Assembly: GCF_024372725.1 (NCBI RefSeq)
Contig: NZ_VOUA01000003.1
Span: 124,001-188,000, forward strand
Direction: 5' to 3'
DNA: 64,000 nucleotides
Origin: Methanosarcina sp. KYL-1
GTDB taxonomy: Archaea; Halobacteriota; Methanosarcinia; Methanosarcinales; Methanosarcinaceae
Shown: piece after piece, positions 1 through 64,000 of the stretch
Layout of the letters: every line of letters begins with the position of its first letter
Position numbering within the stretch: the stretch's first letter is position 1
The notes under the pieces: model-generated
What the model saw: only the letters and a program-made list of their open reading frames with translations
The model's database searches: none
What the model was told of the DNA's origin: nothing
Translations under genes and position numbers: made by a program

Positions 1-96
1 TTGGTCATTTGAATACCCTTTTTGGTCACACTGATATACTTTCTGGAAAAGGCCGGTCGTGCGAGCACGACCGGTGATAGCTCGGGGTTTTTCAAA
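1..96 (-). repeat. Paired-hairpin repeat element, copy C (left-end hairpin and start of array; cut by the window edge)
   Basis: On the minus strand this reads TCACCGG, a hairpin (CCGGTCGTGC-GAGC-ACGACCGG type stem at about 54-76), CCTTTTCC, an AAAGTATAT-like stretch, then ~21-nt degenerate units of the form RTGACCAAAAAGGGTATT. This is the same order seen in the copies at 15.05-15.57 kb and 23.05-23.52 kb, so the window begins inside a third copy in the opposite orientation. No protein is encoded. The 64-codon ORF at 159-353 next to it has no recognisable features. Confidence 0.6.
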
Positions 97-517
97 CATT
101 GTTTTTCTCAGGGAGTCAGGATGACTGAAATAATGACTGACATCAGATCACCGAACTTTTGAAGGTGATTCCGAACGTGAATGAAGATTGGGTCTCGGTC
201 CGCAAAGAGCATTTGACAGGGCTTCAAAGGGCTGAGTTTTCTCTTTTCCCTCTATTTTTTTCCACTCGTTTTATCTGCTTGTTTCTTCCCTGTCTAAAAA
301 GGATTATGTGCCTTATTTTTGCGGAATACCGGTTTATAACTCCCTGTAGATAAATCAAAAGCTTTATATTGGAATTTCACGTACTAGTCTCAACAACGCT
401 GTACACAGTTGTGCATTATTTTCGAAAACCGTGCAGTATAGACTTAATTGTTGTAAAGGCATTTACCGAGTCTTAAAAAGCTTTAAGTAAGGCTCCGGGA
501 ATTTCAGTTTCTCTTTA

Positions 518-705
518 GAGCTTACTTTAAACCTTACTTTAGACCTTATTGTAGAGCTTACTATAAATCAGTCCCTTGATTAATCTCAATTAATTCCTTG
601 ATTAATCTCAATTAATTCCTTGATTAATCTCAATTAATTCCTTGATTAATCTCAATTAATTCCTTGATTAATCTCAATTAATTCCTTGATCAGTCCCGAT
701 TAATC
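518..705. repeat. Two adjacent tandem arrays upstream of iorA (4 x 12 bp, then 6 x 22 bp)
   Basis: Four 12-bp units like GAGCTTACTTTA (518-565) are followed by five near-perfect and one degenerate 22-bp units (CCTTGATTAATCTCAATTAA core) from about 574 to 705. There are no unique spacers, so this is not CRISPR. The array ends less than 90 bp before the iorA start, so it lies in or near the promoter/leader. The rest of 97-792 shows no convincing gene. Confidence 0.85.
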
Positions 706-792
706 CTTTGATTAACTACTTGATTAGTCCTGAAGTAACCTCTCGATTTAATTATCGAGTTTTTCCAATTTATCACCCAGGATATGAGATGA

Positions 793-2715
793 GTGCACTT
801 GAATGAAAAAAAATTATTAATGGGAAATGAAGCCATTGCACTTGGAGCCATAGAAGCCGGAGTCCAGGTCGTGACGGGATACCCGGGGACCCCGTCCACC
901 GAGGCCCTGGAGACCATCATCCGGTATTCGGGCAGCTGCGGGATCTACACCGAGTGGTCCAGCAATGAAAAGGTAGCGCTTGAAACGGCTGTGGGGGCAG
1001 CTTATTCCGGGGCAAAGGCACTTGTGACCATGAAGCAGGTGGGGCTGAACGTTGCTTCCGACCCCCTGATGAGCCTTACCTATATAGGGGTAAAGGGAGC
1101 TCTTGTCCTCCTGGTCGCCGACGACCCGGGCCCCCATTCCTCCCAGACCGAGCAGGACACGCGGGCTTTCGGGCATTTTGCAAACATTCCGGTCCTTGAC
1201 CCCGCAAGCCCTCAGGAAGCCTATGAGCTGACAAAGCTGGCTTTCGAACTTTCCCACGAATTCGAAGTCCCGGTCATCCTCCGGACCACCACAAGGGTTT
1301 CCCACGGCTGCGGGGATGTGGCTGTGGCTGAGGGAGAGCCCCTGCCTGTTCAGGCAGACTGGGAAGGCTTCGTAAAGGAGAGGCGGTGGACCATTTTCCC
1401 CAGGCTTACGGCTGAGAGGCACCCCTGGCTCGAGGGCGTGCAGGTGCAGCTTTCGGAGCGCTTTTCCGGCCTCCCCTATAATTCAATATCCGGAAACGGA
1501 AAAATCGGGATCATGGCTTCCGGGGTCTCGGCCCTCTATGCAAAGGAAGCTGTAGAAGCTGTCCGGGGTTTTGAAGAGCTTTTCACCCTCTTCAGGGTCG
1601 GGACAGTCTACCCCTTCCCCGAAAAGGCGGCTCTTTCCTTCTTAAAGGGGATCGAAAAACTGGTAGTTATCGAAGAACTGGACCCGTACCTGGAAGAGCA
1701 GGCCCTCCAGCTTATAGGAAAGGCCCATCTCCCTGTGGACGTCTACGGAAAAAAGAACGGCTTTTTCCCTGTCAGTGGGGAATATTCCGTGGACCTGGTG
1801 GTCGATGGCATCAACCGGGTACTTGAAAGGCTGGGAGAAAGCGTCCGCCTTTCCCATGCGGTTCCTGCCGTCTCCAGGGAAGAGCTTCCGCCCCTCCCGG
1901 TCCGGGCTCCGACCCTCTGTGCGGGCTGCATGCACAGGACCGTATTTTATGCTTTTAAGCAGGCTGGAAAGCAGTTCAAGAAAGAGTCTGAAGTTGACAC
2001 GATTTTTTCCGGGGACATCGGCTGTTACACCCTCGGAAATGCCCACCCCCTGAACATGGTGGACACCTGCCTCTGCATGGGAGCGGGCGTGAGCATAGCA
2101 GGCGGGCTATCCCGCACAAACCCCGGGGCAAAGCATGTCGCTTTCATCGGGGACTCCACCTTTTTCCACTCCGGCATCCCTGCAGTGGTAAACGCCGTCT
2201 ACAACGGGGCAAACATCACTCTTGCCGTTCTGGACAACCGCACCACCGCCATGACAGGGCACCAGCCCCATCCGGGAATAGGGGTTACGGCCCTCGGGAG
2301 TGCTTCAAAAGCCATTGACATTGCAACCCTGGTCAGGAGCTGCGGGGTCGAATTTGTAAAGGCGGTAGACGTCGAAAGCCTGGCCGCGTGCATTGAAGCC
2401 GCAAGGGAAGCCCTGGAATTTGAAGGGCCTTCGGCTGTGGTTTTCAAAGGCAGGTGCGTGGGGATTACAAAGTCCGTTTCTCGCTGCACAATTGACCCTG
2501 AAACCTGTACAGGTTGCGGTTTCTGTGTAAAGCAGCTCGGCTGCCCTGCCCTGGCCCTTCCTGCAGGAGAAGATAAGCCTATAATCCAGAACAGCTGCAG
2601 CGGCTGCGGGCTCTGTGCTGAGATCTGCCCTTCGGGGGCTATCAGGGTTGAAGGGATAAAGCAGGAAGTAAAGCAGGAAGTAAAGCAGGAAGTAAAGCAG
2701 GAGGTGAAGCGGTGA
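793..2715 (+). CDS. iorA: Indolepyruvate ferredoxin oxidoreductase, alpha subunit
   Basis: Catalytic subunit of the thiamine-diphosphate enzyme that oxidatively decarboxylates aryl pyruvates (from Trp, Phe, Tyr) to aryl-acetyl-CoA, reducing ferredoxin in the cytoplasm. The 640 residues match the family. The N-terminal pyruvate-oxidoreductase-type domain begins GNEAIALGAIEAGV. The TPP-binding region lies at about residues 410-490 (GDIGCYTLG, then GDSTFFHSG and LDNRTTAMTG). Two ferredoxin-type 4Fe-4S motifs close the protein: CTGCGFCVKQLGC (about 572-584) and CSGCGLCAEICP (about 602-613). The GTG start at 793 follows a GAGATGAG stretch. The C-terminus ends in four KQEV repeats that are not a family feature. 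Translation is coupled to iorB by a 4-nt GTGA overlap, and paaK follows, giving a fermentative amino-acid pathway. Confidence 0.95.
   Translation: MHLNEKKLLMGNEAIALGAIEAGVQVVTGYPGTPSTEALETIIRYSGSCGIYTEWSSNEKVALETAVGAAYSGAKALVTMKQVGLNVASDPLMSLTYIGVKGALVLLVADDPGPHSSQTEQDTRAFGHFANIPVLDPASPQEAYELTKLAFELSHEFEVPVILRTTTRVSHGCGDVAVAEGEPLPVQADWEGFVKERRWTIFPRLTAERHPWLEGVQVQLSERFSGLPYNSISGNGKIGIMASGVSALYAKEAVEAVRGFEELFTLFRVGTVYPFPEKAALSFLKGIEKLVVIEELDPYLEEQALQLIGKAHLPVDVYGKKNGFFPVSGEYSVDLVVDGINRVLERLGESVRLSHAVPAVSREELPPLPVRAPTLCAGCMHRTVFYAFKQAGKQFKKESEVDTIFSGDIGCYTLGNAHPLNMVDTCLCMGAGVSIAGGLSRTNPGAKHVAFIGDSTFFHSGIPAVVNAVYNGANITLAVLDNRTTAMTGHQPHPGIGVTALGSASKAIDIATLVRSCGVEFVKAVDVESLAACIEAAREALEFEGPSAVVFKGRCVGITKSVSRCTIDPETCTGCGFCVKQLGCPALALPAGEDKPIIQNSCSGCGLCAEICPSGAIRVEGIKQEVKQEVKQEVKQEVKR
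2659..2706 (+). repeat. 4 x 12-bp in-frame repeat at the 3' end of iorA, carrying the iorB ribosome-binding site
   Basis: Four AAGCAGGAAGTA-type units encode KQEV x4. The last unit reads AAGCAGGAGGTG, and its GGAGGTGA is the apparent Shine-Dalgarno of iorB (GTG at 2712). The other three units carry the weaker GGAAGTA. Twelve bp preserves the reading frame, so copy number could change by slippage without breaking IorA. Confidence 0.85.
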
Positions 2716-3302
2716 AATACGATATTCTCATTGCAGGCGTAGGCGGGCAGGGGGTTGTGCTGGCCTCCCGCATGCTTGCGCTTGCAGCCATGAAAGCCGG
2801 CTACCACGTTAGCACGGCCGAGACCATAGGAATGTCCCAGCGGGAAGGTTCCGTGAGCAGCCATATAAGGATTGGAGAGGATGTCTCGGGTTCCCTTATC
2901 CCGGCCGGGCAGGCGGACCTGCTGCTGGGCCTCGAACCCGCAGAAACCGTAAGGAACATTCCTTTCCTGAAAAAAGCCGGGAAAGCCATAGTGAACACCC
3001 ATGCAGTCCCTCCGGCTTCAAAGCCGCCGGGAAGCCCCGAGTACGACCCGGAAGCCCTGCTGTCCTTCCTTAAAGCGAGCTGTCCTGGCCTCCTCTGCCT
3101 CGATTTCACAGAGCTTGCAGAAGAGGCGGGCACCTATAAAGCCGCAAACGTCGCGATGCTTGGGGCAGCTGCCGGGGCAGGAACACTGCCTTTTTCGGAA
3201 GAAGCCCTGCAGGCAGTGCTGGAAGCTGAAATTCCCGAAAAGTACAGGGCCGTGAACAGAAAAGCATTTGAAATTGCCAGGGACCGTATATCCGGTCTTT
3301 GA
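2712..3302 (+). CDS. iorB: Indolepyruvate ferredoxin oxidoreductase, beta subunit
   Basis: Small subunit of the IorAB complex (196 residues, usual family length), belonging to the gamma-type domain of 2-oxoacid:ferredoxin oxidoreductases. The signature GVGGQGVVLASRML is at residues 8-21, followed by the ETIGMSQREGSVSSHIR segment typical of this domain. It starts with GTG overlapping the iorA stop by 4 nt and has a strong GGAGGTGA site 4 nt upstream, so translational coupling giving equal subunit synthesis is likely. It acts with IorA in the cytoplasm, passing electrons to ferredoxin and making aryl-acetyl-CoA. The last codons fall inside a 15-bp tandem repeat. Confidence 0.95.
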   Translation: MKYDILIAGVGGQGVVLASRMLALAAMKAGYHVSTAETIGMSQREGSVSSHIRIGEDVSGSLIPAGQADLLLGLEPAETVRNIPFLKKAGKAIVNTHAVPPASKPPGSPEYDPEALLSFLKASCPGLLCLDFTELAEEAGTYKAANVAMLGAAAGAGTLPFSEEALQAVLEAEIPEKYRAVNRKAFEIARDRISGL

Positions 3303-3333
3303 TTATCCGATCTTTAATTATCCGGTCTTTGAT
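3289..3333 (+). repeat. 3 x 15-bp tandem repeat spanning the iorB stop codon
   Basis: Three units of the form TATCCGGTCTTTGAT run from the last iorB codons into the iorB-paaK gap, ending 6 nt before the paaK ribosome-binding site GGTGA. Confidence 0.8.
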
Positions 3334-3348
3334 TAAAGGTGAAATGAT

Positions 3349-4656
3349 ATGTATGAAGCATCCGTGGAGTCTGAACTTGATCCCAATGCCCAGCTTTACC
3401 ATCCCGAACTCTCGGAAGAAGATACTCTTGCAAAACTGAAGGCACTGCTGAAGCGGGTAGCTGAGGGCAGCCCCTTTTACCAGAAGAAATTCAAGGAAGC
3501 AAACGTGGATATCGAGAAAATCGAGACCCTCGAAGACCTGAAACATCTTCCCTTCACGAACAAGGAAGAGCTGAGAGACGCCTACCCCCTGGGACTGCAG
3601 GCAGTGCCTGAACCCGAGGTCGTCAGGATCCATTCCTCTTCCGGGACCACCGGAAAGCCTGTGATCATTCCTTACACGCGAAAAGACGTGGACACCTGGG
3701 CCGAGATGATGATGCGCTGCTACATGATGGCAGGCCTGACCAATATGGACAGGATCCAGATCACACCCGGGTACGGGCTCTGGACTGCAGGGATCGGGTT
3801 CCAGCTCGGGGCCGAACGCCTGGGGGCCATGGCTATTCCCACAGGGCCCGGAAACACCGAAAAGCAGCTCGAGATGCTCACCGACCTGAAGTCAACAGCC
3901 CTTGCAAGCACCTCTTCCTACGCGCTTCTCCTGGCCGAGGAAATCGAAAAGCGAGGCTTAAAGGACAGGATCCACCTGAAAATCGGGATCGTGGGTTCCG
4001 AGCGCTGGAGTGAAAAGATGCGAAACAGGATCGAAACCGAGCTGGGAGTCGAAACTTTTGACATCTACGGGCTGACTGAAATCTACGGGCCCGGGATTGC
4101 CCTGGACTGCTCCTGCCATGAGGGAATGCACTACTGGTCCGACCACCTGCTCTTCGAGATCATTGACCCGATTACGGGAGAACAGCTCCCCGAAGGCACG
4201 CTCGGGGAACTGGTGATCACCACACTCACAAAAGAAGGCGCACCCCTTATCCGCTACAGGACAAGGGACCTGACCCGCATAATCCCGGGCTCCTGCCCCT
4301 GCGGCTGCCCCTTCCCGAGAATCGACCGGATCCTCGGAAGGTCTGACGACCGCATCAAGTTCAAGGCCGTAAACATCTATCCCGGGCAGATCGAAGACAT
4401 CATCCACAGGGTCCCCGGAGTAAGCAGCGAATACCAGATCCTCCTTACCCGCAGGGACGGCAGGGACAGCATGCTCTTCAAAGTCGAGATCGAAGGGGCC
4501 GAAGACCCCGTAAGAAAAGGAAAAACCGAAAAAGCCCTGGGAAAAGCTTTCAAGGACTTTATCGGGGTAACCGTGGATATTGAAGGTGTAAAACTCGGGG
4601 AACTTCCCCGCAGCATGAAAAAGACAAAAAGAGTGATCGATGAAAGGGAGCTTTGA
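3349..4656 (+). CDS. paaK: Phenylacetate-CoA ligase family (aryl-acetate:CoA ligase, AMP-forming)
   Basis: Adenylate-forming enzyme of the PaaK family (435 residues, typical length). It interconverts an aryl acetate plus CoA and ATP with the aryl-acetyl-CoA thioester. The phosphate-binding motif SSSGTTGKPVIIPYT is at about residues 95-109. Further motifs are YGLTEIYGPG, the hinge-region RTRDLTRIIPG, and GRSDDRIKFKAVNIYP, which leads the C-terminal domain. A CPCGCPFPRIDR segment matches the family. The ATG has a GGTGA site 6 nt upstream. Position directly after iorAB suggests it handles the IorAB product. In a methanogen it may work in the acid-forming direction for energy, or in the reverse direction to import aryl acids for aromatic amino-acid synthesis. 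The sequence alone does not decide. Confidence 0.92.
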   Translation: MYEASVESELDPNAQLYHPELSEEDTLAKLKALLKRVAEGSPFYQKKFKEANVDIEKIETLEDLKHLPFTNKEELRDAYPLGLQAVPEPEVVRIHSSSGTTGKPVIIPYTRKDVDTWAEMMMRCYMMAGLTNMDRIQITPGYGLWTAGIGFQLGAERLGAMAIPTGPGNTEKQLEMLTDLKSTALASTSSYALLLAEEIEKRGLKDRIHLKIGIVGSERWSEKMRNRIETELGVETFDIYGLTEIYGPGIALDCSCHEGMHYWSDHLLFEIIDPITGEQLPEGTLGELVITTLTKEGAPLIRYRTRDLTRIIPGSCPCGCPFPRIDRILGRSDDRIKFKAVNIYPGQIEDIIHRVPGVSSEYQILLTRRDGRDSMLFKVEIEGAEDPVRKGKTEKALGKAFKDFIGVTVDIEGVKLGELPRSMKKTKRVIDEREL

Positions 4657-4735
4657 AAGCCCTTTCATCTTTTGAAAGTCTTTTAATATACTTATTTTCC
4701 CGTATTTCCCATTAGTCTTCTTTTCCTGAAGAAAA

Positions 4736-5752
4736 TTATTCAGAGGCGGGTTTTTCCGCGTTAATATCTTTTTTGTACACGATTGTCCTGTAGGGGAAGG
4801 GGATCTCGATGCCTTCTTCATCAAAGCGTTTTTTGATTGCTTCCCTGAGTTCGCATCCTGAACTGTATGCAACACTCCGGTCCCTGAACCAGACGAGCAG
4901 CCTCATGTTCACTGCGAAATCCCCGAGTTCAGTGACGTATACTTCGACTTCTCCTCTTTCCCTGAAGTCCGGGTCCACCGCGTGCAGCGTGGGAAAGTCC
5001 AGGAGCCCCGATTTAAGGGTATCGGATTTCAGGATGCCTGGCTTTATCACGCTGTATTCTATGTTCTGTGGGGGCATGACATTTGGGTGTTTTCTAGCTT
5101 CCTCGATCATTATCTTCCTTGCCTGGTCAATGTCGGAGTCGTAGCTGATCCCCACATTCACGGACCAGATAATCGCCGGGTCCTCGATGGTCCAGTTAAT
5201 TATGGACTCGTTGCTTATGATCGAGTTGGGGATGATCAGGCGCCGGTTGTCCCATGTGGTGATTACCGTATGCCTGAGGTTCAGGTCAGTGACTTTCCCG
5301 TACTCGTTCATGATGTTAAGCCGGTCTCCTACCCTGAAGGGCTGGAAAATAGCAAGGGAAAGCCCTGCAATGATATTGCTCAGGGTGTTCTGGGCGGCAA
5401 AACCTATGATGATACCCGCAACCCCCGCCCCTGTAAAGAGAGCGACAGAAAGGCTTCTGAGGTCAGGGATGCTGAAGATGATGGTTATCAGGCCCAGGAA
5501 ATAAACTGCTGAAACCGTGATATGCCTCAACATCCGAAAAGCCGTGATGTCCATATGAAGCCTATCACTGGCTTTTTTGAAGTAACTCTCCATAAGATGG
5601 TTTACCAGCCTTGCAACGATAATGGTGCCTGCAGCTACCAAAATGATGAAAATGATCCTGCCCAGGTTGTTAGATAACCAGAGGAAAGCATTTCCTATAT
5701 CTTCATCAATATAGGACAGGCTTTCGGCAAGGGTGGATTGCAATATCTGCAT
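4736..5752 (-). CDS. Mechanosensitive ion channel, MscS family
   Basis: Small-conductance mechanosensitive channel that opens under membrane tension to release solutes during hypo-osmotic shock. The 338 residues contain an N-terminal membrane region with about three hydrophobic helices (roughly residues 28-50, 75-95 and 98-120). The pore-lining helix has the family's glycine/alanine pattern (LFTGAGVAGIIIGFAAQNTL), followed by the cytoplasmic MscS beta domain (FRVGDRLNI, DNRRLIIPNS) and the C-terminal alpha/beta domain ending in IEIPFPYRTI. It is convergent with paaK and separated from it by about 80 bp. It is a paralogue of the channel at 13832-14776 but without an adjacent DUF432 gene. Confidence 0.93.
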   Translation of the reverse strand: MQILQSTLAESLSYIDEDIGNAFLWLSNNLGRIIFIILVAAGTIIVARLVNHLMESYFKKASDRLHMDITAFRMLRHITVSAVYFLGLITIIFSIPDLRSLSVALFTGAGVAGIIIGFAAQNTLSNIIAGLSLAIFQPFRVGDRLNIMNEYGKVTDLNLRHTVITTWDNRRLIIPNSIISNESIINWTIEDPAIIWSVNVGISYDSDIDQARKIMIEEARKHPNVMPPQNIEYSVIKPGILKSDTLKSGLLDFPTLHAVDPDFRERGEVEVYVTELGDFAVNMRLLVWFRDRSVAYSSGCELREAIKKRFDEEGIEIPFPYRTIVYKKDINAEKPASE

Positions 5753-5987
5753 GGTACTGAATGTATCGGGAAGCCCTATATAAGCATTGACGTGTGCAAT
5801 TGCAGGAAAAACAGGACAAAATTAAAAAGTAAATAAAAAGTTAAGGGCTTTAATAGCCGTTATTTGCCCTTTTCTTTTTCACTTTTCTCTTTCAGTTTTT
5901 TACTTTTTACTTTTTTTCTTTTTCACTTTTCTTTTTCACTTTTTATATTCCATATTTCGATTTTTTGAATATCTCCGGAAATGTCTC

Positions 5988-8900
5988 TCAGGCAAGTACG
6001 GTTTCCTCCTTCACGTATACCCAGTACCCGTCGTAAGGTTTCACTTCAAAGATGTCTGTCCCTACCTGGTTCCCGTTAAGCTCCCCGGTCAGGCCGTTGT
6101 AGCCCACAAATGCATACGAACCGTAGCCGGTCTCGTCAGGGACCCAGGGGCCGATGACCTTTACATAGGAGTCGTTGATGGTTATGAACGTGGTATCGGC
6201 AGTCAGGTTGTACTCCGAAGGTGATCCGACGGCGTTCCAGCCAGGGTACAGTTTCATGCTTGGCGGGACTGCAGCAACTTTCTTCGCAGCGGAAGAGAAC
6301 TGTTCGGAGGCGTTGAATTCGGTTTCTGGCGGGATGTTGATCCAGTATCCCTTCAGGGGTTCGATGTACAGGACATCTTCATAGAGCATGCTCGAACTGT
6401 TATAGTAGATCAGGGCATTGAAGTCCACGCCTGCAAGCAGGGAATCGACACTCGTATCCTCTGCCTCGAATGGGATCGAGAAGAAGTACCATGTTGTTGG
6501 CGGCTCTTCCGGCGGGATCAGTACAGCATCAATTGCATGAATGACCCCGTTGCTGGCTTCAATGTCTGCTACGATGATCTTTGCATCTCCTATAAAGATG
6601 CCTTCTTCCGTGACGTTGACAGTCTGGTTGCTTCCCTGGAGAGTCGTGACATTCGTCACGTTTTGCAGGTCCACTTCCATCAGTTTCTCTTCAGCCACAT
6701 GGTACAGGAGGATTTCAGTCAGCATCTCCGTGTCGTTCTGGAGGGCTGCTATGGTCTCGTTGGGCAGGGCTGCAAATGCATCGTCCGTCGGGGCAAATAC
6801 CGTGTACGGTCCTTCTCCCCTCAGGGTCTCTGTCAGGTTTGCAGTTTCGAGAGCCTCCAGAAGCGCCGTGAAGTTCCCGTAAGCTTCTGCCGTGTCGATG
6901 ATGTCCATTTCCTCTGGAGGTGCTTCCGGCGGGATCAGCACAGCGTCAATGGCATGAATGACCCCGTTGCTGGTTTCAATGTCAGCTATTATGATCTTTG
7001 CATCTCCCACAAAGATGCCTTCTTCCGTGGCATTGACGGTCAGGTTGCTTCCCTGGAGAGTCGTGACGTTTGTCACGTTTTGGAGGTCTGCTTCCATCAG
7101 TTTTCCTTCAGCCACGTGGTACAGGAGGATGTCTTTCAGCACCGTATCGTTCTGGAGAGCTTCTACGGTTTCGTTGGGCAGTGCTGCAAATGCATCGTCC
7201 GTCGGGGCAAATACCGTGTACGGTCCTTCTCCCTTCAGGGTTTCTGTCAGGTTTGCAGTCTCGATAGCTCCCAGAAGCGCTGTGAAGTTCCCGGTCTCGT
7301 TGGCTGTTTCGATTATGTCCACCAGTTCCACAGGAGGTTCTTCCGGCGGGATCAGCACAGCGTCAATTGCATGAATGACCCCGTTGCTGGCTTCAATGTC
7401 TGCTACGATGATCTTTGCATCTCCTATAAAGATGCCTTCTTCCGTGACGTTGACAGTCTGGTTGCTTCCCTGGAGAGTCGTGACATTCGTCACGTTTTGC
7501 AGGTCCACTTCCATCAGTTTCTCTTCAGCCACATGGTACAGGAGGATTTCAGTCAGCATCTCCGTGTCGTTCTGGAGGGCTGCTATGGTCTCGTTGGGCA
7601 GGGCTGCAAATGCATCGTCCGTCGGGGCAAATACCGTGTACGGTCCTTCTCCCCTCAGGGTCTCTGTCAGGTTTGCAGTTTCGAGAGCCTCCAGAAGCGC
7701 CGTGAAGTTCCCGTAAGCTTCTGCCGTGTCGATGATGTCCATTTCCTCTGGAGGTGCTTCCGGCGGGATCAGCACAGCGTCAATGGCATGAATGACCCCG
7801 TTGCTGGTTTCAATGTCAGCTATTATGATCTTTGCATCTCCCACAAAGATGCCTTCTTCCGTGGCATTGACGGTCAGGTTGCTTCCCTGGAGAGTCGTGA
7901 CGTTTGTCACGTTTTGGAGGTCTGCTTCCATCAGTTTTCCTTCAGCCACGTGGTACAGGAGGATGTCTTTCAGCACCGTATCGTTCTGGAGAGCTTCTAC
8001 GGTTTCGTTGGGCAGTGCTGCAAATGCATCGTCCGTCGGGGCAAATACCGTGTACGGTCCTTCTCCCTTCAGGGTTTCTGTCAGGTTTGCAGTCTCGATA
8101 GCTCCCAGAAGCGCTGTGAAGTTCCCGGTCTCGTTGGCTGTTTCGATTATGTCCACCAGTTCCACAGGAGGTTCTTCCGGCGGGATCGGCTCTTCTGCGA
8201 CTGTGATGTTCACGAGGTATTTCGTTTCTTCAAGTACCGGTTCCCCTCCTTCTTCAAGAGTGTACCAGAAGCTCACAGTATCTCCGGCAGCCACGGTGTT
8301 CAGTCCGAAAGCCTCGGGAGCCTGTTCCCCGTTTATGAAGATGTACCAGGCCTCAAAAGTTTCGGGGCTGTTTTCAAACCCGTCGATACTCTCAAGGAGG
8401 AATCCTCCGGTGCTTTCGAACGCCTCATCCGAGGCATTGAAGGAAAGCTCGCTTGCATACAGGGCTCCGAGGTCGGTGAAATTGTCGATCTCGTAGCTTG
8501 CAGTGGCGTTGTTGCTAGGCACGAAGGTGAAGTTGCCAGGGGTGAGAGTGACGTTGTCGTCAAAGAGCACCTCAGCTCCTTCTTCCTCCGGCAGGGTCAG
8601 CACAGCGTCAATGACGTGGATTACCCCATTGCTGGTTTCAATGTCAGACTGTATGATCTTTGCGTTCCCCACAAAGATGCCTTCTTCCGTGACATTGACA
8701 GGCAACAGGCTTCCCTGGAGGGTGGTGATGCTTGTCAGGTTTACCACATCTGCTTCCATCAGTTCACCAGGGGCTACGTGATAGAGCAAGATGTTTGTCA
8801 GCATATTCGGGTCATTGACGATGGCGTCGATGGTCTCATTCGGCAGGGCCTCAAATGCATCATCCGTCGGGGCAAATACCGTGTATGGTCCTTCTTCTCT

Positions 8901-9905
8901 CAGGGTATCTGTCAGGTTTGCAGCATCAAGCGCTGCCAGGAGTGCCGTGAAGTTCCCGTCAGCTTCTGCCGTGTCGATGATGTCCGGAACTGCAGCTTCT
9001 TCTGCAACCAATATATTTACAACAAATTTTGCTTCCTCGAGTACAGGTTCTCCTCCTTCTTCAAGGGCGTACAGGAAACTGACGTTGTCGCCGGCAAGCA
9101 CAGGGTTCATGCCGATATCCTCAGGAGCCGTTTCGCCGTTTATCAGAATGAACCATTTCTCCTGGGTTGCATTGTCGTTTTGTATCCCATCTATACTCTC
9201 AAGTATGAGGGATTTCTCTGTCATGTTTCCGTTTCCATTCCCGGCCATTTTCCCCATTTCGGATACCTTGAAATCAAGGCCTGTTGCTACGAGGGCTCCC
9301 AGGTCCGTGAAGTTGTCGATCTCATAGCTTGCAGTGGCGTTGTTGCTGGGAACGAAGGTGAAGTTGCCCGGGATAAGGGTTACGGTGTCGTTATAAAGCT
9401 CCTCAGGCCCTTCTTCCGGCGGGAGAAGCACGGCATCTATCACATGGATGACCCCGTTGTTGGCAAAGATGTCCGTTTCGGTGAGATTCGCATCTCCCAC
9501 CATAAGCCCGGTTTCAGTCACTGTTATCGGGAAGGTGGTCCCCTGGATGGTCGTGACGTTTGTCTGGTTGCTCAGGTTTTCTTCTGTCAGGTTACCCTCA
9601 ACAACGTGGTTCAGAAGGATTCCACTCAGGGTTTCTGTATCGTTGAGGAGGGCTTCCAGCGTCCCTTCGGGTAGAGCTTCAAAAGCCTCATTCGTCGGGG
9701 CAAAGACCGTGTAGGGGCCTTCTTCACTGAGTGTGGAATTCAGGCCCGTGACGTTCAGAGCTTCCGTGAGCTTGCTGAAGTTTTCATCCCCTGCTGCTAT
9801 TTCCGCTACATTCTTTTGCGCATCTTCTTCCAGCGCCCAGGCAGCGGCGCAGGAGACCATGCTCAAAAGTAGCAAAAATATCAAAGTATTCACTATATGG
9901 TTCAA
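5988..9905 (-). CDS. Secreted multi-domain fasciclin (FAS1) protein with internal tandem duplication
   Basis: Predicted extracellular adhesion-type protein of 1305 residues. After a hydrophobic signal peptide (to about residue 25) come six FAS1 domains, each with the TVFAPT(D/N)(D/E)AF box and a closing GVIH(V/A)IDAVL strand. Between FAS1-1 and FAS1-2, and between FAS1-2 and FAS1-3, sits a related ~130-residue module ending FLYALEEGGEPVLEE or FWYTLEEGGEPVLEE (DUF4430-like by its ING, AGD and VSF pattern). FAS1-5/6 are near copies of FAS1-3/4. The last ~170 residues are a beta-rich domain (PLKGYWINIP, PYDGYWVYVK), and no C-terminal anchor is visible. It is acidic and rich in N-x-T/S sites. Start is either TTG at 9905 or GTG at 9893, upstream of the signal peptide. 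Substrate or partner is unknown. Confidence 0.88.
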   Translation of the reverse strand: MNHIVNTLIFLLLLSMVSCAAAWALEEDAQKNVAEIAAGDENFSKLTEALNVTGLNSTLSEEGPYTVFAPTNEAFEALPEGTLEALLNDTETLSGILLNHVVEGNLTEENLSNQTNVTTIQGTTFPITVTETGLMVGDANLTETDIFANNGVIHVIDAVLLPPEEGPEELYNDTVTLIPGNFTFVPSNNATASYEIDNFTDLGALVATGLDFKVSEMGKMAGNGNGNMTEKSLILESIDGIQNDNATQEKWFILINGETAPEDIGMNPVLAGDNVSFLYALEEGGEPVLEEAKFVVNILVAEEAAVPDIIDTAEADGNFTALLAALDAANLTDTLREEGPYTVFAPTDDAFEALPNETIDAIVNDPNMLTNILLYHVAPGELMEADVVNLTSITTLQGSLLPVNVTEEGIFVGNAKIIQSDIETSNGVIHVIDAVLTLPEEEGAEVLFDDNVTLTPGNFTFVPSNNATASYEIDNFTDLGALYASELSFNASDEAFESTGGFLLESIDGFENSPETFEAWYIFINGEQAPEAFGLNTVAAGDTVSFWYTLEEGGEPVLEETKYLVNITVAEEPIPPEEPPVELVDIIETANETGNFTALLGAIETANLTETLKGEGPYTVFAPTDDAFAALPNETVEALQNDTVLKDILLYHVAEGKLMEADLQNVTNVTTLQGSNLTVNATEEGIFVGDAKIIIADIETSNGVIHAIDAVLIPPEAPPEEMDIIDTAEAYGNFTALLEALETANLTETLRGEGPYTVFAPTDDAFAALPNETIAALQNDTEMLTEILLYHVAEEKLMEVDLQNVTNVTTLQGSNQTVNVTEEGIFIGDAKIIVADIEASNGVIHAIDAVLIPPEEPPVELVDIIETANETGNFTALLGAIETANLTETLKGEGPYTVFAPTDDAFAALPNETVEALQNDTVLKDILLYHVAEGKLMEADLQNVTNVTTLQGSNLTVNATEEGIFVGDAKIIIADIETSNGVIHAIDAVLIPPEAPPEEMDIIDTAEAYGNFTALLEALETANLTETLRGEGPYTVFAPTDDAFAALPNETIAALQNDTEMLTEILLYHVAEEKLMEVDLQNVTNVTTLQGSNQTVNVTEEGIFIGDAKIIVADIEASNGVIHAIDAVLIPPEEPPTTWYFFSIPFEAEDTSVDSLLAGVDFNALIYYNSSSMLYEDVLYIEPLKGYWINIPPETEFNASEQFSSAAKKVAAVPPSMKLYPGWNAVGSPSEYNLTADTTFITINDSYVKVIGPWVPDETGYGSYAFVGYNGLTGELNGNQVGTDIFEVKPYDGYWVYVKEETVLA
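6505..8172 (-). repeat. 834-bp tandem duplication inside the fasciclin gene
   Basis: Two copies of an 834-bp unit (278 codons, two FAS1 domains) lie head to tail, about 6505-7338 and 7339-8172. From about 6528 onward they read the same base for base wherever I compared them, including synonymous positions. The outer few bases differ. Such identity implies recent duplication or ongoing gene conversion. Confidence 0.9.
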
Positions 9906-10504
9906 AATTGACCTAATTTTGATTCCCCCATTCTATTTCTCCCATCAGACGCAAACAGGGTTCGGATCTGATTGAGATTTTTCTTTGTGTGAATATTTAT
10001 GAATTCAAGTTTAATATATCATAAAAAAAGTATTTGTATTTTGTTATTTATATTATTTAATAATGAATATTATTTTTATTATATAATTTATTCTAACTCT
10101 TATAAATAAGGAAGTTCCCAATCTTTGGGGCTGTTTCCCTGCATTTTGATTTTGTGCTAATAGGTATGAAAAACTTCCGGGTAATCGTTTCCGAAGCCCC
10201 GGAGGCTCTTTAAGGCATACCTGCAGTCTGCACGCTCTCAAGGAGTGTTACCTTTTGAATTTCATATGCGTAAAAAAAGAATGTGAAATTGAGGATATAT
10301 ATATCGAATAATTTTTATCTTTTTCCAGTTACTGGAAAATCGGGCTAAATAGTCTTAAAAAGTTGCCTTACTCTAGTCAGAATACAAAGATGTTTTAGTT
10401 AGAATATTTTTCATATGTTGCAGGTGACGAGCCTGGAAAGCAGGGAATAATAAAGCAAAATTCAGGAAGGACTCAGAGGAGAAAAAAGTAGAGAAAAGGA
10501 AGGG
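9906..10504. other. AT-rich intergenic region, no gene seen
   Basis: About 600 bp between two minus-strand genes. The part next to 9905 holds AT-rich tracts with TATA-like sequences (around 10010-10090) that could serve the fasciclin gene. Only short ORFs without family features occur. No hairpin or repeat stands out. Confidence 0.5.
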
Positions 10505-11440
10505 TTACTTCCTTTCTTTCGCATAGGCTACAATTGCGTCCTTGATTCCGTACTTAAAGGCAATGACGATTGCAATCCCCCACGCAAGCGGCCCGAAGAA
10601 GAGGTAGAGGATGCCTGTGTCGATGAGCATTGTGTCCAGGGCGAGGAGGATTACGATAAGCAGCAAAAATCCCCTCAGGAGCGGGACTATGATGTCTGCC
10701 CCTTCGATGTTCATGCCTTTTACAGTGCTGCTCAGGTAGTCCATGATAAAGTCAATGGCAAGAATTCCGACAAGCAGGATCAGGATCCCGGTGAAGAGGC
10801 GCGGCAGGTACGCGGTGATGTCGATCAGGAACTGCGTAAACATGGTAAGCTTTAAGATGTCCACCGCAGCCGTGAGGAAGATCAGGTACCCGAAGAGCCT
10901 TATAATCCCGGCAATTATCCCTGAAGTAGTCATTCCCCCTGCCTTCATGGAAGCCCCGAAGGGGGTCTTTTCCAGTTTTTCATCGACTCCGATTGCGGCA
11001 AGCAGCGTTTTTACAGTGTTGCTGATGAAATCAACGATCAGCAGTCCTAGCAGCAGGACGATAAAGGCGGAAATGATGAGGGGGATGTACAGGATAATCT
11101 CGGTAATGAAGGTTGCCACAATCTGGATGTCCAGGAGGTCTATGATAATCACGGCAAAGATGATATAGATGAACCAGCGGATCACCACTGCAAAAAAGCC
11201 CACCGTACTCATGTCCGCTTTTTTTATCATGCCTCCGATGACGGTTTTGTCAATCAGGTCGTCAAGCCCTATTTTGTCCAGCACTTTTGAGCCAAGGTTT
11301 CCTACAATGTTCCCTACTATTTTTCCCACAATAATGAGAAGAATAACTGCTACAAGAGTTGGAATAAAAGAAATGAACTGATCTGCCATACCAAGTAAAC
11401 TATTCATGATTTCCGATTGAACCAAAGTAACCACTCCCAA
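10505..11440 (-). CDS. Membrane protein with conserved TM-helix repeats (MscS-associated TM_helix type)
   Basis: Integral membrane protein of about 311 residues with two or three copies of a repeated unit. Each unit has a long hydrophobic helix (FIPTLVAVILLIIVGKIVG, YIPLIISAFIVLLLGLLIVD, YLPRLFTGILILLVGILAID), then an amphipathic segment and a second helix. This resembles the 'conserved TM helix' repeat found in proteins annotated as mechanosensitive-channel related. The soluble MscS beta domain is absent, so channel function is inferred only. Start is uncertain: a GGGAGTGGT site could serve TTG at 11425 or ATG at 11407. It is divergent from corA at 11801. Confidence 0.75.
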   Translation of the reverse strand: MGVVTLVQSEIMNSLLGMADQFISFIPTLVAVILLIIVGKIVGNIVGNLGSKVLDKIGLDDLIDKTVIGGMIKKADMSTVGFFAVVIRWFIYIIFAVIIIDLLDIQIVATFITEIILYIPLIISAFIVLLLGLLIVDFISNTVKTLLAAIGVDEKLEKTPFGASMKAGGMTTSGIIAGIIRLFGYLIFLTAAVDILKLTMFTQFLIDITAYLPRLFTGILILLVGILAIDFIMDYLSSTVKGMNIEGADIIVPLLRGFLLLIVILLALDTMLIDTGILYLFFGPLAWGIAIVIAFKYGIKDAIVAYAKERK

Positions 11441-11800
11441 TATTTTAAACCGAATCAGACGATTTCTCCCTATTCCCCTTTTTCAGGAGAAACATCTCAT
11501 TATATATTCAGCTCATTATATTATCTGATATATAATACATATATTTATCTGGTTACCTTAGTTAAGAAAAACTCCCTCTTTTCTTCATAGTTACGGTAAT
11601 CAAAATTGGTCGGAAGGGTAGCAACCAATCGGCAGGTCGGAAAAAGCGTCTTTGAACACTGTGGACAGAAACTTCAATTAAGGATAGGCCCAATTTGTAT
11701 TTGTATCTGTATTTGTATTAGAGTTCCAGTTCGTATCGCTGTAAGTCCGGTTACCATTTGCCGTACAAATCCAATTTGTATTCGACTGCGAGGTAGATCC

Positions 11801-12871
11801 GTGAAACCTGGGATGTTTGGAAAAAAGAAATCGAAGGTCGGGCTTGCCCCGGGGACACTTGTCCACGTGGGCGAAAAAAAGGCAGAAAGGGTCGTTATCA
11901 GGGTTTGGGCCTATAACAACGGCGAATTCATTGAGAAGGAACTGCAAAGTGTTGAGGAATGCCTGGCCTTTAAGGAAAAAACCGAAATGAACGTCTGGAT
12001 CAACGTGGACGGTCTCGACCGCGTTGAGGTAATTGAAAAGCTCGGGAAATATTTCGAGATCCATCCCCTTACCCTCGAAGATGTGCTCAACACCGGGCAG
12101 CGGCCAAAGATGGAAGATTACGAATCCTACATCTATACTGTCTTAAAAATGATGTTTCTTGACAGGGAAAAGGAAGAAATCGTCATGGACCAGGTGAGCA
12201 TCATCCTTGGCCCCAAATATATCCTTTCTTTCCAGGAAAGGGAAGGAGACGTTTTCGACCCTATACGGGAACGGCTCAGGAACCCCAATTCCAGGCTCCG
12301 AAAGACAGGGGTCGACTACCTGGCTTACGGCCTGATCGATGCTGTTATAGATAACTACTTTTTGATCCTCGAGCATTTCGGGGAAAAGATAGAGGACCTT
12401 GAAGATGAGCTTATCGTGAATCCGAAACCCGATACCCTGCAAACAATCCAGAGATATAAACGGGACATGATCCTTCTCCGGAAATCCGTCTGGCCCCTGA
12501 GGGAACTTATAAACGGGCTGCAGAAGATCGAGTCCGGGCTCATCAGGGAGTCAACCCAGATCTACCTCCGGGATATCTATGACCACACAATCCAGGTCAT
12601 AGACGCAATCGAAGCTTTCAGGGATATCCTCTCTTCCATGCTCGACGTCTATCTCTCCAGTTTGAGCAACAGGATGAACGACATTATGAAAGTCCTGACG
12701 ATCATCGCCACGATATTCATCCCCCTTACCTTCATTGCAGGCGTCTACGGCATGAACTTCGAATACATGCCCGAACTAAGATGGCAATGGGGCTATCCGG
12801 CAGTCATGGCTTTCATGGCTCTGGTAGGGTTTGTAATGTTTGCCTACTTTAAGAAGAGAAAATGGCTTTAA
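11801..12871 (+). CDS. corA: CorA-type divalent cation (Mg2+/Co2+) transporter
   Basis: Pentameric inner-membrane cation channel. The cytoplasmic N-terminal alpha/beta domain and long helices (EDLEDELI, LLRKSVWPLRE) lead to two C-terminal transmembrane helices. The signature YGMNF (GMN at residues 317-319 from this start) closes the first helix, and the protein ends in a basic KKRKWL tail. The start was set at GTG 11801, because GAGGT lies 6 nt upstream and this gives 356 residues, a normal CorA length. ATG at 11813 is the alternative. The reading frame stays open back to 11606, but that part encodes a low-complexity ICICICI stretch made by TTGTAT hexamer repeats and is probably 5' leader. 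Confidence 0.93.
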   Translation: MKPGMFGKKKSKVGLAPGTLVHVGEKKAERVVIRVWAYNNGEFIEKELQSVEECLAFKEKTEMNVWINVDGLDRVEVIEKLGKYFEIHPLTLEDVLNTGQRPKMEDYESYIYTVLKMMFLDREKEEIVMDQVSIILGPKYILSFQEREGDVFDPIRERLRNPNSRLRKTGVDYLAYGLIDAVIDNYFLILEHFGEKIEDLEDELIVNPKPDTLQTIQRYKRDMILLRKSVWPLRELINGLQKIESGLIRESTQIYLRDIYDHTIQVIDAIEAFRDILSSMLDVYLSSLSNRMNDIMKVLTIIATIFIPLTFIAGVYGMNFEYMPELRWQWGYPAVMAFMALVGFVMFAYFKKRKWL

Positions 12872-13070
12872 GCCGGAAGGTAAGGGCTTTCCTCTTTTTT
12901 CTTTTTACCCTCTTTCCTTTCCCCTTGCCTTTTTTTCCATTTTCTTCTCTATTTTTTTTCCTTTTTCTTTTTCTGCCCTTATCTTCCTTTTCAGCCATTT
13001 TTAAATTTATTACAATGTTATTTTTTTTATAATGGTTAGGATGTATAGTTAGTAAATTTGTTTAAAAAAT
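12872..13070. promoter_or_regulatory. Pyrimidine-rich corA terminator region and AT-rich DUF432 promoter region
   Basis: A run of T/C-rich sequence (about 12888-12990) follows the corA stop, as expected for archaeal poly-T termination. From 12995 to 13065 the sequence is very AT-rich, with TTTTTTTATAATGG and TTTAAAAAATTT tracts that could contain the promoter for the DUF432-MscS pair. No precise site can be fixed by reading alone. Confidence 0.4.
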
Positions 13071-13844
13071 TTGAATGATGGAAGAATGATTGGAATAAAC
13101 ATGTACGGCTATCATGAACTCCCTTTTTCGGTGGAGCAGGAAGGAATTTCAATCTCCATGGAAAGGGTTGGAGAGCGGTGGGTATACAGGAGGACCTTCG
13201 GGTCCGATGAGGTGGAAAAGCTTGTCCTGGGAAATGATAAGAGCCTCATCATAAACCCCGTAGAGCCCCTGAACACCCCCAAGGAGATCACCCCCAACCT
13301 GTTGATCGAGTTTGAAAAAACGCTGCTCCTGGGAGCAGGAGAAAAACAGCAGATCTTTTTGACCTTCCCGGTTGAGATAGGGATCTTTATCTCGGAAAAG
13401 GCAAACAAGAACCTTGAAATCCTTGACGTGCTGAGCCTTGTGAAGCAGAAGTTCACCCTCTACGGAGAGGTTTCAAACGGGGTGGTCTGCAAGTACTGGA
13501 AGAGCCGGGTCTACACATCGCCTCCTTCCCTTAACCCCCTGGAGGAAGGGGTCATGGAACTGACGCTCCGGAATACTTCTTCCGAATGGGTGAAGATCTC
13601 AAAGGCGGTTTTCAATGCCTACGGGATGAAACTGTACTACGACGGGGATGTCTTCATGAAGGCAAGGATGGATATCCTCAACAAGAACTCGGCTGAAACG
13701 GGTTTCGAGCTCATGCCTCCTGAAGGGGGGCGGAAGGGAGCCCTCCTGAAAGATAAGAGAGCCAGGAAAGAGGCTTTCGGGATTTACGGTCTCAGGAAGC
13801 TTGGCCTTGTACCCCTCAAGTTTTACATGGGGTGGGGGCTGTGA
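13071..13844 (+). CDS. DUF432 family protein
   Basis: Archaeal protein of about 257 residues, matched to DUF432 by its overall pattern (HELPFSVEQEGISISMERVG, FPVEIGIFISE, YYDGDVFMKARMDIL). Function unknown. It is predicted soluble and beta-rich with no signal peptide. It overlaps the next gene (MscS), so the two are almost certainly co-translated, and a role in modulating or assembling the channel is a reasonable inference. The start is uncertain: TTG 13071, ATG 13086 and ATG 13101 are in frame and none has a strong ribosome-binding site; the sequence aligned to the family begins around MYGYHELPF. Confidence 0.8.
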   Translation: MNDGRMIGINMYGYHELPFSVEQEGISISMERVGERWVYRRTFGSDEVEKLVLGNDKSLIINPVEPLNTPKEITPNLLIEFEKTLLLGAGEKQQIFLTFPVEIGIFISEKANKNLEILDVLSLVKQKFTLYGEVSNGVVCKYWKSRVYTSPPSLNPLEEGVMELTLRNTSSEWVKISKAVFNAYGMKLYYDGDVFMKARMDILNKNSAETGFELMPPEGGRKGALLKDKRARKEAFGIYGLRKLGLVPLKFYMGWGL

Positions 13845-14776
13845 TCCCGGACATAAATTTCTCGGACATTAACTTCTTTGACTATGCCCTGTACAAGACC
13901 ACCATGAACGGTGAAGTTCATAACGTCACCCTGGGCGCCCTTTTAAAGTTCGTCCTCGTCCTCGCCCTTTCGGTAATTGCTGCCAGGATCATTACGATTT
14001 ACCTGCGCAGGTCTCTTCAGGATAAGGTAAGCAAGGATGTCCTCGAAGCCGTAATCAAGCTCCTGTATTACGGCACACTGGGCGTTGTCTTCATCTCAAT
14101 CCTTCCTCTTATAGGGCTTGACCCCTCAGGGCTGCTGCTGGCCGGAGGAGTTGCCGGTATCGTAATCGGTTTTGCGAGCCAGAACATTGTGGGAAACCTT
14201 GTTTCGGGTTTCTTCCTGATGATCGAGCGCCCCATTAAAATCGGGGACCAGGTGGAAGTCAACGGGATATCGGGCTACGTAAGCGATATCCGCATAATTT
14301 CCACCCTTGTCAGGACCTATGACGGGCTCCTGGTCCGCATCCCCAACGAGCAGGTCTTCACCACAAACATCACAAACCTCGTAGGCCACCCGGTCAGGAG
14401 GTTTGAGTACACCGTCGGGATCCGCTACAGTGACGACGCTGATGCTGCAATCTGGATCATTAAAGATCTGATCGACAAAGAGCCCTTTGCCCTCCAGAGT
14501 CCCTCCCCCTCGGTTTTCGTAAACGAGCTTGGAGACAGCTCGGTAAACATCGTTGTGAGGGTCTGGGCACCGGTAAGTGAATGGTTCGGGCTCAAAACAA
14601 GGCTGCTCTGGAACATAAAAAAGACCCTTGAAGAAAACGGCATAGAAGTCCCCTTCCCACAGCGGGTACTCCACTTTGAAACCGGGGCTAAAAAAGGGCA
14701 GAAGGTTATAGAGGAAATGAAAGAGGCAGAAGAAATAGAAAACGTGTTAAATCATGAAGAAAGGACGTTGTATTAA
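13832..14776 (+). CDS. Mechanosensitive ion channel, MscS family
   Basis: 314-residue MscS-type channel. N-terminal hydrophobic helices (about 28-48 and 70-95) precede the pore helix with the repeated small residues LLLAGGVAGIVIGFASQNIVGNL, the beta domain (IKIGDQVEVNG, VRIPNEQVFTTNITN) and the C-terminal domain ending IEVPFPQRVLHFE. The start is either GTG 13832 or GTG 13841; the latter overlaps the DUF432 stop as GTGA, the usual coupled arrangement. It forms an operon with DUF432. The tail after residue 290 is highly charged (lysine/glutamate). The other MscS at 4736-5752 lacks this partner, which suggests distinct regulation. Confidence 0.93.
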   Translation: MGAVIPDINFSDINFFDYALYKTTMNGEVHNVTLGALLKFVLVLALSVIAARIITIYLRRSLQDKVSKDVLEAVIKLLYYGTLGVVFISILPLIGLDPSGLLLAGGVAGIVIGFASQNIVGNLVSGFFLMIERPIKIGDQVEVNGISGYVSDIRIISTLVRTYDGLLVRIPNEQVFTTNITNLVGHPVRRFEYTVGIRYSDDADAAIWIIKDLIDKEPFALQSPSPSVFVNELGDSSVNIVVRVWAPVSEWFGLKTRLLWNIKKTLEENGIEVPFPQRVLHFETGAKKGQKVIEEMKEAEEIENVLNHEERTLY

Positions 14777-15003
14777 ATGAAATTGAATGAAATTGAATTA
14801 AATTGAATGAAATTGAATGAGGGGAACAGGAAGAAGAGGCTCCTGAGCAACAGGAGGTTCCTGGGTACTGGTTTCCGGACTCGGTTTATCATCCCCGGTA
14901 CTCAGTCCTTTATCCCCTGATTCACTTCTTCATCCCCTTTACTTTCTCTCTTTTCTTTTTCTTTCCTCTTTTTCTTTCCTCTTTTTCTTTCCTCTTTTTC
15001 TTT
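14777..15003. repeat. Short tandem repeats downstream of the MscS gene
   Basis: Just after the stop, four or five copies of a GAAATTGAAT-type 10-bp unit occur (about 14777-14819). A second array of 13-bp TTTCTTTCCTCTT-like pyrimidine units lies at about 14944-15003. Neither codes for a plausible protein; the pyrimidine array could also act as a poly-T terminator for the operon. Confidence 0.7.
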
Positions 15004-15039
15004 GATCTTCCCCCTCTACAAGGATGATATTTATTCGAT

Positions 15040-15570
15040 TAAATAGAAAAATAAAACCTTTTTTGATTTGCTTTTCAGGTACCGTAACTCTCACCGGGTG
15101 CGAAGCATAGCGAAGCAGCCGGCCTTTTCCATAGGTGTATATGAATAAGCGAAAGAGCATCAAATTACTTAGAAAAGGGCATTTAGATAACCAAAAAAGT
15201 TATCAGAATGACTGAGATGTGGCATTGAAATAAACAAAAAAGTCATCAGAATAACTGAGAAAAGGCATTTAGATGACCAAAAAGGGCATCTGAATGACTG
15301 AATAAGGTATTAGGATAAGCAAAAAGAGGATTCAGGTGACTAATGGACTGGTTAAGAAAAAATACAAGATAAGGAAAAAACACAAGGTTCAATTTGAGTT
15401 AGTGCTCTGGTCGTCACAACCTGAAAATATATTTATCCATTATATTTTGAACTTCTTTTAGAGAGAACTATTATATTTCTTATTTTATTTTTGGGAGGCG
15501 CCGCCAGGCAAGCTGGCGGGTGATTCCCGCATCAACCAGAATGAAAAACGGTTTCCGGGGTAAAGGGAAG
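15040..15570 (+). repeat. Paired-hairpin repeat element, copy A
   Basis: Noncoding element with the same order of parts as copy B at 23.05-23.52 kb. It opens with CAGGTACCG and TCTCACCGG, then a GC-rich left hairpin (about 15093-15123, with two GCGAAGC mini-hairpin cores) and CCTTTTCC. About nine degenerate 20-22-nt units follow (consensus near RATGACTGAAAAAGGGCATT, 15160-15345). A conserved tail has TACAAG, GGTTCAATT and TTAGTGC. The right end holds a hairpin (CCGCCAG-GCAAG-CTGGCGG, 15500-15518) and GAAAAACGGTTTCCGGGGTAAA-like sequence. Stop codons fill all frames. Copies A and B flank the protease gene region in the same orientation. Confidence 0.8.
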
Positions 15571-15780
15571 TAATTCCTCTCATGTTAATTCCTCTCATGT
15601 TAATTCCCCTCCTATTAATTCCCCTCATGTTAATTCCTCTCATGTTAATTCCCCTCCTATTAATTCCCCTCATGTTAATTCCTCTCATGTTAATTCCTCT
15701 CATGTTAATTCCTCTCATGTTAATTCCTCTCATGTTAATTTCCCTCCTATTAATTTCCCTCCTATTAATTCCTCTCATCT
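15571..15780 (+). repeat. 14 x 15-bp tandem repeat abutting element A and the hydrolase 3' end
   Basis: Fourteen units of TAATTCCTCTCATGT or the variant TAATTCCCCTCCTAT. It begins exactly where element A ends and runs into the last codons of the minus-strand hydrolase, whose stop TAA lies in the final unit. It is translatable on both strands because 15 is a multiple of 3, but the peptide is pure repeat and there is no reason to call it a gene. Confidence 0.9.
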
Positions 15781-16367
15781 TCTTTTTCTTTCCTTTCTTC
15801 AAGGGCATCCCGGATTTTTTTGACAGTACGAGCTCCCGGAGTACCTTTCATGTTGTGGGGCGGCCACTGCCCGGATTTGATTTCTTCCGAGTTTTCATCG
15901 TGCTCATCTTCGAGGAGCAGGATGAGTTCGATGTCGTCGGGAATGTCGTTTACCATCTTTGCCCCGCAGACCTCGAGTTCTCCCAGGGCTTCTTTTCCTT
16001 TTGCTTCGTCGAAGGAGACAGTGCAGCCTTTTACGACATTTGTCCGAAAGCCTCTCTCAAGAAAGCCGAGAGAGTTGTGGTATATGCAGACCTCGTCAAC
16101 CAGGCCTGTTATGAACACCTCTCCAATGCCCATTTCCGCAAGCTCCAGTTCCAGTTTCGGGTTTGTGAAAGCATTGTAGTGGTCTTTAGGAAGCCTGAGC
16201 ACCGGGGCATTTCCCGATTTGTAAACTTTTTTCATAAGTTTCACTATCGGGTCCACGATTGTCTTTCCCAGGGGAGCTACGAGGCCGCCTTCATATTCCC
16301 TTCCTTCATGTTCGTATTTCTCGTATACGAAATCGTTTGTCATGTCTATGATAACCAGTGCTTTCAA
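15765..16367 (-). CDS. Isochorismatase-like cysteine hydrolase with displaced metal-site segment
   Basis: 200-residue cytoplasmic protein of the isochorismatase/nicotinamidase superfamily. The catalytic triad is recognisable as Asp8 (IIDMTNDF), Lys61 (RLPKDHYNAF) and Cys94 (GLVDEVCIYHNS). In nicotinamidases the metal site (D-x-H, then WPxH followed by GTPGA) lies between the Asp and Lys. Here the matching segment is at the C-terminus: D154-E-H156, WPPH171 and GTPGA at 175-179. All expected residues are present, but in permuted order. Start TTG 16367 is supported by GGGTGA 4-5 nt upstream. The substrate is not predictable. The last residues are encoded by a 15-bp repeat array. Confidence 0.82.
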   Translation of the reverse strand: MKALVIIDMTNDFVYEKYEHEGREYEGGLVAPLGKTIVDPIVKLMKKVYKSGNAPVLRLPKDHYNAFTNPKLELELAEMGIGEVFITGLVDEVCIYHNSLGFLERGFRTNVVKGCTVSFDEAKGKEALGELEVCGAKMVNDIPDDIELILLLEDEHDENSEEIKSGQWPPHNMKGTPGARTVKKIRDALEERKEKEDERN

Positions 16368-16694
16368 GCTTTCACCCTTATCTTTATCCTTTAATCCATC
16401 TTGTCTCTTATCTTCTATTTGCGTTATTTACGATAAGTTTACCTCAGAAGCCTTTTTTGAAGTAATTTTTCCTGGACAAGCATGACAATATAAAAACACT
16501 TAAAATATAAAAACACTTAATACTTATATAAATATAATAATACTCAATTGTTTAGTCCAATTTTGTACTAAAAAATTAGTATGTTATTTTTTGAAATGTA
16601 CTTGTTATTTCGCTTTTAAGCCGATTATGAAGCTTAATCTGCTTTCTAACTTTAAAATAATTAAGAAGCAAAATAAAACGGATAAAGGGATAAA
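16368..16694. promoter_or_regulatory. AT-rich divergent promoter region
   Basis: 327 bp between the divergently transcribed hydrolase and surface-protein genes. A duplicated AATATAAAAACACTTAA block and TATATAAATATAATAA (about 16485-16535) give several TATA candidates. AAAGGGATAAA precedes the ATG at 16695 as ribosome-binding site. No conserved operator was recognised. Confidence 0.45.
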
Positions 16695-19600
16695 ATGCTA
16701 AAAAAACACATTATATTTTTTTCTCTTGCTGCAATATGCCTCCTGCTAGGGCATGCGGCAGCAATTTCAGAAAATCTGACTCCTTTAGAAAATGAATACA
16801 TAACACATGAAAATAATAAATATATAACATATGAAAATAATGAATACCTATCATTTGAAAATAATGAATATATTCAATCTGAAAGTGATTCCTCAGGACT
16901 TTTTTCCCTGGCTCCTTTGAATCCTGAGTTTGAGGAGTATCTGGAAAAAGAAGAGTTAAGCGAGGAAAGAATGTTTTTGACCTCCAGTGAGCCTTCAGAA
17001 CGGGTTGAAAATTTAGCAACCGGCCTCACTCCCGCCCCCGTAGACCTTTCACACCTGAAAACTATTGAAAGTCTGGAAGGTTTGAGTTCTTATCCTGTTT
17101 CTTACGACCTCCGTACCCTCGGGCTTGTGAGTCCTGTCCGGGACCAGAAGGATGCAGGAAGCTGCTGGTCATTTGGAGCCTATGCATCCCTGGAATCTTA
17201 CATTCTCGGAGCAGAAGGAAAAAACAGGGATTTTTCCGAAAACAACATGAAAAACCTGCTTTCCGAGGATTATCCTGAAGGTTTTGACCGAAGTTATGAT
17301 GACGGCGGAAACGAGTTTATATCTACGGCTTATCTTGCCCGCTGGAGCGGTCCGGTAAGCGAAACCGATGACTCTTATGACCCCCACTCCGGGGTTTCCC
17401 CGACAGACCTTCCTGCCCTGATGCTTGTTCAGGAAGTGCTCTTCCTCCCGGCAAGAAGCGGTCCCGGAGATAACGAGCTCATCAAATGGGCCCTGATGGA
17501 TTACGGGGTGCTTGACTCCAGCATTCATTTTACTTCCGATGCTTATGACTCTGCCAACTGCAGCCATTATTACTCCGGTTCGGAACCAGCAAACCATATG
17601 ATAGGCATCGTGGGCTGGGACGATTCTTTTGACCGGAATAAATTCACTCCTGCAGCTCCGGGAGACGGGGCATTCATTGTCAAAAATTCCTGGGGTACCG
17701 CCTGGGGAGAGGAAGGTTTCTTCTATGTTTCGTATTACGACACTGTTATCGGGAGCGGAAGTACTGTTCATACGGCCGAAGACCTCGGCTCCTATTCTCA
17801 TGTGTACCAGTACGACCCCCTGGGCTGGGTTGAAAGTATCGGGTATTCGGGAAGCAACGCAGCCTGGGCAGCCAACGTCTTCACAGCCGAAAAAGCCGAG
17901 ACCCTCGAAGCCGTGAGTTTTTATACCACTGCTTCCGATACCGGATACGAAATCTACGTCTACACAGGTACGGATTCCGGGCCCATAAATCCTGAGGGGG
18001 CAGAAACTTCCGTTAACGGGACAATCCCCTTTGCGGGTTACCATACGGTTTCCCTGGACTCCGGAGTCCCGCTTGAGGCCGGGCAGAACTTTTCAGTAGT
18101 TGTAAAATTTACTACCCCCGATTATTCCTATCCTGTGGCGGTTGAATACCCGCTTGCCGGACACAGCAGCAAAGCCAGGGCAGGTCAAGGGGAGAGTTTC
18201 TTCAGCCCGGACGGGGAAAGCTGGGTGGACACTTCTCTTGCTGTGGAAAACATGAGCGTCTGCATTAAAGCCTTCACAAACCGGAGCGAGGCGGCAGAAG
18301 CTGCTTTCACTGCCAATGTGGCCTCGGGCCCGGCTCCGCTAACGGTCGAGTTTATTGATGCAAGTACTTACTCTCCCGTGGCCTGGTACTGGGACTTCGG
18401 GGACGGAAACAATTCAACGGCCCGTTTCCCTGCCCATACCTATGCGAGAGCCGGAAAGTACAATGTCACACTCCGCGTGGAAAACGAATACGGATACAGT
18501 ACTACTGAAAAAACGGAATTGATAAGCGTAACTGACGCTTCCCTTATCTATGTGGACGATGACGGGCCTGCGGACTTTTCTTCCATCCAGGCTGCGGTTG
18601 ACGCCGCTTCTCCGGGGGCTACAATTATTGTTAAAAACGGCACTTACACGGAAAATGTGGATGTTGACAGGGCTGTTACAATCATTTCCGAGTTTGGGCC
18701 CGGGTACACAAAAGTAAACGCTTCAAACCCGAAAGATTCCGTGTTCTACGTAACTGCAGATGGAGTTAACATTTCAGGTTTTTCCGTAAGTGGCGGGTCT
18801 GAACTTGTGTCTTCTTCTACCTACTCCACCGCCGGGATCTGGCTCTATGATGTCAGGGACTGCAACATAAGCGGAAACGTGCTTTCGGATAACTACTGTG
18901 GAATTTCTGTGATTTTTTCAGGGAACTGTACCCTGACCGGGAATAGGGTTGAATCCAGTCACATCGGAATTCTTATGGACAGGTCGGAAGAGAATAGCCT
19001 GAGAAATAACAGGCTGGAAAACAACTCTTGCAATTTTAAGATTCCGGGCGCTTCGACTGCAAACGACATTGACGTAAGTAATACGGTCGACGGCAGGCCT
19101 ATCTACTATCTTGTAAACGAAACTGACCTTATCCTTGATTCTGATTCGGATGCCGGAACCGTTTATTGCATTGACTGCCGGAACGTGACGGTCCGGGACC
19201 TGAACCTTTCAGGAAATTACTACGGGCTTTACCTCTACAATACGACGGATTCCCACGTTGAAAACATTAGCTCGTCAGAAAACAATTACGGACTCTGCAT
19301 CAAAAATTCCCGCGGCTTAAATTTCACGAACAATTCCGCAAGTTCAAACGGTTGCGGGCTTTCCCTTGAAGATTCGGAATGGGAATCTTTCTCCTGCAAC
19401 AGAATGGAAGGAAACACTTACAGTTTTGATATTAAAGGGAACTGTTCTTCACAAAGCGTGTCCTATATGGATTCAAGCAACCTGCTGGACGGAAAGCCCC
19501 TTTACATCCTTTCCGGAGTTTCCGATTATGTCCTGGATGCCGGGGCCGGTGATGGTCCTGTTTGTCTCTTTAACTGCCGGAACGTAACAGTCCGGGACCT

Positions 19601-22600
19601 GATGTTCCGGGACAGCCTGTTTGGAGTTGCCCTTTACGGGACGGAAGAGGCAATAATCGTAAACAATACGTTCTATGGTAACCGGTACAGAGGGGTCTAT
19701 CTTGAAAATTCCTGGAACAGTACGGTAGAAGGTAACGAATTTTCGGGCAATTCATACGGGATTTACCTGAAGGCATCTTCAGGAAACACCCTGACAAACA
19801 ACACCCTATCCGCAAATCCGGGATGGGGAATCTGTCTTTACGAGTCCTGCGATAACATTGTAAGCAGCAACAATGCTTCCGGGAGTAATTATGGAATTTA
19901 TGTGTCCTACTCCGATGACAACTGTTTCGTGGAAAACACTGTTTCTTACAATGCTATAGGGCTCCTTCTGGTAGGCTCTAAATACAACACCCTTACAGCA
20001 AACACCGCAAATTCGAATAGAATAAGCGGGTTTGACCTGACCATAAGCCGGCACAATATCCTCTTGGGTAACACAGTTCTGGACAACTCCCGCCGCGGCA
20101 TTATTCTTGAGGGCAGCATGACCAATGGAGTCCTGGCAGCGGATAATGTCCTGTGCTACAACACGGTATCAAATAACTCGGAAGTAGGGGTCTTGCTCTC
20201 CGGAGCCGAAAATAACACCTTCTACGGCAATGCTTTCAATAACACAAAGAACGTTGAAGACTGTGGCCAGAAGAATATATGGAATAACACTGCCGGAAAT
20301 TACTGGAGCGATTATTCGGGCTCTGACGCTGACGGTAATGGGATAGGGGATACTCCTTACGTTATCAACTACCTGACCGGAACTAAGGATTACCTGCCCC
20401 TCACCAGGGAACCCGGCGTCCCGCTGACCCTCACAGTGGGTCCCGGAGCCGAGACATTCTCTTCGATCCAGGCGGCTGTGAATGCTGCGTGGGAAGGGGA
20501 TACGCTCCTCGTAAGCCCGGGCACTTATACGGAAAACGTGCTGGTGAACAAATCAGTTAGCATCATTTCTTCATCCGGGAGCCCTGAAGACACGATCGTC
20601 CTTGCGGCTGATCCTGAAAAACACGTTTTCAACGTGACTGCCGATTCCGTGAACATCAGCGGGTTTACCGTGTCCGGGGCTTCTGAAGGGTATGTTGCAG
20701 GAGTCTACCTGGAAGGGGTATCAGGCTGCAGTTTAAGCGGGAATGTCCTTTCTGATAGCTATTTCGGGATCTGGTTAAGCGAGTCCGAAAACTGTACCCT
20801 TTCCGGAAACACCGTGACCGGAGGAAGATTTGGGATTTATCTTGAGGGTTCCGATAACAACGCTGCAGGTGGGAACAGCATAAGTTCGGTTTCTACCTGC
20901 GGGCTCTGGCTTGAATACGCCTCAGGAAACGAACTCTCCGGGAACGAGCTGCAGGACAATGGATACGGGATTGCGGTCCTGGACCTGAGTAATGAAAATG
21001 AGCTGCACAACAACACCATAAGCGAAAGTGCCGAATTAGGGCTCTGGCTCTCGAGTTCAGGGGCAAATGTCCTGAGAAACAACTCGATGCAGTTCAGCAC
21101 TTTCAACTTCATGGACCAATATTTATTTTCTGGAGATCTCCTTCCAAATGATGTCGATACCAGCAACACGGTTGACGGCAGGCCGATATATCACCTTGTA
21201 GGAGAGTCGGATCTTGTCCTGGATTCGGCTTCAAATGCCGGTACTGTCTACCTGATCAGCTGTGAAAATGTGACTGCCAGGGACCTGGTGCTCGAAAAGA
21301 ACGGGTTTGGGATTTTTGTCTCAGAATCTTCGAATTCCACCCTGTACAACCTCACGGTATCCGAAAACGAGTTCGGGATTCTGGGCCTGATCGACAGCAG
21401 TAGCAATTGTTCAAACAACACTGTGGAGAATAATTTCTATGGGATCTACTTTGTTGCCGGGGAAAATAACCTCCTGAATAACAACAGGATCTCGGAAAAC
21501 GGGTATGGGCTCATGCTTGCTTCCTATTCCAGCGTCCTGAGAAATAATCTTATTTCAGGCAACGAATACAACTTCGGGGCAGAAGCAATTTTTGGAGTGG
21601 AGGAAAATGATATCGATACCAGCAACCTTGTAGACGGGAAGCCCATTTACTACTTTGCAGGGGAATCCGACAGGGTGCTCGATGCTTCTTCCAATGCAGG
21701 AACTGTGTACCTTGTTGACTGTGAGAACATAACGGTCAGGGACCAGGTGCTTGAGCATAACATATACGGCATTTATCTTTACAATACGACGAACTCAAGT
21801 CTGGTAGGAAACCGCGTGAGCAACAACGATGGAGGGCTCGTGCTTTACGCTGCTTGCAATAATAGCATCTACGACAATTTCTTCTCAAGTGACTTTCTGA
21901 ATGTCCGGTTGATGGGTGAAAGTGCCGGAAACACCTGGAATACCAGCAAGACCGAAGAGCCAAATATCCTCGGGGACCCGTATATCGGAGGCAACTGCTG
22001 GGCAAACCCGCAGGGGACAGGTTTTTCCCAAACCACACCTGACGCAGATGGAGACGGGTTCTGTGACCTTCCTTACGAGATTCCGGAATCTGGAGACCAG
22101 TTTGACAGCCTCCCCCTCTACAACCCTCCCGAACCTGCCGATGACGGAGAAGAAAAACCGGAGAAGAGCAGCGGGAGCCGGTCAGCCCGTTTTGGTGGTG
22201 TTTCGGGAGTGCCTTCTGTCAACATTCAGGCAGCGGACGTTTCCAGGCAGCAGGTGCTCGCAGGCCAGCAGGCGGAGTTTACATTCAGTGACCCCGGATG
22301 CAGTGTTACGGGCATCAGCTTTGTTTCAGGGACCAGTGCCGGGGCAGTGACCGGAAAAGTGGAGATCTTAAACGGCCTGCCAAAAACGATTCTGGAAGGT
22401 CCGGAAGGTGTGGTTTACCAGTACATGAACATAGTGATCGGAAGCCAGTTCTTTGGGGAATCAGGTACTTTTGAGAGTGCCGTGATTGACTTTAAGGTCC
22501 CCCGCAGCTGGATGGAAGAGAATATGATCGATGAAACAAGCCTCGTCCTGAACCGCTTCCATGAAAATGCCTGGACCCCGCTTGCGACTGAAAAAACCGG

Positions 22601-22853
22601 GGAAGACGCCGAATTTTTCTACTTCAGGGCTGAAACCCCCGGCTTTTCCTACTATTCGATCACAGGGGAAAAGAGAGATGCCGTTACGATAACGCCGGCA
22701 GGAACTCCAGACTCCGGAGAAGAGGCACAGGAAATAACGGGTAATGAAGTTCCGGAAGCAACCTCTGGAGAAGAAAAGAAAAGTCCGGGCTTTGGGCTTG
22801 TCTTTGCAGTTGCGGGAATTCTTTCCGTAATGTTCCTGTTGAAAAAGAGGTAA
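16695..22853 (+). CDS. Giant secreted C1-peptidase / PKD / beta-helix surface protein with PGF-CTERM anchor
   Basis: 2052-residue cell-surface protein. Domains in order: signal peptide (about 1-24); a linker with ENxxYI-type repeats (30-62); a papain-like C1 peptidase with Gln151, Cys157 (DAGSCWSF), His301 (NHMIGIVGWDD) and Asn331 (VKNSWGTAWGEEGFFYV); a lectin-like beta domain (about 370-530); a PKD domain (534-612, WYWDFGDG); two NosD/CASH-type right-handed beta-helix regions (about 615-1235 and 1243-1815) full of N-x-T/S sites and SGNxxxGI turns; a PGF-pre-PGF domain (about 1845-2000); and a C-terminal SPGFG motif, hydrophobic helix and KKR. That tail is an archaeosortase A processing signal, so the protein is probably lipid-anchored in the envelope. 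The peptidase looks active. Targets are unknown. Confidence 0.93.
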   Translation: MLKKHIIFFSLAAICLLLGHAAAISENLTPLENEYITHENNKYITYENNEYLSFENNEYIQSESDSSGLFSLAPLNPEFEEYLEKEELSEERMFLTSSEPSERVENLATGLTPAPVDLSHLKTIESLEGLSSYPVSYDLRTLGLVSPVRDQKDAGSCWSFGAYASLESYILGAEGKNRDFSENNMKNLLSEDYPEGFDRSYDDGGNEFISTAYLARWSGPVSETDDSYDPHSGVSPTDLPALMLVQEVLFLPARSGPGDNELIKWALMDYGVLDSSIHFTSDAYDSANCSHYYSGSEPANHMIGIVGWDDSFDRNKFTPAAPGDGAFIVKNSWGTAWGEEGFFYVSYYDTVIGSGSTVHTAEDLGSYSHVYQYDPLGWVESIGYSGSNAAWAANVFTAEKAETLEAVSFYTTASDTGYEIYVYTGTDSGPINPEGAETSVNGTIPFAGYHTVSLDSGVPLEAGQNFSVVVKFTTPDYSYPVAVEYPLAGHSSKARAGQGESFFSPDGESWVDTSLAVENMSVCIKAFTNRSEAAEAAFTANVASGPAPLTVEFIDASTYSPVAWYWDFGDGNNSTARFPAHTYARAGKYNVTLRVENEYGYSTTEKTELISVTDASLIYVDDDGPADFSSIQAAVDAASPGATIIVKNGTYTENVDVDRAVTIISEFGPGYTKVNASNPKDSVFYVTADGVNISGFSVSGGSELVSSSTYSTAGIWLYDVRDCNISGNVLSDNYCGISVIFSGNCTLTGNRVESSHIGILMDRSEENSLRNNRLENNSCNFKIPGASTANDIDVSNTVDGRPIYYLVNETDLILDSDSDAGTVYCIDCRNVTVRDLNLSGNYYGLYLYNTTDSHVENISSSENNYGLCIKNSRGLNFTNNSASSNGCGLSLEDSEWESFSCNRMEGNTYSFDIKGNCSSQSVSYMDSSNLLDGKPLYILSGVSDYVLDAGAGDGPVCLFNCRNVTVRDLMFRDSLFGVALYGTEEAIIVNNTFYGNRYRGVYLENSWNSTVEGNEFSGNSYGIYLKASSGNTLTNNTLSANPGWGICLYESCDNIVSSNNASGSNYGIYVSYSDDNCFVENTVSYNAIGLLLVGSKYNTLTANTANSNRISGFDLTISRHNILLGNTVLDNSRRGIILEGSMTNGVLAADNVLCYNTVSNNSEVGVLLSGAENNTFYGNAFNNTKNVEDCGQKNIWNNTAGNYWSDYSGSDADGNGIGDTPYVINYLTGTKDYLPLTREPGVPLTLTVGPGAETFSSIQAAVNAAWEGDTLLVSPGTYTENVLVNKSVSIISSSGSPEDTIVLAADPEKHVFNVTADSVNISGFTVSGASEGYVAGVYLEGVSGCSLSGNVLSDSYFGIWLSESENCTLSGNTVTGGRFGIYLEGSDNNAAGGNSISSVSTCGLWLEYASGNELSGNELQDNGYGIAVLDLSNENELHNNTISESAELGLWLSSSGANVLRNNSMQFSTFNFMDQYLFSGDLLPNDVDTSNTVDGRPIYHLVGESDLVLDSASNAGTVYLISCENVTARDLVLEKNGFGIFVSESSNSTLYNLTVSENEFGILGLIDSSSNCSNNTVENNFYGIYFVAGENNLLNNNRISENGYGLMLASYSSVLRNNLISGNEYNFGAEAIFGVEENDIDTSNLVDGKPIYYFAGESDRVLDASSNAGTVYLVDCENITVRDQVLEHNIYGIYLYNTTNSSLVGNRVSNNDGGLVLYAACNNSIYDNFFSSDFLNVRLMGESAGNTWNTSKTEEPNILGDPYIGGNCWANPQGTGFSQTTPDADGDGFCDLPYEIPESGDQFDSLPLYNPPEPADDGEEKPEKSSGSRSARFGGVSGVPSVNIQAADVSRQQVLAGQQAEFTFSDPGCSVTGISFVSGTSAGAVTGKVEILNGLPKTILEGPEGVVYQYMNIVIGSQFFGESGTFESAVIDFKVPRSWMEENMIDETSLVLNRFHENAWTPLATEKTGEDAEFFYFRAETPGFSYYSITGEKRDAVTITPAGTPDSGEEAQEITGNEVPEATSGEEKKSPGFGLVFAVAGILSVMFLLKKR

Positions 22854-23049
22854 GGAGGACAAAAAAACCTGAAATTTTGATACAGTGAGGGAGAATCTTT
22901 TTCCCTCCCATTTTCTTTTTTAGATTTCTTATTCGGATTTCTTTTTCAATAAATTAGGTCAATTTTACACTTTTTTAGCTAAGATTCGTCAGGCTTATTT
23001 CATAGGTCGCCCAATTTTTCGAGGTTGATGTTTTTGAGTAAATTGAATA

Positions 23050-23520
23050 AAATGAAAGGTTTTTTAATTTATTTTTCAGGTACCGACGTTCTCACCGGTC
23101 AGCTTGCTGACCGGTTTTTCCGATAAAGTGTATGCGGATACGCAGAAGAGTAGCCAGATGACTGAGAAGTTCATTGTGATGGCTTAGAAGTTCATTTTCC
23201 TGACTAAAAAGTTCGTTTTGATGACTGAGGAGTGCATTGTGATTATCAAAAGGGTATTGTGATGATCATAATGGGCATTAAAATGACTGAATAATACATT
23301 ATCATAACTACAAATGACATCCAGTTGACTGAATGGAAAAAATATTCTTAAAAAAATACAAGGGGTTCAATTCGAAATTAGTGCGCTAGCAGTCTCAATC
23401 AAAAAATTACTCTTTTTCTAGATCTTTTTGATTTCCTTTTGGAGAGGCGCCGCCAGGCAAGCTGGCGGGGGAATTCCTATGGCGCTTAGACTGAAAAATG
23501 GTTTCCGGGGTAAATGAAAG
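23050..23520 (+). repeat. Paired-hairpin repeat element, copy B
   Basis: Noncoding element matching copy A part by part: TTTTCAGGTACCG, then TCTCACCGG with left hairpin CCGGTCAGC-TT-GCTGACCGG (about 23095-23114), and TTTTTCC. About nine 20-22-nt units such as GATGACTGAGAAGTTCATT (23155-23335) follow, then the tail TACAAGGGGTTCAATTCG with TTAGTGCG. The right hairpin lies within GAGGCGCCGCCAGGCAAGCT (identical to A for about 26 nt, 23444-23469), followed by GAAAAATGGTTTCCGGGGTA. The left stem differs in sequence from A and C but still pairs. It covers most of the gap between the surface protein and the MoaD gene; nothing else was seen in 22854-23629. Confidence 0.8.
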
Positions 23521-23629
23521 CGCTTCCCAGGCAAGAAGCATCTCTATGGTATTCGGTCCTCTTCATAGTATTCGGACCTTTTATCATCTCTCTACTTCCT
23601 TCTTTTCCCTTACTGTCTTATTCCGTTTT

Positions 23630-23914
23630 TCACCCTCCTGCAACCGGAGGGATAAGGACCATAATATCCCCGGCTTTCAGTTCGGTTTCAAACCCTGAAA
23701 GAAACTCCATGTCTCTCTCGTTTACCATGATCCTGATTTTCGGGATCCCACCAGCAGTAGTGCCTGTCGTAGCTTCTTTAAATTCCATTCCGTACCGGCT
23801 TTCCAGAACCCTCATGACCGCTTCCACGGTGTCCCCTGAGTGGATCTCAAGCTCGATTTCGGGCTCTCCGGTGATTTCACGGATAGTCGCAAGGAACTTT
23901 ATGTGTATTTTCAA
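23630..23914 (-). CDS. MoaD/ThiS-family ubiquitin-like sulfur carrier (SAMP-like)
   Basis: 94-residue beta-grasp protein ending in a free Gly-Gly (PPVAGG), the hallmark of sulfur carriers activated by an E1-like enzyme. MoaD-type features include KFLATIREITG, GDTVEAVMRVLE, IMVNERD and LKAGDIMVLIPP. It lies 81 bp downstream of the aldehyde ferredoxin oxidoreductase gene on the same strand, which suggests it supplies dithiolene sulfur for that enzyme's tungstopterin (inference). The start is TTG at 23914 with GGAGAG 6 nt upstream. A related protein at 31149-31442 has lost the Gly-Gly. A role as protein modifier, as for haloarchaeal SAMPs, is possible. Confidence 0.9.
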   Translation of the reverse strand: MKIHIKFLATIREITGEPEIELEIHSGDTVEAVMRVLESRYGMEFKEATTGTTAGGIPKIRIMVNERDMEFLSGFETELKAGDIMVLIPPVAGG

Positions 23915-23995
23915 GCCTATCTCTCCGGAATAAGAAATGAAAAGGAAATTTCGGAAAAAATAAGAAGGGTGTTCTCAGGCCCCTCGGGTGATCCT

Positions 23996-25819
23996 TCAGG
24001 CGATCCCGAGTTCCTTCAACTTCCCTTCCGTGGGCTTCCCGTCGATCCAGCCCCGGAGTGCGTAGTATTCGTTGATCATTTCCGGGACGTGGGAGATCTG
24101 GCCTTTGGCCGGGCCGTCAGGGACCGGCTCTTCGGTAAGGCGCTTTGGGAGAATGTCTTCATTCCGGTCAAGCCCGTACATGTTGTTCATCAGCCGCTCG
24201 AGGTTTGTGACCCTCTCCCCGAGTTTCAGGAGCTTGTCGGCGTCAAGGTCAAAGCCCGTAACTGCTGCCAGCATCCCGGCATATTCGGGCAGGCCAAGGG
24301 CAAACGAGGTAAAGAGGCAGACTACGGAGGAGTTTATGGCCGAGGTCAGGTCCTGGAGGATGATGGTCCATTTCGGTTTGTCCTCGACGGCGTAGGGGTC
24401 AAGCTTTAAGGGCAGTCCCAGGACTTCGGGGGAGATCATGTACCCGTAGACGTGGTCGCCCCCGCGGTTTGCGGTTGCGTAGTTCAGGCCTATGCCCTGG
24501 ATCGGGCGAGGGTCGTAGGCAGGCAGTTCCATGCCCTTGACAGCCATGGAGAATTCCGGGGCGCCGTATTTTTTCGCAAGGTCTCTCGAACCCAGGGCAA
24601 GGTCAGCCCCTATCCCTGCTTTATAGGCGGTCCTCCAGATGGCTTCGATCATTGAGCTCGGGTCCCCGAAGCGCAGGTTCATGCCGTGCAGTTTCTCTGG
24701 CGGGATTTTTCCTTTCTCCACGAGTTCCATGGCACAGGCGATGGTGCCTCCCATGGAGATGGTGTCAAGCCCCAGTTCGTCGCAGAGGTGGTTGGCCTTT
24801 ATCAGGGCGTCGAGTTCCGTTATCCCGCAGTCGGAACCAAAGGCAAAGAGGGTCTCGTACTCCGGGCCCTCGGTATCCCGGACGCTGAAGGGCCCGTCTG
24901 GCACGTCGGATTTCCTTCCGCAGACAATCGGGCAGCCCCAGCAGCCCCCGCGGCCTGTCAGGTATTTTTTGACCAGGGTCTCCCCGCTCTGCTCGTCGGC
25001 GTCCGGGAAGTAGGCTTCCTGGAAGTTCCGGGTCGGGTAGGCCCCGCTTTCATTGATGATATTTACAAGGACCGCGGTCCCGTATGTGTGAAGCCCTCCT
25101 TTGGGGCCGGTAACCGGGTTTTCCCTGATGCGCTTCATGGACTCTATGGCTCTATCTTCCAGAAGTTCCCGGTTTGCAGGTTCAATTTTCCGGCTTCCGG
25201 AAACCACGACCGCCTTGAGCTTCTTGCTCCCCATGACAGCCCCAAGCCCGGTCCTGCCCGCAGTCCGGTACTTGTCGTTCATGATGCCGGAAAAGGGGAC
25301 CAGGTTTTCTCCCGCAGGCCCGATGCATGCAACCGAGGTCTTCTTCGGGTTTCCGCTCCTCTCGGTCAGCTCGTCCGTAACCGCATGGACCGTCATCCCC
25401 CAGAGTTCCGGGGCCGGGACAAGCTCGGCTTTTCCGTCCACGATGCTCAGGTAGACAGGCTCCTTTGAGATCCCACGCACGATGACAACATCATATCCTG
25501 CAAATTTCAGGAAAGGCCCCCATTTTCCTCCGGAATTCCCGCTGCCCACGGTCCCGGTCTGGGGGGACTTGCTGCAGACGATATGGTAGCGCCCGCTGGT
25601 CGGGATCTTTTGCCCGGTCGCAGGCCCCGTGGCAAACACCAGGAGGTTGTCCGGATCAAAAGGCTGCATGTCAGCCCTGAAAGAGTCGTATACGATCTTC
25701 AGGCCAAGCCCCTTTCCTCCCAGGTACATCTTTGCCATTTCTTCGTCAAGCGATACGTCTTTAAGCTCTCCGCTGTCAAGATTAACATCCAGGATCTTTC
25801 CGGTATAGCCCCCTAACAT
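23996..25819 (-). CDS. aor: Aldehyde ferredoxin oxidoreductase (tungsten enzyme)
   Basis: 607-residue cytoplasmic enzyme, the usual AOR length, oxidising aldehydes to carboxylic acids with ferredoxin as acceptor. The N-terminal domain is typical (GYTGKILDVNLDSGEL, GGKGLGLKIVYD, ATGPATGQKIPTSGRYH). The 4Fe-4S ligands are visible as C293, C296 and C300 in GCWGCPIVCG and C501 in SSVVCLF. Pterin contacts are suggested by GNSGGKWGP and ELPAYDPRPIQGIGLNYAT. The ATG follows a strong GGAGGAGAC site. It is paired with a MoaD-like gene downstream. With iorAB and paaK it fits amino-acid-derived aldehyde/acid metabolism, but the substrate is not shown. No second AOR gene occurs here. Confidence 0.95.
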   Translation of the reverse strand: MLGGYTGKILDVNLDSGELKDVSLDEEMAKMYLGGKGLGLKIVYDSFRADMQPFDPDNLLVFATGPATGQKIPTSGRYHIVCSKSPQTGTVGSGNSGGKWGPFLKFAGYDVVIVRGISKEPVYLSIVDGKAELVPAPELWGMTVHAVTDELTERSGNPKKTSVACIGPAGENLVPFSGIMNDKYRTAGRTGLGAVMGSKKLKAVVVSGSRKIEPANRELLEDRAIESMKRIRENPVTGPKGGLHTYGTAVLVNIINESGAYPTRNFQEAYFPDADEQSGETLVKKYLTGRGGCWGCPIVCGRKSDVPDGPFSVRDTEGPEYETLFAFGSDCGITELDALIKANHLCDELGLDTISMGGTIACAMELVEKGKIPPEKLHGMNLRFGDPSSMIEAIWRTAYKAGIGADLALGSRDLAKKYGAPEFSMAVKGMELPAYDPRPIQGIGLNYATANRGGDHVYGYMISPEVLGLPLKLDPYAVEDKPKWTIILQDLTSAINSSVVCLFTSFALGLPEYAGMLAAVTGFDLDADKLLKLGERVTNLERLMNNMYGLDRNEDILPKRLTEEPVPDGPAKGQISHVPEMINEYYALRGWIDGKPTEGKLKELGIA

Positions 25820-26015
25820 AGATAGTCTCCTCCAAGGGTAAGTTATTAGCTTTTTCCGATGATGACATTACTCAGTTTCCGACACTATTCCCCAACTATA
25901 TTGTTCCAAGCAGAGTTTAAAGGAGAGTCCGGATCAAAGTTACAAAATTTGAATCAAATGAATTTGAATGTATTTAACTATGTATAAGTTCGTTTATAAA
26001 GGTATTTACTTACTC
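25820..26015. promoter_or_regulatory. Upstream region of the AOR gene
   Basis: Contains the AOR ribosome-binding site (GGAGGAGAC complement at about 25828-25836) and AT-rich sequence with possible TATA boxes on the minus strand. It continues into the inverted-repeat element at 26016. No gene. Confidence 0.35.
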
Positions 26016-26278
26016 TCGGCAGGTCGACATTTAAATTCTAATAATTTTGATGATGGCGATTTTGAAATGATGCTCTATAATTACGTGTAATTTTTAGGTT
26101 TACATATGACTAATTATTAAGCTCTCATACTAAACTTTAATGGAAAAATGATTTAGTGCTTATATATGTCTTGGGAGTTGAGCCACAGGTTAACTAACTT
26201 TAAACCTAATATATAGTTAGCTAATGTTCTAAAACGACATCAAGAAAAATATTCTAATTTCTAATGTCGACCTGCCGA
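26016..26278. mobile_element. MITE-like element, 263 bp, with ~45-bp terminal inverted repeats
   Basis: The left end starts TCGGCAGGTCGACATT, and the right end is its exact 16-bp reverse complement (26263-26278). Similarity continues imperfectly for about 45 bp on each side (ATTCTAATA and GATTTTGAA blocks). The interior is AT-rich and noncoding, with a second small inverted repeat (TTAACTAAC/GTTAGCTAA, about 26192-26224). No clear target-site duplication was found. This is what a non-autonomous transposon derivative or a decayed insertion sequence would look like. It lies between the divergent-facing AOR promoter region and the 3' end of a histidine kinase. Confidence 0.7.
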
Positions 26279-26416
26279 ACGTAGGATTTATATAAAAAGT
26301 TTTATTTAAAAACATTCTCTGTTCATTAACACTAAAAAACACCGTATTTTAGAACTATGAGGGTTTACGAACGATCATAAACCGAACCCATCAACCGGGG
26401 ATTTTACAGAACAATC

Positions 26417-29398
26417 CTATACATTAATCTTTATAATGAACTTGGTACCTCTATCCCTTTTTAGCTCGATTTCGCCATCTAACTGATCTGCCAGGATGTT
26501 TACAAGCTGCAGACCGAGTGTATCTGAGCTTTCCATATCAATTTTTTCGGGGATGCCAACTCCGTCATCTGCGACGATCAGGGTATATACAGAGCCTTTT
26601 CCAGTAATTTGCTCTTCCTTATTTCGGAATTCACTTTTGGCTTTTTCTTCCTTAGCTTTTTCTTCTTTAAAGAGTTTAATTTGAATTTTCCCTTTGCTCC
26701 TTCCTGGAAATGCATATTTTAACGAATTGGAAACAAGCTCGTTAACAATTATACCTAAAGGGACTGCAGTATCCATATCAAAAAAAACATCCTCTTCAAG
26801 ATCCATATTTAAGCTAATGTCGGCATTTCCAAGGCTGTATGTCCGGAAAAGGTTTTCAGCGAGCTTTTCGAGATAAGGCGAAAAGTACAGTGTGTTGTTT
26901 CCTCCGCCTTCGTGCAGTTCTTCATGGATCAGGGCAATAGACATTATTCTGTTCTGGCTTTCCCTGAAAAAGTTGAGAACATCGGAGTCTTTAACAGATT
27001 TTCTGTTGCTGAAACTTTCAGCCTGAAGATCCAGGAGAGAAGAAATCACCTGCAGGTTATTCTTAATCCTGTGATGAATTTCTTTTTTACGGGCGATTTC
27101 GATATTTTCCAGGGCTTTTTCTGCCTCTTTTCTCGCCGTAATATCTTTTACTATTCCTACAATCCTGTAGGACTGCCCCTTTTCATCGAGAAGGTAAGTT
27201 CCAATAACGCTAACATAAATATAGTAGCCATTTTTCCTTCGGAAACGGTATTCTTCCTGGAACTTTTTCCCCTTTTTCCTGGCTTCTTTGATTGTTTTTT
27301 CTACACGTTCCCTCTCTTCTGGATGAATTCGTTCAATCCACATCGCAAAATCAAAATTTTGGAATTCTTCGGGGCTATATCCCGTAATTTCTTCAATAGC
27401 ACCTGCCCAGCTGATTTTGTCTTCTTTGAAATAAAAGTCGTATATGAGCTGCCCTGTCTGCTCTGTGATAAGCCTGTACCGTTCCTCACTTTTCCGGATT
27501 TCTTCTTTTTCTCTTTTGATTTCAGTTATATCCCTGGAAATACCTGAGATAGCTACAAGCTTTTTATATGTGTTAAAAACCGGGGAAAGAGTTATTGAAA
27601 CATTTATTGTTGTGCCGTTCTTTTTTAACCTGGAAGTTTCGTAGTGCTGGATCTTTTCTCCCTGTTTAATCTTTTCAGAAAACTGCTTCGTTTCCCCTCT
27701 GATATTATCCGGTTCAAGTATTGAGACGTCTTTTCCCAGAATTTCTTCAGCCGAATAACCATAAACCTGCTCTGCCGCCTTATTCCAGCTGGTAATAATA
27801 CCGTCAAGAGACTCAGTTACAATAGCATCGTTCGATGATTCCACAGCATTCGCCAGTGTATGAATCCTCTCTTCTGCCCTTTTACGCTCAGTAATGTCCT
27901 GAACTATTCCCTTTGCTCGAACAGGGATATTCTTTTCATCAAAAATGATTTCGCTCTGCGCATGGACTGTGTGCTCTTCTCTATTGGCTGTGATAATCCT
28001 ATAATCAATGCCAAAGGGCTTTTCGTTTAAAGCTTTCTTGATAGCGTTATCCACATAGTCTCGGTCGTCCGGGTGCACATAGTTTAAAAGTTCATCGTAA
28101 GTTGCACCTGACTCTTGAGAATCGCGTCCAAAAATATGATACATTTCCTCAGACCAGTATGATTCCCCAGTTACAAGATCCCACTCCCAATTTCCAATGT
28201 GAGCCATCTTTTGGGCTTCAGCAAGACCTTTTTCACTTATTTTTAATGAGTTGTACGCCTTCTCAAGCTGCGTCGTTCGTTCTTTAATTTTTTCTTCTAA
28301 ATTTTCATGTGCTTTTTTAAGAGCTTCTTCTGCTTTTTTGCTTTCGGTAATGTCGCGGACGATACCTCCGCGGAAGAGGGGCCTGCAATTTTGATCCCTG
28401 GTGATCGTAAAGTGATCGGCGAACCAGCGATATTTTCCGTCCTTATGTTTGAACCGGTACTCCAGCGTTCCGAAGCCAATATCCAATGCCTGGACCAATC
28501 CCGCAGTAATGAGGGTGCGGTCGGCGGGATGAATGAGACCAAGAACCTCATCGATGCTCATTGAGCTCATCTCCCTGGCAGAGAAACCAGCAATCTTCTC
28601 TATCACCGGGCTCATGTAATCGTAGCTGTCGGTCTGAAGGTTCCGCCGGTATGCCGCATCGAGTGAGTTTTCAAGGACCGAACGGAACCGCTCTTCACTC
28701 TCCAGCAGCGCGTCCAAAAGGGAATCACGTTCCGCCAGCGACTGGGACAGCTTGATATTGCTGTAGCCTAGCTGCGAGATCACGCTGGCAAGCTTCATGA
28801 AGAAGGCCATACCTGTGTCCACTTCCTCCCTGCTCAAGCGCGGAACGTTTTCAAGTGCTGCTATATATTCTTCCTCATTGAAGCCGTATTTTCTGGCCTG
28901 AAACCGGAAAAGTTCATAGTCCAGAGGCTCATCCTCAAAAAAGAACTGACCGGAGAAGATATTGCCGATGTGGTGGCCGCCCACAATGATCGGGGTTGCT
29001 ATGTCCCACATGTTGTTCTTGCACCTGTAAAGTTTAAACTCCCCCGGGGCAACGCCCGCGGATAGTTTTGTGTCACTCTCTACGCAGTGTTTGCAGGTTT
29101 CGGGGTGAACCCTGTGGAATCTGGTGCAGATATCCTGCCATCCGACACCTACCAGAACATTGCCTTTGAGATCAATCAGGCTCATGGGAATGTGAGCAAG
29201 CATATAGAAATCATCCATAAGGGACTGGATCGCCTGGACATCGATGATCTCGGCAAGCTCCGGGTTTGCCATCTCCCGGGCAGGCGAGAGAATGCTCTCC
29301 AGCCTCATGTTTATGTGCTGTTCAGTCTGGTTCCGCGCTTCCTCTGCCCGCTTATCTCCAGTAATATGAATACCAGACTTCCTTGTCTTTTCGTTCAT
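26417..29398 (-). CDS. Sensor histidine kinase: PocR + four PAS + HisKA_2/HATPase
   Basis: 993-residue soluble signal-transduction kinase with no transmembrane helix. Residues about 47-215 form a PocR-type ligand domain with its cysteines (FHRVHPETCKHCVESD, LYRCKNNMWDIATPIIV). Four PAS/PAC units follow (about 228-345, 395-515, 515-640, 645-765), each closing with an (I/V)xDIT(E/A)xK(K/E)A-like segment. The HisKA_2 dimerisation domain carries the phosphoacceptor motif EIHHRIKNNLQVISSLLDLQ (about 775-795), then an HATPase_c domain with N box VNELVSNSLKYAFP and G box DDGVGIPE. No response regulator is adjacent. Related C-terminal halves occur in the kinases at 40, 42 and 45 kb. Ligand unknown. 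Confidence 0.93.
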   Translation of the reverse strand: MNEKTRKSGIHITGDKRAEEARNQTEQHINMRLESILSPAREMANPELAEIIDVQAIQSLMDDFYMLAHIPMSLIDLKGNVLVGVGWQDICTRFHRVHPETCKHCVESDTKLSAGVAPGEFKLYRCKNNMWDIATPIIVGGHHIGNIFSGQFFFEDEPLDYELFRFQARKYGFNEEEYIAALENVPRLSREEVDTGMAFFMKLASVISQLGYSNIKLSQSLAERDSLLDALLESEERFRSVLENSLDAAYRRNLQTDSYDYMSPVIEKIAGFSAREMSSMSIDEVLGLIHPADRTLITAGLVQALDIGFGTLEYRFKHKDGKYRWFADHFTITRDQNCRPLFRGGIVRDITESKKAEEALKKAHENLEEKIKERTTQLEKAYNSLKISEKGLAEAQKMAHIGNWEWDLVTGESYWSEEMYHIFGRDSQESGATYDELLNYVHPDDRDYVDNAIKKALNEKPFGIDYRIITANREEHTVHAQSEIIFDEKNIPVRAKGIVQDITERKRAEERIHTLANAVESSNDAIVTESLDGIITSWNKAAEQVYGYSAEEILGKDVSILEPDNIRGETKQFSEKIKQGEKIQHYETSRLKKNGTTINVSITLSPVFNTYKKLVAISGISRDITEIKREKEEIRKSEERYRLITEQTGQLIYDFYFKEDKISWAGAIEEITGYSPEEFQNFDFAMWIERIHPEERERVEKTIKEARKKGKKFQEEYRFRRKNGYYIYVSVIGTYLLDEKGQSYRIVGIVKDITARKEAEKALENIEIARKKEIHHRIKNNLQVISSLLDLQAESFSNRKSVKDSDVLNFFRESQNRIMSIALIHEELHEGGGNNTLYFSPYLEKLAENLFRTYSLGNADISLNMDLEEDVFFDMDTAVPLGIIVNELVSNSLKYAFPGRSKGKIQIKLFKEEKAKEEKAKSEFRNKEEQITGKGSVYTLIVADDGVGIPEKIDMESSDTLGLQLVNILADQLDGEIELKRDRGTKFIIKINV

Positions 29399-29730
29399 TC
29401 AGGACCCCCAATTCTTAAATAGGACTTTGAAAGGCTGTATTTGATTGCGTGTTAGTAACCGTGTCAGTAACTATCATTTTTGAGACTATAGTTTTAAGTC
29501 GCGGGAATTCTTCTAAAACCTGGCAAATTAAGCAGAATATAATGCCTTGATATTTTTTAAAAATAGAATTGACCTGCTTGCCAATTTTATATTTTGTCGT
29601 AAATAAAATCAATCGTATATTAATGTTTTTACCCGGGAGTTGTTGCACAATTCAAGCCGCACAGATATTTTTGCTTCAATGCTCACATAAAAAGAAATCC
29701 TGAAAACATAAAAAGTTTCTGATGGCGGTG
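29399..29730. other. Intergenic region, nothing recognised
   Basis: 332 bp between two minus-strand genes. It is AT-rich near the UPF0280 stop, with no repeat, hairpin or credible ORF. The kinase promoter should lie at its left end, but no clear TATA/BRE pair stands out. Confidence 0.4.
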
Positions 29731-30540
29731 TCACGCCTTGGTGATATACTCGTACCTGACATCTGCTCTTGTAATTTTCGGCACTTTTCCCCACATGCCG
29801 ATATACTCTCCCTGGATCACGAGTGCGCCCTTTATCCCGGGAATGCCTTTTACTGCCTTAAAGGAAGCCTCTACTGATTCCTTTCCTATACCCACCTCAT
29901 TTCCAAGTGCAGTTGCCGCAGCATCCGCAAGGGATACGTCATCCGAAAAAACAGCCGCAGCATCCGCCATCCCGAAGCTGATGGAAGGCCCTACAGTTCC
30001 TGCAGAAGTGCATATTCCAGTGATCGTGTCCCTCGGCTCAAAAACAAGCCCCAGGTTCATTATAGGTGAATTTCCTGCATAAATCCCCACAACCACCGGC
30101 CTATCGTTGATAAGTGCAATGTCCCCGCCATTATCGACTATTGCATACCTTGCCCCGGCTTTTGCCATTGCTTCCACTGCAAGGGCAGAAATTGTGCCTG
30201 CAACCGCGCTCATGGGCCCGATGCCCATGGTGTTTCCTGCCTTTACCATCCTCCGGACGACTTCAGGGGCGTTTTCCGGGCAGGCGTAAGGTTCGAGGGT
30301 GAGCTTGAAATAAGGGTCTGAGAGGATGTAGGTCTCAAGGGCTGCCCTGTGAACCCTGATGGCTTCTTTTGCAGCTTCGATGTGGGCAGGGTCGTCGGCT
30401 GCAATCGTGACTATGGTTTCCTTGAGCTGGAAGTGTTCTTTGATGGCAGGCTTTACAGGTCCCTTTTCGTGTTCTTTTGCGGGCTCTTTCGCGGGCTCTT
30501 TTCCCGGTTCTTTTGAGAGATCTTTTGTGGGTTCTGGCAT
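29731..30540 (-). CDS. UPF0280 family protein (ApbE-superfamily-like)
   Basis: 269-residue protein of the archaeal UPF0280 family. Conserved parts are [16 protein letters not shown] (start of the family domain at about residue 35), [53 protein letters not shown] and [13 protein letters not shown]. These patterns are related to the ApbE flavin-transferase fold, but function is unproven. The first ~34 residues are an unusual lysine/glutamate/proline extension with KEP repeats ([17 protein letters not shown]) that is not part of the family. The ATG at 30540 has no strong ribosome-binding site, yet no better downstream start exists before the domain. Confidence 0.88.
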
Positions 30541-30585
30541 GCTGCTCTGATAAGGAAGTTATGGCTTAAAAAAGAAGTGCTTTTT

Positions 30586-30708
30586 GAGTCTGGTTTTTTT
30601 GAGTCTGGTTTTTTTGAGTCTGGTTTTTTGGGTCTGGTTCATTGGGTCTGGTTCATCGGGTCTTGGTTCATTGGGTCTGGTTTTTGGGTCTGGTTCATTG
30701 GGTCTGGA
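30586..30708. repeat. Tandem repeat of 13-15-bp units upstream of UPF0280
   Basis: Three GAGTCTGGTTTTTTT units are followed by about five shorter GGTCTGGTTCATT variants. The array lies where the UPF0280 leader or promoter would be. There is no coding potential beyond the repeat. Confidence 0.8.
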
Positions 30709-31148
30709 GATATATAGTTTCAAGGCAGGGGGAGTTTTTGCGCTGCTGTCGAAACTCCGTGTAACCTTAAATTTGAGCTAACTTTACTAAACCCGTGCGA
30801 CCTGAATAGCCGTCTTTAACCGTTTTTGTCCCGAGCGAAGCGAGGCCTGAGCAGGTGTTAAAGTAAAAAGAAGACGCTAAAAAAATCAAAATTGGACGGT
30901 CAGTTAAGGTTGTAAATTATTTGAAAAAAATGAGCCTGTAAGCACATTTTGTTGAGCACGAATACAGCCGTTTTCCGGGTTTCTGAGTCTGCGCCTTTTT
31001 CATTGTATTCAAGGAAAAGCCGTTCACTTCGTGAACGGGGCCTCCGATGGGTTTTAACGGCAAATGAGGCCTGTTGCTACCCGGAAACCTCCGGGAATTT
31101 TTTTGGAAAAATGAAGAAAAGTAAATCAAGCACAGGCAGGCCTGAAAA
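30709..31148. other. Intergenic region with perfect hairpins
   Basis: No gene. It contains a perfect 8-bp stem with 3-nt loop at 31020-31038 (CCGTTCAC-TTC-GTGAACGG), preceded by GGAAAAG. Its minus-strand order of hairpin then CTTTTCC matches the hairpins in the paired-hairpin elements. A smaller GAGCGAAGCGAG hairpin lies at about 30833-30844. Both could act as terminators for flanking minus-strand genes. Confidence 0.5.
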
Positions 31149-31442
31149 TTAATCATGAAGGTTTATTAACGGCTCCTGTGAGGACAGGACCAGGATGTCT
31201 CCGCCTTTCACGTTGGTTTCGAACCCTTTCAGATGTCCGATGTCCTTGCCGTTCAGCATTATCCTGACTTTCGGGGTTTCACTTTTATCCCCGATGGTAA
31301 CAGCATAGAAATCATGCCCGTAATGGTAGGCCAGGGCTAAAAGGACAGTGTACACGGTATCCCCTTTCCCTACCTTAACTGAGATTTCCAGTTGCTCCGT
31401 GATCCCCTGCACGGATTCAAGAAACTTTACCAGCATTATCAT
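31149..31442 (-). CDS. MoaD/ThiS-like beta-grasp protein lacking the C-terminal Gly-Gly
   Basis: 97-residue paralogue of the MoaD-like protein at 23630-23914. It shares VKFLESVQGITE, GDTVYTVLLALAYHYG, VRIMLNGKDIGHLKGFET and GGDILVL in the same order. Instead of ending PPVAGG it runs on as SSQEPLINLHD, so it cannot be adenylated and thiolated in the usual way. It may be a regulatory or structural beta-grasp protein, or a decaying duplicate. The start was placed at the ATG at 31442 because AAGGGG lies 6 nt upstream. An upstream in-frame ATG at 31490 would add 16 unlike residues. Confidence 0.78.
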   Translation of the reverse strand: MIMLVKFLESVQGITEQLEISVKVGKGDTVYTVLLALAYHYGHDFYAVTIGDKSETPKVRIMLNGKDIGHLKGFETNVKGGDILVLSSQEPLINLHD

Positions 31443-31812
31443 TATTGACCCCTTCATAGTTATGTAGGGCTCATAAATAAGAGTAAGCACGCCTTCGTAA
31501 GAATGAGGAAGCTTTCAGGGATTATATGGGAAAAAACGGTTTGGGATGGAACTATAGGAATGAAACTATGGGGATGAAACCATAGGAAACAAACATTTTT
31601 TTCTTTAAGTACATATATTTTTGTATTTTGATCCCTTTTTTGCTAATTTTATCATGGAATATTACTAATATACATTATATATTGATACTAAATAACAAAA
31701 AAGTATTAATTTTTAACATATTTTTACAGTAACATGTTAACATTTAAATAGTAAATCAGCATTGATATTCATACCAACAAAACAACAAAAAAGTTCGGCT
31801 TCCTTCAGAAAG
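31443..31812. other. AT-rich intergenic region with a short degenerate repeat
   Basis: Three AACTATAGGAATGA-like units lie at about 31544-31590. Very AT-rich DNA with several TATA candidates at 31600-31760 probably includes the DUF2795 promoter. No gene. Confidence 0.4.
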
Positions 31813-31957
31813 CTTGAAAAAGTATCGATTTTCCTGCAAAGACGGAAGATGTTGTTAAACGCGAAGGATAACGAACGCTAGAGACGACGTTCTGCGGGAT
31901 CTAAATAATCTCCGGAAAAGAAGTATACAAACGCTGCAGATGTCGCCAGTGAATTTA
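31813..31957 (+). pseudogene. Decayed copy of the DUF2795 gene
   Basis: The DNA aligns through most of its length with the intact gene at 31989-32222. Shared blocks include GATTTTCCTG, CTGCGGGA, ACATAC-like positions and GCTGAGGATGTCGCC (here GCTGCAGATGTCGCC). It has lost the reading frame and contains stops. It sits about 30 bp upstream of the intact gene in the same orientation, consistent with a tandem duplication in which one copy died. Confidence 0.65.
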
Positions 31958-31988
31958 AAGGAGACTAAACAAATAAAGGGGGAACATC

Positions 31989-32222
31989 ATGGAAACTGAG
32001 AGTAAAGGCGCATTTATTTCAGAACTTCCCACGGAAATTCAGGAGATCTTAAAAAATATAGATTTTCCTGTAAAAAGGAACGACATTATTGAGCAAGCAA
32101 GGAAGAGTGGAGCAATCCCGGACATACTGCGGGGACTTGGCATGCTTCCGGATAAGGAATACAACAGCGCTGAGGATGTCGCCGGGGAACTTCATAAAAT
32201 TTACATTGGGGTCCCAGTCTAA
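31989..32222 (+). CDS. DUF2795 family small protein
   Basis: 77-residue soluble protein. The residue pattern is LPTEIQEIL, then (I)DFPVKRNDIIEQARKSGA, then ILRGLGMLPDKEYNSAEDVAGEL, which matches DUF2795: a short helical domain ending in an LPDxxYxSxxDV motif. Function unknown. The ATG has a strong AAAGGGGGA ribosome-binding site 5 nt upstream. It is monocistronic, with an AT-rich promoter region before it and a degenerate duplicate immediately upstream. Confidence 0.88.
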   Translation: METESKGAFISELPTEIQEILKNIDFPVKRNDIIEQARKSGAIPDILRGLGMLPDKEYNSAEDVAGELHKIYIGVPV

Positions 32223-32598
32223 AAAATGTAACTAACTTTTTTCATTTCTTTTAGGATCAGCCATTTGCTGTGTTTCAGGTTCTTCTTTTCTTTTTTCAGC
32301 TTTGGGAAAAGGCCGGTCGCCGGAGGCGACCGTGAACCTGCACCGGGACTAAGTAAAGGGGTAAAACCTGCGGTTTCCGGTCTACTAAGCCGTGAATTCC
32401 GGAAGACCTGCAAGCCTGGATAATTTCCGGCAAAAATAAATCCAGAGTCCTGTTGCCTGACCGGTTCTAACCGGATTTTTTTCAAAAAAAGAGTTTTGGC
32501 GGCATTTTAAGGAATTTTGCCGCCTTATTTTGAGGATTTAAGAGATGTTTTGGATTTTAAGAACTATCCTACCTGAGCCGGTTGGGCCGGTTGCCGGA
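32223..32598. other. Intergenic region with perfect hairpin (32314-32332)
   Basis: Between convergent genes. CGGTCGCC-GGA-GGCGACCG forms a perfect 8-bp stem preceded by GGAAAAGGC, the same arrangement as the hairpin at 54-76 read on this strand, but without the 21-nt repeat units. It may be a bidirectional terminator or a solo end of the paired-hairpin element. The rest is unassigned. Confidence 0.5.
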
Positions 32599-33756
32599 TC
32601 AGAACTGCAGCTTCTTCATCCGCTCGACAGCTTCCTTGATCCGCTCGACGGGCTTGGTGAGGGCAAACCTGATGTAACCTTCGCCGGCGTCTCCGAAGCC
32701 GACACCCGGGGTTGCTACGATTCCTGCTTCTTCGAGGAGGACTTTTGCAAACCCGATTGAGGTGTAGCCTTTCGGGACAGGAGCCCAGACGTAGAAGGTG
32801 GCTTTGGGCGGCTTTACTTCCAGGCCCATGGCTTTGAGCCCCTCGATCAGGGCATCCCGGCGTTCCTGGTAGATTTTGTTTGCGTCGCCAACGCAGTCCT
32901 GGGAGGAGGAGAGGGCTGCAATCCCGGCGATCTGGATTGCGTCAAAGACCCCGGAGTCCACGTTGGACTTGACCTTGCCGAGCCCCTTGATAAGGTCCCT
33001 GTTCCCTACGGCAAACCCGAGCCTCCAGCCGGTCATGTTATAGGTCTTGGAGTGGGAGTAGAGTTCCATCCCAATGTCCATTGCCCCTTCGGCTGCCAGG
33101 AAAGAAGGAGCCTCGTACCCGTCGTAGACCATCTGGCAGTAGGCGTTGTCGTGGACCGCGATGATGTCGTTTTTCTTGCAGAACTCCACAACCTTTTCAA
33201 AGAACTTCATGTCTGCCGTTGCCGAGGTGGGGTTGTTCGGGTAGTTGAAGAAGAAGAGCTTTGCCCTCTTCAGGACGTCCTCCGGGATTGCGTCCAGGTC
33301 CGGCAGGAAGTCGTTTTCAGCCTTCAGCGGCAGAGGGTAAGGCTCTCCGCCCGCAAAAAGCGTCCCTATCTTGTAGACCGGATACCCGGGGTCGGTATAG
33401 AGCACGATGTCTCCGGGGTTTACAAAAGCAAGCGGGATGTGGGCCACAGCTTCTTTTGACCCGATCAGGGAGAGCACCTCGGTCTTCGGGTCAAGCTCGA
33501 TCCCCTTATATTTCCTGCACCATTCAGCCGCCGCCTTCCTGAATTCCAGCAGCCCCGCATAAGAGGGATACTGGTGCGTATTCGGGTCGAGGACAGCCTC
33601 GCGCACGGCCTCAACAATGTGGGGGTGGGTCGGCAGGTCAGGGTCTCCAACCCCGAGGTCGATCACGTCCACCCCCTTTGCAATAATTTCTTCCTTTGCT
33701 TCGTCTATCGCTGCGAAAAGGTATGGGGGTAATGCGTTTATGCGGTCGGAATACAT
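32599..33756 (-). CDS. dapL: LL-diaminopimelate aminotransferase
   Basis: PLP-dependent class I/II aminotransferase converting tetrahydrodipicolinate directly to LL-diaminopimelate in lysine biosynthesis (cytoplasm). Family landmarks are [53 protein letters not shown], the PLP-lysine motif [15 protein letters not shown] (Lys241 counting from the GTG at 33768) and [16 protein letters not shown]. The start was set at ATG 33756, because AGGTGAC lies 8 nt upstream; GTG 33768 would add MTLP. About 385 residues is normal. Closely related aminotransferases act on aromatic or other amino acids, so the DapL assignment is strong but not exclusive. Confidence 0.88.
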
Positions 33757-34078
33757 TGGTAAAGTCACCTATAGATGAATTTAAGGTGTGTATAAGGTTG
33801 GCATAGTTACGTTGGTGGGAATATTAAAAGGTATGGGATGAAGAGAGAAGATAGATCTCTGAAAGAATAGGTAGTATTGCATTTCTAACAAAAATCGCAA
33901 CATTAAAAACTTTAATTAATGCTAAGTGTATATTTCTCTGAAAAGTCTAAACCGAAAATATCTAAATTTCATTATATCCCTGGAAATTCAATTTTTCAAT
34001 CAAAAAATGCATGAATCACTATCTTTTGGAAATTAAATCAAATAACTTTGGTGGAGAGAGCGGAACTGGGTGATAAAT
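33757..34078. other. AT-rich divergent intergenic region
   Basis: About 320 bp between the divergent dapL and membrane-protein genes. It holds the dapL ribosome-binding site and AT-rich tracts (33890-34000) suited to promoters for both. No repeat or operator was recognised. Confidence 0.35.
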
Positions 34079-35440
34079 ATGAATAAGAGGAGATTGGTGG
34101 CTTCAATAATTTTTATTATATTCGTTATTGTATTCATTCCCGTGCCTATTCCCGAACACCAGGAAGGGCATGAGTATGTTGGATATCCTGCAGGTAGTGA
34201 TGCATGGAAGTTTGTTGCCGAAAAAGAAGTCCAGGATTCCAAAGGCAGTATATATCCAAAATATTATGGTAATGATGCAGGTTATATGCATGTCATTTCT
34301 TTAACTAATACTTTATCATGTATTGAAGCAAGTTTTATTGTCCCAAAGAGAGGGGATATACTTTCATATGATTCAAGATACAATAATCATAAAGTCAGTT
34401 CCGTAATTCTGTATGATTCCGATGGAAAGTCACATGTTTTAAAACCATCTTCTAAATATAGCATAGGAACTCCCTATCAATATGATATATCTCCATTTGC
34501 AGGGCAGAAAGTAACAGTACGTATTTACCAATCTTCTCAAGCTACATCTGCTCACTGGTATTATCGTAACATCATGGTAACAAACGAACCATATACCATA
34601 TGGGACAATTTAAGTTTATTCATAAATACATTAATTTATGCTCTCTTATTATCAATTCTGGCTGGGTTTTTGATTGGTGCTTCAGGTTTGGAATTCTTCA
34701 ATGAGTACATAAACAAAATAGAAGCATTTATACATAAACATAAAACCGAAGCATTGGGATTTGAGAATACATATATTAAGAGTTTTTTGAGGATGTCGTT
34801 TAAAGTATTGGATTTTTCTATACATGCTGCGGATAATATTCAGGATAAAAAAATTAATAATGGGATAAAAGTTGCCTTAATTTTGTTTTTATCTTTCACT
34901 ATCATCTATACTGCCAAATTTTTGGTATATGTGATTGTCACCATAGTAATCACTCTGCTGATATTCGCCGCGATATTAGGGATTATTGCACTACTCCTCG
35001 GAGGGGGCGCTCCGTCATTTGGAGGTGGCGGGGGAGGAGGCGGTGGATATTCCGGCAGTTCGTCAGGTTCTTCCGAAATCCGGAATGAACGTGGTGCATC
35101 AGTTGGAAAGCTGGACCCGGACCATTTCATTTTTGGGAATAGACAGGCGATAAAAGACAATAAGGGAAATGTAGTGGGAGAGCTTGATTCGGATCATTTC
35201 ATTTTCGGAAACCGACAAGCGATAAAAGACAATAAGGGGAATGTAGTGGGAGAGCTTGATTCGGACCATTTCATTTTCGGAAACCGGCAAGCAATAAAAG
35301 ATGATAGAGGAAATGTAATAGGAGAGTTAGATTCGGACCATTTTATCTTTGGTGATGGACAGGCGATAAAAGACAATAGGGGGAATGATGTAAAAGATAT
35401 AGGTGGTGGTTTTGGAATCGGTCGTAAAGGGAATAAATAA
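34079..35440 (+). CDS. Membrane protein with Gly-rich linker and four 24-residue repeats, function unknown
   Basis: 453 residues from the ATG at 34079, which has a GGTGAT site 4 nt upstream. An N-terminal hydrophobic helix (about 7-23) is followed by an extracytoplasmic beta-rich domain (about 30-170), two transmembrane helices (about 180-205 and 265-310), a poly-glycine/serine stretch (FGGGGGGGGGYSGSSSGSS) and a C-terminal tail of four 24-residue repeats (GELDSDHFIFGNRQAIKDNKG type). Such D-x-I/H-x-G repeats resemble beta-flank or beta-flower proteins. I do not recognise a family for the main domain. The coding sequence is clearly more AT-rich than the metabolic genes nearby, suggesting transfer or weak codon selection. 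Confidence 0.75.
   Translation: MNKRRLVASIIFIIFVIVFIPVPIPEHQEGHEYVGYPAGSDAWKFVAEKEVQDSKGSIYPKYYGNDAGYMHVISLTNTLSCIEASFIVPKRGDILSYDSRYNNHKVSSVILYDSDGKSHVLKPSSKYSIGTPYQYDISPFAGQKVTVRIYQSSQATSAHWYYRNIMVTNEPYTIWDNLSLFINTLIYALLLSILAGFLIGASGLEFFNEYINKIEAFIHKHKTEALGFENTYIKSFLRMSFKVLDFSIHAADNIQDKKINNGIKVALILFLSFTIIYTAKFLVYVIVTIVITLLIFAAILGIIALLLGGGAPSFGGGGGGGGGYSGSSSGSSEIRNERGASVGKLDPDHFIFGNRQAIKDNKGNVVGELDSDHFIFGNRQAIKDNKGNVVGELDSDHFIFGNRQAIKDDRGNVIGELDSDHFIFGDGQAIKDNRGNDVKDIGGGFGIGRKGNK
35102..35389 (+). repeat. 4 x 72-bp in-frame repeat
   Basis: Four units of exactly 72 bp encode the 24-residue tail repeats. Units 2 and 3 are almost identical in DNA (GATTCGGA(T/C)CATTTCATTTTC shared), implying recent expansion. 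Confidence 0.88.
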
Positions 35441-35468
35441 TAATATGAAATGCACGACGGTTCAGCCT

Positions 35469-35713
35469 ACTTTCCGCAGATGTCTCTTCGATTTTCATAA
35501 TTTTTTCCGCTATCTTTTTTCTGAAAATTTCTTTGGTTATTCAAACGTTTGTTTTTGAAATGTCCTACACTTTTCGACCTCGTACCTTCATTGAAGGCTT
35601 CCAAAACCCGCTCCCCGGAGATTCAGTTGAGATAATTATTGTAGATTGTTGAGAAATTATCCATAAACGATAGCAGGAAATATGTTATTTTTTTGAGAAC
35701 ATCTGCGGAAAGT
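35469..35713. mobile_element. 245-bp inverted-repeat relic (possible MITE or IS remnant)
   Basis: A perfect 15-bp inverted repeat (ACTTTCCGCAGATGT at 35469-35483 and its complement at 35699-35713) bounds AT-rich noncoding DNA. No transposase is left. No target duplication is obvious. It lies between the AT-rich membrane protein gene and a gene of a family frequently found on mobile DNA. Nothing else was seen in 35441-35852. Confidence 0.5.
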
Positions 35714-35852
35714 CAGATAAAAAACATTGATAACATTATTCGTGAGCAAGATTCACTAAAACAAGAATAAAACCGACTCAGTCAACTTCCAGCTAAAAAA
35801 CCCCAAAACCTGAAATAGCTAACTCCTGATATCTCCATCAAGGTGAACAACC

Positions 35853-36422
35853 ATGAAAAAGACTTTCGAGAAGGTTTACCAGCTAAAGATTTCCATGAAG
35901 GGCATTACTCCTCAGATCTGGCGGCGGATCCAGGTGCCTGAAAACTATACCTTCCTGGACCTTCATAATGCTATCCAGGCTGCAATGAATTGGGACGACT
36001 ACCATTTGCACGAATTCAAAATGAAAAATCCAAATAACGGAGCGCTTGTAAAAATTGGGGCTGAAAATGAAGGTTACGAATATTTCAGTGACGAGTCGCT
36101 TATTCCCGAGGAGAGAGCTAAACTCTCTAAATTATTCACACTGGAAAATAAGGATGCTTTGTACACATACGATTTCGGAGATGACTTGCAGGTAAAAGTC
36201 CGGCTTGAAAAAATCCTTCTGAGAAAAGAAGGGGTGGAGTATCCTATCTGTACTGCAGGAAAAAGAGCTGCTGTCCCCGAAGACATCGGCGGGATATGGG
36301 GCTATGAAGAAATGCTGGAGATCCTGAAGGACCCGGAGCATGAAGATTATGAAGACACCGTGGAATGGCTGGGGGAAGATTTTGACCCCGAATACTTTGA
36401 CCCGAAGGACGTTTCTTTCTGA
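35853..36422 (+). CDS. Plasmid pRiA4b ORF-3-like family protein
   Basis: 189 residues, acidic and soluble. Family markers are VYQLKISMKGITPQIWRRI, the (F)LDLHNAIQAAMNWDDYHLHEF segment, YTYDFGDDLQVKVRLEKIL and CTAGKRAAVPEDIGG(I)WGYEEML. This domain is common in archaea and bacteria and on plasmids and transposons; its biochemical function is not established. The ATG is preceded by CAAGGTGAACAACC, with GGTGA 6 nt upstream. It is likely monocistronic and convergent with the ATPase remnants downstream. The neighbouring inverted-repeat relic supports, but does not prove, acquisition by transfer. Confidence 0.88.
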   Translation: MKKTFEKVYQLKISMKGITPQIWRRIQVPENYTFLDLHNAIQAAMNWDDYHLHEFKMKNPNNGALVKIGAENEGYEYFSDESLIPEERAKLSKLFTLENKDALYTYDFGDDLQVKVRLEKILLRKEGVEYPICTAGKRAAVPEDIGGIWGYEEMLEILKDPEHEDYEDTVEWLGEDFDPEYFDPKDVSF

Positions 36423-36466
36423 AACTGCATAAAAAAGGACTGAAACAGGAACAAAAAACTTACCCT

Positions 36467-37036
36467 TCAACCGCATTCACCCTCTCCCGCATCCAGGTCC
36501 TCCACCGTAAACAGCAAAAATCCTTTCTCTCTGGCAATCTCCCTCGCCTCCTCCGTAAATCCTCCCCTCGCCATTACCGCAAAATACTCTTTCCTCTCTT
36601 CCCTGTACCACTCAACAAACTTAGCCTTCTCCACAAGCTCTTCCAGCACATCAACATCTACTGGCTGCTTCTGCCATTTGCATTCACAAAAGAGGATTTC
36701 TTTCGTGCTCTCGTTAAGGGCTGTAAGGTCGATTTCATAGGTGTTTTTCCCGGTTTCTCCCCGGAATTTGCCCCACTGCTTACCGATTTTCCCGAAGGTG
36801 AAGGGGAGCTTTCCCTGACGGTTTCGGGATATCAGGAACTGTTTTGTGATTTCTTCGAAGACGGGACCTGTGAACCGGTCAAGTTCGGCTTCGATTTTTG
36901 AGAGGACGAGGTCTGCGTTGTCCATTTCGAGTTCCGAATAGTTGGGGTAGATGAAGCGGAACCAGAAATCTTTATTGTAGCAACAATTATTGTCTACACA
37001 ATAATCTTTAACAGCACAGCCTATAACTCACGATTT
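36467..37036 (-). pseudogene. C-terminal remnant of an archaeal ATPase_2/DUF234 protein
   Basis: An ORF of 152 codons from ATG 36925 encodes only the DUF234 nuclease-like half (FRGETGKNTYEIDLTALNE, ILFCECKWQKQPVDVDVLEEL, YFAVMARGGFTEEAREIA). The frame is open further upstream to about 37036 and reads NKDFWFRFIYPNYSELE, the linker that precedes this domain in full-length ATPases. The P-loop AAA half is missing, and a stop lies just before. The intact family has about 450 residues, so this is a 5'-truncated gene. If translated, it would be an isolated nuclease-like domain. Confidence 0.72.
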
Positions 37037-37037
37037 C

Positions 37038-37178
37038 TCACTTCAAAATAGCTTCTTCCAGCATCTTCCCGTCAATCAAAGTAACTCCCTCTTCCTTCGC
37101 CCTCTCAATCAACTCCTCATCAAACCCGCTCAGGCTGACCAGCAGATGACGCTCTTTCAGGGATGGAGACCCCAGTGA
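37038..37178 (-). pseudogene. Second fragment of an ATPase C-terminal domain
   Basis: Too short for an ORF call, but the minus strand reads SPSLKERHLLVSLSGFDEELIERAKEEGVTL-type sequence ending EEAILK and a stop. This corresponds to the last strand-helix of the same DUF234/nuclease-like domain (compare FAVMARGGFTEEAREIAREKG in the neighbour). It ends 2 nt before the open frame of the other remnant begins, so two paralogous ATPase genes have been eroded here. Confidence 0.6.
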
Positions 37179-37225
37179 TCTTTTTAGCCTGATTTTTCAG
37201 ATAGAAAGACTTTGAACCCCGTTTT

Positions 37226-37262
37226 TAGTGTATAGCTGAGTAACTTACCTGGCTATACACTA
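37226..37262. other. Perfect 11-bp inverted repeat with 15-nt loop
   Basis: TAGTGTATAGC and GCTATACACTA flank a 15-nt loop in a gene-free region (37179-37660). It could be an operator, a terminator for minus-strand transcription, or a transposon scar. The remainder of this ~480-bp gap shows only the AT-rich motif at 37304. Confidence 0.45.
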
Positions 37263-37303
37263 ATTCTCAAACTTCTCCCTTCGATTTTCAATTACAGATT
37301 TCC

Positions 37304-37331
37304 TATCAATTTGATAAATTCTGATAGATTC
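37304..37331 (+). promoter_or_regulatory. Copy 1 of the TATCAATTTGATA motif
   Basis: Palindromic TATCAATTTGATA followed by AATTCTGATAGATT; 330 bp upstream of the Ig/S-layer gene. See copies at 39415, 41972 and 44251. Confidence 0.5.
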
Positions 37332-37660
37332 TACAAATTAAATGCATCGGAATTGGCAGCTTGTCGATTTTTCTGTAAAATCACAAATCTCAAGATGTTG
37401 GTGGGGAGAGAATCCCATATCAGGAAAACCAAATTTCACATAGTATGTAAAAATTTGACTTCGAATTTACAGCAAATTCGCGACACTGCCTCAGAATTCA
37501 ATCTTCGATTTCTTTTCCCATAGGTTCGATACGATTTTTGACATTTTTAGTAAGATCCGATTTCAATTAATAAGGAAATTATTATAAAATATGCAGTATA
37601 ATATCTATGTATCGCTTTTAAACCTATAAGGATTGTTCATGGATTACCTGGGGTGGGGTT

Positions 37661-39286
37661 ATGAATGGAAAGAACAATAAGAAAACAACTTTGGGTTGGT
37701 TAAAGTCTGTTTGGAATTCGTTGCCCAATGTTCTTAAGTTGTTAACTTTTGTAAGTACCATACTTGCGATAATAATCGCTCTGAAAACTTTATTTCCTGC
37801 AACTCCGTGTGAGATCGATTTTTTTGATGCGAATCCGGAAGCTATTGAGCCTGGAGAAAATTTCACTTTAAGGTGGTGTGTTACAGGGGCTACTAAAGTT
37901 ACTATAGAACCTGGAATTGGAGAGGTAGATTCAAGGGGAACATTGACTCTATCGCCTGCTAAAACAACCACTTATGAAATTTTAGCTTCGGACGGTAAAG
38001 TGGAAAAAGTCGATTACTGTACGGTTACAGTTAAAGAGACTGCTCTGGAAATCAAAATTTTTGAAGCCAGTCCTGACACTTTAGAGGAGGGAGAGAGTTC
38101 TATTTTGAGCTGGAGTGTTTCTGGATGTTCGAAAGTTCTTATAGAGCCTGAAGTCGGGTCTAAAGAGCCCATTGGAACAATATCTGTATCTCCCTCTAAA
38201 ACTACCACTTATAAGCTTACAGTTTCGGATGGTGGTAAAAAAGAAGTGAAATATTGCACTGTTGTGGTCAAACAGGAAGTACTTGAGATTAAATCATTTA
38301 AAGCTAATCCGGAATTTATTGAATCAGGAGAGGATTCCACCTTGAGCTGGCTTGTTTCTGGAGCTTCGAGAGTCACTATAGAGCCTGATATCGGACCTGT
38401 AGAATACAGTGGAATATCGGTTGTGTCTCCCTCTGAAACCACAATTTATAAGCTTACAGCTTATGATGATGGCAAAGAAGAAACGGCTTACTGTACCGTT
38501 GCGGTCGAAAGTGGAGCGCCTGATATCAAATATTTTGAGTCGAGTCTGGATGTAATTGAGGAAGGTGAAAGTTCTACCTTAAGCTGGAGTGTTTCTGGAG
38601 CCTCAAAGGTTACCATAAAACCTGAACTCGGAAATGTGGCTTTCACTGACAGTCGTCCTGTATCTCCGGGTAAAACAACCACTTACACTTTAGAAGCCGT
38701 TAATGGAGATGAAACAGTAACGGAAACTACTCAAGTTCGGCTTCTATACACCGCAGAATATGAACAGGTCAAGTATGCGTATCAGGAGGGTGACTGGTAT
38801 GGGAAGAAATACACTGTTGTGGAGTTACTTGGGGAAAAGTATGCACCTTTAAAAGATACTTCCAGGAATAAACTCGCCGGGTTGGTTATCGATGATGCCA
38901 CAAAGTACGCCATCAGAACAGGCGAAGCCTTTGACCTTGGAAACGGTTATGCCCTCGGAGTCAAGCAGATCGATGTCGAAGGTGACAGGGTCTGGCTCGA
39001 ATTTACAAAGGACGGCGACTTTGTCGATGACGAACTCATCATTGGTACCGGTAGCACATGGGAAGTTAAGCTCAATAATATTGAAGGTGAAAACGACGTT
39101 GTTGTCCTCAGGGTCCACGTCAACCAGGTCTTCCAGGGTGCAGTCGACAGCATTGTCCAGATACAAGGTATCTGGTTAATCGACTTCGATGACGCCTTTA
39201 CACTTCAAGATGGTGATAAATTACCGGGTAATGAATACTATGTTTGGGAGTCCGGATATGATTACATAAAGTATACAGAGGTTTAA
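37661..39286 (+). CDS. Membrane-anchored Ig-like repeat protein with a C-terminal S-layer domain
   Basis: 541 residues. A short cytoplasmic head and one transmembrane helix (about 24-45, LLTFVSTILAIIIALKTLF) are followed by four ~85-residue Ig-like repeats (each with F(D/E)A(N/S)P, SGE, TLSWSVSGA and TTTYKLT-type strands; about 52-360). A C-terminal domain (about 366-541) matches the Methanosarcina S-layer duplication domain (IDDATKYAIRTGEAFDLGNGYAL, VWLEFTKDGDFVDDE, VVLRVHVNQVFQGAVDSI, GIWLIDFDDAF). Only one S-layer unit is present instead of the usual tandem pair. Its codons are more GC-rich and biased than those of the Ig repeats, so the tail was probably acquired by recombination. The start has a GGGGTGGGG site. 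It is a paralogue of 44636-45523. Confidence 0.85.
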   Translation: MNGKNNKKTTLGWLKSVWNSLPNVLKLLTFVSTILAIIIALKTLFPATPCEIDFFDANPEAIEPGENFTLRWCVTGATKVTIEPGIGEVDSRGTLTLSPAKTTTYEILASDGKVEKVDYCTVTVKETALEIKIFEASPDTLEEGESSILSWSVSGCSKVLIEPEVGSKEPIGTISVSPSKTTTYKLTVSDGGKKEVKYCTVVVKQEVLEIKSFKANPEFIESGEDSTLSWLVSGASRVTIEPDIGPVEYSGISVVSPSETTIYKLTAYDDGKEETAYCTVAVESGAPDIKYFESSLDVIEEGESSTLSWSVSGASKVTIKPELGNVAFTDSRPVSPGKTTTYTLEAVNGDETVTETTQVRLLYTAEYEQVKYAYQEGDWYGKKYTVVELLGEKYAPLKDTSRNKLAGLVIDDATKYAIRTGEAFDLGNGYALGVKQIDVEGDRVWLEFTKDGDFVDDELIIGTGSTWEVKLNNIEGENDVVVLRVHVNQVFQGAVDSIVQIQGIWLIDFDDAFTLQDGDKLPGNEYYVWESGYDYIKYTEV

Positions 39287-39299
39287 TTCCAGCCGAATA

Positions 39300-39319
39300 C
39301 CCCGCAGCTTGCTGCGGGG
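39300..39319 (+). terminator. Hairpin terminator after the Ig/S-layer gene
   Basis: CCCCGCA-GCTTGC-TGCGGGG, a perfect GC-rich stem 14 nt after the stop codon. There is no following T run, so it may instead stabilise the mRNA 3' end. Confidence 0.6.
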
Positions 39320-39414
39320 ATGGGCACTTCGCCGGAAATCGTTAATGATAGCACGATTTCTTAATTATCGCGAAGACTGTTAATGATAATATGATTATCT
39401 TTTACTTTCCTTTC

Positions 39415-39441
39415 TATCAATTTGATAGATTTTGATATATT
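39415..39441 (+). promoter_or_regulatory. Copy 2 of the TATCAATTTGATA motif
   Basis: TATCAATTTGATAGATTTTGATATAT; about 75-100 bp upstream of the phosphatase start and 45 bp upstream of its TATA-like TTTATATCCC, a position suited to an upstream regulatory site. Confidence 0.5.
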
Positions 39442-39484
39442 CTTATAAAAACACCCGAAACTTCCCACCGCCAAACTAATTAAA

Positions 39485-39516
39485 ATTTATATCCCATATC
39501 CCCATATTCTTGCATA
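39485..39516 (+). promoter_or_regulatory. TATA box of the phosphatase gene
   Basis: AATTTATATCCC lies about 25-30 nt before the ATG at 39517 and no ribosome-binding site is visible, so the transcript is probably leaderless or nearly so (inference from archaeal promoter spacing). Confidence 0.45.
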
Positions 39517-40035
39517 ATGTCCTCATTACTAACCCCGCTGGAGATGCCTGTGATAGACGGCATCAGAATGCCGCTGAACCTGTATGTCGTGCTCAAGGAG
39601 CCGTCTCTGCTCGCCGGGATGTCCTACCCGGGGTTCCGGACCCCCTGGGAAAAGATTGCTGAGGCGGGCTTTTCAGGCGTTATCTGCCTCTGCGGCTCAG
39701 AGGTCTCTTATGATCCCTATCCCCTCAAGGTACTGTTTTCTGCAGAGATGGAAGACCTGCACTATGGGAATCCGCCGCAGGACCCTGCAACTGAGGAATG
39801 GCTTGTCCGACGGGCAGTTAATGTGGTGAGAAGAGAAATGGATGCAGGAGATGGGGTTGTTGTCCACTGCATGGGGGGCATAGGCAGGACCGGCACGGTG
39901 CTGGGATGTGTGCTCAGGGACCTTGGTTTTTCCGCAGATGAAGTGATAGGCTACCTGGACAGGATAAACAAGTCAAGAGGCTTAAGAGGGTGGCCGGAGA
40001 CAAAATGGCAGGCGGAGATGGTGCGGAAGTATTGA
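39517..40035 (+). CDS. Dual-specificity / tyrosine phosphatase family protein
   Basis: 172-residue cytoplasmic phosphatase. The cysteine-phosphatase P-loop is intact as VHCMGGIGRTG (Cys118, Arg124; HCxxGxxRT). A likely general acid lies upstream in the LHYGNPPQDPATEEW loop. The C-terminal helices (VLRDLGFSADEVIGYLDRIN, RGWPETKWQAEMV) fit the fold. It removes phosphate from protein Tyr/Ser/Thr or from a small phospho-substrate; the target is unknown. It lies beside a histidine kinase on the opposite strand (convergent), which hints at signalling without proving it. The gene is well coded compared with the AT-rich neighbours. Confidence 0.88.
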   Translation: MSSLLTPLEMPVIDGIRMPLNLYVVLKEPSLLAGMSYPGFRTPWEKIAEAGFSGVICLCGSEVSYDPYPLKVLFSAEMEDLHYGNPPQDPATEEWLVRRAVNVVRREMDAGDGVVVHCMGGIGRTGTVLGCVLRDLGFSADEVIGYLDRINKSRGLRGWPETKWQAEMVRKY

Positions 40036-40066
40036 TTGTATTTTATAGTGAGTTCGGTATTCCAGG

Positions 40067-40155
40067 GACAAAATCAAAAGAGCAAAAATCAAAAGAGCAA
40101 AAATCAAAAGAGCAAAAATTAAAAGATCAAAAATTAAAAGATCAAAAATCAAATG
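40067..40155. repeat. 6 x 15-bp A-rich tandem repeat between convergent genes
   Basis: Units of AGCAAAAATCAAAAG with a few T/C changes fill the gap between the phosphatase and the 3' end of the kinase. Confidence 0.85.
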
Positions 40156-40171
40156 GGCAATAGAATCCGGT

Positions 40172-41785
40172 CTAACTCTTACTTTTTCCAAACTCAATCC
40201 TGAATTCCGTACCCCTGTTTCTATTAAGCTCGATTTCGCCTCCGACCTGGTCTACCAGGGTGTTAACGAGCTGCAGGCCAAGAGAACAGGGGTTTTTGAA
40301 ATCGATGTTTGCAGGAAAACCCGCGCCGTTATCAGAAATGACAAGGACGAAGCAGGTGTCTCTGGTTTTTTTGGTGTCTTCAATTGTGTCTTCGATGGTG
40401 TTTTCGATGTTATAGTTTTTCCCGGCATCTTCTCTTGTTTTTTCTCTTTTTTCCGTGGTTTTCCTGCGGTTGAGTTTGATCCGGATATCGCCTTCTCTTT
40501 CTTCGGGAAAGGCGTGTTTGAGGGAGTTGGAGACAAGTTCGTTGACGATGATCCCGAGTGGGATTGCAAGGTCCATGGGGAGGCAGACTTCCTGTTCGAT
40601 GTCCGACAGCAGGTGGATTTTGTTGCTTCCGACTCTGTAGGAATGGAATAGTTTTTGCGTCAGTTTCTGGATGTATTCCGTGAAATTAAGGTTTTCCATG
40701 TCCCTTGATTTGTAAAGTTCCTCATGGATGAGGGACATGGAAATTACCCGGTTCTGGCTTTCCCGGAAAGCCTCGATAACTTTCCGGTCCGAGAAATTGT
40801 CGGCCTGGAGGTCAAGCATGGATGAAATTACCTGCAGATTGTTCTTGATCCTGTGGTGGATTTCTTTAATGCGCATTTCTTCGGCCCTGGAGATGGCTTC
40901 TTCGGCAATTTTGCGATTGTTAATATTCTTGACCACACCAAGAGCCCTGTATACACGGCCTTCCTCGTCTTTCAGGAAAAAGGAGCTGTCTTCCACGTAA
41001 ATATAGCTGCCGTCTTTCCTGACGAATCTGTATTCCTGGTTAAACTTATCCCCTGTACGCAGGGAGTGGCGAAGGGCATTCCAGACCCTTTCCAGGTCAT
41101 CGGGGTGTATGATCTCTTTGCAGGAATGCATGTCCAGTTTATTGAGTTCTTCTGGGGTGCGGCCGCTGATCTCTTCAATGGCTCCTGCCCACTCGATTTT
41201 CTCGGTCTTTACATCGACGTCGAAGATCAACTGCCCTATCTGCTCGGCAACGGACAGGAACTTTTCCTCGATTCCCTTAAGTTTGCGCTGGGAAAGCGTT
41301 TTTTCCGTAATGTCTTTAAGGGTCCCAATCGCCCTGTATGGGCGCCCCTTCTCGCCCTTGAAAATAACCGTATTATCTCCCAGGTGAACGTAAACTCCTT
41401 CTTTCCTGCGGAACCTGTGTTCAACTTCGAAGACCGCCTCTTTTTCCCGGGAATAATTCCACATCCGGTCCAGTATTTTCCGGTCTTCCGGATGGGTCAG
41501 CTCCCTGAATTTAACCACGTCTATTTTGCGGAATTCTTCTACATCATACCCCGTAACTTCCTTTATGGCTCCCATCCACTCAATCTTCCCTTCCTCCAGA
41601 TCGGCATCAAAAAGTACTCTTCCGGTTTTCTCCGCAAAAAGCCGGGACATTTCTTTGCTTTCCTGAATTTTTTTGGGGTTACTGGCAGATACTTGCAGGT
41701 TTTCATCTCCGGAGAGTTCGGATTCTGTTTTTCGAGGAGGCCTTAATTTTATCTTTATTTGTACTGGGCTGTCTTTATTTTCCAA
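40172..41785 (-). CDS. Sensor histidine kinase: two PAS + HisKA_2/HATPase
   Basis: 537-residue soluble kinase. PAS1 (about 45-165, RLFAEKTGRVLFDADL, IEWMGAIKEVTGYDVEEF) and PAS2 (about 170-290, AEQIGQLIFDVDV, IEWAGAIEEISGRTPEEL) each end in a PAC segment. The HisKA_2 motif IHHRIKNNLQVISSMLDLQ (about 305-325) and HATPase domain (NELVSNSLKHAFPEE, DNGAGFPANI) follow. Within the ATPase lid region it has a charged insertion with IEDTIEDT repeats absent from its relatives. The TTG start at 41785 lacks a clear ribosome-binding site, so the first ~40 low-complexity residues are doubtful. It is a paralogue of the kinases at 42172 and 45775. No partner regulator is adjacent. Confidence 0.9.
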   Translation of the reverse strand: MENKDSPVQIKIKLRPPRKTESELSGDENLQVSASNPKKIQESKEMSRLFAEKTGRVLFDADLEEGKIEWMGAIKEVTGYDVEEFRKIDVVKFRELTHPEDRKILDRMWNYSREKEAVFEVEHRFRRKEGVYVHLGDNTVIFKGEKGRPYRAIGTLKDITEKTLSQRKLKGIEEKFLSVAEQIGQLIFDVDVKTEKIEWAGAIEEISGRTPEELNKLDMHSCKEIIHPDDLERVWNALRHSLRTGDKFNQEYRFVRKDGSYIYVEDSSFFLKDEEGRVYRALGVVKNINNRKIAEEAISRAEEMRIKEIHHRIKNNLQVISSMLDLQADNFSDRKVIEAFRESQNRVISMSLIHEELYKSRDMENLNFTEYIQKLTQKLFHSYRVGSNKIHLLSDIEQEVCLPMDLAIPLGIIVNELVSNSLKHAFPEEREGDIRIKLNRRKTTEKREKTREDAGKNYNIENTIEDTIEDTKKTRDTCFVLVISDNGAGFPANIDFKNPCSLGLQLVNTLVDQVGGEIELNRNRGTEFRIEFGKSKS

Positions 41786-42171
41786 AATTTAATAAGTCGC
41801 CAACATATATAATCTCTTTCCATTGTAAGACAGTTTGACAATTGAGCCCACTCATCATTTTTTATTTTTTGATATAGTACGCCTGATATAGTACGCCTGC
41901 TTCTTTCCGGCTCCCTTTCCTCAGCATCCTCACTTCTTCCAGCCGGTTCAAATCTCTTATTGTTATTTTTCTATCAATTTGATACTTTTTGATAGATATT
42001 GATAATAAAAAACCCTTCAAAATATGCGGATTTGTTCCTGTACCTGTCGATCAGGTTTTAAAAGATAAAGTAATTTTGAAAATAGTTGGAACTGGTGGGT
42101 TTAACCGGTTTGTGGGTTTAAATGGGTTGCAGAAATTCGCATTTTGATAAATTCCGGGAAGTGTATCTCCC
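41786..42171. other. Intergenic region between two kinases
   Basis: Holds copy 3 of the AT-rich motif and a duplicated 14-bp GATATAGTACGCCT (about 41872-41899). The rest is unassigned; the promoter of the 40172 kinase should be here. Confidence 0.4.
41972..41998. promoter_or_regulatory. Copy 3 of the TATCAATTTGATA motif
   Basis: TATCAATTTGATACTTTTTGATAGAT; 187 bp upstream of the kinase at 40172-41785. Confidence 0.5.
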
Positions 42172-44079
42172 TCACTTCTCCCCAAACGCGATCCTGAATT
42201 CTGTCCCCTTTTTTCTCTTAAGCTCTATTTCACCTTCGATCTGTTCCACCAGGGTGTTCACGAGCTGGAGACCGAGGGAGTTTGGATTCTCGAAATCGAT
42301 GTTTTCAGGAAAACCTGAGCCGTTATCGGAAATGATAAGAAGGAGTCGGGAGTTTCCATTGCTTTCGGGATTCTCCGGGTTGTGGCTTCTCAGCCTGTGG
42401 ATTTTGATCCGGATTTCGCCTTCAGTTCCTTCGGGGAATGCATGTTTCAGAGCATTGGATACAAGTTCGTTGATGATGATTCCCATCGGGATTGCGGTGT
42501 CCATTTTGAGGGAAATGTCTTTTTCTATGTCCATTAAAAGGTTTATTGCGGTACTTTCGAGATTATAGGAACGGAAAAGTTCTGCTGCGAGTTTCTGCAC
42601 GTAAGCCGTGAAGTCAAGGTTTTCCATGTCTCTGGACCTGTACAGTTCCTCGTGGATCATGGACATTGAAATGACCCTGCTCTGGCTTTCCCGGAAGGCC
42701 TCTACGACCCGGCTGTCGCTGAACTTTTCGGCCTGGAGGTCAAGAAGGGAGGAGATAACCTGCAAATTGTTTTTTATCCGGTGGTGGATTTCTTTTTTGC
42801 GGATTTCTTCGGCTTGCTTTATGATTTCTTCCGAGAGCTTTTTTTCGGTGATGTCTTTTAGAACCCCAAGAATTCTGCATATGCGGCCCATTTCATCTTT
42901 CAGGGCGATCCCATGGTCTTCCAGATAGAGATAGCTCCCGTCTTTCTTTCGGAACCTGTATTCCTCGCAGATAATCCCGCCGGTTTCAAGCAGCTTTTTG
43001 TGTGTCTCCCAGACCATTTCCCGGTCTTCAGGATGTACATGCTCTATCCAGAAATCCACGCCTCCTTCTTTGAAAGCTTCCGTACCGTAGCCGGTGATTT
43101 CCTTAAAAGGGCCCGAACAGTCTATTTTGTCATTTTCGACGCAGCAGTCGTATACCATCTGGCCGGTCTGCTCTGTAACGAATCGGTACCTCTCCTCACT
43201 TTTCTGTAATTTTTCCCGGCTCTGTTTTTTTTCCGTAATGTTTTTCATTACGCCGAGAACCCTGTATACCTGGCCCTTTTCGTCTTTCAATAAAATCGCG
43301 CTGTTTTCCACGTAAATATAGCTGCCGTCCTTTTTTCTGGCCCAGAATTCCTGATAGAATTTGTCCCCGGTCTTCAGGGAACTCTCAAGCGTGCTCCATA
43401 CCCTTTCCCTTTCTCCGGGGTGTATAAGGTCTCTGAGGGCAGGCAGGTAAAATTCACTTAATTCTTCCGGAGTGAAGCCGGTAATCTCCTCTATGGCTCC
43501 TGCCCACTCGATCCTATTAGTCCCCGCATCGATGTCGAAGATCAACTGGCCTGTCTGCTCGGCAACGTGGAGGAACTTCTCTCTGGTCCTCTCCAGTTTT
43601 TGTCTGGAAAGTACCTTTTCCGTGATATTATTAAGCACTCCCAGCGTTTTGTAAGGGCGCCCTTCACTATCTATGAGAAAAGTTGCAATGTTTTCAAGAT
43701 AAACGTATTTTCCGTCTTTCCTGAGGAACCTGTATTCTTCATTGAGTTCTTCCCCGGTTTTCAGGGAAATATCTATTCTTTCATTCATTCGTTTTCGGTC
43801 TTCCTGATGTATGAACTCTTTGAAGGCGGCCAGGTCGATTGCGTGAAATTCTTCAACATCGTACCCGGTAACGTCCTTTATAGCTCCCACCCATTCAACC
43901 TTTCCTTTCACAAGATCGGCTTCAAAAAACATTCTTCCGGTCTTTTCCGCAAAGAGCCGGTACCTTCTTTCCATCTTCAGGATTTTTGCAAGGCTATTTT
44001 CAGGGAATGTCCGTGTTTCTCCTTCGAAGAGTTCAGCAGTTGGGTACTGTAAGGAGATTTTTATTGCCTCTTCATCCAT
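42172..44079 (-). CDS. Sensor histidine kinase: three PAS + HisKA_2/HATPase
   Basis: 635-residue soluble kinase. Three PAS/PAC modules (about 35-155, 160-280, 290-410) share phrases such as AEQTGQLIFDIDA, EWAGAIEEITGFTPEEL and TEQTGQMVYDCCV; aromatic and acidic positions match the other kinases here. The HisKA_2 box is IHHRIKNNLQVISSLLDLQ (about 430-450), and the HATPase domain has NELVSNALKHAFPEG and DNGSGFPENI. The last ~220 codons are nearly identical in DNA to those of the 45775 kinase, while the sensor halves diverge. The ATG at 44079 lies 20-30 nt downstream of AT-rich DNA with no strong ribosome-binding site. Signal and output partner are unknown. Confidence 0.92.
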   Translation of the reverse strand: MDEEAIKISLQYPTAELFEGETRTFPENSLAKILKMERRYRLFAEKTGRMFFEADLVKGKVEWVGAIKDVTGYDVEEFHAIDLAAFKEFIHQEDRKRMNERIDISLKTGEELNEEYRFLRKDGKYVYLENIATFLIDSEGRPYKTLGVLNNITEKVLSRQKLERTREKFLHVAEQTGQLIFDIDAGTNRIEWAGAIEEITGFTPEELSEFYLPALRDLIHPGERERVWSTLESSLKTGDKFYQEFWARKKDGSYIYVENSAILLKDEKGQVYRVLGVMKNITEKKQSREKLQKSEERYRFVTEQTGQMVYDCCVENDKIDCSGPFKEITGYGTEAFKEGGVDFWIEHVHPEDREMVWETHKKLLETGGIICEEYRFRKKDGSYLYLEDHGIALKDEMGRICRILGVLKDITEKKLSEEIIKQAEEIRKKEIHHRIKNNLQVISSLLDLQAEKFSDSRVVEAFRESQSRVISMSMIHEELYRSRDMENLDFTAYVQKLAAELFRSYNLESTAINLLMDIEKDISLKMDTAIPMGIIINELVSNALKHAFPEGTEGEIRIKIHRLRSHNPENPESNGNSRLLLIISDNGSGFPENIDFENPNSLGLQLVNTLVEQIEGEIELKRKKGTEFRIAFGEK

Positions 44080-44635
44080 AATATCTGCCGTCTTTAAGTC
44101 TCACATCTGATAAAAGTTTTAACTATTTAAATATTGTCCTGAGGTATGAGCCAGAGTCCATAATTTTACCAGCTACTGATAGCTATTTCCTATCCCTTGC
44201 TTTCGGTTTGATAGGTTATTAGAGGCAGTTAAATCTGTTTCTAATCTTCTTTCCGTCAATTGGATAGATTTTGATGGATTTCACTTGTTAAAACACATGC
44301 AATCCACTGATTTTGCCTTAATTGAATAGTCTTTCAGTATAAACTCTCTCTTTCTTTTGCAAGCTGTATTACTTTTTGGTAAAACCTGCCTCCAAAAAAA
44401 CCGTGAAATTATATACCAAAATAAATATATACAATAATCTCGAACTACAGAATATATTTCAGGCAATATGGAAAAAAGTATGTAATGTGTAGCCCATGCA
44501 AGGGTGTGGTTCAGGCATGAAACCTGAGAAGTCACAAAGGAAACAAAATTAATTTCTTGTTGAAGATGGACTTGATTTTTTTGTATGGTAAAGCTGACCG
44601 CTTTTTGAAGATTTGTGGATTTTTGAGGTCTGCTC
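44080..44635. other. Divergent intergenic region with motif copy 4
   Basis: About 555 bp between the divergent kinase and Ig-repeat genes. Contains the motif at 44251 and AT-rich TATA candidates around 44405-44430. A 118-codon minus-strand ORF (44281-44637) lacks family features and a ribosome-binding site, and is not called. Confidence 0.4.
44251..44281. promoter_or_regulatory. Copy 4 (diverged) of the TATCAATTTGATA motif
   Basis: TTCCGTCAATTGGATAGATT then TTGATGGATT. Same layout as the other copies with three or four changes. It lies between the divergent kinase and Ig-repeat genes. Confidence 0.45.
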
Positions 44636-45523
44636 ATGAATAAAAAGGATGGAAAAAAGTCATTATTCGGTCAATTAAGGTATTCATGGGATTCATTACC
44701 AGAAGCCATAAAGTTATTTGGTGCTGTACTTGGTATAATCATCGCGCTTAATACTTTATTTTCTCCCCCGCCTATTGAGGTGGATTATTTTAATGCGGGT
44801 CCGGAAGTTGTTAAATCCGGAGAGCTTTCCACTTTAAACTGGGGAGTTTCCGGCGTTACAGACATTACTATCGAGCCTGATGTCGGGACTGTGGAATCCG
44901 CCGGGACTTTTCAGGTTTCTCCTGCCGAAACCACAACTTACAAACTTACAGCTTCGGATGGCGGTGAGGAAAAAGTAGCTTTTTGTACGATTACGGTTGA
45001 AAAGGAACCCCTCATCATCAATTCTTTCGATGCGAACCCGGACGTTATAGAGGCCGGAGGGAATACCACTTTAAATTGGCGTGTTTCCGGGGTTGAAAAT
45101 GTTACCATCGAGCCTGATATCGGAACTGTAGAATCCGCAGGGACCCTTCCGGTGTCTCCTGCCGAAACAACCACTTACAAGCTTACAGCGTCGAATGATG
45201 AAGAAGAAGACATTGCTTACTGTATTATTACAGTTGAGCAGAAATTGCCAGCTATCAATGTTTTTAATGCAAATTCGGATGTTATTGAGGCAGGAGGCAG
45301 TACTGACCTGACCTGGAATGTTTCCGATGCTACGAGAGTTTACATAGAACCCGGAATCGGGGCTGTGGGTTTAAGCGGCAGCCAGCGGGTATTCCTCAGT
45401 GAGAGCACAACTTACACCCTTATAGCCACAAACGATGAAGGCAGCTCCGAAGCTACTAAACTTGTGCTTGTGGACGAATCTCCTGCACCGGACTCCCCTG
45501 CACCGCCCCCCACACCCCAATAA
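44636..45523 (+). CDS. Membrane-anchored Ig-like repeat protein (no S-layer domain)
   Basis: 295 residues. The layout is the same as the first 360 residues of the 37661 protein: basic head, one transmembrane helix (about 22-42, AIKLFGAVLGIIIALNTLF), then three Ig-like repeats (VDYFNAGPEVVKSGE, NSFDANPDVIEAGGNTTLNW, NVFNANSDVIEAGGSTDLTW), each with an SPAETTTYKLTAS-type strand. It ends in a proline-rich PAPDSPAPPPTP tail instead of an S-layer domain. The ATG has GAGGT 6 nt upstream. It probably projects its repeats outside the cell. Repeats 1 and 2 share long identical DNA stretches. Divergent from a histidine kinase, with a shared upstream motif. Confidence 0.82.
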   Translation: MNKKDGKKSLFGQLRYSWDSLPEAIKLFGAVLGIIIALNTLFSPPPIEVDYFNAGPEVVKSGELSTLNWGVSGVTDITIEPDVGTVESAGTFQVSPAETTTYKLTASDGGEEKVAFCTITVEKEPLIINSFDANPDVIEAGGNTTLNWRVSGVENVTIEPDIGTVESAGTLPVSPAETTTYKLTASNDEEEDIAYCIITVEQKLPAINVFNANSDVIEAGGSTDLTWNVSDATRVYIEPGIGAVGLSGSQRVFLSESTTYTLIATNDEGSSEATKLVLVDESPAPDSPAPPPTPQ

Positions 45524-45774
45524 TTTTCACCCCCTCTAAAAGGTATTCGATCGCTATCCGTGGGAGACCACACTGCGGTGGACAGCTGCCCGATTAGGCC
45601 ATCTCTAAAAAAGGATTACTGTCGTGATTCCTAACGTATCTTCTTTAACGGCTACAGGATCTGTTTCACAGATGTTTTTCCTTCCATACCTGTGATCTGC
45701 TTCACTCCTGGCTATTTATGGAAGTGATGGCTTCAGGTCTGCAGGTGGGAGGCCTCCCTCCTCTGCATTGATTT
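45524..45774. other. Gap between convergent genes; possible structured sequence
   Basis: GC-richer than other gaps. Contains CCAC-ACTGCG-GTGG and nearby GGGAG/CTCCC-like complementary blocks that could fold. No gene or known RNA was recognised. Confidence 0.3.
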
Positions 45775-47688
45775 TCAGTTTTCCTCTTTTCCAAACTCAA
45801 TCCTGAATTCCGTCCCCTGTTTTCTCTTAAGCTCTATTTCACCTTCGATCTGTTCCACCAGGGTGTTCACGAGCTGGAGACCGAGGGAGTTTAGATTCTC
45901 GAAATCGATGTTTTCAGGAAAGCCTGACCCGTTATCAGAAATGACAAGCAGGAGCCGTGAGTTCTCACTGCTTTCGGGATTCTCCGGGTTGTGGCTTCTC
46001 AGCCTGTGGAGTTTGATCCGGATTTCGCCTTTTGTCCCTTCGGAGAATGCGTGTTTCAGGGAATTGGATACAAGTTCGTTGATGATGATTCCCATCGGGA
46101 TTGCGGTGTCCACTTTGAGGGAAATGTCTTTTTCTATGTCCATCAAAAGGCTGATTTCTCTGCTTTCGAGCTTATAGGAACGGAAAAGTTCTGCTATGAG
46201 TTTCTGCACGTAAGCCGTAAAATCAAGGTTTTCCATATCTCTGGACCTGTACAGTTCCTCGTGGATCATAGACATCGAAATGATCCGGTTCTGGCTTTCC
46301 CTGAAGGCTTCGACGACCCGGCGGTCGCTGAACTTTTCGGCCTGGAGGTCAAGAAGAGAGGAAATCACCTGCAAATTGTTTTTTATCCGGTGGTGGATTT
46401 CCTTTTTGCGGATTACTTCGGCTTTTTTCAGGTCTTCTTCGGCTTTTTTCCTGTCTGTGATGTCATGAATAAATCCCTGGAACAGCTGGTTTTTTCCTTC
46501 GGAATCACAGATGCTCTGTATGATTTCATGGACCCATCTAATCGTCCCCTCTCTGTGCAGGACTCTGTATTCGTGATTTATAACCATTTTCGGGCTCTCA
46601 ACCAGCTTTATCTGGTTCTCCAGAAATTCTTTCCGGTCTTCAGGATGAACCAGATCAATACACTGGATATTTCCACAAAGAATTTCTTCAGGAGAGTAGC
46701 CGAGAATATCCTCTACAGCTCCCTGCATCATCACAGGAATAAAGTTCCGGTCCAGCTGGAACCCGACCCCTTTGAAATTCTGCATATACGTGCGGAAGCG
46801 CTCTTCACTTTTCTGTAATTTTTCCTGGCTCTGCAACCTTTCGGTGATGTTTTTAACTACACCCAGAGCCCTATATACTTGCCCTTCTTTGCCTTTGAGG
46901 AAAACCACACTGGTTTCCACGTACATATAGTTGCCACTTTTCTTCCTGACCCAGAATTCCTGGTAGAATTTATTCCCGGTTTTTAGGGAATATTCCAGAG
47001 AGCCCCATACATTGTCTATTTCTTCTGGATGTATCCGGTTCATCAGGGAAGGCAGATCGAATCCACTTAATTCTTCCGGAGTAAAGCCGGTGATTTCCTC
47101 GATTGCTCCTGCCCATTCAACTTGATTTGTCATCGTATCGATGTCGAAGATCAATTGCCCTGTCTGTTCTGCAATGTAGAGGAACTTTTCTTCGATTCTC
47201 TTCAGTTTTTGCCTGGAAAGTACCTTTTCCGTCATATCTATAAATATCCCAAGCGCCCTGTAAGGGCGTCCCCTTTCTCTTTTTAGAAAAATCACACTGT
47301 TCTCCAGATGAACATAGCTCCCGTCTTTCCTGCGCAATCTGTATTCTTCATTAATTCCCTCCCCTGTTTCAAGGGAATAATCTATTATCCGGCTGATTCG
47401 TTTTCTATCTTCAGTGTGCAAAAATTCTTTGAAGTCTTCCAGGTAGATTTTCTTAAATTCTTCATTGTCGTATCCTGTAACGTCCCTTATCGCTCCCGCC
47501 CAATAAATCTCCCTTTTTTCCAGGTCCGCATCAACGAACATCCTACCGGTCTTCTCAGCAAAAAAACAGTATCTTTCTGCCATTTGCAGAATTTGTTCAG
47601 GGCTATTGCCGAAGAATATTAGCTTTTTTCCAGGGGTAAGTTCGGGAACCCGGGATTTTAAAGAGATTTCAATTTCTTCTTTAATCAT
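45775..47688 (-). CDS. Sensor histidine kinase: three PAS + HisKA_2/HATPase
   Basis: About 637 residues from ATG 47688, chosen because MIKEEIEISL aligns with the start of the 42172 kinase and GGTGG lies 8 nt upstream; the frame is open to 47715. It has three PAS modules; the first two match the 42172 kinase (AEKTGRMFVDADL, AEQTGQLIFDIDT), while the third is of a different type (GVGFQLDRNFIPVMMQGAVE, IRWVHEIIQSICDSEGK). HisKA_2 (IHHRIKNNLQVISSLLDLQ) and HATPase (NELVSNSLKHAFSEG, DNGSGFPENI) complete it. The 3' third is almost identical in DNA to the 42172 gene. The kinase has therefore exchanged its sensor while keeping a common output domain. Confidence 0.92.
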   Translation of the reverse strand: MIKEEIEISLKSRVPELTPGKKLIFFGNSPEQILQMAERYCFFAEKTGRMFVDADLEKREIYWAGAIRDVTGYDNEEFKKIYLEDFKEFLHTEDRKRISRIIDYSLETGEGINEEYRLRRKDGSYVHLENSVIFLKRERGRPYRALGIFIDMTEKVLSRQKLKRIEEKFLYIAEQTGQLIFDIDTMTNQVEWAGAIEEITGFTPEELSGFDLPSLMNRIHPEEIDNVWGSLEYSLKTGNKFYQEFWVRKKSGNYMYVETSVVFLKGKEGQVYRALGVVKNITERLQSQEKLQKSEERFRTYMQNFKGVGFQLDRNFIPVMMQGAVEDILGYSPEEILCGNIQCIDLVHPEDRKEFLENQIKLVESPKMVINHEYRVLHREGTIRWVHEIIQSICDSEGKNQLFQGFIHDITDRKKAEEDLKKAEVIRKKEIHHRIKNNLQVISSLLDLQAEKFSDRRVVEAFRESQNRIISMSMIHEELYRSRDMENLDFTAYVQKLIAELFRSYKLESREISLLMDIEKDISLKVDTAIPMGIIINELVSNSLKHAFSEGTKGEIRIKLHRLRSHNPENPESSENSRLLLVISDNGSGFPENIDFENLNSLGLQLVNTLVEQIEGEIELKRKQGTEFRIEFGKEEN

Positions 47689-47862
47689 GCTGTCAGCCAC
47701 CCACAGACTTAACACTTATTATGTTTTTTTTGCTTAAATAATATTCGAAAGTTAAAACCCCGTTCTCAGCCCCCTGGTTCTCAGCAGTTTTCGCAGCAAG
47801 GCCTGTTCAGATTTATCTGCAATCCAAAATTTTCAGGATCCAAACTCTTCAAGATCAAACCT

Positions 47863-49104
47863 ATGTCCTCTATGAAAGGCATGGGATTATCTTTATTAGA
47901 TAAATTGCCTAAAACTTCTCATCAAACCATGAAACGCAAAAACAAAAGTGGAACCGAAAACCCCCCTATACGGGACCCTCCGGCCCCCTCAACCGTCTAC
48001 ATCAAAATCAAGAACATCCCCTACGAGACTTTCAAGACCCGGCTGAACCAGGGCCTTGTCACCACCGAGCTTGACCAGATCCGCTACCGGCTGGAGAGGC
48101 GAATCTACTGCTGCGGGACCTGTTCAAAATACGTGAACGGCTACTGTATCATTACTAACAGGATCCCGGAACCTGACGGCATCTGCAAGGTTTTCGTGCC
48201 GAAACCGGAGTTTGTCTACATCGATGTCCGGCCTGCCTTCGGAAAGGAAGGGGAGGATGCGGGATTCAAATACCTCGCGGAAGCCGACGTTCAAAGGGGT
48301 GCCGGAGAAGCCGGGGCAGAGGAGCGAAAAAGTCCCGGGGCCCTGTATGAAGAAGGCCTGGCTCTTTACAAGCAGGGCCGGTTAAAAATGGCTCTGGAAG
48401 CTTTCGACAGGGTGCTTGCCGGAAACCAGGAACATTTCGGGACCTGGTTTTATAAAGGGGTTGCCCTGCTGAAGCTCAAACGCTATGAGGAAGCCCTGGC
48501 AGCTTTCGAAACTGCCATAAAACTCAATCCGGACCACGCCGCTACCTGGACAAATAAGGGAATCGTACTCGTAAAACTGGAACGATTTCAGGCTGCGCTC
48601 GAAGCTTTCGAAAAGTCCCTCTACCTGAACCCGGTCCAGAAAAATGCCTGGGAAGGGAAAGATGCCGTGCTTGTGCAGATACGCCACTCAAAAGAAGCCC
48701 TGGAAACATACGAACAGGCCCTGGAAGTAAATCCCGAAAACGCCGAGGCCTGGTTTGAAAAGGGAAAGCTCAATTTGAAGCTCGGGGAGCAGGAAAAAGC
48801 CAGGGAAGCCTTTGAAACTGCTCTCAAAAGAACACCTGACAACGCCGAGGCCTGGTTCCTGAGGGGTAAAGTCCTTTTCGAAATGGAGCCTGGAAAAGAA
48901 GCCCTTAATGCCTTTGAAAAGGCAACCCGGCTGAAACCCGGTTACCCGGAAGCCTGGTATGAAAAAGGTAAGGCCTTCCTGAAACTTGAAAACCCCAGGG
49001 GGGCAGAAAACGCATTCAAAATCGCTGCGGACTTATGGGAAAGCGCCAGGGAACCTGGAAAGGCAGAAAAAGCCCGCGAAAAAATTCGGAAAATAAGGAA
49101 ATAA
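47863..49104 (+). CDS. TPR-repeat protein with N-terminal cysteine motif
   Basis: 413 residues, or about 391 from the second ATG at 47929; neither start has a good ribosome-binding site. An N-terminal region (about 45-130) carries VYIKIKNIPYETFKTRL and a cysteine cluster CCGTCSKYVNGYC followed by GICKVFVPK, suggesting a small metal-binding fold. Residues about 163-395 form seven 34-residue TPR units (AWFEKGKLNLKLGEQEKAREAF type), a scaffold for protein-protein contacts. The protein is soluble and cytoplasmic. Partner unknown. It is a common protein type in Methanosarcina genomes, and the Cys-rich head marks this subgroup. Confidence 0.85.
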   Translation: MSSMKGMGLSLLDKLPKTSHQTMKRKNKSGTENPPIRDPPAPSTVYIKIKNIPYETFKTRLNQGLVTTELDQIRYRLERRIYCCGTCSKYVNGYCIITNRIPEPDGICKVFVPKPEFVYIDVRPAFGKEGEDAGFKYLAEADVQRGAGEAGAEERKSPGALYEEGLALYKQGRLKMALEAFDRVLAGNQEHFGTWFYKGVALLKLKRYEEALAAFETAIKLNPDHAATWTNKGIVLVKLERFQAALEAFEKSLYLNPVQKNAWEGKDAVLVQIRHSKEALETYEQALEVNPENAEAWFEKGKLNLKLGEQEKAREAFETALKRTPDNAEAWFLRGKVLFEMEPGKEALNAFEKATRLKPGYPEAWYEKGKAFLKLENPRGAENAFKIAADLWESAREPGKAEKAREKIRKIRK

Positions 49105-49499
49105 GGCTAAAATGAAGGGGCAGGAATTTCTATGCTCGAAGTCCCGAAACAGGTCCGGCGGTTCCGGTCTTTCCGGATTTTCCTGGCAGCTGCTTTTCAA
49201 TAGGATGTAGCAATTTCAGGCTGCTGTTTTCCAATTGGACCTCTGTTTTCCAATTGGACCTCTGTTTTCCAATTGGACCTCTGTTTTCCAATTGGACCTC
49301 TGTTTTCCAATTGGATATACCAATTCCCGACGGGCACTGTTGAGTCAGGGTGCTCCGCCAGATTCGCCTGAATGAAAATGGCAATCAGGTTATGGATCCA
49401 TAAATGATCCTTCCGTAAATTATCCTTCCGTAAATGATCCTTAATTGGCCGGTAACCTGGAATGAGATTGTTTTTTCCCTGCTTTATTTTTTCCCTGCT
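49105..49499. other. Gap between convergent genes, mostly repeats
   Basis: Between the TPR gene and the phosphorylase 3' end. Contains the palindromic 19-bp array at 49224-49318 and a 14-bp triplet repeat (TAAATGATCCTTCCG, about 49402-49443). No gene. Confidence 0.5.
49224..49318. repeat. 5 x 19-bp array, each with the palindrome TCCAATTGGA
   Basis: Unit CTGTTTTCCAATTGGACCT repeats at exactly 19-bp spacing from 49224. A degenerate sixth unit may precede it. Each unit carries one 10-bp palindrome. Located between convergent 3' ends. Confidence 0.88.
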
Positions 49500-51185
49500 T
49501 CACAGGTAGGCGTGGGTCACGTAACGCCGCATCATCCTGTGGCTGTTGAAGTAGTAGGCGACCATGCCTATGGAGTTGTTGATTAGCTTCAACCATTCGT
49601 CCTTTCTGTCGTAGTACATGGGGACGATGATATAGTAGAGCTTGTTGTAAAGGTCGTTGATTTCACAGGTTTTGCACTCTTCTTCCGTGAGATTCTCTTC
49701 GGTCTGGGGCCCAATGGACCAGCCGGTCACGCCTTCGATCCAGCCTTCAATCCACCAGCCGTCGAGTACGCTGAAGTTCACCACGCCGTTGTGGGCGGCT
49801 TTCATGCCGCTTGTGCCCGAGGCCTCATAGGGGCGGTGGGGTGTGTTCAGCCAGAGGTCTACGCCTGAGACCATCAGGGCTGCCATATCCATGTCGTAGT
49901 TTTCCAGGAAGACAATTTTCATTTCGCCTTTCAGTTCCTCTATGTACCTGAAAATTTCCCTGATAAGTGCTTTTCCTGCTTCGTCTTTCGGGTGGGCCTT
50001 ACCTGCAAAAATAAGCTGGATTTTCCCTCTTCTGTTTACCTTCCTGAGCCTCTCCAGGTCGGAGAAGATGAGAGTCGAGCGCTTGTATTCTGTCATGCGC
50101 CGGGCAAAGCCGATTGTCAGGGTCTCGTAGTCCATGCCTGCCCCGGTCTGCCTGTTTACCTCGTCTATAAGGGCTTTTTTCGCTTTCCTGTGGGCAGTCC
50201 AGACCTCATCGTCAGGGATTCCCCCAACCCTTACCAGGAGTTCGGGCTCGTTTGCCCAGCCAGGGAGGTAGCGGTCATAGAGTTCCCTGAAAAAAGGAGA
50301 GGTCCAGGTATAGGAGTGGACGCCGTTTGTTATTGCCTGTATCTTGTAGCCCGGGAAAATTTCCTGGGAGATGTGGCTGTGCCGCTTCGTGACCCCGTTA
50401 ACGTAGTTGGACAGGTTAAGGGCAAAGAGGCTCAGGTTCAGGCGGTCTGCACCCCCGAACCGCTTGAGGACTTCCATATCGCCCCGTTCCGTAAGCAGCT
50501 CCTCTACGAGCCCGTAGTCGAACTTGTCGTGCCCGGCTTCCACAGGGGTGTGGGTTGTAAAGATACACAGGTCCTTTACGCCTGTAACATCCAGCCCGTT
50601 GCGGTTCAAAAGCTCAAGGGCGAGCAGGCAGGAATGCCCTTCGTTCATGTGGTACTTCCGGACCTTAAAGCCCAGGGCATCGAGCATCCTGACTCCTCCT
50701 ATCCCAAGCACGATTTCCTGCTTGAGCCTGTAGTGGTAGTCCCCCCCGTAGAGGAAATCGGTGATTCCTCGGTCTTCTTCCGAGTTCCCTTCCACATCCG
50801 TGTCCAGCAGGATGATGGGTACGCAGCCTCCTGTAAGGCTTTTGCAGTTGTAAAGCCAGGCCCGGATTCTCACTTCGCGGCCCTGGATATTTACGCTCAC
50901 TTCTTTCGGGAGGGGGGTCATAAACCGCGAAGGTTCCCATTCTTCCTTGTTTTCTGTCTGGTTGCCCGAGGCATCAAGCGCCTGCCGGAAATAACCTTTG
51001 TTGCTGACCAGCGTTACGGCTACCAGCGGGATTTTCAGGTCTGCAGCCGAGCGGATGGTATCGCCTGCAAGCACGCCAAGGCCTCCCGCGTACGTAGGGA
51101 TTTCACTCTTGATCCCTATTTCCATAGAAAAATAAGCGACTTTTTGCCCTTTCAACACTCCCTGTAAATCTTCCGTGCCAGCCAT
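49500..51185 (-). CDS. glgP: Alpha-glucan (glycogen) phosphorylase, short archaeal type
   Basis: 561-residue GT35-type phosphorylase releasing glucose-1-phosphate from alpha-1,4-glucan; cytoplasmic. Family landmarks are YFSMEIGIKSEIPTYAGGLG, YHMNEGHSCLLALELL, TTHTPVEAGHDKF, AITNGVHSYTW, GFARRMTEYKR, QLIFAGKAHPKD and the PLP-lysine motif EASGTSGMKAAHNG (Lys462). It is shorter than the ~800-residue classical enzymes, as usual for this archaeal/bacterial subgroup. The ATG at 51185 follows GGGGGAACG, a strong site. It mobilises storage glycogen in methanogens during starvation; no synthase or debranching gene is adjacent. Confidence 0.94.
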   Translation of the reverse strand: MAGTEDLQGVLKGQKVAYFSMEIGIKSEIPTYAGGLGVLAGDTIRSAADLKIPLVAVTLVSNKGYFRQALDASGNQTENKEEWEPSRFMTPLPKEVSVNIQGREVRIRAWLYNCKSLTGGCVPIILLDTDVEGNSEEDRGITDFLYGGDYHYRLKQEIVLGIGGVRMLDALGFKVRKYHMNEGHSCLLALELLNRNGLDVTGVKDLCIFTTHTPVEAGHDKFDYGLVEELLTERGDMEVLKRFGGADRLNLSLFALNLSNYVNGVTKRHSHISQEIFPGYKIQAITNGVHSYTWTSPFFRELYDRYLPGWANEPELLVRVGGIPDDEVWTAHRKAKKALIDEVNRQTGAGMDYETLTIGFARRMTEYKRSTLIFSDLERLRKVNRRGKIQLIFAGKAHPKDEAGKALIREIFRYIEELKGEMKIVFLENYDMDMAALMVSGVDLWLNTPHRPYEASGTSGMKAAHNGVVNFSVLDGWWIEGWIEGVTGWSIGPQTEENLTEEECKTCEINDLYNKLYYIIVPMYYDRKDEWLKLINNSIGMVAYYFNSHRMMRRYVTHAYL

Positions 51186-51576
51186 TCGTTCCCCCAGTAT
51201 TTTAAATTAGGTTAAAATTGATGATGTGGACAATATAAATTGATAATATGGACAATATAAATTGATAATATGGACAGGTTAGACAACGTCTATTTTCTGT
51301 AAACGTTCAAATTTTATGTTCAAGTTCAAATTTCCGGTAATTAAGAAAAATATATTTGATGATATATCAAGTTGATCTATGGCATCAAGTTGATTCCTGG
51401 CAGCAGAAAAAAGAAAGAAGTTTCAGAGTTCAGGAGGATGTTTTCTGCTGTTTTAAATATTTTCATCGAAAAACTTAATAAATCAAATGTTTTTAAGTAT
51501 GATTTTAAATATATAATGTCAATATATTATTCAGGTGGATATATTCTAAAGGTGGACGTAAAATAGGTGGATGGAA
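51186..51576. other. Divergent intergenic region
   Basis: About 390 bp. Contains a 20-bp unit repeated three times next to the phosphorylase start (AATTGATAATATGGACAATA, about 51216-51275) and AT-rich promoter sequence. A 64-codon ORF at 51372-51566 ends just before the HEAT gene; it has no family features and is not called. Confidence 0.4.
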
Positions 51577-52680
51577 ATGCACGAAAGCGCTGTAGCTCTG
51601 CCCCCTGATGATCCTGAAGAAAATGAAGAGCTTTCTTTACGATCAATGAAGTTAATGAAGGAAAGGGCAGTAAAGGACAGGGATCACACCGTAAGGCGGG
51701 AGGCCCTCCTTGAACTTGCGGAAAAGTTCGAAAATAATGATGAAGTCTTTGAGTTGATCAGGGAAAGGGCTGTCAGGGACAGCAATTATACGGTCAGGAA
51801 AACTGCCCTTCAGGTGCTGGCAGGGCTCTGGAAAGAAAAACCCGGGGTCCTGGCCCTTGTGAGGGGAAGAGCTCTTGAGGATGTCAATTACGAGGTCCGA
51901 AGGGCTGCTGTTAGGGAGCTTGCAGCTTCCTGGGGAGACAGGCCTGAAATCCCGGAACTTCTCAGGGACTGGATGGTAAATGCGGAGGACAAATTTGTCC
52001 GGAGTGCGGCAATTCAGGAGCTGTCCAGGTGCTGGGGAAATACCTGCTGCACTTTTGGCTTCATAGCGGAAAGGGTGCTAAAGGAAAAGGACGGTTTTGT
52101 CCGGGCTGTCGCAGTCCAGAGCCTGGCAAAATACTGGAAAGAAAAACCTGAGACCCTTTCGCTGGTCAGGGACAAAACCCTGAGTGATGCACATTATTCT
52201 GTCAGGTATGCCGCTTTGCAGGAGCTCACCGAGGGCTGGCCCGAAGAAGCCGGGATCCTTCCTCTGGTAAAGGAAAGGGCAGTAAAGGACGAACACTATT
52301 CAGTCAGGGGTGCTGCCCTCCAGGAGCTTGCAGCGAACTGGAAGGATGACCCGGAAATCCTGGAGCTGGTCAGGGACAGGTGCCTGCATGATGAGGACAA
52401 CATGGTGCGGGGAATTGCTGTTCACCTGCTTGCTTCCATCTGGCACGGTAAACCCGGGACCTTTGAGCTGGTGCAGGAAAAAGCCGTTTCAGACAGGCAT
52501 TATTCTGTCAGGAAAAATTCTATTGAGGAACTTGCAAATGTCTGGCGTGAGAGGCCGGAAACCCTGGAGCTTGTCAGGGACAGGCTGCTCAACGACACTG
52601 ATAATTTTGTAAGGATTACGGCGGTCCAGGAACTTGCAAAAGGGTGGCATGATGAACCCGGGACCCTTCCTTTTATATAG
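51577..52680 (+). CDS. HEAT-like repeat protein ending at an in-frame UAG
   Basis: About 367 residues to the UAG (from ATG 51577, where AGGTGG lies 6 nt upstream; ATG 51571 is also possible). It consists of about ten ~32-residue HEAT/armadillo-type units with the pattern LVRERAVRDxxYxVRxxALQELA, a solenoid for protein contacts, with no signal or membrane segment. The final codon read here is TAG, and the repeat pattern continues in the same frame for another 37 codons (see 52678-52794). In an organism with pyrrolysine this TAG may be read through, giving a ~405-residue product. Otherwise the gene is truncated within its last repeat. Function unknown. Confidence 0.82.
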   Translation: MHESAVALPPDDPEENEELSLRSMKLMKERAVKDRDHTVRREALLELAEKFENNDEVFELIRERAVRDSNYTVRKTALQVLAGLWKEKPGVLALVRGRALEDVNYEVRRAAVRELAASWGDRPEIPELLRDWMVNAEDKFVRSAAIQELSRCWGNTCCTFGFIAERVLKEKDGFVRAVAVQSLAKYWKEKPETLSLVRDKTLSDAHYSVRYAALQELTEGWPEEAGILPLVKERAVKDEHYSVRGAALQELAANWKDDPEILELVRDRCLHDEDNMVRGIAVHLLASIWHGKPGTFELVQEKAVSDRHYSVRKNSIEELANVWRERPETLELVRDRLLNDTDNFVRITAVQELAKGWHDEPGTLPFI

Positions 52681-52794
52681 AAAATGGCTCTCAGGGAAAA
52701 AGACGAGTTTGTAAGGAATGCGGCGGTCCAGGAATTGATTGACGGCTGGCAGACCCGGGATGTAGCTGAGTTTATAGATGAGTTACCTTTGTAA
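52678..52794 (+). other. In-frame UAG followed by the last HEAT repeat (pyrrolysine readthrough candidate)
   Basis: After TAG 52678-52680 the frame reads KMALREKDEFVRNAAVQELI and DGWQ, ending at TAA 52794. The unit aligns with previous ones (LVQEKAVSDRHYSVR, LVRDRLLNDTDNFVR), so the UAG sits at a Gln/Arg position and the downstream sequence has kept its codon pattern. A CAG-to-TAG change would explain it. There is no alternative start codon with a ribosome-binding site for the tail. Confidence 0.7.
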
Positions 52795-53222
52795 ATTTAA
52801 CTTCCAAAATGTTTTCTCTACAGTTATGATCCGGTCAACTCATGAATTACCTGCACCACTGAGCTTCGTGGACCGTTTTCGGCGTGGTTTATGAGGTGCA
52901 GATTATTTCCGGGTTGACTCTGCCCGGGCTGGCGTTTTTAAATATATATATTTTTCCCCTCTTTTTTTGTTTCCAACAGCTGCTCCCGGTTCTGGCCGGA
53001 TTCATATTTCAGGCCGCAGCATCCTGATACTTCCCAAAAGTTCAAATCACAAGCTTTTTAATTTATTGGGTATTACTTGTTACTTGAAGCAAAAAACCTA
53101 AATAGGCGAAACTTTCTCCTAGCTTCCTGCAATAATATTCTATTCACAAAATATTCTATTCACAAAATATTCTATTCACTAAATCCTGTGCACAATACCC
53201 TATGCGCAAGACGGAGACTAAA
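52795..53222. other. Intergenic region with nested stems and a 16-bp repeat
   Basis: Holds the foldable segment at 52834-52918, a TATA-rich TTTTTAAATATATATATTT (about 52932-52951), and three AATATTCTATTCACAA units (about 53136-53178) just before the PAS-GAF gene. Confidence 0.45.
52834..52918. ncRNA. Candidate structured RNA or terminator (nested stems)
   Basis: An outer stem GTCAAC (52834-52839) pairs with GTTGAC (52913-52918), and an inner stem CTGCACC (52851-52857) pairs with GGTGCAG (52895-52901). Small CCAC/GTGG and CCG-TTTT-CGG hairpins fit inside. It lies 40 nt after the HEAT gene. I recognise no known RNA family; a complex terminator is equally possible. Confidence 0.35.
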
Positions 53223-54215
53223 ATGGCTAAAGTGGCTTCGAGTTCAGGTAGGAATGGCAATCATGGAAGGCAGAAACCCAGTAAATGCATGAGCGAACAG
53301 GCTCTATGCAGTGCCCTGGAGATGGCAAAGGAACTTATCTCGGTAATAAACAAGGTTCCGGTGACTGTTTTCCTGTGGAGGCCCGAGAAATACTGGCCTG
53401 CGGAATTCGTATCCGAGAACATAAGGCAGTTCGGGTATACAATAGAAGAGTTCACATCCGGAAAGCTGCTGTACGGGAATATTGTGCATCCCGACGACCT
53501 TGAAAGGGTTGAAAGGGAACTCTCCAGGCGGATTGAAGAAGATTACGTGGATTTCACCCATGAATACCGGGTCCTGACCAGGGGCGGGGAAGTGCGTTGG
53601 GTTGAAGAGAGGACTTTTATCGAAGCCGATGAGAACGGGGTTGTAAAATATTTAAAAGGTATTATCCTGGATATCACCGAACGCAAGCAAAAAGAAAAAC
53701 TGCTTTACATCCAGCGGGACCTGGGCATTGCCCTCAGCACTTCGGAAGACCTGCATGAAACCCTGGGGCTGCTGCTTGACTCCTGCCTCCAGATAGACGA
53801 AATCGATGCAGGCGGCATATACCTGATCGATGAGGAAACCGGGGACATGTCTCTTGGGATCTACCGCGGCTTTTCTCCAACCTTCGTTGAGTATGCTTCC
53901 CATTACAGTGCCAGTTCTCCCAATGCCAAGCTTGTAATGATAGGGCAGCCCGTCTACAAGCAGCACATAGACCTCCTCCTGACCTCCAGGGACGATGCGC
54001 TCAGGCAGGAAAACCTGAGAGCTACGGCAATTCTCCCTGTCAAGCATGGAAAAAAGGTTATTGCTGCCTTTTACCTGGCATCCGAGCGTGAGTATGAGCT
54101 TTCCGACAGCGTGCGCACTGTCATCGAGACCATTGCAACCCAGTTCGGAGTCTTCATCTCCAGGATCCGGCTTGAAGAAAAGCTAAAGGAATGTGTGAAA
54201 AAGCGCAACTCTTAA
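53223..54215 (+). CDS. PAS-GAF sensor protein without kinase domain
   Basis: 330 residues from ATG 53223 (GGAG 6 nt upstream; ATG 53202 is also in frame). A PAS/PAC domain (about 40-160: VTVFLWRPEKYWPAEFVSENI, IVHPDDLERVERELSRRI, EYRVLTRGGEVRWVEE, IILDITERKQKE) is followed by a GAF domain (about 170-325: LGLLLDSCLQIDEIDAGGIYLIDEET, ATAILPVKHGKKVIAAFYLAS). The sequence stops after a short coiled segment, where kinases would have HisKA. It may be a stand-alone sensor acting on a kinase elsewhere, or a kinase that lost its output domain; the stop is clean and I see no kinase remnant downstream. Confidence 0.87.
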   Translation: MAKVASSSGRNGNHGRQKPSKCMSEQALCSALEMAKELISVINKVPVTVFLWRPEKYWPAEFVSENIRQFGYTIEEFTSGKLLYGNIVHPDDLERVERELSRRIEEDYVDFTHEYRVLTRGGEVRWVEERTFIEADENGVVKYLKGIILDITERKQKEKLLYIQRDLGIALSTSEDLHETLGLLLDSCLQIDEIDAGGIYLIDEETGDMSLGIYRGFSPTFVEYASHYSASSPNAKLVMIGQPVYKQHIDLLLTSRDDALRQENLRATAILPVKHGKKVIAAFYLASEREYELSDSVRTVIETIATQFGVFISRIRLEEKLKECVKKRNS

Positions 54216-54332
54216 ATAGGCTTTTTTTCTTCCTTTCACCTTCTTATTCGTTTTAGGGCCTGTTTCTGGTTATCGAAACCTGAAGCAGGTTTATTTCCTT
54301 AATTAAAAAACGGAAAAAAGGTGAATGAAAAC

Positions 54333-54875
54333 TTGCCAGGCGGAAAAACCCACGATAAGTTCAATATTATTGTCCTGTTTATTATTCTTTTAGGCCTCTT
54401 TCCTCTCCTTGAAAGGCCCCTGCTCCCTTTCCCTGAAAGCTACCTTGAAAGCCGGAGGATAACGGTTTTTTCCCTTGCTTACCTCTTTGGCACCTTCTTC
54501 TTAAGCCCGGACCTTGACATCAAGAGCGGCCCCTACAGGAGGTGGGGAGCTCTGAAGGTTATCTGGCGCCCTTACCAGCGGCTTTTCGGGCACAGGGGAG
54601 TTTTACACCACCCTGTTTTCGGCCCGATAATCCTTTCCCTCACCCTTGCCTTTATGCTCTACTTCCCTCTGGCCTTGCTGGACCTCGGGGTGAACCGGAT
54701 CCCGGTCGAAAGTGCGGATTTTGCCGTTATTACCCGGTTAAAGGCCCTGCTGGACCTCGGCACGAATTTGCCTCCCGTCTGGGCAGGAGTAGCTGCGCTG
54801 CTCGGGCTTGTCCTTTCTATGGAGGTCCATTACCTTCTGGATTTCATATGGGGAAAAGTAAGGTTTTTAAAATAG
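54333..54875 (+). CDS. DUF2227 family putative metal-binding membrane protein
   Basis: About 180 residues. The family start MPGGKTHDKF was matched to TTG 54333 with GGTGA 8 nt upstream; GTG 54321 would add four residues. Conserved polar motifs are GKTHD, FFLSPDLDIKSGPYRRWG and FGHRGVLHHPV, whose Asp/His residues are likely metal ligands, as in membrane-bound hydrolases of the YdjM/DUF457 kind. Four hydrophobic segments (about 12-30, 45-62, 100-125 and 145-170) indicate an integral membrane protein. Biochemical role unknown. It is monocistronic, with AT-rich sequence upstream. Confidence 0.82.
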   Translation: MPGGKTHDKFNIIVLFIILLGLFPLLERPLLPFPESYLESRRITVFSLAYLFGTFFLSPDLDIKSGPYRRWGALKVIWRPYQRLFGHRGVLHHPVFGPIILSLTLAFMLYFPLALLDLGVNRIPVESADFAVITRLKALLDLGTNLPPVWAGVAALLGLVLSMEVHYLLDFIWGKVRFLK

Positions 54876-54960
54876 ATAGCCGGTGAATTTTTAGAGATCA
54901 GGTGCAGTCCTGGAGATCCGATAAATTTTAGAGATTAGATGCAGTTTTCCAGGAAGGTTT

Positions 54961-55455
54961 TCATTTCCGATATGCTTTGATGTGTTCGATTTCAAGGACA
55001 AACTTGCCTTCCTGCCCGGAAATCATGAGCCCTAAGGACATTATCTTCCCTGCATCCGGAGGTCTTGCATCTTTTGCGGCTCTGCCCCTGAAAGAGGGAC
55101 GGAAATTTTCAAAGGGGACTGCTATGTCCATCCACTCCCCCTCTTCGGTTTTAAAGGCGTACTGATAAAGGAACCCATCGTGGTGCCTGTCGGTTTTAAT
55201 GTTGAGCCTGTAAACCTTTCCGTCCCCCCTTACCCGGACTGAAAGGCCTTCAAAGGCTTTCAGGTCAATGGAACTGTTTTTCGAACGAACGGAAGCGAAC
55301 CCGGGTCTGTTTTCAACCAGCCTGACCTCTCCTTTGAAGGCTGCATTTTCTCCGGAGTAGTCCAACCGGCTTCTTGAGGCTCCGCCCATTACCCTGTCGT
55401 CCAGGCTGACCCATTTCAGGGTTTCTTCGGGGTTTTTAAAATTAAAGAGAAACAT
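54961..55455 (-). CDS. CIA30-like (complex I intermediate-associated protein 30) domain protein
   Basis: About 164 residues from ATG 55455, or 174 from ATG 55485. The beta-sandwich pattern of the CIA30 family is clear: FNFKNPEETLKWVSLDDRVMGGASRSRL, FKGEVRLVENRPGFASVRS, GLSVRVRGDGKVYRLNIKTD, MDIAVPFENFRPSFRGR and ISLGLMISGQ-like GLMISGQEGKFVLEI. In mitochondria the family assists complex I assembly. In prokaryotes it is a carbohydrate-binding-like domain of unknown role. No signal peptide is seen, so it is probably cytoplasmic. MFLFNF is the likelier start because homologues begin there and GCGGGGCGAA precedes it. Confidence 0.85.
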   Translation of the reverse strand: MFLFNFKNPEETLKWVSLDDRVMGGASRSRLDYSGENAAFKGEVRLVENRPGFASVRSKNSSIDLKAFEGLSVRVRGDGKVYRLNIKTDRHHDGFLYQYAFKTEEGEWMDIAVPFENFRPSFRGRAAKDARPPDAGKIMSLGLMISGQEGKFVLEIEHIKAYRK

Positions 55456-55531
55456 TTCGCCCCGCACTTCATTTATGTTATGCATATTTCAGATTTTTGA
55501 ATTTCAGATTTTTGTATATTCCAGGTTTTTA

Positions 55532-56149
55532 TCACCTGAAACGTGGCAGGATAAGGGTACTGGCGCTTCCCTGGATTATCCCGGCTCCTGCAGTTTCATC
55601 CATTGAGCCCGTAACTTGCATGGGTGCCTCCTCGCAGAAACAGTTTCTCAGGTCCAGTTTCACCATCATTTCATGGCAGTCAAATGCCATAACCAGGTCT
55701 TTTTGCCCGTCAGAAGAAACATCTCTGTATTCAAAATCAATCGGCTTCACAGACTCTTCTGACTTTTCGCAGCTTATGGTCACGGAGTCAACATTTATTT
55801 TTTCTACGTCCAGCTTCTCAGATCCGAGAACTGCAACCTTAAAGCTGCCCTTATCCATGGTTTTCAGGCAGTTGACCTCCCTGTCCGGATTGACAATGAT
55901 TTCCACATCCATGGCTTCTGCCTGCCCTTTCACCCCAGAGACTGCCTCGGTGCTTGAGGTATCCGCAGCTGAGGTTCCTGCAGGATATGCTGCAATCGAT
56001 ATAAGTGCCAACAACAAAACTAAAACCGGAATTTTTCGAAGCAAGGACGATTTCAGTATTCCAGCCTTCAATACTTCAGCCTTCGTTGATAATCTCCTCT
56101 CATCTATCATTCCCTCATCTTTCATTGATAGTCTCCCCTGGTCTCTCAT
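55532..56149 (-). CDS. Predicted secreted protein, function unknown
   Basis: About 205 residues. A signal peptide is visible in the region KIPVLVLLLALISIAAYPAG (cleavage near TSAAD). The mature part has the pattern (V)EIIVNPDREVNCLKT, SEKLDVEKINVDSVTI, YRDVSSDGQKDLVMAFDCHEM and TGSMDETAG. This resembles small exported domains with a D-x-(N/S)-x-D-G calcium-like loop that pair with dockerin or other surface modules, but I cannot name a family. The N-terminus is uncertain: the 5' end consists of degenerate ~22-26-bp repeats (about 56080-56190) holding several ATGs, and the true start may be nearer the signal peptide. Confidence 0.65.
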   Translation of the reverse strand: MRDQGRLSMKDEGMIDERRLSTKAEVLKAGILKSSLLRKIPVLVLLLALISIAAYPAGTSAADTSSTEAVSGVKGQAEAMDVEIIVNPDREVNCLKTMDKGSFKVAVLGSEKLDVEKINVDSVTISCEKSEESVKPIDFEYRDVSSDGQKDLVMAFDCHEMMVKLDLRNCFCEEAPMQVTGSMDETAGAGIIQGSASTLILPRFR

Positions 56150-56291
56150 TGATCGTTTCCCCTCATCTTTCGTTGATAGTCTCCCCTTATTTTACTCCAA
56201 TGATTTCGGAATACATATATTGATAGGAAATTATAATATGTGCTGTATATTTTTGTAAAGGTAGCTATCAAGCAGGATGAAAGCAGAAATT

Positions 56292-56395
56292 CGTAATCAA
56301 AATATGTAATCAAAATACGTAATCAAAATACGTAATCAAAATACGTAATCAAAATACGTAATCAAAATACGTAATCAAAATACGTAATCAAAATA
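56292..56395. repeat. 8 x 13-bp tandem repeat (CGTAATCAAAATA)
   Basis: Eight units with a single T variant in the second, plus a partial ninth. It lies in the 5' region of the split-barrel gene at 56597, about 200 bp before its start. The rest of 56150-56596 is unassigned AT-rich DNA. Confidence 0.88.
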
Positions 56396-56596
56396 CGTAA
56401 GTAAAGTTTATAAGCAAAATTTATAAATTCGATCAATATAGAACTGTATGGGGGAAAAAGACTGCGAAATAGGGAGCAAGGTTTTTTCCCGTGCAGGCTT
56501 AAGGGGATTTACAGGACTGCATCAGGATATGCGAATATCCGGGGTCCTGAGACAGAAGTTTTGCTTAAAAATATTACAAAATCCTGGTGGGGGAAG

Positions 56597-57037
56597 ATGA
56601 CAGAAGAACTCAAAGCAAAGATTTGCGAATATCTTGCAACTCATTACTACCTGAACCTGGCAACCGTAAGCCCTGAAGGCAGGCCGATGGCTCATACCAT
56701 GGCCTACGTCTCCGAAAAAGCAACCGTATATTTTGCAACAAACAAAGATACCCGGAAAGTCCAAAACATCATGCACAACCCGGCTGTGGCTTACACGGTT
56801 GATGAGGACGACCCTAACTGGTTTGATATGCAGGCCCTCCAGGTGGAGGGAAAAGCCTCAATCGTTACGGATGAAGGGGAACTTCGGGAAGTGGGGGAGA
56901 TCATGGCAGCCAAGTTCCCGGTCACTGCAGATATGCCTCCGGACCCTGATACCATCCTTATAAAAGTCGAGCCTGAGGTCGTTTATTACCTGGATTACAG
57001 CGTCGAATTCTGGCACAGGGAAATGGTTACTTTTTAA
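56597..57037 (+). CDS. Pyridoxamine 5'-phosphate oxidase-like FMN-binding split-barrel protein
   Basis: About 146 residues from ATG 56597 (GGTGG 6 nt upstream; a longer TTG-started frame from 56561 is less likely). Split-barrel features are YLNLATVSPEGRPMAHTMAYVSE, VYFATNKDTRKVQNIMHNP(A)VAYTVDED, ALQVEGKASIVTDEGEL and the closing VEPEVVYYLDYS. It binds FMN or F420-like flavin and reduces small molecules or proteins; the true substrate is unknown. It is not the biosynthetic PdxH, which is larger. A second, different member lies at 58798-59202. Confidence 0.87.
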   Translation: MTEELKAKICEYLATHYYLNLATVSPEGRPMAHTMAYVSEKATVYFATNKDTRKVQNIMHNPAVAYTVDEDDPNWFDMQALQVEGKASIVTDEGELREVGEIMAAKFPVTADMPPDPDTILIKVEPEVVYYLDYSVEFWHREMVTF

Positions 57038-57170
57038 TAGGCGCACTGTCAACTCCGGGTAAAAAATTCCGCTTTTCCGTTTTATTTTTTCCATTTTTAT
57101 GAAAAAAGAATCCCAAAAAGGAAATGAAGAAAAAAGTAAAAGTAAAAAGGAATGTTTTTTCATTTCACCT

Positions 57171-57851
57171 TCACTCAGGCGGGATCATTACCGTATCTAT
57201 CGGGTAGATATATCCATTGCTGGTTTCAATTCTTTCCCCTATGATGTTTGCGCCATCTATTGTTACTGGGTCGCCAGTAGCGTCAACTATAAGTTCTCCA
57301 CCCTGCAGGGTTTCAACGGACTCCATTTCCGTGACATCATATTCCCCGTCAGATACGTGGTAGAGAAGAACATTGTTCAGGGCTGCTTCATCTTGAAGGA
57401 GATCATCAAGAGTACCTGCTGGAAGTTCGCCAAAAGCCGCATCTGTAGGGGCAAAGACTGTATAGGGCCCGTCTCCGCTTAAGGTTTCTTCAAGACCTGC
57501 GGTCTGGATTGCCGTGACCAATGTGTCAAAATCACCTGCTGCAGCGGCAGTTTCCACGATATTCATTCCTTCTTGAGGCGTTCCTTCTTCAGTCATTCCT
57601 TCTTGAGGCGTTCCTTCTTCAGTCATTCCTTCTTGAGGCGTTCCTTCTTCAGTCATTCCTTCTTGAGGCGTTCCTTCTTCAGTAACCATTTCCTCTTCGG
57701 TGGTGACTTCTTCTACCGGTTCTGTCGGTTCTACCGGTTCGGTCGGCGTTACTGTAGGTGTCTGGCTTTCATTTTGATCTGTAGTTGTACAGCCGGAAAC
57801 GAATACCAGCGCCACTACAAGTAGGGCGGTTAAAAATACCAGTTTCTTCAT
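57171..57851 (-). CDS. Fasciclin-domain lipoprotein
   Basis: 226 residues. Lipoprotein signal peptide with lipobox FVSGC (lipidated Cys about residue 21), then a Thr/Pro/Glu linker including four exact EEGTPQEGMT repeats, then a single FAS1 domain (about 96-226: NIVETAAAAGDFDTLVTAI, DGPYTVFAPTDAAFGELP, LLYHVSDGEYDVTEM, ETSNGYIYPIDTVMIPPE). It is probably tethered outside the membrane for adhesion or carbohydrate contact. The ATG has a strong GGGAGGGGG site 4 nt upstream, and TTTATATA lies about 50 bp before it. A smaller relative of the 1305-residue FAS1 protein at 5988. Confidence 0.92.
   Translation of the reverse strand: MKKLVFLTALLVVALVFVSGCTTTDQNESQTPTVTPTEPVEPTEPVEEVTTEEEMVTEEGTPQEGMTEEGTPQEGMTEEGTPQEGMTEEGTPQEGMNIVETAAAAGDFDTLVTAIQTAGLEETLSGDGPYTVFAPTDAAFGELPAGTLDDLLQDEAALNNVLLYHVSDGEYDVTEMESVETLQGGELIVDATGDPVTIDGANIIGERIETSNGYIYPIDTVMIPPE
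57571..57684 (-). repeat. 4 x 30-bp in-frame repeat in the lipoprotein linker
   Basis: Four 30-bp units (three identical at every base, the last diverging at its end) encode the EEGTPQEGMT linker. Perfect synonymous identity indicates recent slippage, and linker length probably varies among strains. Confidence 0.9.
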
Positions 57852-57988
57852 TGTTCCCCCTCCCTATTTTGATTGGAAGATTATACAATAATGTATATAA
57901 ACGCTATATAATTATAAATCCCTTTATATAACCATATCTATATAAAAAACTGGTGTCCTTGGGATTTAAATGACGGGCCTGCATCTCT

Positions 57989-58648
57989 TTAATTAACCGT
58001 TTTCCGATACTTTTCTTTCCCCTCTTCTTCCCCGGCAGACCCTGCTCTGTTTTTCAGGACCTCAAGCAGTTCTTCTGCGTTGATATGCATAATTTCCAGT
58101 GCAGCTTTTGAGAGCTCCTCCGAACACTCTGCCTTTACAAAGAACTGGTGTTCCGAAAGGTCTTTCCAGAGGGGAGGCAGAAGCTCTATTGTACTGACAG
58201 CCCCGGCAATGGGGTCGGAGGCTGCGTGAAGGACCCTGTTTACGCCGGAGGAAATCAACCTTACCAGGCACATGGGGCAGGACTCAAGGGAAGTGTAGAG
58301 TGTATAGCCTTCAAGGGTAGTTATTTCCGGGTGTTCGTCTTCAAAGTGGTTTATAACCACCATTTCCCCATGCAGGTCGCTCCTGAAGTACGGGGAATAT
58401 ACAAGGTTGTGTCCCATGGAAACTATCTTTCCGGAGGCGCCAACCAGGACGCTTCCAACCCCGTAGTTTCCCGAGTCTACGGACTGTAAGGCCAGCACGA
58501 CCGTAAGCCAGGAATAGGGGTCGTCAGGGAATTTCGGGTTAAACCCGTATTCGCTCAGCCAGTTCTTCCAGTTCATAAGCTTTTCTTTTCCCTGGTCAAT
58601 TTTCCCCAGGATGCCCTCTCCGAGTTCCCTGATTTCCTGAAAGTACAT
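57989..58648 (-). CDS. Zinc-dependent nucleoside/cytidine deaminase family protein
   Basis: About 219 residues from ATG 58648, chosen for the GGGGG site 6 nt upstream (the frame opens at 58720). Catalytic motifs are LHGEMVVINHF (HxE, zinc ligand and proton shuttle) and LESCPMCLVRLISSGV (PCxxC-type pair; here S-C-P-M-C). The context GSVLVGASGKIVSMGHNL and GYTLYTSLESCPMC is typical of cytosine/guanine/tRNA-adenosine type deaminases. Extra N- and C-terminal helices make it longer than TadA or guanine deaminase. The substrate cannot be named. Confidence 0.88.
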   Translation of the reverse strand: MYFQEIRELGEGILGKIDQGKEKLMNWKNWLSEYGFNPKFPDDPYSWLTVVLALQSVDSGNYGVGSVLVGASGKIVSMGHNLVYSPYFRSDLHGEMVVINHFEDEHPEITTLEGYTLYTSLESCPMCLVRLISSGVNRVLHAASDPIAGAVSTIELLPPLWKDLSEHQFFVKAECSEELSKAALEIMHINAEELLEVLKNRAGSAGEEEGKEKYRKTVN

Positions 58649-58753
58649 TTTTATCCCCCATTTTTCTAAATTAATCCTCCTGCAAACTTTTTTCTGCTTT
58701 TGCAGGTCATTATAGTACACAAATAAAACCTATGGTACAGAATTCTAACGCTT

Positions 58754-58797
58754 AAATATATAAATTTATACTGCAAACCATCATGTCGGTGAATATT
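58754..58797 (+). promoter_or_regulatory. TATA box and ribosome-binding site of the second split-barrel gene
   Basis: TTAAATATATAAATTTATA (58754-58772) lies about 30 nt before the expected RNA start, and GGTGA lies 5 nt before ATG 58798. The same intergenic gap serves the divergent deaminase gene. Confidence 0.55.
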
Positions 58798-59202
58798 ATG
58801 GTAAAGTTAAATGAAAATATGAAAACCGCATTTTCAAAGGTAAAGATCTTTCCGGTAGCTACTGCTTCAAAAGAAGGGGTTCCTAACGTTGTGCCAATAG
58901 GCTTCTGCCAGCTTGTAGACGACGAAACTATCTGGATTGCAGACAACTTCATGGTCAAGTCCCTGACAAATCTGGAGGAAAATCCCAGTGTAGCAATCTA
59001 CGTATGGGGGCCCGAAACAGGAGGCTGCTTCCAGATAAAGGGCGAAGCCGCGATCATCAATTCCGGGGAAAAGTTCGAGAAAATGAAAGAAATCGTCCAC
59101 GCTGCAAAGCCCGGACTTCCTGCAAAGAACCTGATAGAAGTCACAATCACAGACGTCTTCCAGTGTGCTCCAGGCCCGGAAGCAGGAAAGAAGCTTCTCT
59201 AA
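58798..59202 (+). CDS. Pyridoxamine 5'-phosphate oxidase-like FMN-binding split-barrel protein
   Basis: 134 residues from ATG 58798. The typical N-terminal strand pair (VKIFPVATASKEGVPNVVPIGFC), IWIADNFMVKSLTNLEENPSVAIYVW, GCFQIKGEAAIINSGEKFEKM and the closing EVTITDVFQCAPGPEAG show a minimal split-barrel flavoprotein common in methanogens. A probable FMN or F420 enzyme, or a flavin reductase. Two cysteines are placed in the strand of GFCQL and in VFQCAP. Followed 45 bp later by a small Cys-rich gene, so the two may be one transcript. Confidence 0.88.
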   Translation: MVKLNENMKTAFSKVKIFPVATASKEGVPNVVPIGFCQLVDDETIWIADNFMVKSLTNLEENPSVAIYVWGPETGGCFQIKGEAAIINSGEKFEKMKEIVHAAKPGLPAKNLIEVTITDVFQCAPGPEAGKKLL

Positions 59203-59247
59203 GGTTAAATCCGGATACAAAGTATCCGGAAAGGCGGGAGTGAAGAA

Positions 59248-59460
59248 ATGGTTGAAACTGATAAGGGCAAACCCCCTGTTTTTTGTGAAAATTACTGCAT
59301 AGTTTGCAAGGGTGCAAGGGCAGGAAACGGGATATGCAAATCTATCCAGAACCTGGAACTGAAGATTTTCGGGAAAAACGGCTGCATCTGGGGTTCTGCA
59401 AGGACAAAATATTACGGGGTCACCCCGGACAAGAAAATCCCTGCGAAATCGAAAAAGTAA
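59248..59460 (+). CDS. Small cysteine-rich protein, function unknown
   Basis: 70 residues, basic at the end (PAKSKK). Five cysteines are at C13, C17, C20, C30 and C46 (CENYCIVCKGARAGNGIC), an arrangement suited to zinc or an Fe-S cluster. No family was recognised, but the closing GSARTKYYGVTPDKK is well structured and the coding quality is good. The ATG has GGAGTGA about 5 nt upstream. It lies 45 bp after the split-barrel gene and is followed by a hairpin, so the pair looks like an operon; an electron-transfer link to the flavoprotein is speculative. Confidence 0.75.
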   Translation: MVETDKGKPPVFCENYCIVCKGARAGNGICKSIQNLELKIFGKNGCIWGSARTKYYGVTPDKKIPAKSKK

Positions 59461-59484
59461 GGGGACAGGCGGCAGCAAAAATAT

Positions 59485-59517
59485 CAGGAGGGAATGTGTT
59501 TTTCAGGCCCCCTCCTG
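59485..59517 (+). terminator. Hairpin terminator after the small Cys-rich gene
   Basis: CAGGAGGG (59485-59492) pairs perfectly with CCCTCCTG (59510-59517) across a 17-nt loop, 25 nt after the stop codon. The stem also contains an SD-like GGAGG, but no ORF follows it. Confidence 0.55.
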
Positions 59518-59702
59518 CCCACCGTTTGTTTATTCAAGAAACTTTTCTTTCTGGCCTGCTGTCTACTGCGATTCACTGCCAGCTTACGCTATTGATATAT
59601 GATAGCTGTTGATATACGGTTCAAGCCCTTATTTCCAGAGTATTTCCATAATAATTACTTTGTCCAGAATAAATACTTTACAAAACAGTATGTGAGGTTT
59701 CA

Positions 59703-60509
59703 TTGATGCCGGTAATGTGCATGATTTCATGCAGGATTTTAGAGGATGAAATCCTCTGGGTCCTTGAAAATGACCCTTCGATAGATGAGGTCGCAGTTGT
59801 TGAAAACGGAAACTGTAGGGGGCTCCTGGCTAAGTTGAAAACCGCCGGATTCCCGCATAAGGTCCTGCCTCAGGATGAAATCCCCAAACTTTCTCCGGCT
59901 GCTGGAGATGCCCCTGGAAAATATACCGTGCTGGTCTACATGCTTGAGCTGGCCCTGCACGAACGGCCTGAGAAGTTGAAAAACAAGGTCTATGAGACCG
60001 TAGAGATGCTTGCTTCCGGTTCTTCAGGGATCCTGCTCTTCTACGGGCTCTGCGGAAACGTACTCGGGAACGTGGAAGAGGACTTCGCTTCCCGCCTGCC
60101 GGACTGCCCTGTCCGGATCCTCAGGGACGACGCCTGCAGGGTTGTCGATGACTGCATAGGGGCAACTCTCGGGGGTTCTGCGCAGTACCTGAAAGTGCTT
60201 AAGAGTGTCAGCAACGTGGGAACTTACCTTTTTACTCCCATGTATTCTGCAGCCTGGGAAGAGTTTCTACATGTGGACAAGCTGCACAAAGACCCGGAAA
60301 AAGCCCTCAAGATGATGAAGAAGACCCATGAGATTACAGGGTACGGAAGGGTGGCAAAGCTCAAGACGGGGCTTTCGTATACCGAAAACTTTGACGAAAA
60401 CATCATGGAATTTGCGGATCTTTTTGGCTTTGAAGTAATAGAGCTTGAAGGAAACCAAAAGGTATTTGATAAATGTTATAGGGAACTTAAGGCAGAAATC
60501 TGTAATTGA
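59703..60509 (+). CDS. DUF1638 family protein
   Basis: 268 residues, soluble. DUF1638 landmarks are MPVMCMISCRILEDEILWVLEND at the N-terminus, LLFYGLCGNVLGNVEEDF, CPVRILRDDACRVVDDCIGATLGG, YLFTPMYSAAWEEF, YGRVAKLKTGLSYTENFDENIMEFADLFGF. Members are frequent in Methanosarcina, often near methyltransferase or corrinoid-protein genes, and conserved cysteines suggest a metal or corrinoid-related role; none of this is proven, and no methyltransferase occurs in this window. The ATG has GAGGT 7 nt upstream. It is a paralogue of the next gene, and the two are probably one operon. Confidence 0.9.
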   Translation: MMPVMCMISCRILEDEILWVLENDPSIDEVAVVENGNCRGLLAKLKTAGFPHKVLPQDEIPKLSPAAGDAPGKYTVLVYMLELALHERPEKLKNKVYETVEMLASGSSGILLFYGLCGNVLGNVEEDFASRLPDCPVRILRDDACRVVDDCIGATLGGSAQYLKVLKSVSNVGTYLFTPMYSAAWEEFLHVDKLHKDPEKALKMMKKTHEITGYGRVAKLKTGLSYTENFDENIMEFADLFGFEVIELEGNQKVFDKCYRELKAEICN

Positions 60510-60601
60510 ATTCCGGACTATCGAAGCTTGCCTTATCCGGACTATCACAGTTTGCCTTGAGAACATTACCCGATACCCGTGTACAAAATGGAGGTCTTGA
60601 A

Positions 60602-61480
60602 ATTCCCGTTTTAAGTATTATAGCCTGCGGGATGCTCGAAGATGAGCTTGCATACGTACTTTCCCATGACAGGGACCTCAAGCAGCTGATCATTGCGGAA
60701 AACAGGGATAGTTTCGGGTTCCTTCGAAAACTGAAGTCCGAAGGTTGTGCCCACCGTACCGCTCCTCTTGACAGGGTTCCCATGCTGCTGAAAAGCGGGC
60801 ACGGCAGTGATTTCCGGCGGCTTGCAAAACCCCTGATGCTGTTTCCTTTTTTCCGGAAAATGCATGAGGATATGAAGCTCAGGGGAGGGCAAAAGGTAAC
60901 TGTGGTCGTAAACCTGTTAAGGCTCGGGCTCCATGCGGACCTTGACCTCTTGAAATCCGAGGTCTACAGGAACATCCGGGAGATGGCTTCCTTTTCGGAC
61001 GGGATACTCGTATTTTACGGTACCTGCGGCCACACCCTGGGGAAACTGGAAGAGGATTTTGCAGATCTTGGGTGTCCCCTTTATTTCCTTAAGGATTCAA
61101 GCGGAGAAAACCTGGAAGACTGCATAAGTGTGGCTTTTGGGGGAAACGATGCCTATGCGGAAGCCATGCTGGCTTGCCGGGGAACGGGAGCTATTTACCT
61201 GACCCCCATGTGGGCTTCCAGCTGGAAGCTTATGGAAAACAAGGGCAAGAAAGCAGTAGATTTTGACAGTAAATACCTGAAGGACCCTAAATACAGTCTG
61301 GCTGTAAAGCTCGACACCGGCCTTGATTACGATCCGGATTTCCATAACAATGTGAGGGAATTTGCCCGCTGCTTCAACATGAATATCAGGAACATGAAAG
61401 GTAGTGTGGAACTTGCGAAACGGTCCTACGAAAATGCCAGGGAAGCTGTTATCAGGGCCTGTAATGGAAAAGGGTATTAA
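60602..61480 (+). CDS. DUF1638 family protein, probable ATT start
   Basis: About 292 residues if started at ATT 60602. A perfect GGAGGT (60590-60595) lies exactly 6 nt upstream, and IPVLSIIACGMLEDELAYVL aligns with MPVMCMISCRILEDEILWVL of the neighbour, placing ATT at the paralogue's ATG. The frame is open to a TTG at 60506 that overlaps the previous stop (TTGA), but that extension is encoded by a duplicated ~24-bp sequence and has no ribosome-binding site. ATG 60632 would cut into the conserved domain. Landmarks are LVFYGTCGHTLGKLEEDF, CPLYFLKDSSGENLEDCISVAFGG, IYLTPMWASSW and VKLDTGLDYDPDFHNNVREFARCFN. Function unknown. Confidence 0.85.
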   Translation: MPVLSIIACGMLEDELAYVLSHDRDLKQLIIAENRDSFGFLRKLKSEGCAHRTAPLDRVPMLLKSGHGSDFRRLAKPLMLFPFFRKMHEDMKLRGGQKVTVVVNLLRLGLHADLDLLKSEVYRNIREMASFSDGILVFYGTCGHTLGKLEEDFADLGCPLYFLKDSSGENLEDCISVAFGGNDAYAEAMLACRGTGAIYLTPMWASSWKLMENKGKKAVDFDSKYLKDPKYSLAVKLDTGLDYDPDFHNNVREFARCFNMNIRNMKGSVELAKRSYENAREAVIRACNGKGY

Positions 61481-61794
61481 AAAATAGGTATAAAAAAGAG
61501 TATTTTTGAGGCTGTATGTTTCTGTTTTGTTTGTACCTTTGCAGGCTTTTCCTGGCCTTAAAAGATGGCATGGGGCTCAGGTGGAAAGTAAATATTAACT
61601 TTTTTGGGGGTATATTGTATCTCAATACTTTACGAAATTAAAAGAGTTTTCATACCTTGAAAGCCGTTTTCAGGTCTTTTTCTCTTATGATACCATAATT
61701 TCTCCATTAGAGAGCAGGGTTCATTTATAATAATTATTTTATTCAGTAACATTTAGTAAATAAATATTTATATTTTTTTCTTCATCTATGTTTA
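61481..61794. other. Intergenic region upstream of the last kinase
   Basis: 314 bp, AT-rich, with TATA-like TTTATAATAATTATTTTA and TAAATATTTATATTTTT (about 61715-61775) and no repeat or gene. No strong ribosome-binding site precedes the kinase. Confidence 0.4.
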
Positions 61795-64000
61795 TTGGCA
61801 GTTCCTGCTTCAACCCCTAAAAAACCTCCAGAGGTGTCCCCTACGGATATCAGTAAAAAGGTACTCATAATAACTCTTCTGATTTTTGCAGTTTTGACTG
61901 CCGTATTTACGTTTACTCATAACATGCAGCTTTCTAATTTTCTGGAGCTTGAAGAGAGAGATACCCTGGAGAATGTGGAACGGGTGCAGAATGCCGTTTC
62001 CACCGAGCAGGGTTATCTTGATTATATTGTTCAGGACTGGGCTTGCTGGGATGACACCTATCAGTTTATCGAAGACCAGAACCAGCAGTACATCGACGTG
62101 GACCTCCAGAATGAGACGCTTGCCGGGATTAACGTTAACATCATGCTTTTTGTTAACGATTCCGGGACACTTGTTTATGCAAAATCCGTGGATATCGAGA
62201 CTGCGGAAGAAAAACCGGTGCCTGAAGGGCTGCTGAAACTGATAGAAGACGGGGCTCTCCTGACAGAGGGGGAAGATGACTCCATAAGTGGTTTTGTCCT
62301 GCTTGACGAGGACCCCATGTTTATTGCGTGTCACCCTATCCTCACGACGAAGTACGAAGGGCCAGCCAAGGGGACTCTGGTTTTTGGGAGATATTTTGAC
62401 AGTGCCCTTCTCGAGTCCTTTAAAGAAGTTACCTGCTCTTCCCTTTTCATGTACAGAGCTGACGAAAATCTCCCTCCTGACTTCCAGAATCAATATGCGC
62501 AAGTTTCCAAAACTCCCGGTGGGATAGTGGTTGAGCCCCTCAGCGAAGAAAGGGTGGCAGGTTATTTTGAGTTAAGGGATATAGCAGACCAGCCTGCCCT
62601 CATCATCCGGGCGGATTTTCCGAGGGAACTGTATTCACACGGCAAGAAAACCCTTGACTACATGTATTTTTTCCTGCTTTTAACCGGGCTTCTGACAGGG
62701 GTAGGAGTCAAGTTTGCCCTTGACAGGCTCTTCATTTCCAGGTTAATCGAAATTGACGATTTCGTAACGAATGTCAGGTCCGAAAAAGACCTGTCCAAGA
62801 AGCTTGAACTCAAGGACAACGACGAACTGTTCAGGCTGTCTCGTGAGATTAACGGCATGCTGAACGAGATAGACCTTGCAGAGCAGGAACTGAAGGCCCA
62901 GGAACGAGAAAAGAAGGTCCTCCTCGACTCTCTTAACGAACTGGTTGTTTTTGTGGACCCGAGCCTGAACATAATATGGGCAAACAAGGCTGCCCTCGAA
63001 CATATGGAAATGAACCTTGAGGAGGCTGTAGGGACCTACCAGAAAGCCGCTCCCGGAATAAGCAGGCGCCTCGTGGAGTACCTGCAGCTCGAACCGGCTT
63101 TTGTGACAGGAGGGAAAAAATCCGGGGAATTCACAGCCGAAGACGGAAAGGTATGGTTTGCCCAGGCAATTCCCGTGGCTGACGAAGAGGGAAATATCAT
63201 AGGGATCCTGGAAACCTGGTGGGATATCACAGAAAGGAAGAAGGCCGAGAAACTTTTTCAGGAAAAGCAGATTGCAGAGGTCGCAAATCGCACTAAGAGC
63301 GAGTTTCTGGCAAATATGAGCCACGAACTCAGGACCCCCCTGAACTCAATAATAGGGTTTTCGGACCTTTTGTATGAGCAGGCCTTCGGGGAGCTGAATG
63401 AAAAACAGCTAAAATCAGTAGGGAACATCTCAAGGAGTGGAAAACATCTCCTCAATCTTATCAATGACATCCTGGACCTTTCAAAAATAGAAGCCGGAAA
63501 ACTGGAACTGGATTACAGGGAATTCAGGCTCGTTAGTAAGCTCAATATGGTAAAAACCCTGCTCTCACCAATCGCAGACAGGAAAAATATTGAAATTGAA
63601 ATTGCTGTGGACAGCAAACTCACCAGCATCCGGGCGGATGAGGACCGCTTCATTCAGGTCTTGTATAACCTTCTTGACAACGCCATAAAATTCTCCGATG
63701 AAAAAGGTCTCGTGAAGGTAGGGGCGAGGAAAAAAGGGGACATGGTGGAAATAACGGTTAAAGATACGGGAATCGGAATCAAGACCGAGGACCAGAAAAA
63801 GCTCTTCAAACCGTTCAGCCAGGTTGATTCCTTTGCCTCCAAAAAATTCCAGGGAACAGGACTCGGCCTCTCACTGGTTAAGAAGATCGTCCACCTGCAT
63901 GGCGGGTATGTCTGGTTCAGGAGCAATGTGGGAGAGGGCAGCACCTTTGCCTTTACAATTCCTATAAACGGCGATGGGGGAAGTGCCGACAGCGGCGAAC
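61795..64000 (+). CDS. Membrane sensor histidine kinase: CHASE4-HAMP-PAS-HisKA-HATPase (runs off the window)
   Basis: The frame is open from 61750 to the window end (735 codons from TTG 61795, a provisional start; GTG 61834 is another). TM1 (about 24-42, LIITLLIFAVLTAVFTFT), an extracellular CHASE4 domain (about 50-280, with DWACWDDTYQFIEDQNQQYI), TM2 (about 288-308), HAMP (about 310-365), a PAS domain (about 375-490, ending TWWDITERKKAEK), HisKA with the H box MSHELRTPLNSIIGFSDLL (His510), and HATPase_c (N box DRFIQVLYNLLDNAIKFS, G boxes DTGIGI and GTGLGLSL). This is a classical membrane kinase, unlike the HisKA_2 kinases upstream. A receiver domain could follow beyond the edge. Confidence 0.9.
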   Translation, partial: MAVPASTPKKPPEVSPTDISKKVLIITLLIFAVLTAVFTFTHNMQLSNFLELEERDTLENVERVQNAVSTEQGYLDYIVQDWACWDDTYQFIEDQNQQYIDVDLQNETLAGINVNIMLFVNDSGTLVYAKSVDIETAEEKPVPEGLLKLIEDGALLTEGEDDSISGFVLLDEDPMFIACHPILTTKYEGPAKGTLVFGRYFDSALLESFKEVTCSSLFMYRADENLPPDFQNQYAQVSKTPGGIVVEPLSEERVAGYFELRDIADQPALIIRADFPRELYSHGKKTLDYMYFFLLLTGLLTGVGVKFALDRLFISRLIEIDDFVTNVRSEKDLSKKLELKDNDELFRLSREINGMLNEIDLAEQELKAQEREKKVLLDSLNELVVFVDPSLNIIWANKAALEHMEMNLEEAVGTYQKAAPGISRRLVEYLQLEPAFVTGGKKSGEFTAEDGKVWFAQAIPVADEEGNIIGILETWWDITERKKAEKLFQEKQIAEVANRTKSEFLANMSHELRTPLNSIIGFSDLLYEQAFGELNEKQLKSVGNISRSGKHLLNLINDILDLSKIEAGKLELDYREFRLVSKLNMVKTLLSPIADRKNIEIEIAVDSKLTSIRADEDRFIQVLYNLLDNAIKFSDEKGLVKVGARKKGDMVEITVKDTGIGIKTEDQKKLFKPFSQVDSFASKKFQGTGLGLSLVKKIVHLHGGYVWFRSNVGEGSTFAFTIPINGDGGSADSGE

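Follow-up and report, generated by a model that had tools for sequence, protein, structure and literature searches.

A putative non-circularly permuted isochorismatase-family cysteine hydrolase with a C-terminal metal site in Methanosarcina

Introduction

The closest known relatives of the protein described here are the PncA-type nicotinamidases/pyrazinamidases of the isochorismatase family (PF00857; 3o90, 3s2s, 5zn8, 1ilw, and 3pl1). The canonical sheet order of this fold is 3-2-1-4-5-6. In PncA of Mycobacterium tuberculosis, Asp8 lies at the end of strand 1, Lys96 at the end of strand 3, and Cys138 at the start of a helix (PMC3025910), and the motif series DxH...PxH...C[VI] has been proposed as a fingerprint of nicotinamidases (PMC3581539). 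Outside this family, the capsid protein of BPP-1 provides a natural precedent for fold elements reordered non-circularly (PMC3863775), and the NlpC/P60 enzymes include cysteine hydrolases whose catalytic domain is circularly permuted (PMC3142127).

In this study, we analyzed a gene of Methanosarcina sp. KYL-1 that lies in a window of 64,000 nucleotides (the whole stretch of DNA analyzed). A sequence-only reading of the window had suggested that the gene encodes a cysteine hydrolase whose metal-binding segment was moved to the C-terminus by a circular or segmental permutation that kept the active site. We found no description of a permuted member of the isochorismatase/nicotinamidase family in the open-access literature searched; the single paper in which nicotinamidases and circular permutation came together concerns Borrelia plasmids. 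Judged by its sequence, the protein belongs to a known family and has a block order that, as far as this literature shows, was previously undescribed.

Results

Gene, start site, and genomic context

The gene is a 200-residue frame with a TTG start and a TAA stop (Table 1), and a check of the translation agreed with the frame, coordinates, and residue numbers of the sequence-only reading. The N-terminus of the protein is well set because TTG is the start codon in all 27 sequences (the KYL-1 protein and its orthologues), mostly behind a GGTG-type site. The codons of the last seven residues and the stop codon overlap a tandem array of ~14 copies of a 15-bp unit (15571-15778) at the 3' end of the gene. 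An imperfect 43/86-bp tandem repeat (15144-15325) is located in the intergenic DNA downstream. The gene adjoins a block at 10505-14776 that encodes an MscS-type channel, a DUF432 protein, a CorA transporter, and a second protein with a mechanosensitive-channel helix, and this neighborhood is kept in most loci checked. A 2052-residue secreted-type protein with papain-family peptidase, lectin-like, and PKD domains and long NosD/beta-helix repeats is encoded at 16695-22853.

Table 1 Features of the permuted gene in the window.
Feature	Position	Strand	Basis
Permuted cysteine hydrolase gene (candidate)	15765..16367	-	ORF translation and orthologues
GGTGA, putative ribosome-binding site upstream of the TTG start	16372..16376	-	GGTG-type site ahead of TTG in most orthologues
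Block 1, residues 1-52: strand 1 (catalytic Asp8, 16344-16346) and helix 1	16212..16367	-	residues 1-47 align to canonical profile 12-50
Block 2, residues 53-143: strand 3 (Lys61, 16185-16187), strand 4, nucleophile Cys94 (16086-16088), strands 5 and 6	15939..16211	-	residues 61-140 align to canonical profile 100-179
Block 3, residues 145-190: relocated strand 2 and metal loop, D154-x-H156 (15900-15908), H171 (15855-15857), GTPGA	15798..15935	-	residues 147-187 align to canonical profile 55-93; lowest dN/dS
Final seven codons (residues 194-200) and stop	15765..15788	-	missing in most orthologues, which end near residue 193

Family membership

The sole Pfam match above the cut-off was Isochorismatase (PF00857; 62.4 bits against a cut-off of 27, E 7e-17). 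Its best stretch covers only profile positions 87-170, mainly with residues 53-138, and the N-terminal 57 residues align to profile positions 2-44. Because the best Pfam stretch spans only half of the protein, an intact metal site can escape annotation that relies on the order of motifs or on profile coverage. In NCBIfam, there were sub-threshold matches to several subfamilies; the nicotinamidase equivalog PRK11609 scored 27.3 bits, missing its cut-off of 174 in a comparison without canonical archaeal controls. Compared with any solved or canonical nicotinamidase, the protein shows about 20-35% identity. The D-x-H, P-x-H, and C-V elements of the nicotinamidase fingerprint are present in a different order, the last being C-I or C-V. 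In the phylogenetic tree, the permuted clade (100/100) groups with metal-bearing nicotinamidases (97/90), apart from the three other isochorismatase-family proteins of the KYL-1 genome, which have no D-x-H; the moved block was set in canonical order in the tree alignment, which may favor this placement.

Order of the blocks

The key residues of the KYL-1 protein follow the order Asp8 - Lys61 - Cys94 - D154-x-H156 - W168-P-P-H171 - G175-T-P-G-A179. Three stretches of the protein align in permuted order to a canonical profile built from 12 archaeal nicotinamidases of ordinary order (Table 1), and a phmmer search against solved structures also gave three stretches in permuted order, to nicotinamidases of Streptococcus and Bacillus. 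The gap in the profile-profile alignment falls at strand 2 and the metal loop. When residues 144-192 were returned to the canonical position, the profile score rose from 70.2 to 83.9 bits, compared with a mean of 63.7 and a maximum of 73.7 bits for shuffled inserts (n = 200). A two-residue insert suffices to align the C-terminal block with canonical loop fragments. By itself, this block is a weak match in the KYL-1 protein (9.6 bits, E 0.04; reached by none of 2000 shuffles) and scores 19-21 bits (E about 1e-5) in some orthologues, and the best match to the loop model falls at about residues 150-188 in 26 of the 27 sequences.

The strand order of the protein is 1-3-4-5-6-2, differing from the canonical linear order 1-2-3-4-5-6. 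These alignments indicate that strand 2 and the metal loop (~45 residues) have moved from mid-chain to a position after the last strand, as a non-circular relocation. Both the three-block profile match and the restored order, which beats all 200 shuffles, uphold the claim of a metal-binding segment moved to the C-terminus. The segmental part of the earlier "circular or segmental permutation" stands, while the circular part does not: a circular permutation requires one new pair of termini and an unchanged cyclic order, but the block of strand 1 and helix 1 is still N-terminal, so that the change is the relocation of one internal block.

Orthologues and selection

The sequence-only reading had proposed a search for orthologues with the same order, and these were found in 26 of the 31 genomes of the genus (KYL-1 included) and in all four genomes of a sister genus in the same family, with 68-88% identity. 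The gene is missing from five genomes of the genus. No full-length permuted relative was found elsewhere among 393 genomes of the phylum, where matches were confined to the middle block and were to canonical proteins. A stricter search, covering 200 genomes of the class, yielded no further permuted orthologues, and no full-length relative was found in the viral contigs, phages, and plasmids searched. An exact-peptide-word scan of 84,980 species, which reaches close relatives only, gave matches mostly named Methanosarcina or Methanosarcinaceae. No evolutionary intermediate between the canonical and permuted orders was found. The simplest reading is that the permuted order arose once, near the base of Methanosarcina.

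D8, K61, C94, D154, H156, and H171 are invariant (n = 27 sequences). The median dN/dS was 0.109 overall, 0.170 for residues 2-52, 0.113 for residues 53-143, and 0.077 for residues 144-190; these values are approximate because dS is near saturation. The lowest value, in residues 144-190, makes the relocated segment the most constrained part of the protein. The earlier judgment that an active site is kept and not decaying is supported by ~30 orthologues sharing the order, by the six invariant residues, and by purifying selection that is strongest on the relocated segment. One other genome has, in degenerate form, a second copy of the permuted gene's C-terminal half (G037:C40:15505-15777; 79% identity, four stops).

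Predicted structure

AlphaFold prediction with the 29 orthologues alone gave a pLDDT of 54.6 and an uncertain C-terminus. When fragments of canonical relatives were supplied as separate rows, the pLDDT was 93.2 and the pTM 0.89, with a pLDDT of about 90-96 for the relocated segment (residues 141-190); in this alignment, the canonical fragments teach local structure, and the rows linking the relocated block to the rest are those of the orthologues only. We discarded mixed alignments in which the added fragments extended from strand 1 into the metal loop or the canonical rows were complete, as MAFFT placed blocks wrongly in them. In the model, strand 2-7 leads into D8, strands 56-61 and 146-154 end with K61 and D154, respectively, and C94 is near the beginning of helix 91-104; relative to the secondary structure, these four residues are predicted where nicotinamidases have them. 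The best fold matches are nicotinamidases, with 3o90 from Streptococcus pneumoniae at the top (TM 0.61, rmsd 2.7 A); this TM value comes from a sequential alignment, from which the moved block is necessarily absent. Strand 6 is joined to the relocated strand by a linker of ~6-7 residues (140-145), which is short for crossing the sheet and is conserved in length.

The sequence-only reading had expected the C-terminal segment to occupy the place of strand 2 and the metal loop of nicotinamidases. The fragment-supplemented model agrees with this indirectly, in the confident order of the segment and in the positions of the triad and D154, whereas the orthologue-only model was poor. On the basis of the supplemented model, the C-terminal strand probably docks in the canonical slot, where the metal ligands would lie beside the triad.

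Distribution and a possible role in NAD salvage

The permuted gene is the only family member found in G003, G006, G008, G029, and G030 (one or two contigs each) and in several other genomes. A member of the PncB-type nicotinate phosphoribosyltransferase family occurs in every near-complete genome of the genus (two typed), and the nicotinate phosphoribosyltransferase present in the KYL-1 genome could use the product of a nicotinamidase. As far as gene content goes, this distribution fits a nicotinamidase in NAD salvage. However, many relatives have the phosphoribosyltransferase without any isochorismatase-family protein, and the argument for nicotinamide is therefore weak. We rejected this co-occurrence as proof of function, as it looks strong inside the genus and is weakened by the wider relatives. 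Because the phosphoribosyltransferase is common without a family member and five genomes of the genus have no permuted gene, nicotinamide is best regarded as a candidate substrate.

Discussion

We propose that the KYL-1 protein is a lineage-specific, non-circularly permuted isochorismatase-like cysteine hydrolase that has a working metal site and descends from a nicotinamidase ancestor, and we consider this explanation as a whole likely. The protein is most likely a metal-dependent cysteine amidohydrolase. Metal binding and amidase activity are probable, and the chances that nicotinamide is the main substrate are about even. It is fairly probable that this is a natural, functional non-circular permutation that arose once near the Methanosarcina root and placed a strand from inside the central sheet, together with the entire metal site, at the C-terminus, where they possibly complete the active site of a partner subunit.

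The ancestor would have been a metal-dependent nicotinamidase in which the strand-2/metal-loop block linked helix 1 to strand 3; this block would have been lost there and gained anew after strand 6. The simplest route would be a tandem duplication, after which the loop was deleted from copy one and most of copy two was lost. Folding would return the C-terminal strand to the slot between strands 1 and 3, so that a divalent metal bound by Asp154, His156, and His171 would face the Asp8-Lys61-Cys94 triad. Cys94 would then attack the amide with the help of Asp8 and Lys61, and a metal-positioned water and the substrate would complete a PncA-like hydrolysis.

An assembly or sequencing artefact or a decaying gene can practically be dismissed. 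No sign of either was found for the KYL-1 gene, the one observation of this kind being the degenerate second copy in another genome, while ~30 separate assemblies have the same order and open frames, which also answers the concern of the sequence-only reading about an assembly error; decay is ruled out by the orthologues and dN/dS. It is also very improbable that the C-terminal segment is a chance motif likeness or a former loop with a new role in a metal-free cysteine hydrolase. The low score of the block in the KYL-1 protein and the unordered C-terminal segment of the orthologue-only AlphaFold run would fit such a protein, but the block scores higher in some orthologues and aligns to the canonical loop with a mere two-residue insert, its ligands are invariant, and it has the lowest dN/dS of the protein.

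The path of the chain allows a domain-swapped oligomer, in which the C-terminal strand and metal loop fill the slot of a neighbor and each active site is built from two chains. We keep this arrangement as a reading, albeit an unlikely one, since the linker, at about six residues, would be short for a chain that crosses the sheet; the linker length is conserved, and in the canonical sheet order, strand 6 and the strand-2 slot are far apart. YcaC, a relative, forms an oligomer in which the C-terminal helices are placed on the neighboring subunit (PMC4519933). Against a swap, the linker is predicted with confidence in the monomer (pLDDT 94-96), yet predictions of this kind often turn swaps into closed monomers. 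The fold and metal site may also be as proposed and the substrate another small amide, carbamoyl, or ureido compound, which we regard as quite possible without favoring it. The breadth of the superfamily, the sub-threshold NCBIfam matches, and the low identity to nicotinamidases leave room for such a substrate, but the closest neighbors in sequence, fold, and tree are metal-bearing nicotinamidases, and the protein carries their fingerprint.

Non-circular permutations are much rarer than circular ones. If the proposed relocation is true, it places a non-circular permutation in the active site of an enzyme whose close relatives all belong to one lineage and for which canonical counterparts are available for comparison. 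Such a system could be used to study how a strand buried at the center of the sheet and a metal site can be rewired without loss of function.

Compared with known systems, the protein is like the PncA-type enzymes in its Asp-Lys-Cys triad, D-x-H and P-x-H motifs, and predicted alpha/beta fold. It differs from them in the place of strand 2 and the metal loop, which follow strand 6 here but separate helix 1 from strand 3 there. In addition, helix 1 leads straight into strand 3, the hairpin after strand 1 is longer, and the identity is low. Canonical nicotinamidases of Archaeoglobi type from the same phylum (L060-L072; taxon inferred) are among the nearest in the tree and in block matches, but they have the canonical order and give no full-length match to the permuted order. 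The KYL-1 paralogues (L073, L074, and L075) share the Pfam family and differ in their canonical order, the lack of D-x-H, and a separate tree branch. The BPP-1 capsid protein is also naturally non-circularly permuted, but it is a non-enzyme with an unrelated capsid fold. The circularly permuted NlpC/P60 enzymes are likewise cysteine hydrolases with a permuted catalytic domain, and differ in their papain-like fold and in the circular nature of the permutation.
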